Shown here: piece by piece, positions 1 to 32,685 of the stretch
How positions within the stretch are numbered: position 1 is the stretch's first letter
How the letters are laid out: each line of letters begins with the position of its first letter
Origin: Verrucomicrobiaceae bacterium
GTDB taxonomy: Bacteria; Pseudomonadota; Gammaproteobacteria; Pseudomonadales; CAMLJR01
Direction of reading: 5' to 3'
DNA: 32,685 nucleotides
Assembly: GCA_028293825.1 (NCBI GenBank)
Contig: JAQGNY010000051.1
Location: 1-32,685 of the forward strand
Translations under genes and position numbers: made by a program
The notes under the pieces: generated by a model
Seen by the model: the letters and a program-made list of their open reading frames with translations, nothing else
Database searches by the model: none
Told to the model about the DNA's origin: nothing

Positions 1-499
1 CGCTGGCGAACAGCATCGGGAAGTCGAGCTGGTTGTCGTCGGCGCCGAGCGCCGCGAACAGGTCGAACATCTCGTTATGAACTTCGTCGGGACGGGCGTC
101 CTGGCGGTCCACCTTGTTGACGACGACCATCGGGCGGATGCCACGGGCCAGCGCCTTGGTCAGCACGAACTTGGTCTGCGGCAGGACGCCCTCGGCGGCA
201 TCGACCAGGACGACGGCGCCGTCGACCATGGACAGGATGCGCTCGACTTCACCGCCGAAATCGGCGTGGCCGGGGGTGTCGACGATATTGATGCGGTAGC
301 CATTCCAGTTGATCGCGGTGTTTTTCGCGAGGATGGTGATGCCGCGTTCTTTTTCCTGATCGTTCGAGTCCATGATGCGCTCGGTGCCAACATCGCGGCG
401 GTCGAGCGTGCCGGATTGCCGCAGCAGCTTGTCGACCAGCGTAGTTTTGCCATGGTCGACGTGGGCGATGATGGCGATATTGCGCAGTTTCTCGATCAC
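1..499 (-). CDS. typA: Ribosome-associated GTPase TypA/BipA, N-terminal part (runs off the left end)
   Basis: Translational GTPase that binds the ribosome and acts in ribosome assembly and stress or cold adaptation. Only the first 166 codons are present. The reverse strand shows the complete G domain motifs: [15 protein letters not shown] (P loop, residues 12-26), ERGIT (switch I), [14 protein letters not shown] (G3) and NKVD (G4). The start is taken as GTG at 499 because the protein then begins [18 protein letters not shown], the usual TypA N-terminus, and an AAGAGG ribosome site lies just upstream. A run of eight T separates that site from the GTG. It is transcribed away from the permease at 782. 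Confidence 0.95.
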
Positions 500-564
500 A
501 AAAAAAACCTCTTGGGGGTGCGAAAAGCGAGGTGCGCCAGCCGGACCCCGCAAAAAAGTCGCGC

Positions 565-570
565 ATTATA
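565..570 (-). promoter_or_regulatory. Probable -10 element of the typA promoter
   Basis: The minus strand reads GGGTATAATGCG here, a perfect TATAAT hexamer about 65 nt upstream of the typA GTG. No good -35 hexamer is visible at 17 bp spacing, so this is a partial promoter call. The rest of the 500-781 interval has no convincing gene. Confidence 0.45.
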
Positions 571-781
571 CCCTAGAGTGGGTGACTAATGAGCTACGTA
601 GATTTACGCGTTTTGACACGCTCAAATCGGGCCATGCTCGTCGCCGCTTTTCTGCCGCTATCGGGCGTACTGGCGCATTTTCTGCTTTGCAAACCCGGTC
701 GATTACCTGAAACTGCCGGCGCCTCATCGCTAGCGCCTCTTTTATAACGACTAATAACAGCCAACCAGCGGAGTCCGTTTT

Positions 782-2242
782 ATGAAATATCTGTGGACGT
801 GCAAGTCGGTGGAAGCCATGCACGCGGATGTGGCCGACGCCGAGCACGGTTTGAAGCGCTCGCTGACGGCGTGGAATTTAATGGCGCTGGGTATCGGCTG
901 CATTATCGGCGCCGGCATTTTCGTGCTGAGTGGTCACGCGGCGGCATCGCATGCAGGGCCGGCGGTGGTGCTCTCATTTATCGCCGGCGCGGTCGTCTGC
1001 GTATTTGCCGGCCTTTGCTACACCGAAATGGCGTCCGCCGTGCCGGTATCCGGCTCAGCCTATACCTATGCCTACGCGACCATGGGCCAATTGGTCGCCT
1101 GGATTATCGGCTGGGATTTGGTGCTGGAATACGCACTCGGCGCGACTACCGTCGCGATCGGCTGGTCCGGTTACGTGGTCAGTTTCCTGAAAAACTTTGG
1201 CGTGATCGTGCCGCCGGCATTATCGCAGGCACCGTGGAATTACGATCCGCTTACGTCGAGTTGGGTGCACACCGGCGCGCTGCTGAATGTGCCCGCGATG
1301 TTTGTAGTGCTGTTCATGAGCGCGCTGCTCGCTATCGGCACGCGCGAATCGGCGCGCTTTAACGACATCATCGTGCTGCTGAAGGTCACCGTCGTCGTAC
1401 TGTTTATTGCGCTTGGCATCGGCTCGGTCGATCACGCCAACTGGATAACCGCCGCCAACCCGCTCGGCAGCTTTGTCCCCCCGACCGATAGCACCGGTAA
1501 TTTCGGCTGGTCCGGCGTCTTGCGCGGCGCCGGCGTGGTGTTTTTCTCGTATATCGGTTTCGACGCGGTGTCGTGCGCCGCGCAGGAGGCGAAAAATCCG
1601 CAGCGCGATATGCCGATCGGCATCATCGGCTCGCTGGCGATTTGTTCGGTGTTGTATGCGGCCGTGGCGTATGTGCTGACCGGCATCGTGCCCTACGATC
1701 AACTCAACGTCGCCGATCCGATTGCGGTCGGCATCGACGCGCTGCATATGTTCTGGTTCTCGCCGATCATCAAGCTCGCCGCCATCGCCGGATTGACCAC
1801 GGTGGTGCTGGTGTTGTTACTCGGCCAGACACGCATTTTTTATTCGATGTCGCGCGACGGTCTGTTGCCGCCGATTTTCTCCAACGTGCATCCGCGTTTT
1901 CGCACGCCGTTCGCAACGACCATTTTGACCGGCGTGATCGTGTCGATTTTAGCGGGGCTGCTGCCGATGGGTCTGGTTGGCGAGCTCGTCAGCATCGGCA
2001 CGCTCGCGGCTTTTGTTATCGTCTGCATCGGCGTGCTGGTGCTGCGTAAAACCCGTCCCGACATGCCGCGCCCGTTTCGCGCGCCGGTGATTTGGCTGGT
2101 CGCCCCGCTCGGCGCGTTGTCCGCGCTGGGTTTGATGAGCGGCCTGCCCGCCGATACTTGGTGGCGATTGCTGATCTGGATGGTTATCGGGCTGGTCATT
2201 TATTTTGTTTACGGCGCTCGCCGCCCGCCCGTCAGCCGCTAA
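782..2242 (+). CDS. APC superfamily amino acid permease (cationic amino acid transporter type)
   Basis: Inner-membrane amino acid transporter of the APC superfamily, CAT/YfnA-like branch, 486 aa with about 12 hydrophobic segments. Family hallmarks visible are the N-terminal [16 protein letters not shown] segment, [13 protein letters not shown] in TM1 (the substrate-binding unwound helix), the [20 protein letters not shown] segment, and [25 protein letters not shown] in the middle, where CAT-type members carry F-x-AYIGFD and E-x-x-NP. An AGCGGAG ribosome site lies 8 nt before the ATG. The substrate cannot be fixed from sequence; basic amino acids or a broad range are both possible. Confidence 0.88.
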
Positions 2243-2284
2243 AAAAAATACGCCTATCAGCCGTTAAGAAGCGATGGAAAATTA

Positions 2285-2737
2285 ATGCAGAAAAATATCC
2301 AGAGACCGTTGCAGCTCGCGACGGCATTTATTTTGTGTGTGGTCGGCGGTCTTTACTGGTACGCGGGTCAGCAACAGGATCGTTACGACACGAGCGCGAC
2401 CCAATATTTGCGCACCGCGTTCACCGATATCAGCAGTTGGCAACGCGCGGCATTGCAACGGCAAATGACCGAGGACGCATTGCGCACCGCCACCCCAGAA
2501 CAGCTCGACGCGCTGACCAATCGCTATCGCCCGCTCGGCCACTTCATCGCATTGAGCGATGCGAAGTTCACCAAATTGACTGCGGCGATGTCGCTGCTCG
2601 GACCCCGTCGGTTGCTCAGCTATCACGGCAGCGCGCAGTTCGAACACGGCAATGCCGATTTCGCCGCGACGTTGGTTATTCGCGACGACGGTTTCCGTTT
2701 CTACAACCTCAATTTCAGCAGCCCGCAATTGCGCTAA
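2285..2737 (+). CDS. Small membrane-anchored protein of unknown function
   Basis: I do not recognise this 150-aa protein. It begins with a positively charged stretch and one hydrophobic helix (about residues 10-27, LQLATAFILCVVGGLYWYAG), then a soluble, probably periplasmic part ending NLNFSSPQLR. No catalytic motif is visible. It follows the permease by 42 nt in the same direction and may be co-transcribed with it. The ribosome site is weak (GATGG about 7 nt before the ATG). Confidence 0.6.
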   Translation: MQKNIQRPLQLATAFILCVVGGLYWYAGQQQDRYDTSATQYLRTAFTDISSWQRAALQRQMTEDALRTATPEQLDALTNRYRPLGHFIALSDAKFTKLTAAMSLLGPRRLLSYHGSAQFEHGNADFAATLVIRDDGFRFYNLNFSSPQLR

Positions 2738-2946
2738 ATCTTCGGCGCGGTGCATTGCCAGATTCATTGCAAGGCGCGTGAAGAGTTTTCGCAGTTGCTC
2801 GGTTGTAAAGCGGTTAACACGTCGTGCAGAATCGCGGCAGCGCAGAGCTTGTGAAATCGATAGTTGAAATTGTGTTGCGGTTGGTTTTTCTGCGCCACGT
2901 GTCTTCTTAAAAGCCATCAAAATTAATTATCACAAGGAATCGCATC

Positions 2947-3348
2947 ATGGGTTTGCTCAGCGAATTTAAAGAGTTTGCGGTCAAAGGTAATGTCGTCGAT
3001 ATGGCGGTGGGTGTCATCGTCGGCGCCGCATTCGGAAAAATTGTCACGTCATTGGTTGGCGACGTGATCATGCCGCCAATCGGTGTGTTGCTCGGCGGTA
3101 TGGATTTCAGCAGTCTTGCCGCCACCATTCATCAAGCGGCAGATGGCAAGCCGGTGGTGATCTCCTACGGAAAATTCATTCAGACCGTCGTCGATTTCAC
3201 CATCGTCGCGTTTGTTATTTTCCTCGCGATCAAAGGCATCAACCGGCTCAAGCGCCCTGCTCCGGCCACGCCCGATGCACCGCCGGTATTAACGACCGAC
3301 CAAGAATTGTTAATTGAAATTCGCGATTTGTTGAAAACGCGCCCTTGA
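2947..3348 (+). CDS. mscL: Large-conductance mechanosensitive channel MscL
   Basis: Homopentameric tension-gated channel that releases solutes during hypo-osmotic shock. The 133-aa length is typical. The N-terminal amphipathic helix ([18 protein letters not shown]), TM1 ([27 protein letters not shown]), TM2 ([22 protein letters not shown]) and a C-terminal helical bundle segment are all present in order. AAGGA lies 8 nt before the ATG. Its stop codon overlaps the presumed TTG start of the ABC transporter, suggesting co-transcription and coupled translation. Confidence 0.97.
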
Positions 3349-5168
3349 GTCAACCAACACCCGCTACGCCAGGATTGCTGCGTCTTTATCGCGATCTCTG
3401 GCGGTATGCCGGGCCTGCGCGCAAATGGGTTCCCGCCGCCTTTGTTTTATTGTTGTCTTCCCAATTATTCAAACTCGGCGTGCCGTATTTATCCGGGCGC
3501 GCCATCAATGTTTTGCAGCAACACGGCATTGACGGTTTACGTCCCGCCGGTTTTTTATTGCTGCTGATTTTCAGCGCCACCTTATTGAGTTGGATGTTGC
3601 ACGGTCCCGGTCGCGTGCTCGAACGCAACGTCGCACTCGCAGTGCGACGCGAATTGTCCGGCGCATTAATCGCCCGCGCGTTATCGCTGCCATTGGCGTG
3701 GCACGCCAAACATCATTCCGGCGAAACCGCACATCGCGTGCGCCAATGCAGCGGCGCTCTGTACGATTTCGCGCAAAGCCAATTTATTTATTTGCAGAAT
3801 GCAGTGCGCCTAATCGGCCCGGTGATTGCGCTGTGGCTGATTTCGGCGCAGGTCGGCGCGCTTGCGGTGGCTGGTTACGTTGTTATCGCGGTGATCATCG
3901 TGCGTTTCGACCGCGTGATGGTGCACCTCGCTCACACTGAAAACGCCGCCGAACGCCGCTACGCCGCCGCCGTGCTCGATGGTCTCGGCAATGTGTTTAG
4001 CGTTTACGCGTTGCGCATGGTGCACGGCATTAAAGATTTAATTGAGCGACGTTTGCTCACCATTTATGAGCCGCTGCGAAAATCGATTGTGCTCAACGAA
4101 TGGAAATGGTGCAGCGTCGATATTCTCAGTGTCGCGCTGAGTTGCGCATTGGTTGCGTTGTACGTTTATCTCAGTGCACATGGCGCGCCCTCCATGGCGG
4201 AAACGGCGGCCCAAACAAATAACGCGGCGGCGCCGGCATTGCGTATCGGCAATTTATTTATGGTGTACGAATATTCCGCGCAGGCCGGCGGCGTGATTAC
4301 CGCTATCGCTGCGCATTTTCAAAGTTTCGCGCGCCAGCAGGCGGATTACGCGAGCGGCGATATTATTCTCGACAGCGAGTTGTCGCATCTGTCCGATAAC
4401 GAATTATCGCCGTCGATTGTGTGGTCGACATTATCGTTTTGCGATTTAACGTTTCGGCACAGCGAAGCGACGGTACCGACTGTCGATCAATTAAATTTCA
4501 CGTTACAGCGCGGAAAGCGTTACGCGTTAATCGGCGGCAGCGGTTCCGGCAAAAGTACGCTGCTGCGCATTCTGTCCGGTTTATATGTCGTGCAAACGCT
4601 GGAATTCGCGCATGACGAGCACGCGATTATCGCCCCGCTCGATAGCGCGCTGTGGTTGCGTACTACAACGATGTTGATTCCGCAGGAGTCGGAAATTTTC
4701 GAAGGCACGCTCGGCGAAAATTTATTATTGCCGGACCGCGCAAAATTATTGGATGCCGATGCAATTGCTAACGCATTGACTGTCTCGCGCTCCGATGCGT
4801 TCGTCCGCGACGCCGAAACGCCAGTGGTTGAGCGCGGTGCCAATTGGTCGGGCGGTCAGCGTCAGCGCGTGGCGTTGGCGCGCGGTGTGATCGCGGCGCA
4901 GGAGTGTGGATTGTTGTTGCTCGACGAGCCGACCGCGAGTCTCGACCCGGAAACCGAGCGCGCCGTTTACGATAATTTATTCGCGGAATTTAACGACAGC
5001 TGCATCGTGTCGTCGATTCACCGACTCAATCTGCTGGATCGTTTCGACGACGTGTTATTGCTGGAGCAAGGCAAATTAATCGCGGCCGGCAGCGTAGATT
5101 ATTTGCGCGAAACCTCAGCGCAATTTCGCGCGCTGTTAGCGGCGCAACAGAAATCCACCGCGTCCTAA
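3345..5168 (+). CDS. ABC exporter half-transporter (fused membrane and ATPase domains)
   Basis: Fused exporter-type ABC protein, 607 aa: roughly six transmembrane helices in residues 20-330, then a nucleotide-binding domain. In the ATPase part I see Walker A GGSGSGKS (397-404), signature SGGQRQR (502-508), Walker B LLLLDEP (523-529) and the switch histidine in SSIHR (H559). The start is a TTG sharing bases with the mscL TGA (TTGA); no better start exists before the first membrane helix. The NBD-linked Q-loop region ([20 protein letters not shown]) is typical of exporters that work as homodimers. The substrate is unknown. Confidence 0.85.
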
Positions 5169-5177
5169 CTCGCCTAA

Positions 5178-6395
5178 TCAGGCTGCCGCATTTTTTAAAA
5201 TTTCGCGCGGCGCCAGTTTGTACATCGCCAATGCACCGACGCCGCAGCAGGCCATCACAATCGTTAGCGGCAATTCGTTTTGCGCGTTCCATAAACTCAG
5301 GGCGGAACTCGCGATCGCCGCGACGCCCAATTGCAGCATGCCGACTAACGCCGATGCTGCACCCGCGCGCTTGCCCTGATGCTGCAATGCCAGCGCGACA
5401 CTGTTCGGCGTGACGAAACCGAGTACGCCGACGCAGCCGAATAACGCCGGCAATAACAATGGGAGTCCGGTGATGCCAGCGGCAGTCAACAGCAGCAGCG
5501 CCAAGCTCAACGCGGCGGCGAAACTCAACGTGTAATTCAGCAATTGTTGTGGTGAGAAACGATGCAGCAGGCGCGCGTTAATTTGCGAGGCGGCAATTAA
5601 ACCAAACGCGTTGCAACCAAAAATCCAGCCGTAATGCTGCGCCGGAATGCCGTAATGTTCGATTAATACAAATGGCGATCCGGTGATGTAGGTAAACATC
5701 ATTGCCTGGGCCAGGCCGCCGCTGAGTGACAGCGTTAGAAAGTGGCGGTCGCGCAATAACTCCGCGTAATTTTTCAGTATCAAGCCCATATGCAGCGGTG
5801 CCGCGTGCGTGCGATCGTGCGATTCCTCAAGGCTAAAATGAATCGCGAATAGACAAATTGCGCCGAACACCGCGAGCACACCGAAGATTGCGCGCCAGCC
5901 CAAGGCTTGCAAAATAAAGCCGCCGATCAGCGGCGCCAGAATCGGCGCCACGCCCATCACCAGCATAATTAGCGACATCACTTTGGCGGAGCTCACCGCG
6001 TCGCAGCGATCGCGCACCACCGCGCGTGCGATCACCATACCCGTGCAGCCGCCGAGCGCCTGCAGCAGGCGTCCCCATTGCAACGCATCGACCGTTACGG
6101 CAAATGCGCACAGCAGTGATGCGGCGCTATACAGCGCCAGCCCAAAATACAGCGGTGGCTTTCGACCAAAGCGATCACTGATCGGACCATAAACTAATTG
6201 GCCGGCAGCGAGACCGATGAAGAACGTGGCGAGCGTGCGCTGCACGGCGGCGATATCGGTGTGCAGCGCAGTGGCGATGGCCGGGAAGCTCGGCAAGTAC
6301 ATGTCGATCGACAGCGGCGCTATCGCCGACAACATGCCGAGTACGATAACCCAGCGCGGAAAACCGGTTACTGATTGAGGCGATTGAATAGACAC
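5178..6395 (-). CDS. Bcr/CflA-family MFS drug efflux transporter
   Basis: Twelve-helix major facilitator antiporter of the DHA1 Bcr/CflA family, 405 aa. The hallmarks are APLSIDMYLPSFPAIA in TM1, motif A GPISDRFGRKP between TM2 and TM3, LQALGGCTGMVIARAVVRD in TM4, and the MLVMGVAPILAPLIGG segment in TM5, where motif C lies. Known members export bicyclomycin, chloramphenicol, sulfonamides or dipeptides; the substrate here is not determinable. The start is GTG, with no strong ribosome site seen. It lies 90 nt downstream of glnG on the same strand and converges on the ABC gene with only 9 nt between the stops. Confidence 0.9.
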   Translation of the reverse strand: MSIQSPQSVTGFPRWVIVLGMLSAIAPLSIDMYLPSFPAIATALHTDIAAVQRTLATFFIGLAAGQLVYGPISDRFGRKPPLYFGLALYSAASLLCAFAVTVDALQWGRLLQALGGCTGMVIARAVVRDRCDAVSSAKVMSLIMLVMGVAPILAPLIGGFILQALGWRAIFGVLAVFGAICLFAIHFSLEESHDRTHAAPLHMGLILKNYAELLRDRHFLTLSLSGGLAQAMMFTYITGSPFVLIEHYGIPAQHYGWIFGCNAFGLIAASQINARLLHRFSPQQLLNYTLSFAAALSLALLLLTAAGITGLPLLLPALFGCVGVLGFVTPNSVALALQHQGKRAGAASALVGMLQLGVAAIASSALSLWNAQNELPLTIVMACCGVGALAMYKLAPREILKNAAA

Positions 6396-6485
6396 AACGA
6401 CGCACTGCTTGGGGGGAGTGCGTCAGTATCGCCTATAGGCACGCGGCTGCGCTGTAGCTAAAAGTCCGTATGCGCAGCGGTGTGA

Positions 6486-7919
6486 TTAATCCTCTTCGTC
6501 GCCAGCCTCGTCATCACCCATGCCGAGCTCTTTGATTTTGCGCGTCAGCGTATTGCGGCCCCAGCCCAGCAGAATGGCGGCATCGCGGCGGCGCCCGCTG
6601 GTATGTTTGAGCGCGGTTTCGATCATGATGCGTTCGAAAATAGGCACGGCGGTGTCGAGCAGATTGCGATGTCCCAGCCCCAATTCCTGGTCGGCCCAGC
6701 GGCGCAGGCTGTCCTGCCATTCGCCGCCGGCAGCGGCAGCGGATTCGTGATTCTGATTGAGCATTTCCGGCGGCAGATCGCCAACGTGAACCTCGCGGCC
6801 CGGCGCCATCGCGGTGATCCAGCGGCAGGTATTTTCCAGCTGGCGTACGTTGCCCGGCCAGTCGAGCGTGGTCAGAAACGCTTCGGTTTCCGGCATCAAC
6901 ACTTTCGGCTCGACGTTCAATTCTTCCGACGCTTTCTTGAAGAAATACATCATCAGCTTCGGAATGTCTTCGCGGCGGTCGGCGAGTTTCGGGATGTGAA
7001 TGCGGATGACGTTGAGGCGGTGGAACAAGTCCTCGCGGAAGTTGCGTTCCTGCACCAGCTTTTCGAGGTTCTGGTGCGTGGCGGCGATGATGCGCACGTC
7101 GACCTTCACCGGCGTGTGGCCGCCGACGCGGTAGAACTCGCCATCGGCCAGTACGCGCAGCAAACGCGTCTGTGTTTCCGACGGCATGTCGCCGATCTCA
7201 TCAAGGAACAAACTGCCGCCATCGGCCTGTTCGAAGCGGCCTTGACGCTGCTGGGTGGCGCCGGTAAACGCACCTTTTTCGTGGCCGAATAATTCGGACT
7301 CCATTAAATCGCGCGGAATTGCCGCCATGTTGAGCGCGATAAACGGCTTGCTCGAACGCGGGCTGTGGCGATGCAGTGCGCGCGCGACCAATTCTTTGCC
7401 AGTGCCGGATTCGCCATTGATCAGCACGGTGATATTCGAGTGCGACAGGCGGCCGATGGCGCGAAACACTTCCTGCATCGCCGGCGCTTCACCGATGATT
7501 TCCGGCGTTGTGGTCGGCGCTTCGGGTTCGGGGGTGAAGCTGCGCTCGCGGGCATGGGCCAGCGCGCGTTTGGTCACGGCGACGGCGTCGTCGATATCGA
7601 ATGGCTTGGGTAAGTATTCGAAGGCACCACCCTGATAAGACGCGACCGCGCTATCTAAATCCGAGTGCGCCGTGGTGATGATCACCGGCATGCCGGGGTG
7701 ATCGCGGCCGAGCCGGGCGAGCAGCTCCAGGCCGTCGATACCGGGCATGCGAATGTCGCTGATGACCGCATCGGGCTGGCCGTTCAAGAGTTCTTGGCTG
7801 ATCGCTTCGGCGCTGTCGAAAGCCTGCGTTTTGATGCCGGCTTGGTTAAGCGCTTTTTCCAGCACCCAGCGAATCGAGCGGTCGTCGTCCACAATCCATA
7901 CCGTGTTCGCTTTGGTCAT
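6486..7919 (-). CDS. glnG: Nitrogen regulation response regulator NtrC (NR(I))
   Basis: Sigma-54-dependent activator of nitrogen-assimilation genes, 477 aa. The receiver domain carries the acidic pocket DDD (11-13) and phospho-acceptor Asp55 (VISDIRMPG). The AAA+ domain shows Walker A GESGTGKE, the sigma-54 contact loop GAFTGA, Walker [11 protein letters not shown] and the [11 protein letters not shown] sensor segment. The C-terminal Fis-type helix-turn-helix is [21 protein letters not shown]. The ribosome site GGAG precedes the ATG. It lies 73 nt downstream of its kinase gene glnL, the standard two-component order. Confidence 0.96.
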
Positions 7920-7992
7920 TAACTCTGCTCCGATTCGTTTTCAGTCGTGGCTCGATGGGTCGAGCTGCTCTCTGTGTTCAAGGCAATCGTGT

Positions 7993-9072
7993 TCAAGGGA
8001 TGTGTTCTAGCGGTATGTACAATGAAAAAGTTGTGTTCTCGGGGCGGCTGTGGCATTCGATCAGGCCGCTGTGGCGGTTGATGATGGATTGCGAGATCGA
8101 CAGCCCGAGGCCGGTGCCGTCGGGGCGGCCGCTGACCATCGGCAGAAAAATGGTTTCGAAAATATCGGTCGGTACACCGGGGCCGTTATCGATGATGTCG
8201 ACACGCGCCACCAGCCGATGGCGCTGCGTGCCGATGGTAAATTGGCGCAGCGTGCGTGTGCGCAGCAGGATGGTCGGAATCTCTGGCGGCGATGCCATGC
8301 CGGTGATTGCCTCGACCGCATTGCGCACGATGTTCAACACGGCTTGAATCAGTTGTTCTTTGTCGCCAAGCAGGTCAGGAATGCTGGGATCGTAATCGCG
8401 CACGAAGCGAATTCTGCCGGAGGTTTCCGCTTCCAGCAGCTGCCGCACGCGCTCGATTGCTTCGTGTAGATTCAGCGGTTTTTTGTCCGGCACTTTGTGC
8501 GGGCCGAGCATTTGGTCGACCAGATTGCGCAGCCGGTCGGCCTCTTCAATGATGATATTGGTGTAATCCTTCAGCGCGTTGTCAGGAAGTTCGCGCGCTA
8601 ATAGCTGCGCGGCACCGCGTAAACCGCCGAGAGGGTTTTTGATTTCATGAGCCAGACCGCGTACCAGCGCTCGCGTATTTTGCTGCGAGCTGAGAATGCC
8701 TTCTTCGCGGCTGATGCGCAGCATGCGGTCGAGCGGTTGCACTTCGAGGACCAGCGAGGTGCGGCCGTTATCCTGGAGCACTGGGCTGACGGCGTAGTCG
8801 ACTGTAATTTGCTGGCCGCTGATCAGGGTCAATACGGTTTCGCGTTTGGTGTATGCACTACCCGCGCGCACCGCTTCGCGCAAGCCGGCTTCGGTGTCGC
8901 CTTGTTCGATAAATAAACTGGTGATGGGTTCGCCAAGCATGCGACTGCCGGAAACTTCGAGCAGCGCCTCTGCGGCGGAATTGATATATCCCACTTTGAG
9001 ATCGGACTCGACCAACAGAATCGCAGTCTTCAAATTGTCGAGAATGCGTGTGTGCAGCGTTTCCGGAGCCAT
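7993..9072 (-). CDS. glnL: Nitrogen regulation sensor kinase NtrB (NR(II))
   Basis: Cytoplasmic bifunctional kinase/phosphatase that sets NtrC phosphorylation in response to PII. 359 aa from the ATG at 9072; a longer reading frame upstream has no family support. An N-terminal PAS domain (about 10-110) is followed by the H-box GLAHEIKNPLGGLRGAA, the N-box VLNIVRNAVEA, G1 DNGPGV and G2 DGTGLGLSIS. The N-terminal LHTRILDNLKTAILLV is typical. No ideal ribosome site is seen (AAGAG about 15 nt away). A sigma-54-like promoter sits about 50 nt upstream. Confidence 0.95.
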   Translation of the reverse strand: MAPETLHTRILDNLKTAILLVESDLKVGYINSAAEALLEVSGSRMLGEPITSLFIEQGDTEAGLREAVRAGSAYTKRETVLTLISGQQITVDYAVSPVLQDNGRTSLVLEVQPLDRMLRISREEGILSSQQNTRALVRGLAHEIKNPLGGLRGAAQLLARELPDNALKDYTNIIIEEADRLRNLVDQMLGPHKVPDKKPLNLHEAIERVRQLLEAETSGRIRFVRDYDPSIPDLLGDKEQLIQAVLNIVRNAVEAITGMASPPEIPTILLRTRTLRQFTIGTQRHRLVARVDIIDNGPGVPTDIFETIFLPMVSGRPDGTGLGLSISQSIINRHSGLIECHSRPENTTFSLYIPLEHIP

Positions 9073-9120
9073 ATTGGGGATTGAGAACTCTTGAGGATTT
9101 CGGGTGGCCCTACCGCAAAA

Positions 9121-9136
9121 TGCAATTTCCAAACCA
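9121..9136 (-). promoter_or_regulatory. Probable sigma-54 promoter of glnL-glnG
   Basis: The minus strand reads TGGTTTGGAAATTGCA. Against the sigma-54 consensus TGGCACG-N4-TTGCA, it keeps TGG, the G at position 7, and TTGCA, with exact GG-N10-GC spacing. Transcription would begin near 9110, giving a leader of about 38 nt before the glnL ATG. The NtrC-like sites at 9192-9302 lie about 90-185 nt upstream, the right side and distance for an enhancer. Confidence 0.65.
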
Positions 9137-9191
9137 TAAGCTGATTTAACGGCCGAGGCATCAGCTTGAACGCGCAATGGCTTATGGCACG

Positions 9192-9302
9192 CGCACTATT
9201 AAAGAAGCGGTAAGTGTCAGTTTCAGTGCAGCGCTAGGGTGGTAGTACCGCTCTGCACTATTAAAGATAGATGTAATTACGGTTGTGCACTATTTTTGTG
9301 CG
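9192..9302. promoter_or_regulatory. NtrC-type binding site array between glnA and glnL
   Basis: Three copies of GCACTATT occur (starting 9193, 9255 and 9287). The third, TGCACTATTTTTGTGCG at 9286-9302, is close to the NtrC palindrome TGCACYA-N3-TGGTGCA, with both half-sites present. The other two (9192-9208, 9254-9270) are clear left half-sites with poor right halves. Relative to the glnL sigma-54 promoter they centre near -90, -152 and -184. The strong site is well supported; the weaker two are inference. Confidence 0.55.
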
Positions 9303-9340
9303 GCGCTGATATGGCGTTTCTTTTAATTGAGTCAGAATAA

Positions 9341-9366
9341 AAAAGCCCACCTTTTGGTGGGCTTTT
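9341..9366 (-). terminator. Rho-independent terminator of glnA
   Basis: Perfect hairpin with arms AAAAGCCCACC and GGTGGGCTTTT around a TTTT loop (AAAA on the coding strand), ending in a T run on the minus strand just after the glnA stop. It would insulate glnA from glnL-glnG, consistent with the separate promoter seen for glnL. The symmetric A/T flanks could let it work in both directions. Confidence 0.9.
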
Positions 9367-9393
9367 TCTTTTCCGTTTCTTTTACTCAGCCGA

Positions 9394-10800
9394 TTAGCAG
9401 CTGTAGTAAAGCGAGAACTCAATTGGGTGAGTGGTCATCGCCACTTTTTGTACTTCTTCCTGTTTCAGCGAGATGTAAGCATCGATCATTTCGTCGGTGA
9501 AAACGCCACCGGCGGTGAGAAAGCTGCGATCTGCATCGAGTGCTGCCAAGGACATTTCCAAGCTGTGCGAAACAGTCGGTATTTCCGCAGCTTCTTCCGG
9601 TTCCAGGTCGTACAGATCCTTGTCGGCAGCATCGCCGGGGTGAATCTTGTTCTGGATGCCGTCAAGACCAGCCATCATCAGTGCCGCAAAGCACAGGTAA
9701 GGGTTGGCGATCGGGTCCGGGAAGCGAGTTTCAATACGCGCGGCTTTCGGGTTGGTAACGTACGGAATACGAATCGACGCGGAGCGGTTGCGAGCGGAAT
9801 AAGCCAGCATTACCGGTGCTTCGAAGCCTGGAACCAAACGCTTGTACGAGTTGGTGCCTGGGTTACAGATCGCATTCAACGCGCGTGCGTGTTTAATGAT
9901 GCCGCCGATGTAGAACAGAGCGGTTTCCGACAGACCGGCATAAGCGTCGCCAGAGAAAATGTTGACACCGTTTTTGGACAGCGACTGGTGCACATGCATG
10001 CCCGAACCGTTGTCGCCGACGAGTGGTTTCGGCATGAACGTAGCGGTTTTGCCGTAAGCGTGCGCGACGTTGTGAATCGCGTATTTCAGGATCTGCACTT
10101 CGTCAGCTTTCTTCACCAGCGTGTTAGCACCGACGCCGATTTCGCACTGGCCGGCGGTTGCTACTTCGTGGTGATGCACTTCGATGACGAGGCCCATGGA
10201 TTCGCCGGCATCGCACATGGCAGCGCGAATGTCGTGCAGCGAATCGACTGGCGGTACTGGGAAATAGCCGCCTTTAACGCCAGGACGGTGACCGGTGTTG
10301 CCTTCGGCGAACTCTTTGTTCGACGACCAAGCGGCTTCGCTGGAGCTGATCTGATAACCCGAGCCGGAAATATCGGCATGCCACTTCACGTCATCAAAAA
10401 TGAAGAACTCGGGCTCTGGACCGAACAGAGCGCTATCGGCGATGCCGGTAGTTTTCAAATACGCTTCAGCACGGGCGCCAACTGAGCGCGGATCGCGATC
10501 GTAACCGAGGCCGGTAGCGGGCTCGACCACGGTGCAACGCAGAATAATGGTCGGATCATCAAAGAACGGATCCATGATGGCGGAAGAATCGTCCGGCAAC
10601 AGGATCATGTCGGAGTCGTTGATGCCTTTCCAGCCGGCGATCGAAGAGCCATCGAACATTTTGCCAGTTACAAAAGTGCTCTCGTCCACGGTGTTGGCCG
10701 GATAGGTCACATGCTGTTCCTTACCTTTGGTATCGGTAAAGCGCAGGTCAACCCACTTAACATCATTATCTTTGATTAAATTCAGAGTTTTCTCTGACAT
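9394..10800 (-). CDS. glnA: Glutamine synthetase, type I
   Basis: ATP-dependent synthesis of glutamine from glutamate and ammonia; dodecameric cytoplasmic enzyme. 468 aa, the usual GSI-beta length. Visible motifs are [13 protein letters not shown] (N-terminal latch region), [17 protein letters not shown] (ATP/glutamate site), NRSASIRIP, and the adenylylation loop [11 protein letters not shown] with Tyr near residue 397, so control by GlnE adenylylation is expected. GAGGAAA precedes the ATG by 8 nt. A sigma-54 promoter and NtrC sites lie upstream and a strong terminator downstream. Confidence 0.98.
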
Positions 10801-10931
10801 TTTTGGATTTCCTCGGTCAGGGTTCGAATTGAGCGTGGCTGTTCCACCGGGAGCGCCAGGGCGGCCGATTATAAAGCTGTTACAGGAAAATACTCAGCGA
10901 CCGGATTCTGCGGCAGAGCTGAAGCTGTTGA

Positions 10932-10947
10932 GGCAAACTCTATGCCA
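10932..10947 (-). promoter_or_regulatory. Sigma-54 promoter of glnA
   Basis: The minus strand reads TGGCATAGAGTTTGCC, matching TGGCACG-N4-TTGCW in TGGCA and TTGC with exact GG-N10-GC spacing. The inferred start is near 10920, giving a leader of about 120 nt before the glnA ATG. This matches the known nitrogen control of glnA in gammaproteobacteria. Confidence 0.75.
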
Positions 10948-11019
10948 CGCAAATTTTGAACCTAACTGCATGAATTAGGAAGAATTTGGGGCAGGTCAAG
11001 AATCTTCATCAAGGCTGTT

Positions 11020-11056
11020 TGCGCTGTTATGGTGCTGCGGGTTCCATTTTGGTGCC
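11020..11056. promoter_or_regulatory. Two NtrC-type enhancer sites upstream of glnA
   Basis: TGCGCTGTTATGGTGCT (11020-11036) and GGTTCCATTTTGGTGCC (11040-11056) both resemble the NtrC palindrome TGCACYA-N3-TGGTGCA. The second is strongest read on the minus strand as GGCACCAAAATGG. Their centres are 20 bp apart, about two helical turns, and fall near -108 and -128 from the inferred glnA start. They overlap the region just upstream of thiI, which is transcribed the other way. Confidence 0.6.
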
Positions 11057-11099
11057 TGATGAAACCGATGTCCAGGGATTACACCAAAAGCGCTACGGG

Positions 11100-11105
11100 T
11101 ATAAT
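11100..11105 (+). promoter_or_regulatory. Probable -10 element of thiI-trmL
   Basis: A perfect TATAAT lies 25 nt upstream of the thiI ATG. The -35 region is weak (ATTACA-like near 11078). It would give a very short leader. The NtrC-like sites for glnA end 44 nt upstream, so cross-regulation is possible but not shown. Confidence 0.5.
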
Positions 11106-11129
11106 CGCGCCCTCACGAGAAGGGCCTTC

Positions 11130-12587
11130 ATGAAATTCATTATTAAGTTTTTTCCAGAAATCACCATTAAGAGTCGAGTCGTCCGCAAGCAGATGGTTAA
11201 ACAGCTGCGCGACAATTTGCGCGTGCTGCTTAAGCCGATTGATCCGAATATCGTGCTCGACCGCGAATGGGACAAGCTGACGGTTGAAACCCAGCTGCCG
11301 GAGGCCGATGTCGGCGCTGCGATTATCGAGGTCCTGAGCAATACGTCGGGCATTGCCTATTTCCTCGATGTGCAGGAATACCCGCTGATCGATCTTGCTG
11401 ATGTTTACGACAAAACGGCAGCGCTGTGGCTTGAGCGGTTACGCGGCAAAACATTTTCGGTGCGCTGCAAACGCAGCGGCCAGCATTCGTTTACCTCATT
11501 GGATGTCGAGCGCGACGTCGGCGGCTTGCTCGGCGAAAACAGCGGCGCGCGCGGCGTCGATTTGCGCAACCCCGAGGTCCAGGTCCGCATTGAAATCCGC
11601 GATCAGAATTTGTACATCGTTAATGAGCGCTTTCCCGGCATTGGCGGTTTTCCGTTGGGCACGCAGGAGTCGGTGGTGTCGCTGCTATCCGGTGGCTTCG
11701 ATTCAACTGTCGCGAGTTACCTGACGCTGCGTCGCGGTATGCGCACGCATTTTTGTTTTTTTAATCTCGGTGGGCGCGAGCACGAGCTCGGTGTTAAAGA
11801 AGTCGCGCATTTCATCTGGTCGAAATACGGCGCTTCATCGCGCGTTAAATTTGTCGCGGTGCCCTTTGAAAATGTGGTCGCCGAAATTTTGAAAAATGTC
11901 GACGACTCGCAAATGGGCGTAGTGCTCAAGCGCATGATGCTGCGCGCGGCGACGCATGTGGCGCAGGAGTTGGAAGCGCAGGCATTGGTCACTGGCGAAA
12001 GCGTGGCGCAGGTGTCGAGCCAAACGCTGACCAATTTGACCGTGATCGATCGCGCCACCGACATGCTGGTGCTGCGCCCGCTGATCACGATGGCAAAAGG
12101 CGAAATCATTCGCATGGCCGCTGAAATCGGCACCGAAGATTTTGCCGCGCGCATGCCGGAATATTGCGGCGTGATTTCCGTGAAACCGACGACACGCGCA
12201 AAATTATTTAAGATCGAACACGAAGAAACCAAATTCGATATGTCGGTGTTAACAACTGCAATCGCGCAGGCGCGTTACATGAATATCGATGAAATCGCCA
12301 ACGAGGACGTACAACACGCGGATGTCGAAATTCTCAGCGCGCCGCTATTCGACGCGGTAATTCTCGACGTGCGCGCACCGCTGCAAGCTGAGCGCACACC
12401 ACTGCGCGCCGGCAATATTCGGATCGAAAAAATTCCTTTTTACGAGCTGCAAACCAAGTTTGCGCAACTCGATAAAGAAAAAACGTATTTGCTGTATTGC
12501 GATAAAGGTGTGATGAGCAAATTGCACGCGGCGCATTTAGTCGAGCAGGGTTTTCGCAACGTCAAAGTGTATCGGCCCGCGCCATGA
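11130..12587 (+). CDS. thiI: tRNA 4-thiouridine synthase / thiamine thiazole sulfurtransferase ThiI
   Basis: Makes 4-thiouridine at tRNA position 8 and supplies sulfur for the thiazole of thiamine. 485 aa from ATG 11130, which gives the standard start MKFIIKFFPEITIKSR with GAGAAGG upstream; a longer open frame to 10986 is not family-like. Domains: ferredoxin-like and THUMP N-terminal half, PP-loop SGGFDSTVASY, Cys346 in PEYCGVISVKP, and a C-terminal rhodanese domain with the persulfide Cys457 in LLYCDKGVMS. Having the rhodanese domain puts it in the enterobacterial-type full-length class. Its TGA overlaps the trmL ATG. Confidence 0.97.
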   Translation: MKFIIKFFPEITIKSRVVRKQMVKQLRDNLRVLLKPIDPNIVLDREWDKLTVETQLPEADVGAAIIEVLSNTSGIAYFLDVQEYPLIDLADVYDKTAALWLERLRGKTFSVRCKRSGQHSFTSLDVERDVGGLLGENSGARGVDLRNPEVQVRIEIRDQNLYIVNERFPGIGGFPLGTQESVVSLLSGGFDSTVASYLTLRRGMRTHFCFFNLGGREHELGVKEVAHFIWSKYGASSRVKFVAVPFENVVAEILKNVDDSQMGVVLKRMMLRAATHVAQELEAQALVTGESVAQVSSQTLTNLTVIDRATDMLVLRPLITMAKGEIIRMAAEIGTEDFAARMPEYCGVISVKPTTRAKLFKIEHEETKFDMSVLTTAIAQARYMNIDEIANEDVQHADVEILSAPLFDAVILDVRAPLQAERTPLRAGNIRIEKIPFYELQTKFAQLDKEKTYLLYCDKGVMSKLHAAHLVEQGFRNVKVYRPAP

Positions 12588-13051
12588 ATTTAGATGTGGT
12601 TTTATTCGAACCGGAAATTCCACCGAATACGGGCAATGTAATTCGTTTGTGCGCCAACACCGGTGCGCAATTACATCTGATTAAACCGCTGGGTTTTGAG
12701 CTCGACGATAAAAAATTGCGCCGTGCCGGGCTCGATTATCGCGAGTGGGCGGAAATTCAATTGCACGACAATCTTGATGCCTATTTGCTGGTGCGAAAAC
12801 CGCAGCGCGTATTTGCTTTTAGCACGAAGGGTTCGCGTTATTTTACGTCAGTGGAATTTGCCGACGGTGATGCGTTGTTGTTTGGCCCTGAAAGTCGCGG
12901 TCTGCCGCAAACCGTATTGCAGAGCTTGCCGAGCAATCACATATTGCGCTTGCCGATGCGCGCGGAAAGTCGGAGTTTGAATTTATCGAATACAGTGGCG
13001 ATTGCGGTGTTCGAAGTGTGGCGTCAGGCTGGATTTAAAGACGGAAAATAA
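12584..13051 (+). CDS. trmL: tRNA (cytidine/uridine-34 2'-O)-methyltransferase TrmL
   Basis: SPOUT-class methyltransferase that methylates the ribose of the wobble base in certain tRNA-Leu species. 155 aa. Knot motifs are visible: PEIPPNTGNVIRLCANTG at the N-terminus, LLFGPESRGLP in the middle and LPMRAESRSLNLSNTVAIAVFE at the C-terminus, which forms the SAM-binding trefoil knot. It overlaps thiI by 4 nt (ATGA), so two tRNA-modification enzymes are translationally coupled. Confidence 0.96.
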   Translation: MNLDVVLFEPEIPPNTGNVIRLCANTGAQLHLIKPLGFELDDKKLRRAGLDYREWAEIQLHDNLDAYLLVRKPQRVFAFSTKGSRYFTSVEFADGDALLFGPESRGLPQTVLQSLPSNHILRLPMRAESRSLNLSNTVAIAVFEVWRQAGFKDGK

Positions 13052-13068
13052 AAAGCAAAAAGTAACGA

Positions 13069-13108
13069 TTTAATAAGCTCCGCATCGAGCGAAGCGGAGC
13101 TTATTAAA
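13069..13108. terminator. Bidirectional terminator between trmL and secB
   Basis: A perfect 15-bp stem with arms TTTAATAAGCTCCGC and GCGGAGCTTATTAAA and a 10-nt loop. It fits the 61-nt gap between the convergent stop codons, and its A/T-rich outer arms supply T-rich tails on both strands. The secB TAA lies 5 nt beyond it. Confidence 0.9.
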
Positions 13109-13112
13109 TTAA

Positions 13113-13580
13113 TTAATGCGCGGCTTCGGGCTGCTGCTGTTGCTGCGCTTGCACGTACAACGCCTCGAAATTCACCGGCTGCAACATCAACGGTGGGAAG
13201 CTGCCGCGAGTTGCCAGCGAATCGATAGTTTCGCGCGCGTACGGGAACAGAATCGTCGGGCACATAATCATCAGCACGCGCCGCAGCGGTTCGCCTTCGA
13301 CGCCTTTCACAAAGAACGCGCCGGCTTGCTGTACTTCAATAAGAAACGCCGTGTCTTCGCCAATCTTGGCGGTAACGGTAATAGTGAGCACCGCTTCGTA
13401 AACGTCGTCGGCAATTTTGTCGGCCTTGGTGTTCAGGTCGATCTGCACTTGCGGCTGCCACTGCTTGGTAAATATTTGCGCGCCGAGCGGGACCTCAAAC
13501 GAGAGATCTTTTATATAAATACGTTGCAGCGCAAATTGCTGAGCCTGATCGGCTGGCACTTGTTGGTCGGTGTCGGTCAT
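13113..13580 (-). CDS. secB: Protein-export chaperone SecB
   Basis: Tetrameric cytoplasmic chaperone that holds preproteins unfolded and passes them to SecA. 155 aa from ATG 13580, chosen because GAGGA lies about 8 nt upstream and the protein then begins MTDTDQQVPADQAQQFALQRIYIKDLSFEVP, as in the family. IYIKDLSFE, LTVTAK-like strands and the PTILFPYARETIDSLATRGSFPPLMLQPVNF C-terminal core are characteristic; the tail is Gln-rich. It is third in a yibN-grxC-secB run conserved in enterobacteria. Confidence 0.97.
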   Translation of the reverse strand: MTDTDQQVPADQAQQFALQRIYIKDLSFEVPLGAQIFTKQWQPQVQIDLNTKADKIADDVYEAVLTITVTAKIGEDTAFLIEVQQAGAFFVKGVEGEPLRRVLMIMCPTILFPYARETIDSLATRGSFPPLMLQPVNFEALYVQAQQQQQPEAAH

Positions 13581-13618
13581 CGATAAATCCTCGTGTGATC
13601 TTTTATTGAAGTTGTTTA

Positions 13619-13876
13619 TTAATTGTTGGCGGACAGCAAAGTATCGAGTTCGCCATTGCGCTCCAGATCGTATAAATCGTCGCAACCGCCGACATGATAT
13701 TCACCGATCCAGATTTGCGGCACCGTGTATCGGCCGCTGCGCTGTTCCATCTCTGCGCGCAATTCTCGATTGCCGTCGACGGCGATTTCGCGATACTCGA
13801 CTTTTTTGCTATCGAGTAACCGTTTTGCCGCGTGGCAATAAGGACAGCTGCGTGTTGTGTAAATAAGTATGGGCAT
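13619..13876 (-). CDS. grxC: Glutaredoxin 3
   Basis: Glutathione-dependent disulfide oxidoreductase, 85 aa. The active site CPYC is at residues 11-14, the cis-Pro loop is TVPQIWIG, and the glutathione-binding VGGCDD follows. It lies 8 nt downstream of the rhodanese gene and 38 nt upstream of secB, so the three are probably one operon. Confidence 0.96.
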   Translation of the reverse strand: MPILIYTTRSCPYCHAAKRLLDSKKVEYREIAVDGNRELRAEMEQRSGRYTVPQIWIGEYHVGGCDDLYDLERNGELDTLLSANN

Positions 13877-13884
13877 GCGCGCGC

Positions 13885-14295
13885 TCAGTTTTTAACCAGC
13901 GGTAATTGCGCGGTTTGCCACTCTGCAATACCGCCGCCGAGGCGATATACCTTCGGGAATTTTTTGGTCAGCAGCTTCTTGCCGATGGCCGAGGAAAATT
14001 GGCCGAGCTTGCACACCAATATCAGCGGCTCGTCGCGCAGTTTTTCCAATTCGTCCCAGCGCTCATCGACTTTGGCGTACGGAATATTCAGCGCGCCGAC
14101 GATGTGACCTTTGCGATAATCGGCCGGGTCGCGCAAATCGATGACCTTGGCTTGTTGTTCATTGACCAGTTTCGATAATTGTTGCGGGCTGATGGTCGGA
14201 CCACCGCGCCGCGCTTCATGCACTACCAGCAAAATAACCGCGACAGCCAATGCGCCAGCGAGATGCCATTGCTGGATCAGAAATTCGAGAACCAT
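13885..14295 (-). CDS. Membrane-anchored rhodanese-like sulfurtransferase (YibN type)
   Basis: Single rhodanese domain behind one N-terminal membrane helix (WHLAGALAVAVILLVVH, about residues 9-25). 136 aa from ATG 14295; the longer open frame upstream adds a non-family tail. The domain shows VIDLRDPADYRKGHIVGALNIP and the active-site loop LVCKLGQFS with its single Cys, then LGGGIAEW. YibN-type proteins accompany grxC-secB in many gammaproteobacteria; recent work on E. coli links YibN to membrane insertion, but I infer only the family. Confidence 0.87.
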   Translation of the reverse strand: MVLEFLIQQWHLAGALAVAVILLVVHEARRGGPTISPQQLSKLVNEQQAKVIDLRDPADYRKGHIVGALNIPYAKVDERWDELEKLRDEPLILVCKLGQFSSAIGKKLLTKKFPKVYRLGGGIAEWQTAQLPLVKN

Positions 14296-14355
14296 GAGTG
14301 TTTCGCCTGCAATAAAGCTCGTGTGACAGCGCGGGGGGCGCCAGCACGGCGCGTA

Positions 14356-14424
14356 AGTATACACGGCGGCTTAACGATGCCACAGCGGCGGCGCATGGTT
14401 ATTCGTTGAGCGCCACGTTACAAT
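14356..14424. promoter_or_regulatory. Divergent promoter region of yibN-grxC-secB and gpmI
   Basis: The minus strand carries TATACT at 14361-14356 (60 nt upstream of the yibN start) and the plus strand carries TACAAT at 14419-14424 (33 nt upstream of gpmI). Both are acceptable -10 hexamers at sensible distances. -35 elements are poor, so this is a tentative call. Confidence 0.35.
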
Positions 14425-14457
14425 CCAAGCCCCGCCGTTTTGCAGTTTCGAGTCGCT

Positions 14458-16008
14458 ATGGAAACCCCTAAAAAGCCGCACTTATTGATTATTCTCGATG
14501 GCTGGGGCTATCGCGAAGATCCTAAAGATAACGCCATTTATCATGCGCATAAGCCGACCTGGGACAAGTTGTGGGCGGAAGCTCCGCACACGCTGATTTC
14601 CGGTTCGGGCCTCGATGTCGGCTTGCCCGACGGCCAATTCGGCAATTCGGAAGTCGGCCATATGGCGCTCGGCTCCGGGCGCGTCGATTTTCAAAGCATC
14701 ACGCGTATCGATCTGGATATTAAAGAAGGCACCTTCTTTAAAAATCCCGCGTACACCGCCGCGATTGATAAGGCCATTGCCACTGGCCGCGCCGTGCATG
14801 TGATGGGATTGTTGTCATCGGGTGGCGTGCACAGTCACGAAAATCACATTCATGCGCTGGTCGAATTAGCTGCGCAACGCGGTGCAAAACAAGTTTATGC
14901 GCACGCATTTCTCGATGGTCGCGATACGCCGCCGCGCAGCGCGGAAAAATCGTTAAAGGCGTTGAGCGAAAAATTTTCGCAATTGCAGTGCGGACGTATT
15001 GCCTCGGTCATCGGTCGTTATTTCGCCATGGATCGCGATAACCGGTGGGATCGCGTGCAATCCGCTTACGATTTAATGACGCTGGCAAAAGGTGATTTTC
15101 AGGCCGACTCCGCTGTCGCTGCATTACAGGCGGCGTATGCGCGCGACGAAAACGACGAGTTCGTTAAGGCGACCGTCATTCAAGCGGCGGGCGAGCGGAC
15201 CGCCGCAATCAACGACGGCGACGTATTAATCTTCATGAATTTTCGCGCCGATCGCGCCCGTGAAATTACGCGTGCATTTGTCGATGAGAAATTCGATGGC
15301 TTTGCGCGCACGCGTGTGCCGAAGCTAGCCGATTTTGTAATGACCACCGAGTACGCCGCCGATATTAAAGTGAGTTGTGCGTATACGTCGCAGTCGATGA
15401 CTAATTCGCTCGGCGATTATCTTTCCAAATTAGATAAAACGCAGTTGCGTATTGCCGAGACCGAAAAATACGCGCACGTGACATTTTTCTTCAGCGGCGG
15501 ACGCGAGGATCTTTATCCCGGCGAAGAGCGAATTTTGGTGCCATCGCCGCAAGTAGCAACGTACGATTTGCAGCCCGAGATGAGCGCGCCGGAAGTGACC
15601 GACAAACTGGTAGCGGCAATTCGCAGCGGCAAATTCGATTTAATCGTGTGCAATTTCGCCAATGGCGATATGGTCGGCCACACTGGTATTTTCAGCGCCG
15701 CGGTGCAGGCTGTTGAAGCGCTCGATAAATGTTTGAAGCGAATCGTGGAAGCAGTTTTAGCTGTCGATGGCGAAGCACTAATTACTGCGGATCACGGCAA
15801 CTGCGAGCAGATGATGGACTATGACAGCGGCCAGGTACACACGCAGCACACCACCGATTTTGTGCCGTTAATTTACGTGGGCAAACGCGCATTCAAATTG
15901 ACGCAGAGCGGCGGCAAGCTCGCCGATGTGGCGCCGACGTTATTGGCGTTGATGGATATTCCGCAGCCCAGCGAAATGACGGGTAACAATCTGGCGCAAC
16001 CGCATTGA
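14458..16008 (+). CDS. gpmI: 2,3-bisphosphoglycerate-independent phosphoglycerate mutase
   Basis: Interconverts 3- and 2-phosphoglycerate in glycolysis/gluconeogenesis, using two Mn2+ and a phosphoserine intermediate. 516 aa. Asp14 in LIILDGWGY, nucleophile Ser64 in [12 protein letters not shown], the [10 protein letters not shown] segment, [29 protein letters not shown] and the C-terminal metal site [11 protein letters not shown] are all intact. ATG 14458 is preferred over TTG 14440 because MLIILDGWG-type starts begin only a few residues upstream. envC follows directly. Confidence 0.97.
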
Positions 16009-16016
16009 AGGCGCTG

Positions 16017-17213
16017 ATGTTGAATGCAGTGTCCGTTCGTCGTTTATTAATTACTGCCTGCGCGGTTGCGTTTTTTTCGGTGCCATTACACGCGGCGGAC
16101 AACGACGGTGCGCAGCAGCAGCTCGATCAAATAAAAAATGAAATCGGCAAATTGCAGCAGGCACTGCGCGAATTCAAAGATGAACGCGTGCGCCTGCAGG
16201 GCGATTTGAAAAAATCCGAAACCGATATGTCGGCGACGCAGAAACGCATCCAGCAGATTCAGCAGCAGCTATTGCAGCAGCAACAGGATTTACAAAAGTT
16301 GCAGCAGCAACGCCAGAGCTTGCAGCAATCGAAAAAAAATCAGCAGGAACAAATCGCGCTGCAGGTGCGCGCAGCTTATGAACTGGGTCAACAAAATAAG
16401 CTGAAGGCGCTGTTGAATGAAGAGGATCCGTCGCGGATCGGTCGCAATATGGCGTACTACGATTATTTTAATCGTGCGCGCGCCGAGCAAATTGACGCGT
16501 ATGTCGAGCTGCTCAGCAAGCTCGATAATTTGCAGCCGCAGATCGAACAAAAATCCGAACAATTGCGTGTGGCGAAATCCGATCTCGATAAACAGCAGCA
16601 GCAATTAGTTAATGCGCGCGACGAACGTTCGCGCACGCTTGCCAAGTTAAACGAAAATATTTTGAGCAAAGGCGATCAGCTTAAGCAGCGTGGGCGTGAT
16701 CGCGCTACGCTCGAACAAGTGCTGCAAAAAATCGAACGCGATTCGCGCGAGCGCGAAAGCAAGCAGCGCGACGCCATTGCGCATTCGCAATTGCAGCCCG
16801 TTTTAAGCGGTCAACCGTTTCGCGAGTTGCGTGGACAGTTGCCGTGGCCGGTGGCAGGCAAGCAGGAGAATCAGTTCGGCCGCGCGCGCGAAGGCAGCGA
16901 TATGCGCTGGCAAGGCGTTACGATCAGCGCCCGTGAAGGCGATACGGTGCGCGCCATTCACAATGGTCGCGTTGTATTTGCCGAGTGGCTGCGCGGCTCC
17001 GGCCTGCTGATTATTGTCGATCACGGCGATGGTTACCTCAGCCTCTACGCGCATAATCAAACATTGTTGAAAGCGTCCGGCGATGCAGTCAAAGCCGGTG
17101 ACTCGATCGCAACAGTTGGCAGCACCGGCGGCGAACAACAAGCTGGACTGTATTTCGAAATACGCCACAAGGGCGTTCCTGCTGATCCGGCCGAATGGTG
17201 TCGGCGCGCGTAA
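16017..17213 (+). CDS. envC: Murein hydrolase activator EnvC (periplasmic, degenerate LytM domain)
   Basis: Activates AmiA/AmiB-type amidases at the septum under FtsEX control. 398 aa: a signal peptide (RRLLITACAVAFFSVPLHAA), a long Gln-rich coiled coil (about 30-260) with many Q/L heptads, then a C-terminal LytM/peptidase M23 domain. The metal ligands look lost: MRWQGV stands where active enzymes have H-x-G-x-D and LYFEIR where they have LHFE, as expected for EnvC, which does not cleave itself. ATG 16017 follows GAAGGCG; a TTG at 16005 overlapping the gpmI stop is a less likely start. Confidence 0.93.
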   Translation: MLNAVSVRRLLITACAVAFFSVPLHAADNDGAQQQLDQIKNEIGKLQQALREFKDERVRLQGDLKKSETDMSATQKRIQQIQQQLLQQQQDLQKLQQQRQSLQQSKKNQQEQIALQVRAAYELGQQNKLKALLNEEDPSRIGRNMAYYDYFNRARAEQIDAYVELLSKLDNLQPQIEQKSEQLRVAKSDLDKQQQQLVNARDERSRTLAKLNENILSKGDQLKQRGRDRATLEQVLQKIERDSRERESKQRDAIAHSQLQPVLSGQPFRELRGQLPWPVAGKQENQFGRAREGSDMRWQGVTISAREGDTVRAIHNGRVVFAEWLRGSGLLIIVDHGDGYLSLYAHNQTLLKASGDAVKAGDSIATVGSTGGEQQAGLYFEIRHKGVPADPAEWCRRA

Positions 17214-17270
17214 CCCAGAGTAGAATCAATCCGCTTTTAAATAATTACTGATCAGCCGCAGAGGGCAGCT

Positions 17271-18599
17271 ATGAATAAGCAGTTTCGGCGTTGGACGAGT
17301 GCTCTTGCAGTTGCGATACTTTTTTCCACGGGCGCTTCGGCGCAGCCGCAAAATAGCGAAGAGGGCAAATTGCCACTCGATGAGCTGCGCACGTTTGCCG
17401 ATGTCTTCAATCAGATCAAACAGAGTTATGTCGAAGAGGTGGACGACAAAACGCTGCTCGAAAACGCTATTCGCGGCATGTTGTCCGGTCTCGATCCGCA
17501 CTCGAATTATCTCGACGCCAAATCGTTCGACGAGCTGCAGGTAAATACGACCGGCGAATTCGGCGGGCTCGGTCTTGAAGTCGGTATGGAAAACGGTTTC
17601 GTTAAAGTCGTGAGCCCGCTCGACGATTCGCCGGCGCAGAAAGCCGGCATCGAGGCGGGCGACCTCATTATTAAAATCGATGGCAAGCCAGTTAAAGGCA
17701 TGACGCTGAACGAGGCCGTCGATTCCATGCGCGGCGCGCGCGGCAGTCCTATCGAGCTGACCATCGTGCGCGAAAATGTACGCCAGCCGTTCGATGTAAA
17801 ACTCAAACGCGATACGGTCAAAGTGCTGAGCGTGAAAGGACGCTCGCTGGAGCCCGGTTATGGCTACATTCGCGTTGCGCAATTTCAGGCTAACACCGGC
17901 ACTGAAGTGCGCAAGGCAGTTGAGAAGCTGAAGAAAGAAAATAAAGTGTTGAAGGGGTTTGTGCTGGATTTACGCAACAACCCGGGCGGCGTACTGCAAG
18001 CGGCGGTAGATGTATCGGATGCGTTTATTAAAGACGGCTTGATCGTTTATACCGAAGGGCGGCTACCGAATTCCAAATCCCAGTTTCGCGCTACGCCAGA
18101 CGATATTGCCGAAGGCGTGCCAATGGTGGTGTTGATTAACGGTGGGTCGGCATCCGCTTCGGAAATTGTCGCCGGTGCATTGCAGGATCATAAACGCGCG
18201 GTAATCATGGGCACCGAGAGTTTTGGTAAAGGCTCAGTGCAAACCGTCATGCCGCTATCGGAAACCAGCGCGATCAAAATCACCACCGCGCGCTACTTCA
18301 CACCCAATGGCCGTTCCATTCAGGCGCATGGCATCGTGCCTGACGTGAATGTCGAACGCGCCAAGATCGAAGCGTTGCCGCGCGGCGACAACATTACTGA
18401 GGCCGATCTCGAAGGCCATCTGCGCAACGGCGACGGCAAGGAAAGCAACAGTAAGATTCGCAAGGAAGAGCCGCAGGACAAAGTATCGACCAGCGACAAT
18501 CAGCTCTACGAAGCAGTTAATTTGCTCAAAGGTCTGAACGTTTTTGGGCTCACGCAACTGAAGGATAATGCGGTCGCTGCACAGGAGGTAAATCCATAA
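17271..18599 (+). CDS. ctpA: S41-family C-terminal processing protease (CtpA type)
   Basis: Periplasmic serine protease of 442 aa. A signal peptide ends near ASA-Q (residue 24); a PDZ domain covers about 85-170 (GGLGLEVG, DDSPAQKAGIEAGDLIIKIDG); the catalytic core holds Ser295 (GGSASASEIV) and Lys320 (GTESFGKGSVQT), the 25-residue spacing of the Ser-Lys dyad. Such proteases cut murein hydrolases and other envelope proteins from the C-terminus. It lies 57 nt after envC, the common envC-ctpA pairing, with GAGGG before the ATG. The C-terminal tail is charged and low-complexity. Confidence 0.95.
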   Translation: MNKQFRRWTSALAVAILFSTGASAQPQNSEEGKLPLDELRTFADVFNQIKQSYVEEVDDKTLLENAIRGMLSGLDPHSNYLDAKSFDELQVNTTGEFGGLGLEVGMENGFVKVVSPLDDSPAQKAGIEAGDLIIKIDGKPVKGMTLNEAVDSMRGARGSPIELTIVRENVRQPFDVKLKRDTVKVLSVKGRSLEPGYGYIRVAQFQANTGTEVRKAVEKLKKENKVLKGFVLDLRNNPGGVLQAAVDVSDAFIKDGLIVYTEGRLPNSKSQFRATPDDIAEGVPMVVLINGGSASASEIVAGALQDHKRAVIMGTESFGKGSVQTVMPLSETSAIKITTARYFTPNGRSIQAHGIVPDVNVERAKIEALPRGDNITEADLEGHLRNGDGKESNSKIRKEEPQDKVSTSDNQLYEAVNLLKGLNVFGLTQLKDNAVAAQEVNP

Positions 18600-18684
18600 A
18601 TCGCCAAAAAAATGGCTGGCTGGCCCGTTTTTGCGGCAGTACATCGTCATGTGCGCCAGCTCACATTTTTGACTGTCTGCGTTA

Positions 18685-18718
18685 GCCAAGCCTTTGGCGT
18701 TTTGGGGTTTTTTTGGTA
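18685..18718 (+). terminator. Possible terminator after ctpA
   Basis: A short stem GCCAA/TTGGC is followed by a T-rich stretch containing seven or more consecutive T. The stem is only 5 bp, so the call is moderate. It falls 86 nt after the ctpA stop. Confidence 0.4.
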
Positions 18719-18790
18719 TGTACAAATGGATAAATGTGCGTAAAATCTGGTCGTATTCGGTTATATCAATCAACCACGAGTCAACGGGCC

Positions 18791-19018
18791 ATGGCAATGA
18801 ATCTCAATCGGGCTGGAGAGAACGGCGGCGTACCGAAACGCGATAATCGTTTCTTCGTCGTCAGTGGTGATTGGTATTTTAAAACGCGCGAAGGCGCGCC
18901 GATGGGACCTTTCGATAATCGTAATGAAGCCGAGCAAGGCTTGTATGATTTTATTGAGTTTATGATCCTGGCCGAACCGAAAACCCTTTCCCGTTTATAC
19001 GCAGCTCTCACTCACTAA
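18791..19018 (+). CDS. Small conserved protein, resembles the DUF6316 family
   Basis: 75-aa cytoplasmic protein with the core DNRFFVVSGDWYFKTREGAPMGPFDNRNEAEQGLYDFIEFM. I associate the WYFxTREG-x-x-x-GPF-x-x-R-x-EAE pattern with a small family found in Pseudomonas and Cellvibrio relatives (DUF6316); the assignment is from memory. The WYF...GPF motif recalls GYF-like domains that read 'Y-f-x-x-x-G-x-x-x-GPf'. Start ATG 18791; a second ATG two codons later is possible. Function unknown. Confidence 0.7.
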   Translation: MAMNLNRAGENGGVPKRDNRFFVVSGDWYFKTREGAPMGPFDNRNEAEQGLYDFIEFMILAEPKTLSRLYAALTH

Positions 19019-19050
19019 AGATTTATTAGTCCGCAGCTTAGTCAGTTCGA

Positions 19051-19824
19051 CTAAAGCCGGACTTCAATGCCGTGCTCCGCCATGTAACGTTTGGCTTGGG
19101 GCACAGTGAATTGCCCGAAGTGAAAAATACTCGCCGCCAGCACCGCATCCGCACCGCCCTCTTTTACGCCAGCCACCAGATGATCAAGATTGCCGACGCC
19201 GCCTGAGGCGATTACCGGCACCGGCACTGCATCGCTAATCGCGCGCGTGGCGGCAAGATCGAATCCCGACTTGGTGCCATCGCGATCCATGCTGGTCAGC
19301 AGCAATTCCCCCGCTCCGTTCGCGACCATTTGGATGGCGAATTCGACGGCGTCGATGCCAGTAGCGCGGCGTCCGCCATGCGTAAAAATCTCCCAGCGCG
19401 GTGCTTCGTTGTCAGCGCTGACGCGTTTCAGATCAATTGCAACAACGATGCACTGCGAGCCGAAATGCTCGGCGGCCTCGCGCACAAAATCGGGGTTGGC
19501 GATCGCCGCGCTGTTGATACTGACCTTGTCGGCGCCCGCATTCAGCATGCGCCGAATATCGTGCACCGTGCGAATACCGCCGCCGACGGTGAGCGGAATA
19601 AACACTTGCTCGGCGATCTTTTCCACGGTGTTCGCTGTGGTGTCGCGGTTTTCGTGCGTCGCGGTGATATCGAGAAAGGTAATTTCGTCCGCGCCCTGAT
19701 CGTTGTAGCGCTTGGCGATTTCAACCGGATCGCCGGCATCGCGAATATCGAGAAATTTCACGCCTTTGACGACGCGGCCGTTGTCGACATCGAGGCACGG
19801 AATAATGCGTTTGGCGAGACCCAC
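19051..19824 (-). CDS. hisF: Imidazole glycerol phosphate synthase, cyclase subunit HisF
   Basis: TIM-barrel cyclase that, with HisH, converts PRFAR and ammonia to IGP and AICAR. 257 aa from GTG 19824, giving [26 protein letters not shown] lies 8 nt upstream. The catalytic Asp in CLDVDNG and the one in VVAIDLKR are present, as is the phosphate-binding VGGGIRT and ASGGVGN. The TTG at 19830 would overlap the purT stop. Last of the his genes here. Confidence 0.96.
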
Positions 19825-19826
19825 GA

Positions 19827-21008
19827 TCAAAGCTCCACTTGAATGGCGGCGACCACCGCGCGCGCTTTGGCGCGCGCTGCGTCGATGGAATCAGCGCGCG
19901 CCAAGCCGACGCCCATACGGCGCTGGCCTTGCACTTCAGGTTTGCCGAACAGGCGCAGCGCCGTATCCGGTTGCTGCAGAGCCACTTCGATATTGTGAAA
20001 TTGCACGCGCTGTGAATTACCGCTGGCCAGCAGTGCGCACGATGCTGAGGGGCCGAGCTGGTGTAGCGATGGAATTGGCAGACCGAGGATCGCGCGCGCA
20101 TGCAGCGCGAATTCGGATAAATCCTGGGAGATCAGCGTCACCAAGCCGGTGTCGTGCGGACGCGGTGACACCTCGCTGAAAATCACCTCGTCGCCGCGCA
20201 CAAATAATTCAACGCCGAACAGGCCGGCGCCGCCTAACGCATCGGTTATGGCGCGGGCGATATCTTTGGCGCGTTGCAGCGCGAGCGCGGACATCGGCTG
20301 CGGCTGCCACGATTCGCGGTAATCGCCGTCGATTTGTAGATGCCCGATTGGATCGCAAAACACCGTGTCATTGGCGGTGCGCGCGGTCAGCAGCGTGATT
20401 TCGTAATCGAATGCGACAAAGCCCTCGACGATTACGCGGCCCGCGCCGGCGCGTCCGCCTTCCTGCGCATACCGCCAGGCCGCTTCTATGGAGTCCGCAG
20501 TTTTAATCAGCGACTGACCTTTGCCCGACGAGCTCATTACCGGCTTGACCACACAGGGCAAACCGATGGTCGCAATCGCGTCGCGAAATTCGGCCTCTGT
20601 CGCGGCGAAGCGATACGGCGATGTTGGCAATTTCAATTCTTCGGCGGCGAGACGGCGAATGCCTTCGCGGTTCATCGTCAGGTGCGCGGCGCGCGCGGTG
20701 GGAATCACGCGAAAGCCCTCGCTCTCCAGCTCTAACAAGGTGTCGGTGGCGATCGCTTCGATTTCGGGAACGATCAGGTCTGGCTGCTCCAGCTCGACCA
20801 GTGCCCGCAGCGCCGCGCCGTCGAGCATCGAAATAACATGGCTGCGATGCGCAATCTGCATTGCCGGCGCATTGGCGTAGCGATCGACAGCGATGATCTC
20901 GATGCCGAAGCGCTGCGCTTCCAGCGCTACTTCCTTGCCGAGTTCGCCGCAGCCGAGCAGCATGATTTTCTTTGCGGTGGCGGAGAGCGGCGTGCCGATG
21001 CTGGTCAT
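19827..21008 (-). CDS. purT: Formate-dependent phosphoribosylglycinamide formyltransferase PurT
   Basis: ATP-grasp enzyme of purine synthesis that makes formyl-GAR from GAR, formate and ATP. 393 aa, usual length. [20 protein letters not shown] (N-terminal Rossmann), [25 protein letters not shown] (ATP loop), [14 protein letters not shown] and [15 protein letters not shown] are all present. It sits between hisA and hisF, with 2 nt to the hisF GTG. HisF releases AICAR into purine synthesis, so the position links the two pathways, though purT is not normally a his-operon member. Confidence 0.96.
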
Positions 21009-21045
21009 GACAAATCCAAAAGTCGTGGCGTGGTGATTTACCGGG

Positions 21046-21774
21046 TTACTGATCGCAGTAATGTTGCGCTTCGCGCAGATCGAGCGAGCCTTCGTAAATG
21101 GCGCGGCCGGTGATCGCGCCGAGAATGCCTTTGCTGGCGACCGCTTTCAGCGCATGAATATCCTGCATGTTGGTGACGCCGCCGGACGCGATGACGGGAA
21201 TCGTCGAGGCCTGCGCCAGCGCGACGGTCGCTTCCCAATTCACGCCCTGCATCATGCCGTCGCGGCTGATGTCGGTGTAAACGATCGCCGACACGCCATC
21301 CTGCTCGAAACGTTTGGCGAGGTCTGTCGCCTTCGTGGTCGACACTTCGGCCCAGCCGTCGGTGGCGACCAGTCCGTCTTTCGCATCGAGCCCGACAATA
21401 ATATGGCCGGGAAATTTGGCGCAGACTTCGGCAATGAATTCGGGCTCTTTTACAGCCTTGGTGCCGATGATGACGTAGCTGACGCCGGCGCTCAGGTAGT
21501 GCTCGATGGTCTCAATGCTGCGAATGCCGCCGCCGATCTGAATCGGCAATTGCGGAAATTTCTTCGCGATAGCGGTGACAGCCTCGCCATTAACGGGGGT
21601 GCCGGCGAATGCGCCGTTTAGATCGACCAAGTGCAAGCGGCGGGCGCCGGCGTCAACCCAGCGTTGCGCCATCGATACCGGGTCATCGCCGTACACGGTG
21701 GAGTCGTCCATCAGGCCTTGGCGCAGGCGCACGCATTTGCCGTCTTTCAAATCGATTGCGGGAATTACTAGCAT
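21046..21774 (-). CDS. hisA: ProFAR isomerase HisA
   Basis: Amadori isomerase of histidine synthesis, a TIM barrel. 242 aa from ATG 21774 ([20 protein letters not shown]). The catalytic Asp in AIDLKDG and the second one in [10 protein letters not shown], plus phosphate loops GGGIRS and ASGGV, are seen. It lies 40 nt downstream of hisH and 37 nt upstream of purT. Confidence 0.96.
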
Positions 21775-21814
21775 GGAAGAATTACCTAAATTGAACGACG
21801 CGCTTTTGATCAAG

Positions 21815-22465
21815 CTAAGAGGTGCGCCCGTTCCAGTGCAAGAAGTTGGTCAGTAATTGCAGGCCGGCATCGCTGCTTTTTTCCGGGTGAAACTGCACCG
21901 CGAACAAATTATCGCGCGCCAGCGCGGCATTGATGTCAACACCGTACTGCGCAGTCGCCGCGATCAGCTCGGACTGTTCGCACTGCACGTAATAGCTGTG
22001 CACGAAGTAAAAGCGGCTGTCCTGTGCGATGTTTTGCCACAGCGGATGCGCCGTCGTTTGCTGCACCTGATTCCAGCCCATGTGCGGCACTTTCAATTTG
22101 GCGCCGTGCTCATCTTGCAATGCATCTCCGAAAAAATTCACGCGGCCGGGCAGAATCGACAGGCATTCGACCCCGTCGTTTTCCTCGCTGAACTGCATCA
22201 GTGCCTGCATGCCGACGCAAATAGCCAGCAGCGGTTTGCGACTGGCGATGACATCGCGCACCACGCGGTCGATGCCGAGTCGCAGGATTTCCGCCATGCA
22301 ATCGCGAATCGCGCCGACACCGGGAAATATCACGCGGTCAGCGGCGAGAATTTCCGCCGCATCGCTGGTGATGGTCACCCTGGCGGCTGGGTCGATCTTG
22401 CGCAGCGCGCTCGCCACCGAATGCAGGTTGCCCATGCCGTAATCGATTACTGCCACGCTGCTCAT
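21815..22465 (-). CDS. hisH: Imidazole glycerol phosphate synthase, glutaminase subunit HisH
   Basis: Class I glutamine amidotransferase that supplies ammonia to HisF. 216 aa. Catalytic triad Cys83 (AICVGMQAL), His193 and Glu195 (QFHPEKS) are visible, with YGMGNLHSV at the N-terminus and [10 protein letters not shown] as the oxyanion segment. The gene is 47 nt downstream of hisB. Confidence 0.96.
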
Positions 22466-22512
22466 TGGTGATCGGCCTTCTGACGTTCTACCTTTTGGCT
22501 CTTTATCTTCAA

Positions 22513-23106
22513 TTAAAGCGAGCCTTTGGTCGACGGCATCACGCCGGTCATGCGTTCATCGAGCATGCACGCCATCCGCAACGCGCGGCCGAATGCCTTG
22601 AACACGGTTTCGGCTTGGTGATGGCTGTTTACGCCGCGCAGGTTGTCGATATGCAGCGTGACCTTGGCGTGATTGACGAAGCCGCGAAAAAATTCGCCGA
22701 ACAAATCGACATCGAAATTACCGATACGCCCGCGCGTGAAGGGAACGTGCAACTCCAAACCAGGGCGGCCGGAGAAGTCGATCACGACGCGCGACAAAGC
22801 TTCATCGAGCGGCACGTAGGAATGGCCGTAACGGTTCATGCCTTTTTTGTCGCCGACCGCCTGCGCGAACGCCTGGCCGAGCGTGATGCCGACATCTTCA
22901 ACGGTGTGGTGATCGTCGATATGCAGATCGCCTTTCGCGGTGATGGTGAGATCGATCAGGCCGTGGCGCGCAACTTGGTCGAGCATATGATCCAGAAACG
23001 GCACGCCGGTCGCGAGTTGCGACTGACCGTTGCCATCGAGATTGATGCTCGCGGTAATTTGGGTTTCGAGGGTGTCGCGGGTGACGGTGGCTTGGCGCGC
23101 AGCCAT
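22513..23106 (-). CDS. hisB: Imidazoleglycerol-phosphate dehydratase HisB (monofunctional)
   Basis: Mn-dependent dehydratase of histidine synthesis. 197 aa, so only the dehydratase, without the N-terminal phosphatase domain fused in enterobacteria. [22 protein letters not shown] and [15 protein letters not shown], plus [16 protein letters not shown], hold the metal-binding His/Glu residues. GGAGAG lies upstream of the ATG. First gene of hisB-hisH-hisA-purT-hisF. Confidence 0.96.
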
Positions 23107-23132
23107 GTCGCTCTCCAGAGGGGTAAATCGGT

Positions 23133-23138
23133 ATTATA
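23133..23138 (-). promoter_or_regulatory. Probable -10 element of the hisB operon
   Basis: The minus strand reads TATAAT about 27 nt upstream of the hisB ATG. The -35 region is unclear. The 62-nt interval also has to hold the plus-strand promoter of the divergent PanZ-like gene. Confidence 0.4.
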
Positions 23139-23168
23139 AAGAACTCACTTCGGATTTACCTGCTAACC

Positions 23169-23564
23169 ATGCCTGTCTCGCTTGAAGTAATTAATCGCCC
23201 GGACGCCGCCGACCTCGCCGATCTGGAAAAAATCTACGCGGATTATCCGGTGCCGCCGACCAGCTCGTTCGAAAATTGGCTCGATATGCAGCGCGAAACC
23301 GGTGCGATGCTGATCGCCGGCCGCTTCAATGGCCGCTTGCTCGGCGCGTTATGGCTGACCAATAACGGCCGCATCGAGCATTTATGCGTGCGCGCTTTGA
23401 CGCGCCGTCGCGGCACCGCGCGTCAATTACTCCAGCTTTTGCAGAGCCACGCGACGCAGCTGCAGATTTCGCGTTTGCACGTTGTGGGTGGCGAGGAATT
23501 GTCGGGCCTGTGGCAGTCATTGAATTTCAAGCGTGACGATTCGGGCTGGGTATGGCTGCATTGA
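23169..23564 (+). CDS. panM: PanZ/PanM-like GNAT protein (acetyl-CoA sensor of pantothenate synthesis)
   Basis: GNAT-fold protein of 131 aa. The stretch AGRFNGRLLGALWLT and the acetyl-CoA loop VRALTRRRGTARQLLQLL follow the pattern of E. coli PanZ (ARFNERLLAAV; VREVTRRRGVGQYLL), as does DLEKIYADYP near the start. PanZ binds acetyl-CoA and drives cleavage of pro-PanD to active aspartate decarboxylase, and represses it. Match is from memory of the family, so a generic GNAT remains possible. It overlaps the mutY frame by a few codons if the earlier mutY ATG is used. Confidence 0.65.
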   Translation: MPVSLEVINRPDAADLADLEKIYADYPVPPTSSFENWLDMQRETGAMLIAGRFNGRLLGALWLTNNGRIEHLCVRALTRRRGTARQLLQLLQSHATQLQISRLHVVGGEELSGLWQSLNFKRDDSGWVWLH

Positions 23565-23572
23565 GTTCTGAC

Positions 23573-24610
23573 ATGACCATCGCGCCGCGTTTGTTGGAGT
23601 GGTTCGATCGCAATGGCCGCAAGAATCTGCCGTGGCAGCAGGATATTTCGCCGTACCGCGTGTGGGTTTCGGAAATCATGCTGCAGCAAACGCAGGTGCA
23701 GACTGTGATTCCGTATTACCACCGCTTTATGCAGGCATTGCCGACCGTGCAAGATTTAGCGGCGGCGAGCGAGGATGCAGTTATGCATCTGTGGACCGGT
23801 CTCGGCTATTACAGTCGCGCGCGCAATCTGCGGCGCTCGGCGCAAATTATTTGCAGCGAATTCGGCGGCGAGTTTCCCAATGATGTCGAGCGCCTGAGCG
23901 AGCTGCCCGGCGTCGGTCGCTCCACGGCGGGCGCCATTGTGTCGATCGCATTTCAACGCCGCGCCGCGATTCTGGACGGCAACGTCAAGCGCGTGCTGGC
24001 GCGCGTGCATGCGGTCGACGGTTATCCGGGCGTAACCTCCGTCGCCCGGGAGTTGTGGGAACGCGCCGAGCAGCACACGCCGGAAGTGCGCGTCGCCGAC
24101 TATACGCAGGCGATCATGGACCTTGGCGCAACGCTGTGCTCGCGCACAAAGCCAGCGTGCGGGATTTGTCCGCTGGTCGATGATTGTCAGGCGCATGAGC
24201 TCGGCACCATCGCGCAATTTCCCGGCAAAAAGCCGCCGAAAGTGTTGCCGGTGAAGCGCACGCAAATGTTGATGATCGGCAACTCGGCGCAGGAATTACT
24301 GCTGGAAAAGCGTCCGCCGACCGGCATTTGGTCCGGGCTTTGGATATTTCCGCAAGCCGACGCAGGCGCCGATCCGATCGCTTATTGCAGCGATCAGCTC
24401 GGCATTGAAGTCGAGTTGCTCGAACGCTGGCGCGAATACCGGCATACGTTCAGTCATTACCATCTCGATATTGAGCCGGTGCGGTTGCGGCTGAAACACG
24501 CGCCGCCGACAGTAATGGAACCCGAGCGTCACCTTTGGTATAACCTCCGCGCTCCGGCGGCGGTCGGCTTGGCGGCACCGGTCGCGAAGTTGCTGGAAAA
24601 ACTCGCCTGA
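23573..24610 (+). CDS. mutY: A/G-specific adenine DNA glycosylase MutY
   Basis: Removes adenine mispaired with 8-oxoguanine. 345 aa from ATG 23573 (an ATG at 23552, overlapping the previous gene, would add 7 residues). The catalytic Glu in SEIMLQQTQV, helix-hairpin-helix LPGVGRSTAGAI, catalytic Asp in ILDGNVKRVLAR, the [4Fe-4S] cysteines C-x6-C-x2-C-x5-C (CSRTKPACGICPLVDDC) and a C-terminal NUDIX-like 8-oxoG reader (residues about 230-340) are all intact. Confidence 0.96.
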   Translation: MTIAPRLLEWFDRNGRKNLPWQQDISPYRVWVSEIMLQQTQVQTVIPYYHRFMQALPTVQDLAAASEDAVMHLWTGLGYYSRARNLRRSAQIICSEFGGEFPNDVERLSELPGVGRSTAGAIVSIAFQRRAAILDGNVKRVLARVHAVDGYPGVTSVARELWERAEQHTPEVRVADYTQAIMDLGATLCSRTKPACGICPLVDDCQAHELGTIAQFPGKKPPKVLPVKRTQMLMIGNSAQELLLEKRPPTGIWSGLWIFPQADAGADPIAYCSDQLGIEVELLERWREYRHTFSHYHLDIEPVRLRLKHAPPTVMEPERHLWYNLRAPAAVGLAAPVAKLLEKLA

Positions 24611-24646
24611 TCAGCCGGGCTTAAAAGACTGAGAGGTATCGTCGCA

Positions 24647-24922
24647 ATGGCGCGAATGGTTTTCTGCAAAAAATATCAGCGCGAAATGGAAGGCCTGGTT
24701 GCCCCGCCTTATCCGGGGCCGAAAGGCGTGGATATTTTCGAGAATATTTCCAAACAAGCCTGGCAGGAATGGCAGGAGCATCAGACGCAATTGATCAACG
24801 AGCGCCGTTTGAGTTTGATGGATCCGAACACGCGTAAGTTTTTGCAGGCTGAAATGGACAAGTATTTTGCTGGTGAAGATTTCGCCAAAGCGGATGGATA
24901 TGTGCCCCCCGCGCAAAAATAG
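24647..24922 (+). CDS. yggX: Fe(II)-trafficking protein YggX
   Basis: 91-aa cytoplasmic protein that protects Fe-S clusters from oxidants. The start [27 protein letters not shown] with Cys7, and [19 protein letters not shown] and the [10 protein letters not shown] segment are diagnostic. GAGAGGT precedes the ATG. It follows mutY (36 nt), as in E. coli; both relate to oxidative damage. Confidence 0.97.
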
Positions 24923-25000
24923 CTAACTCGACGTTGACTAAGCGCGATCGGAACGGTTTAATACGCGCCTCTCGCGCCAGCTCGGCGCAGATTTCACCTA

Positions 25001-25076
25001 GCCCAGATAGCTCAGTCGGTAGAGCAGAGGATTGAAAATCCTCGTGTCGGCGGTTCGATTCCGTCTCTGGGCACCA
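25001..25076 (+). tRNA. tRNA-Phe (anticodon GAA)
   Basis: 76-nt cloverleaf with acceptor arms GCCCAGA and TCTGGGC, discriminator A and an encoded CCA end. The anticodon arm reads GAGGATTGAAAATCCTC with GAA at 25034-25036, and the T loop is GGTTCGATTCC. It is the integration target of the island: its 3' end is intact and an integrase starts 162 nt downstream. Confidence 0.97.
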
Positions 25077-25187
25077 TCTCTTGTTCCAAAGCCATCCAGT
25101 AATGTCCACTACACCCCCTGAAACCCGCGCCAAATCAGCGTTTACGCTCTAGCTACGTCCAGAGCCGTCTATTTACAGCCGGCATAG

Positions 25188-25211
25188 TTTGGGGGTACGT
25201 TTGGTGGCACC
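25188..25211 (+). repeat. Tandem arm-type repeats upstream of the integrase
   Basis: TTTGGGGGTACG (25188-25199) is followed without gap by TTTGGTGGCACC (25200-25211), and a third TTTGG occurs at 25216. Repeats of the type TTTGGGGGTAC between tRNA attachment sites and P4-family integrase genes are a recurrent feature of genomic islands; I infer that they are integrase/regulator arm sites. Confidence 0.6.
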
Positions 25212-25237
25212 TGAGTTTGGAACGGAAACCGTACCCC

Positions 25238-26452
25238 ATGGCGCTCACCGATACCGCCGTCAGACAAGCGAAGCCCAAGGAAAAGCCGTACAAGCTGAGT
25301 GACAGCCAAGGGTTATATCTGGATGTCCGTCCGGGTGGCTCGAAGCTATGGCGATTGAAGTACCGGATCGCAGGGAAAGAGAAGCTCTACGCAATCGGGT
25401 CATACCCCGAGATTAGTCTCAGTGACGCGCGCATCGAACGCGACAAGGCGCGCAAGCTGATTGCCATCGGCACCGACCCCGTTCATGACCGCAAGGAGCA
25501 GGGGCGTGCGCGAGCCCTAGCTGATGGCAACACATTTGATGGCCTGGCGACTGAATGGCTCGCTTACAACTCGCCGCGCTGGGCCAAGTCGACTGCGTAC
25601 AAAGCCAATCTCTATTTGAAAAACGCACTAATTCCAGTGCTCGGCACCAGGCCGGTCGCGAAGATCACCCGTCCCGAGTTAGTGGATTTCATTCGTAGTA
25701 TCGAAAAGCGCGAAACCTTCGACGTGGCGAAGAAGTGCCGGCAATGGCTCAACCAGATATTTCGCTACGCCTTGGCAAAGGGATTGATTCAATACAACCC
25801 CGCGACGGATCTCGACATCGTGGCCGCTGCCGGGCCGAGGGTACGGCATCATCCATTCGTACCCCCAGCCGAGCTGCCCGCGTTATTGGACGCCGTGGCC
25901 AACTACAAGGGCAACTTCCTTACCAAATGCGCTGTGCGGCTGCTAATGCTCACCGCGGTGCGCCCCGGTGAACTGCGTGCGGCGCCGTGGAGTGAGTTCG
26001 ATCTCGATAACGCGCTGTGGACCATTCCGGCCGACCGCATGAAGATGCGCCGCGCACACGTGGTCCCGCTCCCCAAACAGGCGGTGGCCATCCTGCGTGA
26101 TCTGGAATTGCTTACCGGTCGTTTCGATTTAGTGTTCGCCGGCCGCAACGATCCCAAGCGCCCCATGAGTGAAAACACGATTAATAAATGCCTAGGTGAC
26201 CTCGGTTACAAAGGTCGGCAAACGGGGCACGGCTTTCGTCACATGCTCAGTACAGAATTGAACGGCAAGGGTTACAACAAAGATTGGATCGAGCGGCAGC
26301 TAGCACATGGCGATAACGACGAAATCAGAGCCACATACAACCATGCGCAATACATCGATCAGCGTCGCGACATGATGCAATGGTGGGCCGATCGATTGGA
26401 GCAACTGGAAACGAGCAGTAACGTCATTCCTGTGGATTTTCAGCGGGGGTGA
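25238..26452 (+). CDS. P4-type tyrosine recombinase (site-specific integrase)
   Basis: Integrase of 404 aa that would insert and excise the island at tRNA-Phe. The N-terminal DUF4102-type arm-binding domain (MALTDTAVRQAKPKEKPYKLSDSQGLYLDV...GSKLWRLKYR) is followed by a core-binding domain and a catalytic domain with R242 (TAVRPGELR), H331-x-x-R334 (HGFRH), H357 and nucleophile Y367 (RATYNHAQY). All catalytic residues are intact, so the element may still move. ATG 25238 is chosen over TTG 25217, as members begin MALTD. Confidence 0.95.
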   Translation: MALTDTAVRQAKPKEKPYKLSDSQGLYLDVRPGGSKLWRLKYRIAGKEKLYAIGSYPEISLSDARIERDKARKLIAIGTDPVHDRKEQGRARALADGNTFDGLATEWLAYNSPRWAKSTAYKANLYLKNALIPVLGTRPVAKITRPELVDFIRSIEKRETFDVAKKCRQWLNQIFRYALAKGLIQYNPATDLDIVAAAGPRVRHHPFVPPAELPALLDAVANYKGNFLTKCAVRLLMLTAVRPGELRAAPWSEFDLDNALWTIPADRMKMRRAHVVPLPKQAVAILRDLELLTGRFDLVFAGRNDPKRPMSENTINKCLGDLGYKGRQTGHGFRHMLSTELNGKGYNKDWIERQLAHGDNDEIRATYNHAQYIDQRRDMMQWWADRLEQLETSSNVIPVDFQRG

Positions 26453-26457
26453 AATTC

Positions 26458-26469
26458 GTTCGCGCGAAC
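26458..26469. repeat. Perfect 12-bp palindrome between integrase and excisionase
   Basis: GTTCGCGCGAAC lies 6 nt after the integrase stop and 59 nt before the excisionase ATG. It could be a small operator for the excisionase gene. The rest of this 76-nt gap shows nothing else. Confidence 0.35.
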
Positions 26470-26528
26470 AATGTAATCGCCAGCGAGCTGTACTGACTTA
26501 CATCGATGAGGTTACGCAGGAGGGATGT

Positions 26529-26864
26529 ATGAACGAGCAAGCAACATCTGATGATTGGGTAAGCCTGAAAGCATTTGCTCCCCGAGTAGGTTTTTCGGTT
26601 CGAGCAATCGAAAGTAAAAAGCAGCGCGGGCAGCTGCCGGAAGGAATTGTTTGGATTAAGGTCGGCGGCAATATTTTGCTTAGCTTGAATGGTTGGAACT
26701 CATGGGTCGCAAACCAAGCTCGCGCCCAGCTGGAATCACAGTCGAAGGTGATCGAATCATCATCCGATTCACATGGAACGGCGAGCGCATCCGCGAAACC
26801 TTCTCGCCGTCGGCTCCGTCACCGAAAAATATTGAGCGCTCCGATTATTTATAAAGTCACATGA
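26529..26864 (+). CDS. Excisionase-like small DNA-binding protein
   Basis: 111-aa protein with a perfect AGGAGG site 5 nt before the ATG. Residues 10-60 (DWVSLKAFAPRVGFSVRAIESKKQRGQLPEG... then ILLSLNGWNSWVANQ) look like the winged-helix of excisionases that sit just upstream of lambda-type integrases: W-hydrophobic-xx-W/F-A, R-Q-G-x-x-P-E-G and Y/L-S-L-N-x-x-x-x-W. The C-terminal half is low-complexity and overlaps the nested integrase frame, so it may not be functional sequence. Confidence 0.65.
   Translation: MNEQATSDDWVSLKAFAPRVGFSVRAIESKKQRGQLPEGIVWIKVGGNILLSLNGWNSWVANQARAQLESQSKVIESSSDSHGTASASAKPSRRRLRHRKILSAPIIYKVT
26702..26854 (+). pseudogene. Remnant: arm-binding N-terminus of a second integrase, cut off after 50 codons
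   Basis: In the +1 frame inside the excisionase gene an ATG opens MGRKPSSRPAGITVEGD... followed by RIIIRFTWNGERIRETF and SPSAPSPKNIERSDYL, then TAA. The pattern 'MGR...G-v-x-v-x-g-x-x-I-x-I-x-F-x-x-x-G-x-R-x-R-E-x-x-x-x-x-P-T-x-x-N' is the start of lambda-type integrases with the DUF3596-like arm domain, in which the integrase start overlaps the end of xis. Here everything after the arm domain is missing. It is a remnant by this reading; a functional small protein is possible but unsupported. Confidence 0.7.
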
Positions 26865-26894
26865 GCTGAAATGTTCGGCTTAGAGTAAAACCGC

Positions 26895-26911
26895 GCCCGA
26901 AGGCTTCGGGC
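26895..26911. repeat. Short hairpin GCCCGAA/TTCGGGC
   Basis: A perfect 7-bp stem with a 3-nt loop lies between the excisionase module and the next gene. It is not followed by a T run on the plus strand (CAAAAAC follows), so it is not a standard terminator. It may be the scar of the lost integrase or an attenuator. Confidence 0.3.
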
Positions 26912-26984
26912 AAAAACGGCGGAAGTGAATGCGCCAACATTCACCCCGCCTTACCACAAACCACCTGTCGAAGAGGTGAATATC

Positions 26985-27938
26985 ATGGCTACAGAAAAGG
27001 GTATCACGAACAAACTACAGCATGAGGTCGGGGACTGGTTTGAAACTTGGACTGGTACTGCTGATGGTCTAATTGCTGCCGGCGTTCTGGAGCGCGCTTT
27101 GCTACCAGGAGAGCCCGGTAATAACAAAGCCAGTGCAACCTATTACAAAGGGGTGCTCGTAAAAAGGGGCTCGAATCACCCCTACGATCAGGATTACCTG
27201 AGCATAGTTCGCAGGGGAAATAAATTTGAGGTCAAAAAGGGAAAGGCTCGCGAGTCATATGATGTGAGCACGAGGATGAGGGAAGAGATCGGTAGCATGT
27301 ACGAAACGCGTCACGGGACCAAAGAGCAGCTTCAAGCCTGCGGTATTGGTTGGGGAAAACTATATCCCGGAGAGCTGGGGGCCAACAAACAAAGATTGAC
27401 CACGATTGATGCTCGGGGATATGAAGTTGAGATTACACGAAATCAAAATCATTGGGAGCCGCCGTACAGTACATGTACTTTTCTTCCTCAATCGGTACGA
27501 TCGAAACGAGCACACACTGTAAATTTGAATGCGGTAGAAAACTATCTGATCCACATTTTTAGACAGCTTCCGAAAAAATTTATAGATAAAGCAATTATCG
27601 ATGCGATGGGTTTAGAAATCGATTTTGGGAAACAATGGGAAGCAACGCCGCCAGCTTTTAATGTAGGCCAAACGGTTGCGGTATCAAGTTTTTCCACTAA
27701 GGGTTTAGGGGAAGTAACTAAGATTGAATGGCACATCGGAGATAACCGCCGCACAGGTTGGATTTATTTCGTAGACATGAAGGGGTCGACCCCCCCCACG
27801 CAATCCTATTACGAAAACTGTCTTTCCGATCCACCTCTAGCCTCGGTGTCGTTTTTACCCGGTGCGGCATCTGGGCCGGTCAAGCAGCGCGGACGCGGAC
27901 GCTTACCTACCCATGTACCGCAGATTGGGAGGGCTTGA
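26985..27938 (+). CDS. Island protein of unknown function with an internal tandem duplication
   Basis: 317-aa protein, not recognised. ATG 26985 is chosen because GAAGAGGTG is a strong ribosome site 6 nt upstream; a GTG at 26925 would add 20 residues. Residues 14-48 (EVGDWFETWTGTADGLIAAG... PGEPGNNK) and 101-135 (EIGSMYETRHGTKEQLQACG... PGELGANK) are the same module, period 87 residues, with shared E-[VI]-G, [FY]-E-T, G-T, L-x-A and P-G-E-x-G-x-N-K. After about residue 225 a small beta-rich domain (FNVGQTVAVSSFSTKGLGEVTKIEW) resembles SH3/KOW-type folds. It begins the AT-richer part of the island. Confidence 0.75.
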   Translation: MATEKGITNKLQHEVGDWFETWTGTADGLIAAGVLERALLPGEPGNNKASATYYKGVLVKRGSNHPYDQDYLSIVRRGNKFEVKKGKARESYDVSTRMREEIGSMYETRHGTKEQLQACGIGWGKLYPGELGANKQRLTTIDARGYEVEITRNQNHWEPPYSTCTFLPQSVRSKRAHTVNLNAVENYLIHIFRQLPKKFIDKAIIDAMGLEIDFGKQWEATPPAFNVGQTVAVSSFSTKGLGEVTKIEWHIGDNRRTGWIYFVDMKGSTPPTQSYYENCLSDPPLASVSFLPGAASGPVKQRGRGRLPTHVPQIGRA

Positions 27939-27939
27939 C

Positions 27940-28215
27940 GTGGCAACCGCAAGGCAACTCACTAAGATCGAAGAAGATCATTTTAAAAAGTTCAAACAAG
28001 CGCTGGCTGTAACCGTGCTCACTAGCACCCCTGGCGGGCGCCAATCTTATGAACGCATACAAGCTGAACGAATAGAGTGCGCGAAGCTGGCAATGCAGGC
28101 GCTGGTAGGGCGGGCGCCAGTCAGCGGGGTAATCAGCGCCAGCGACATTTCAGCGGCGGCCATGAGTATCGCGAACACTTTGGTGAATGAGTTCGTAAAA
28201 GAAAATTTAATTTAA
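27940..28215 (+). CDS. Small helical protein of unknown function
   Basis: 91 aa starting at GTG 27940, one base after the previous TGA, with a strong GGGAGGG site 7 nt upstream; the longer frame from 27862 overlaps the preceding gene and is not supported. The sequence (VATARQLTKIEEDHFKKFKQALAV...) predicts helices throughout, with a possible two-helix start and a basic region. No known family recognised. Tight coupling to the duplicated-module gene suggests joint function. Confidence 0.6.
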   Translation: MATARQLTKIEEDHFKKFKQALAVTVLTSTPGGRQSYERIQAERIECAKLAMQALVGRAPVSGVISASDISAAAMSIANTLVNEFVKENLI

Positions 28216-28310
28216 AAATTTGCAGCGTGTATCCCGACGGGGAGAAAAGCCGGCACCCTTCCGGCCTGGCGCTGCGATCTAATTTAAGGGGCGCGCAAGA
28301 GTGTGTGGCC

Positions 28311-29030
28311 ATGAGTAAGCTTTTAAAGTTCAAAGCGTGTGTGGATTTAGAGGAGGCATCCCGACGAATATCTGACCTAATTGGCGAGCAGATTACTGTC
28401 GATGAGATTATATATTTTGCCGCAAATGGACATGTTCGACTTTCAGTTTATGCGGATGGGTTGGCTGGCTTTATCTACAAACACAAGCTAGGTACTCCGA
28501 TGCCGCATCCTTCGACTAAGGACGAGCCAGACAAATATTTCGATGGGTTCTATTATCTGAAATACCCTTCTCTAGACCTTTCATTGGATCAACCTAATAT
28601 ATTTGACGAGGGTGAGTTTTACGGAGTGGGAGATGACCATGAGCGAACCCCATTTGGCCCTATTTTGATAGGTGATGACGGGTTGGCGTACCAATGTTAC
28701 AAGTTTAGCAATGCGAGGCGGTATGAGCGTCCTGGCTTAGATTTAAATATTAAATACACTGACTTAATTGATTTTGTGGCGAAGGTTAATGGTGAGAACT
28801 GCGTTGATTTAACTAAGTTAGAAAAGCCAATTCACGTCAGCGAGAAGCGGAGCATTTCTCAAATAATTGCAGTGCTAGCATCAATGGCCAAGCTCGATAT
28901 TTCTTCACCATATGCGGCAGATGAAGTCTTGCGAGCTGAGGCGGCGCGCGCGGGCATTGATCTGCCATCAAGCCCTGAAACTGTTGTTAAGTTTTTGAAG
29001 ATGGCGACCCAATCGAAACTGGATAAATAA
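28311..29030 (+). CDS. Conserved accessory-region protein of unknown function
   Basis: 239 aa from ATG 28311 (MSKLLKFKACVDLEEASRRISDL...). The N-terminal part looks like a small helix-turn-helix (VDLEEASRRISDLIGEQITVDEIIYFAANGHVRL) and the middle is beta-rich with Asp/Tyr. The C-terminal part, SISQIIAVLASMAKLDISSPYAADEVLRAEAARAGIDLPSSPETVVKFLKMA, follows a pattern I recall from accessory-region proteins ('LLk-I-x-x-M-A...i...l..G-i-d-i...TV-x-k-y-L-k-x-A'). Function unknown. An AAGAG motif lies upstream of the ATG. Confidence 0.65.
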   Translation: MSKLLKFKACVDLEEASRRISDLIGEQITVDEIIYFAANGHVRLSVYADGLAGFIYKHKLGTPMPHPSTKDEPDKYFDGFYYLKYPSLDLSLDQPNIFDEGEFYGVGDDHERTPFGPILIGDDGLAYQCYKFSNARRYERPGLDLNIKYTDLIDFVAKVNGENCVDLTKLEKPIHVSEKRSISQIIAVLASMAKLDISSPYAADEVLRAEAARAGIDLPSSPETVVKFLKMATQSKLDK

Positions 29031-29129
29031 GTCCCATTGGGGTTTTAATCGGCCCCAATATGAAACGCGCGGCTAAATTTCCGTTGCAATAGCTATACAT
29101 CCACTACTGCCCACGGAGGCAAGAGACGT

Positions 29130-29414
29130 ATGGCTACCAAGCAACCCTTCAATATTACGCCGCAATTAATCGGCACCACTCCCACTAACTCCCCTCAAAT
29201 AATTTCCGGCGACTGCGTTTTGCGCTTCGATGAAGTGCACCAGAAAACCGGCCTCTGCCGCGCGCATGTTCACGCACTCGCTGCACAGGGGCGATTTCCG
29301 AAACCGTTGAAACTTGTTCCAGGCGGTCGCGCCAGCGGTTGGCTGTTATCTGAAATTAACCAATGGATCACTGATCGCATTGCAGAACGCGACAGCGGTC
29401 CGCGTGCAGCGTGA
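29130..29414 (+). CDS. AlpA-family phage-type transcriptional regulator
   Basis: 94-aa winged-helix protein. After a 30-residue lead, the core VLRFDEVHQKTGLCRAHVHALAAQGRFPKPLKLVPGGRASGWLLSEINQWI is the AlpA/MerR-like helix-turn-helix found in prophages and P4-type islands, where it often activates excision or integrase genes. GAGGCAAGAG lies before the ATG. First gene of the next block (29130-30382), in which genes overlap or sit within a few nucleotides. Confidence 0.88.
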   Translation: MATKQPFNITPQLIGTTPTNSPQIISGDCVLRFDEVHQKTGLCRAHVHALAAQGRFPKPLKLVPGGRASGWLLSEINQWITDRIAERDSGPRAA

Positions 29415-29424
29415 GGGGGAAGCC

Positions 29425-29730
29425 ATGAAAACAAAAACGGCCACCCCCGAAGGAAGCAGCCGCAAACGTAGTGGCGCAAATAATAATTCTCTCGCGGCCC
29501 AGCGGCAATGCGTAATCGATGCGCTGCGCGAATCGCTAAATGGATTGACCACAATTGAGTTACGCGAAAAGTTCGATGTGATGATGCCGGCGGCGCGCGT
29601 GCATGAGCTGCGTTGGATGTTTGGCTACAACATCGAGCGAGCATGGACGCACGACACCAATGCCCAAGGCAATAAACACAGCGTCGCGCGCTACGTGCTG
29701 CTTACAGGCAAATGGCGAGGTGCGGCATGA
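29425..29730 (+). CDS. Winged helix-turn-helix protein (HTH_39 type)
   Basis: 101 aa with a strong GAGGGGGAAG site before ATG 29425, which is 10 nt after the alpA stop. The segment QRQCVIDALRESLNGLTTIELREKFDVMMPAARVHELRWMFGYNIERAWTHD...ARYVLL matches the small helix-turn-helix of phages and islands in which L-T-T-x-E-x-R-e-x-l-x-i-M-x-P-A-A-R-V-x-E-L-R is diagnostic. Likely DNA-binding. Its TGA overlaps the ATG of the next gene. Confidence 0.82.
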   Translation: MKTKTATPEGSSRKRSGANNNSLAAQRQCVIDALRESLNGLTTIELREKFDVMMPAARVHELRWMFGYNIERAWTHDTNAQGNKHSVARYVLLTGKWRGAA

Positions 29731-29891
29731 AACGCTTCACCGGGTGCGTAGTCACTAAAACTGAAACGCCTTACACAGTGGAAGCCGAAACTGCGCAGGA
29801 CGCGATAGAACGCGTTTTAAGCGGTGCGGGCGAAGCCGGCGATCCAGATTACTCAGAGCCGGATATTTTCGTTAAACCACTGGGGGGCTAA
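29727..29891 (+). CDS. 54-aa protein of unknown function
   Basis: Starts at ATG 29727 overlapping the preceding TGA (ATGA), ends at TAA 29891, and is immediately followed by the next gene. The protein begins MKRFTGCVVTKTETPYTVEAE and continues TAQDAIERVLSGAGEAGDPDY, an acidic small fold with a beta hairpin and a helix. The Y-t-V-E-A-x-T-x-x-D-A-i pattern recurs in small phage-type proteins. Coupled position on both sides supports it as real. Confidence 0.65.
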   Translation: MKRFTGCVVTKTETPYTVEAETAQDAIERVLSGAGEAGDPDYSEPDIFVKPLGG

Positions 29892-29893
29892 GG

Positions 29894-30382
29894 ATGGCCC
29901 GCAATCGTGTTCGAGTTAAGGGGCGCAGCGAAGCCGGCAGATATGCCGGCATTCCTCATGCCGTGATGTTGCACCAGGACTTTATCGCACTGCCTCCGAA
30001 TGCGATTCGCCTGCTGCTAGAAATGGCGAGACAGTATAACGGCCACAACAACGGCGACCTCTCAGCAGCATGGACACTAATGCAAAAGCGCGGCTTTAAT
30101 TCCGAACCAACGCTGAACAAAGCGCTGCATAAATTACTTCAACTAAGTTTTCTCGTGCGCACACGTGAGGGCCGCTTTATGAACCCGGGTAGGCTTTGTG
30201 CGTTGTACGCGTTGACATGGCAGGCCGTCGACGACTGCCCGGGCAAGAATCTCGAAATATTGCCAACGTCGCTACCGCTGCGTCGGTTTACCGCCGAAAT
30301 TATCAAAATGCCCACTGTAGAAACTGAAGCCATTGGCTTTAGAAACTACAGCCATAAAGGGAAAAAGCATGGTGAACCGTGA
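29894..30382 (+). CDS. Winged-helix protein, probable replication initiator of the island
   Basis: 162 aa; AAGG abuts the ATG 2 nt after the previous stop. After a basic lead (MARNRVRVKGRSEAGRYAGIPHAVM) it reads LPPNAIRLLLEMARQYNGHNNGDLSAAWTLMQKRGFNSEPTLNKALHKLLQLSFLVRTREGRF..., a winged-helix of the kind used by phage replication or repressor proteins, with the NNGDLS-x-AW-x-x-M-x-x-R-G-F/W-x-S-x-x-T motif. Similar proteins sit in many islands next to DNA repeats. Its C-terminal tail (ETEAIGFRNYSHKG) is encoded by repeats 1-2. Function as initiator is inference. Confidence 0.65.
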   Translation: MARNRVRVKGRSEAGRYAGIPHAVMLHQDFIALPPNAIRLLLEMARQYNGHNNGDLSAAWTLMQKRGFNSEPTLNKALHKLLQLSFLVRTREGRFMNPGRLCALYALTWQAVDDCPGKNLEILPTSLPLRRFTAEIIKMPTVETEAIGFRNYSHKGKKHGEP

Positions 30383-30452
30383 TGCTGTGGCTGCAGAAAC
30401 TGAAGCCATATGACGTCTTTCGTCGCTCTCATGGCTTCAGAAACTGAAGACC
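30312..30452 (+). repeat. Four spaced interrupted palindromes (iteron-like) at the 3' end of the winged-helix gene
   Basis: Units at 30312-30332, 30334-30354, 30388-30408 and 30432-30452 share arms TGGCTTCAG and CTGAAGCCA around a central AAA. Unit 1 keeps mainly the right arm, unit 2 has changes in both arms, unit 3 has one mismatch and unit 4 has an altered right end. Unit-to-unit steps are 22, 54 and 44 bp, close to 2, 5 and 4 helical turns, so all would face the same side of the helix. Units 1 and 2 are inside the coding sequence, 3 and 4 downstream. A TTTATATATTA stretch follows. Confidence 0.8.
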
Positions 30453-30902
30453 TTTATATATTACCAAGGGGGTGATGTTTTATTTGTCGGCCTGGACTGT
30501 TTGAAATAATCGCGAGGTCGCATTGGTGGTCAGTGCAGCTGGCGCTCGATCGACAAGATTTATCCGGGGTCACTACGCGAGGCCCGGTATTGATTTGTAT
30601 GGTTTCCGTCGTTTTGAGGTTTGCCGCGAGTGCATTTTGGGCAATCAGCAAACTGCTGGAAAGTAGTGAATCAAAAACAGGTAAAAATAGATTTGCAAAG
30701 CTGGAGCATCGCGCGCACGTATTGGTCGCACAGACGGCGGTTGCGGTTTAACAGTTTTACATCAACGGCAAGCGCATTACCGGTTTCGATCCATGGGGAT
30801 TTCGAAAGTTGAGTATCTTGCCTTTCTTGAGCGGAAGTCCGACCGTGATCGCGTCGCGGAATTGGAGCCGTGGCAATGACGGTAATAGCACACGCTTAGA
30901 AC

Positions 30903-30916
30903 CGCTTTTAAAAGCG
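30903..30916. repeat. Perfect 14-bp palindrome CGCTTTTAAAAGCG
   Basis: Both strands read CGCTTTTAAAAGCG. It lies 45 bp from a second perfect 14-bp palindrome and in the non-coding stretch of the island. Its AT centre within GC ends is typical of protein-binding operators. Confidence 0.6.
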
Positions 30917-30947
30917 CCTGATAGAGACGTGAATTACTGGAGCAATA

Positions 30948-30961
30948 CACGCGTACGCGTG
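30948..30961. repeat. Perfect 14-bp palindrome CACGCGTACGCGTG
   Basis: Both strands read CACGCGTACGCGTG. The unrelated sequence but equal length and near spacing to the palindrome at 30903-30916 suggest a binding region for one or two dimeric proteins. Confidence 0.6.
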
Positions 30962-31006
30962 AGAGATAACATGCTTGTTGCCCAGTACGCGCAAGCGGGC
31001 AAGATT

Positions 31007-31015
31007 TTATCCACA
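31007..31015 (+). promoter_or_regulatory. Perfect DnaA box
   Basis: TTATCCACA is the high-affinity E. coli DnaA box. Finding one 46 bp after the second palindrome strengthens the origin reading, though a single 9-mer can occur by chance. Confidence 0.5.
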
Positions 31016-31152
31016 TCACTACGCGTAACAACCAGTCACCTAATAAGCGAGCTAGACTGGGTTAAGTTTGACGGAAGCATTACGGTCGACTGTTTGATAA
31101 CGGATTAAGACCGACGTTTGCCGGCGCGCGGCCATTGTAGACGGCCTGTTTT

Positions 31153-31176
31153 CTCCTGTTATATCAGGAGCGTTTT
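31153..31176 (+). terminator. Weak hairpin with T-rich tail
   Basis: Arms CTCCTG and CAGGAG around TTATAT, followed by CGTTTTA. The stem is only 6 bp. It lies between the non-coding region and the stop of the convergent membrane-protein gene and could end plus-strand transcripts. Confidence 0.4.
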
Positions 31177-31202
31177 ATACTTGGTCGCCGTGGACCGCAA
31201 GT

Positions 31203-32150
31203 TCAATTTCCGAAAAATGCCTGAATAATCCTCAGTGGCGCTGGGCGGGATTTTTGACGCTCAGCCCAGTAAATCTTGAACCCCTCTTCCAGGTGAAACT
31301 CCCAACTGCTTTCTGACATATGAGCTGTGGAGCCCATGAGACAAAACTTATCGTTCGTGATCAGCCATCTGCCAATACCGTTAACAGCTTTGGTCTTACG
31401 ATCGATGGTGAAGGTTTCGCGAGCGCACAATGTCTCGTTAGAGAAAACGATAATTGTTGGTGACCATGAATCAATTTCGTAATCTATTTGATTAACTGAG
31501 AGCAAGTTACCCGATACGGCGGCACGTGATTCGACGCAGTGCTGATCCGATTTTGTGCAGGTTATTTTTGACGTTTGCAGCGGGTAGTCCATTTTCGAAC
31601 CGCTACCTAATGAACCCTCACGCGTCCATGTCCCTTCAGCAACCACCGTGTCATCGTTAAAATCGATCACATCTCTAAAGGGTGACAACACAACCGGCGT
31701 GAATGTATCGGTATAGAAATTAAGTAGTGACAGAAGCCCAAATAAGGATGCAATTCCACTGAGCAGCATCCCTGAAAGAACAAAAGCCTTCCTTGGTCGC
31801 GACATCAATCGCCACGGTAGGACTACTGGTAATCCGATAATAAGTGCGCGACTAAGTCCTTCTATCACATAGGCCGCAATCCATGCGAAAGGCAGCGGCA
31901 GCAGCGCGATCAATAACGCATTACCGACATCGTCTTTCATAAAGACATTAATATTGCCGGTCTTTTCGCTTTCGCACTGCGATAAGTCTGGACTGCGGTC
32001 CAAATACTTGCTGTTAGCACAAGCCTTAAATGCCAGAGATGCAAAACTCTGTGCTTGGGCGAAATCCTCATTGTGCTGGTGGAATACAGCACTAATCACC
32101 CAGACAATGGAAAGAAAAATCCCAAAGCGCTGCCAGCCATTCAGTCGCAT
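31203..32150 (-). CDS. Membrane protein with a large soluble domain, unknown function
   Basis: 315 aa. The N-terminal third has about four hydrophobic segments (near 6-23, 77-99, 102-116 and 122-143), with a ~50-residue loop between the first two that contains KACANSKYLDRSPDLSQCESEKTGNINVFMKDD. I recall such N-terminal regions in short proteobacterial accessory proteins. The C-terminal 165 residues are soluble with several Cys (ITCTKSDQHC, ETLCARE, KFCLMG), probably outside the membrane. This looks like a two-part protein. AGGGCAAAT precedes the ATG. It points against the replication block. Confidence 0.75.
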   Translation of the reverse strand: MRLNGWQRFGIFLSIVWVISAVFHQHNEDFAQAQSFASLAFKACANSKYLDRSPDLSQCESEKTGNINVFMKDDVGNALLIALLPLPFAWIAAYVIEGLSRALIIGLPVVLPWRLMSRPRKAFVLSGMLLSGIASLFGLLSLLNFYTDTFTPVVLSPFRDVIDFNDDTVVAEGTWTREGSLGSGSKMDYPLQTSKITCTKSDQHCVESRAAVSGNLLSVNQIDYEIDSWSPTIIVFSNETLCARETFTIDRKTKAVNGIGRWLITNDKFCLMGSTAHMSESSWEFHLEEGFKIYWAERQKSRPAPLRIIQAFFGN

Positions 32151-32399
32151 ATTTGCCCTGTCCTTAGTTTTTATTTAGACTTTTTGTCATGTAGATGGTC
32201 AGTGAGTTTACACAACATCTCATGTTTCGAGACTGGGAAGAGATGGTTCACCTATTAACTCACTCCCGGCACATTCAGTGACGACTCGATAAAAATTTGA
32301 ATCAGCAATTCGTTTCGACAACAACATATCGGTTTTTATTTGATATGGAGAATAAAGGCGCAACCGCAAGAATCACATCCCTGTCCCTAGTCCTCGAAG

Positions 32400-32603
32400 T
32401 CAAAATCGCAGTTGTGGCTCCCTTGGCACTTGCTTCGAGTTCACGCCGAGCAAGCTTTCGATATGAGCTCGGGCAACCGCGATCGACCCATCTGACCGTA
32501 CAAGAAATCTAACGCCCATTTTCCGGAGCTCAATAATCTGTTTATCCCTGCGCTTCCACCGGGTTAACTCCTGAATTTCTGGATCGGTGAGTATTCCAAG
32601 CAT
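32400..32603 (-). CDS. DUF4224 family protein
   Basis: 67 aa from ATG 32603, with AGGAG about 9 nt upstream. The pattern LTDPEIQELTRWKRRDKQIIELRKMGVRFLVRSDGSIAVARAHIE is the DUF4224 fold, usually encoded directly before a phage-type tyrosine integrase. Here no integrase follows (32151-32399 shows no such start and the next gene is the membrane protein). A longer frame through the G run (to 32663) would add PPPPP, but the ribosome site favours the shorter start. Confidence 0.82.
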   Translation of the reverse strand: MLGILTDPEIQELTRWKRRDKQIIELRKMGVRFLVRSDGSIAVARAHIESLLGVNSKQVPREPQLRF

Positions 32604-32623
32604 TCTGTTTGCTCCTGTGGTGT

Positions 32624-32640
32624 GGGGGGGGGGGGGGGGG
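32624..32640 (-). repeat. Run of 17 G (17 C on the DUF4224 coding strand)
   Basis: A pure G homopolymer on the plus strand, 20 bp upstream of the DUF4224 ATG and between its probable promoter and ribosome site. Length variation by slippage is expected. It may be a phase-variable control tract or a sequencing/assembly artefact near a contig end, 45 bp from the window edge. Confidence 0.85.
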
Positions 32641-32685
32641 TGAGCGTAAAGAGCAAAAAGCACGTGCGCGCCCGATCAAATTTTG

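Follow-up and report, generated by a model that had tools for sequence, protein, structure and literature searches.

What is an array of four interrupted palindromes doing at the 3' end of a gene for a 162-amino-acid protein? This question is raised by the window, the whole stretch of 32,685 nucleotides analyzed here, which is an entire contig of its genome. The palindromes lie at 30312-30332, 30334-30354, 30388-30408, and 30432-30452 (units 1 to 4), each built as 9+3+9 around AAA, with start-to-start steps of 22, 54, and 44. The stop codon of the gene (TGA, 30380-30382) places units 1 and 2 inside it and units 3 and 4 outside, as the initial annotation of this DNA had described. The array is real: in 30191-30590 there was a family of four 15-mers (at least 12 of 15 positions), whereas in 150 dinucleotide shuffles the largest family was 1 (95 shuffles) or 2 (55 shuffles). 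A degenerate pattern composed to fit the four window units, CTKYAGAAACTRMAG, occurred without mismatch at only these four places in the 4.34-Mb genome, and with one mismatch at 9 others. The same annotation had given the units shared arms around AAA, and here the right arm, CTGAAGCCA, proved sound; however, no unit is a perfect palindrome, the paired arm positions numbering 8 of 9 in units 2 and 3, 7 of 9 in unit 4, and 4 of 9 in unit 1, a weak unit which keeps its right arm with most of the symmetry gone.

Relatives of the 162-aa protein, its own genome counted, were found in 15 of 145 relative genomes, 35 of 390 order genomes, and 29 of 398 phylum genomes, a few of them being weak matches (E near 1e-4). 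Further relatives came from 223 of 230 genome-contig stretches, 52 viral contigs, and one plasmid; among phage records there was one at E<=1e-3, vB_Pae_U1. In the first homologues we observed interrupted palindromes of very different sequence at the same place and with similar steps, such as GGTCCACAACATGGACT with steps of 23, 54, and 35 in locus L004 and, read on the other strand, GTACATTTTCTGTAC with steps of 35, 54, and 22 in L003. The comparison also brought out a conserved 16-bp box, CCTTTATATATTACCA, absent from the initial annotation, which in the window occupies 30451-30466 of the + strand and overlaps unit 4 by two bases. We assembled 134 loci: 80 genome contigs, the 52 viral contigs, vB_Pae_U1, and the window; since only the best 80 of the 223 genome-contig relatives were kept, the sample is tilted to the kin of the window. 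When scored with a two-block matrix (8 bp, gap, 5 bp), the box exceeded the 99% shuffle level in 116 of the 134 loci, a result which is somewhat flattering because the matrix was learned from the same loci, the shuffles being scored with that matrix as well. Seven of the 18 loci below the cut were restored by eye (L056, L072, L080, L086, L115, L145, and L150), and 11 which had no box were excluded from the statistics (L035, L054, L066, L093, L096, L100, L108, L129, L147, L148, and L149; beyond the match, L100 has only 54 bp and L108 only 153 bp of sequence). Thinning of the 123 retained loci at 80% protein identity left the 85 on which the following results are based. Tandem O-like genes, one a strong match and the other, some 300 bp away, a weak one, were seen in Bacterioplanes (L054 / L006 and L017), with no box found.

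Parts of the box were invariant. In all 116 loci its second base was C and its last three were CCA, and the first C, the next two T, and the TA of TACCA were kept in 107 to 115. In the genome of the window it occurred at one place with up to two mismatches, as compared to three places for a reversed control pattern. In 54 of 85 loci no 14-bp stretch within 300 bp was less stable than the box, and in 75 of 85 it fell in the lowest 2%, a low stability that is partly built in because the search sought an A/T-rich motif; as far as sequence can tell, this instability is what would be expected of a DNA-unwinding element, and we propose that function for the box. Sites resembling DnaA boxes were not in excess across the 85 loci (0.69 per 510 bp vs 0.72 in shuffles). 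We also considered the box as a motif of unrelated replicons and rejected this: exact 16- or 17-mers occurred in 32 viral-contig loci, and only in L214 did an O-like gene lie upstream. The other matches look like chance in A/T-rich DNA, and the box is therefore informative only in context. In five Pseudomonas elements (L032, L033, L038, L099, and L179) a short inverted repeat around GGCGCAGCC(TGG) lies directly 3' of the box as a small hairpin.

The position of the last palindrome relative to the box was fixed. Mean dyad symmetry, averaged over arm distances 2-9, peaked at 0.588 of pairs 9 bp before the box, against a mean over all offsets of 0.252 (sd 0.031; 85 loci); lesser peaks (0.34-0.40) stood at -44, -53, -98, -107, and -118, the expected places of upstream copies, and others as low as these, at -3.5 to +9.5, arose from the self-symmetry of the box. 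In the window it is unit 4 that lies at the anchored peak and abuts the box. Taking the best of five neighboring centers, the last palindrome had at least 4 of 6 arm pairs in 75 of 85 loci and at least 5 in 48 of 85 (random places, 22% and 3.6%), and its center was at -9 in 65 loci and at -10 in 17. With this palindrome as template, the 330 bp upstream contained one or more further copies in 77 of 85 loci, at least two in 65 (shuffles, 2.4%), and at least three in 47 (0.3%); the window itself scores only two because its second unit falls below the template cut. Homologous genes lacking any 3' repeat, which the initial annotation had named as the finding that would speak against it, do exist, and they are a minority: the template search found no second copy in 8 of the 85 loci, and there are the 11 of 134 dropped for having no box. 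Copies after the box showed no excess (22 of 84 loci vs 22.8% in shuffles).

The spacing of the copies followed the DNA helix. Steps were mostly 21-23 for the outer pair, then 42-44, 52-54, 63, or 73-76, and then 34-36 or 43-45; the 193 steps of the homologues gave a mean resultant length of 0.739 at 10.7 bp, compared to 0.27 or less in a jittered control. Since related loci inflate the step counts, the figure for the 22 distinct step triples (0.73 at 10.5 bp) is the fairer one. Steps at a period of 10.6-10.7 bp mean that helical phase is kept while the spacing shifts by whole turns, which bears out the near-integer helical turns noted originally in the window alone. Box and geometry persist while the palindrome sequences differ greatly between loci. 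The overlap with the gene varied: among the 37 loci with four copies, 0 lay inside the gene in 10, 1 in 5, 2 in 18, 3 in 3, and 4 in 1. In the window units 1 and 2 do lie within the gene, as first stated; the overlap is incidental, however, and the array is best described as a cis element at the gene end. The arrangement of an O-like origin, four dyad iterons with an A/T-rich tract on one side, was found here. Among 18 distant relatives (L227-L244), copy number exceeded all 20 of a locus's own shuffles only in L227, L237, L239, and L241, and did not in the other 14. One of the latter, L243, which belongs to another class, showed by eye on the reverse strand, 68-185 bp after the match end, steps of 21, 53, and 43 followed by TATAGATATACCA; shuffled sequence gave as many copies as the 4 counted there (mean 3.9, largest 5). 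As a distant relative from another class shows such similar steps together with TATAGATATACCA, the module may be old.

The protein encoded at 29894-30382 (+ strand) is predicted to be a winged-helix protein. An AlphaFold2 model made with the 85-sequence alignment had a mean pLDDT of 87.3, with helices at residues 22-26, 28-31, 35-47, 60-65, and 71-83 and strands at 87-91 and 104-107 (DSSP); confidence drops after about residue 130 of 162, leaving the tail uncertain. The helix at 71-83 (codons 30104-30142, + strand) is the predicted recognition helix. Proteins of the family are about 150 aa long (median 151.5). When the model was compared with known structures, the top rows were the plasmid RepA N-terminal domains 4pql, 4pt7, and 5kbj (Z 7.9-7.6; RepA-N rows as a whole, Z 7.9-7.3 and rmsd 6-8 A); the best VIA Z of 7.9 is in a range common without true kinship. 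Because the winged helices of eukaryotic ORC and TFIIE scored nearly as high (Z 7.3-7.7) and Foldseek gave no match at E<=0.001, the fold alone is not decisive. A profile search of solved structures placed 4pta, likewise a plasmid RepA N-terminal domain, first (E 0.0064), followed by MarR-type regulators (E 0.04-0.06); one of these four RepA structures includes bound DNA.

Profile matches of the family were mostly to phage replication proteins. With PHROGs, the window protein matched phrog_678 (O-like, E 0.0019), and the 85 members matched a DnaD-like helicase loader (30 members), the O-like phrog_678 (30) and phrog_18020 (26) (E<=0.01), and a replication-initiation family (21). The commonest weak Pfam match was MarR_2 (16 of 85 members at E<=0.1), with HTH_Crp_2 in 12, HTH_36 in 10, Phage_rep_O in 3, and RepA_N (PF06970; best member E 0.013) in 2; for the window protein itself Pfam gave nothing at E<=0.1, and primase domains were not among the Pfam matches of the family. 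Lambda O itself reached a profile score of 2.6 bits only. The initial annotation had placed the protein in a family with no assigned function, which is not quite right: besides these weak O-like, DnaD-like, and initiator matches, the record of vB_Pae_U1 labels its homologue 'replication protein O'.

Does the sequence of the palindromes follow that of the DNA-binding helix, as had been anticipated? The answer was positive, although modest and mixed across scans. Among 131 five-residue windows in 77 loci, residues 69-73, at the tip of the recognition helix, best predicted palindrome similarity with identity removed (partial r 0.136); 300 label permutations gave 0.130 or less, without correction for the choice of the best of 131, and the lead over the runners-up (0.115 at 130-134 and 0.113 at 102-106) was narrow. 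Neither single-residue scan ranked the recognition helix first. With overall distance removed, D29, R130, R3, and A103 led (t 11.2-7.3), E71 and P72 reaching 3.7 and 3.6; by mutual information the leaders were R130, R100, G99, and P35, which probably mark lineages with a longer wing. By a rule picked after inspection of the table, the third half-site position was C in 15 of 18 loci with D or E at residue 72 vs 5 of 51 without (Fisher 1.7e-8, kinship ignored); of six phylogenetically independent pairs, 3 agreed with the rule, none contradicted it, and 3 were uninformative. Proteins with SRDTL had CGTGT half-sites in 6 of 6. This co-variation lends modest support to binding of these palindromes by the protein.

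The initial annotation had left a choice between an initiator with iterons and an autoregulated repressor. We consider it quite probable that 30312-30466 serves an integrative island as its replication origin, with the 162-aa protein as initiator: phased dyads, a one-sided box in fixed contact with the last dyad, and an initiator-like gene alongside are, to judge from the DNA, the anatomy of an iteron origin. The reading as initiator with iterons is well supported by repeats which accompany the gene while their sequence changes, by the replication-protein profiles, and by an easily melted box abutting the array. The reading as repressor was not supported. If the palindromes were operators, through which the protein represses or activates its own or downstream genes with the box as a promoter element, the winged-helix fold common to MarR-like regulators, the TATA-rich box that the sites abut, and the longest ORF after the box being on the + strand in 55 of 81 loci would all be accounted for. 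However, copies upstream of the gene were near the shuffled level, with no clear excess (4 of 83 loci at 10/12, shuffled 6.3%; 1 of 83 at 11/12, shuffled 0.2%), the box in the window coincided with no promoter-like pair, the longest following ORF lay on the other strand in 26 of 81 loci, and Pfam families of the first downstream genes were common to at most 2 of 77. In our judgement, four phased sites over about 110-140 bp also exceed what an operator needs, and we regard this explanation as unlikely.

The interpretation as the origin of an island draws on the surrounding genes, whose content looks like that of an integrative island. A tyrosine integrase (25217-26452, + strand; Pfam PF00589/PF13356) adjoins tRNA-Phe (25001-25076) and is followed by three ORFs without a Pfam match, an AlpA-type regulator/excisionase (29130-29414, + strand; PF05930, E 6.4e-15), an HTH_39 winged-helix protein (29425-29730, + strand; PF14090, E 2.3e-14), a small ORF, and the 162-aa gene; relatives of the AlpA and HTH_39 proteins were found by tblastn in 21 and 10 of the 85 loci, respectively, the window included. 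On the 3' side of the palindromes there are only short ORFs (72-99 aa) and then a reverse-strand ORF at 31203-32150. The contig continues for only 2.2 kb after the proposed origin, and the window gave no capsid, portal, or terminase match by tblastn. As for the right end of the island, the 3' end of tRNA-Phe has no second copy on the contig, and on another contig there was only a place with 3 mismatches. Two island ORFs of the window, 26925-27938 (337 aa) and 28227-29030 (267 aa), are without a Pfam match; a relative of the latter precedes the O-like gene in L107, and ORFs of about 200-280 aa, mostly without a Pfam match, recur at this position in other loci. A run of 17 G at 32624-32640, near the contig end, is a possible assembly or sequencing artefact.

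In the other loci the homologue likewise kept company with genes of mobile elements. An integrase-like match lay upstream in 66 of 85 loci, and of the remaining 19, 9 have under 3 kb of upstream sequence. In L133:1-10450 an integrase, a Cox-like regulator, the O-like gene, and a head module (major head, protease, portal, large terminase, and connectors) occur within about 12 kb, a gene set fitting a capsid-forming satellite of the PICI type. Relatives of these capsid, portal, and terminase proteins were found by tblastn in 8 of 85 loci, and Pfam Phage_capsid was matched by 10 of the 108 downstream ORFs examined (271 in total). Other elements carry restriction-modification genes, or metabolic genes resembling host DNA. 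Among the families listed for the neighbors scanned (77 first downstream, 101 upstream, and 108 of 271 downstream ORFs; the first 25 families in two of the lists), no helicase, primase, or loader family occurred in more than one neighbor, and no other replication partner gene common to the loci was seen. A primase-annotated gene lies 3' of the homologue in vB_Pae_U1, and relatives of it were present in 4 of 85 loci. An element on a conjugative Cupriavidus plasmid (L224:21-10065) carries an integrase, a group II intron, an HTH gene, a toprim-domain gene, the O-like gene, a DEAD/DEAH helicase, and a capsid gene; there the toprim and helicase genes, possible primase and helicase partners, flank the homologue, and palindromic repeats of other spacing follow it, with no box found by regular expression.

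The presence of capsid and terminase genes in some elements raises the possibility that the array is a packaging site (cos or pac) or another DNA-processing site bound by a small-terminase-like protein. We think this very unlikely, in that the gene belongs to an early module near the integrase and AlpA genes, in at least 2 of 77 loci it is another gene, the first one 3' of the box, that matches terminase small-subunit families, the capsid, portal, or terminase matches are confined to those 8 of 85 loci, and the profiles point mostly to replication proteins. Phased arrays also occur in centromeres, and TubR was among the structural matches of the model; a centromere-like partition site with a TubR- or ParR-like winged-helix adaptor is nevertheless most improbable, as no partition NTPase was present among the families listed for the neighbors scanned, an integrated island needs no partition, and a melting box would be unexpected in a centromere. 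RNA hairpins or a transcription terminator at the gene end deserve hardly any credence: unit 4 with its T-containing tail does score as terminator-like, but the terminator count was 4 vs 2.9 in shuffles, no Rfam family reached gathering level, the positions keep to the turns of the DNA helix, and hairpins are disfavored because G.T made up 30 of 190 non-Watson-Crick cells (15.8%), as at random (16.7%).

With the array read as an iteron origin, we propose the following course of events. Dimers of the 162-aa protein would bind the four interrupted palindromes, presumably on one face of the helix because the steps are close to whole helical turns, and the dimer on the fourth iteron would sit directly against the box. 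The assembled complex would then melt the box and either hold the single strand or hand it over, and a host or helper-phage helicase and a primase would be loaded on that strand once the island had been excised. The fixed distance and the invariant bases suggest that the box is read and not just melted. We further suggest, tentatively and at slightly less than even odds, that these loci represent a new class of origin in islands and capsid-forming satellites of the Pseudomonadota, which would need no more than one protein of about 150 aa and some 150 bp of DNA in cis. In such a class the code between initiator and iterons would drift freely, making the elements mutually compatible, while a universal opening box, CCTTTATA-N3-6-TACCA, would stay fixed at the last iteron and be read sequence-specifically as a single strand, either by parts of the initiator that are conserved or by a host factor taking the place of both DnaA and a dedicated loader.

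Gram-negative bacteria carry small islands and satellites which are believed to multiply once excised, and to our knowledge few of their origins have been located so far. The box together with phased dyads offers a simple sequence signature for finding such origins. The 77 loci with at least two iterons beside the protein form a natural collection that might reveal a winged-helix recognition code, and the arrangement raises the questions of how so small a protein (about 150 aa), with no evident recruiting domain, could open DNA and load a helicase, and of what reads the invariant CCA of TACCA. If functional across hosts, the module might also be of use as a small vector replicon.

Iteron origins, O-like and RepA_N-like initiators, and phage-satellite origins are already known; one-protein replicons of about 150 aa with a common opening box and diverging iterons were not found among the titles and abstract openings listed from the open-licence literature searched. 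The phage lambda origin (NC_001416) resembles the present one in having four inverted-repeat iterons with an A-rich center, a one-sided A/T-rich tract, and an overlap with the initiator gene; unlike those described here, its iterons are nearly contiguous (steps of 20, 24, and 23) and lie in mid-gene. Lambda uses P for helicase loading, whereas no P-like neighbor was seen among the families listed here. Lambdoid phages in general are described as having an inverted repeat as the iteron and an A/T-rich region flanking the iterons (PMC7466680).

In predicted structure the RepA_N initiators gave the top rows, not well separated from other winged helices. RepA of the Vibrio cholerae satellite PLE binds a semi-palindromic repeat necessary for PLE replication, according to the cited account (PMC7145576). 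The likeness to PLE RepA and the RepA_N initiators of pSK41 and pTZ2162 lies in the top structural rows, which are RepA N-terminal winged-helix domains, and in the semi-palindromic iterons around an A tract described for them, PLE also being a mobile satellite (PMC7145576; PMC5703833). The pSK41 origin is reported to lie inside rep, which may be compared with the partial gene overlap seen here (PMC7145576; PMC5703833). Unlike RepA_N initiators, the present protein is about 150 aa long and ends soon after the winged helix, and helically phased steps with one conserved box abutting the last iteron set the arrays apart from RepA_N systems; the RepA_N Pfam profile, moreover, was unmatched by the window protein and reached only the 2 of 85 members noted above.

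Among mobile elements, the Gram-negative PICI EcCICFT073 is similar in being a phage satellite whose origin, with iterons and an A/T-rich melting site, is placed immediately 3' of the replication gene (PMC6092414). It differs in that two iteron sets are described as flanking the A/T-rich region, which here has iterons on one side only, and its replication genes are given as pri and rep, sometimes fused, whereas no primase domain was matched here (PMC6092414). Two other comparisons were set aside, the Pseudomonas satellite AH14b, with its P4-like primase (PMC4936722), and the PICMIs, for which use of a primase is reported (PMC10803314). SGI1, like the present element, is an integrative island, and is described as replicating transiently from iterons downstream of rep; those iterons are given as four GC-rich 17-bp direct repeats with a putative DnaA box and a RepA_C protein, in contrast to the dyads found here (PMC7433901). 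RepA_C of the SGI1 type was not matched by any of the 85 members among the first 25 of 26 Pfam families listed. In mechanism, a parallel is TrfA of RK2, a winged-helix initiator described as binding iterons and, sequence-specifically, one strand of the DNA-unwinding element, which is the kind of reading we propose for the box (PMC4081077). The plasmid Rep proteins there are given two winged-helix domains, and the unwinding element is composed of four 13-mers (PMC4081077).
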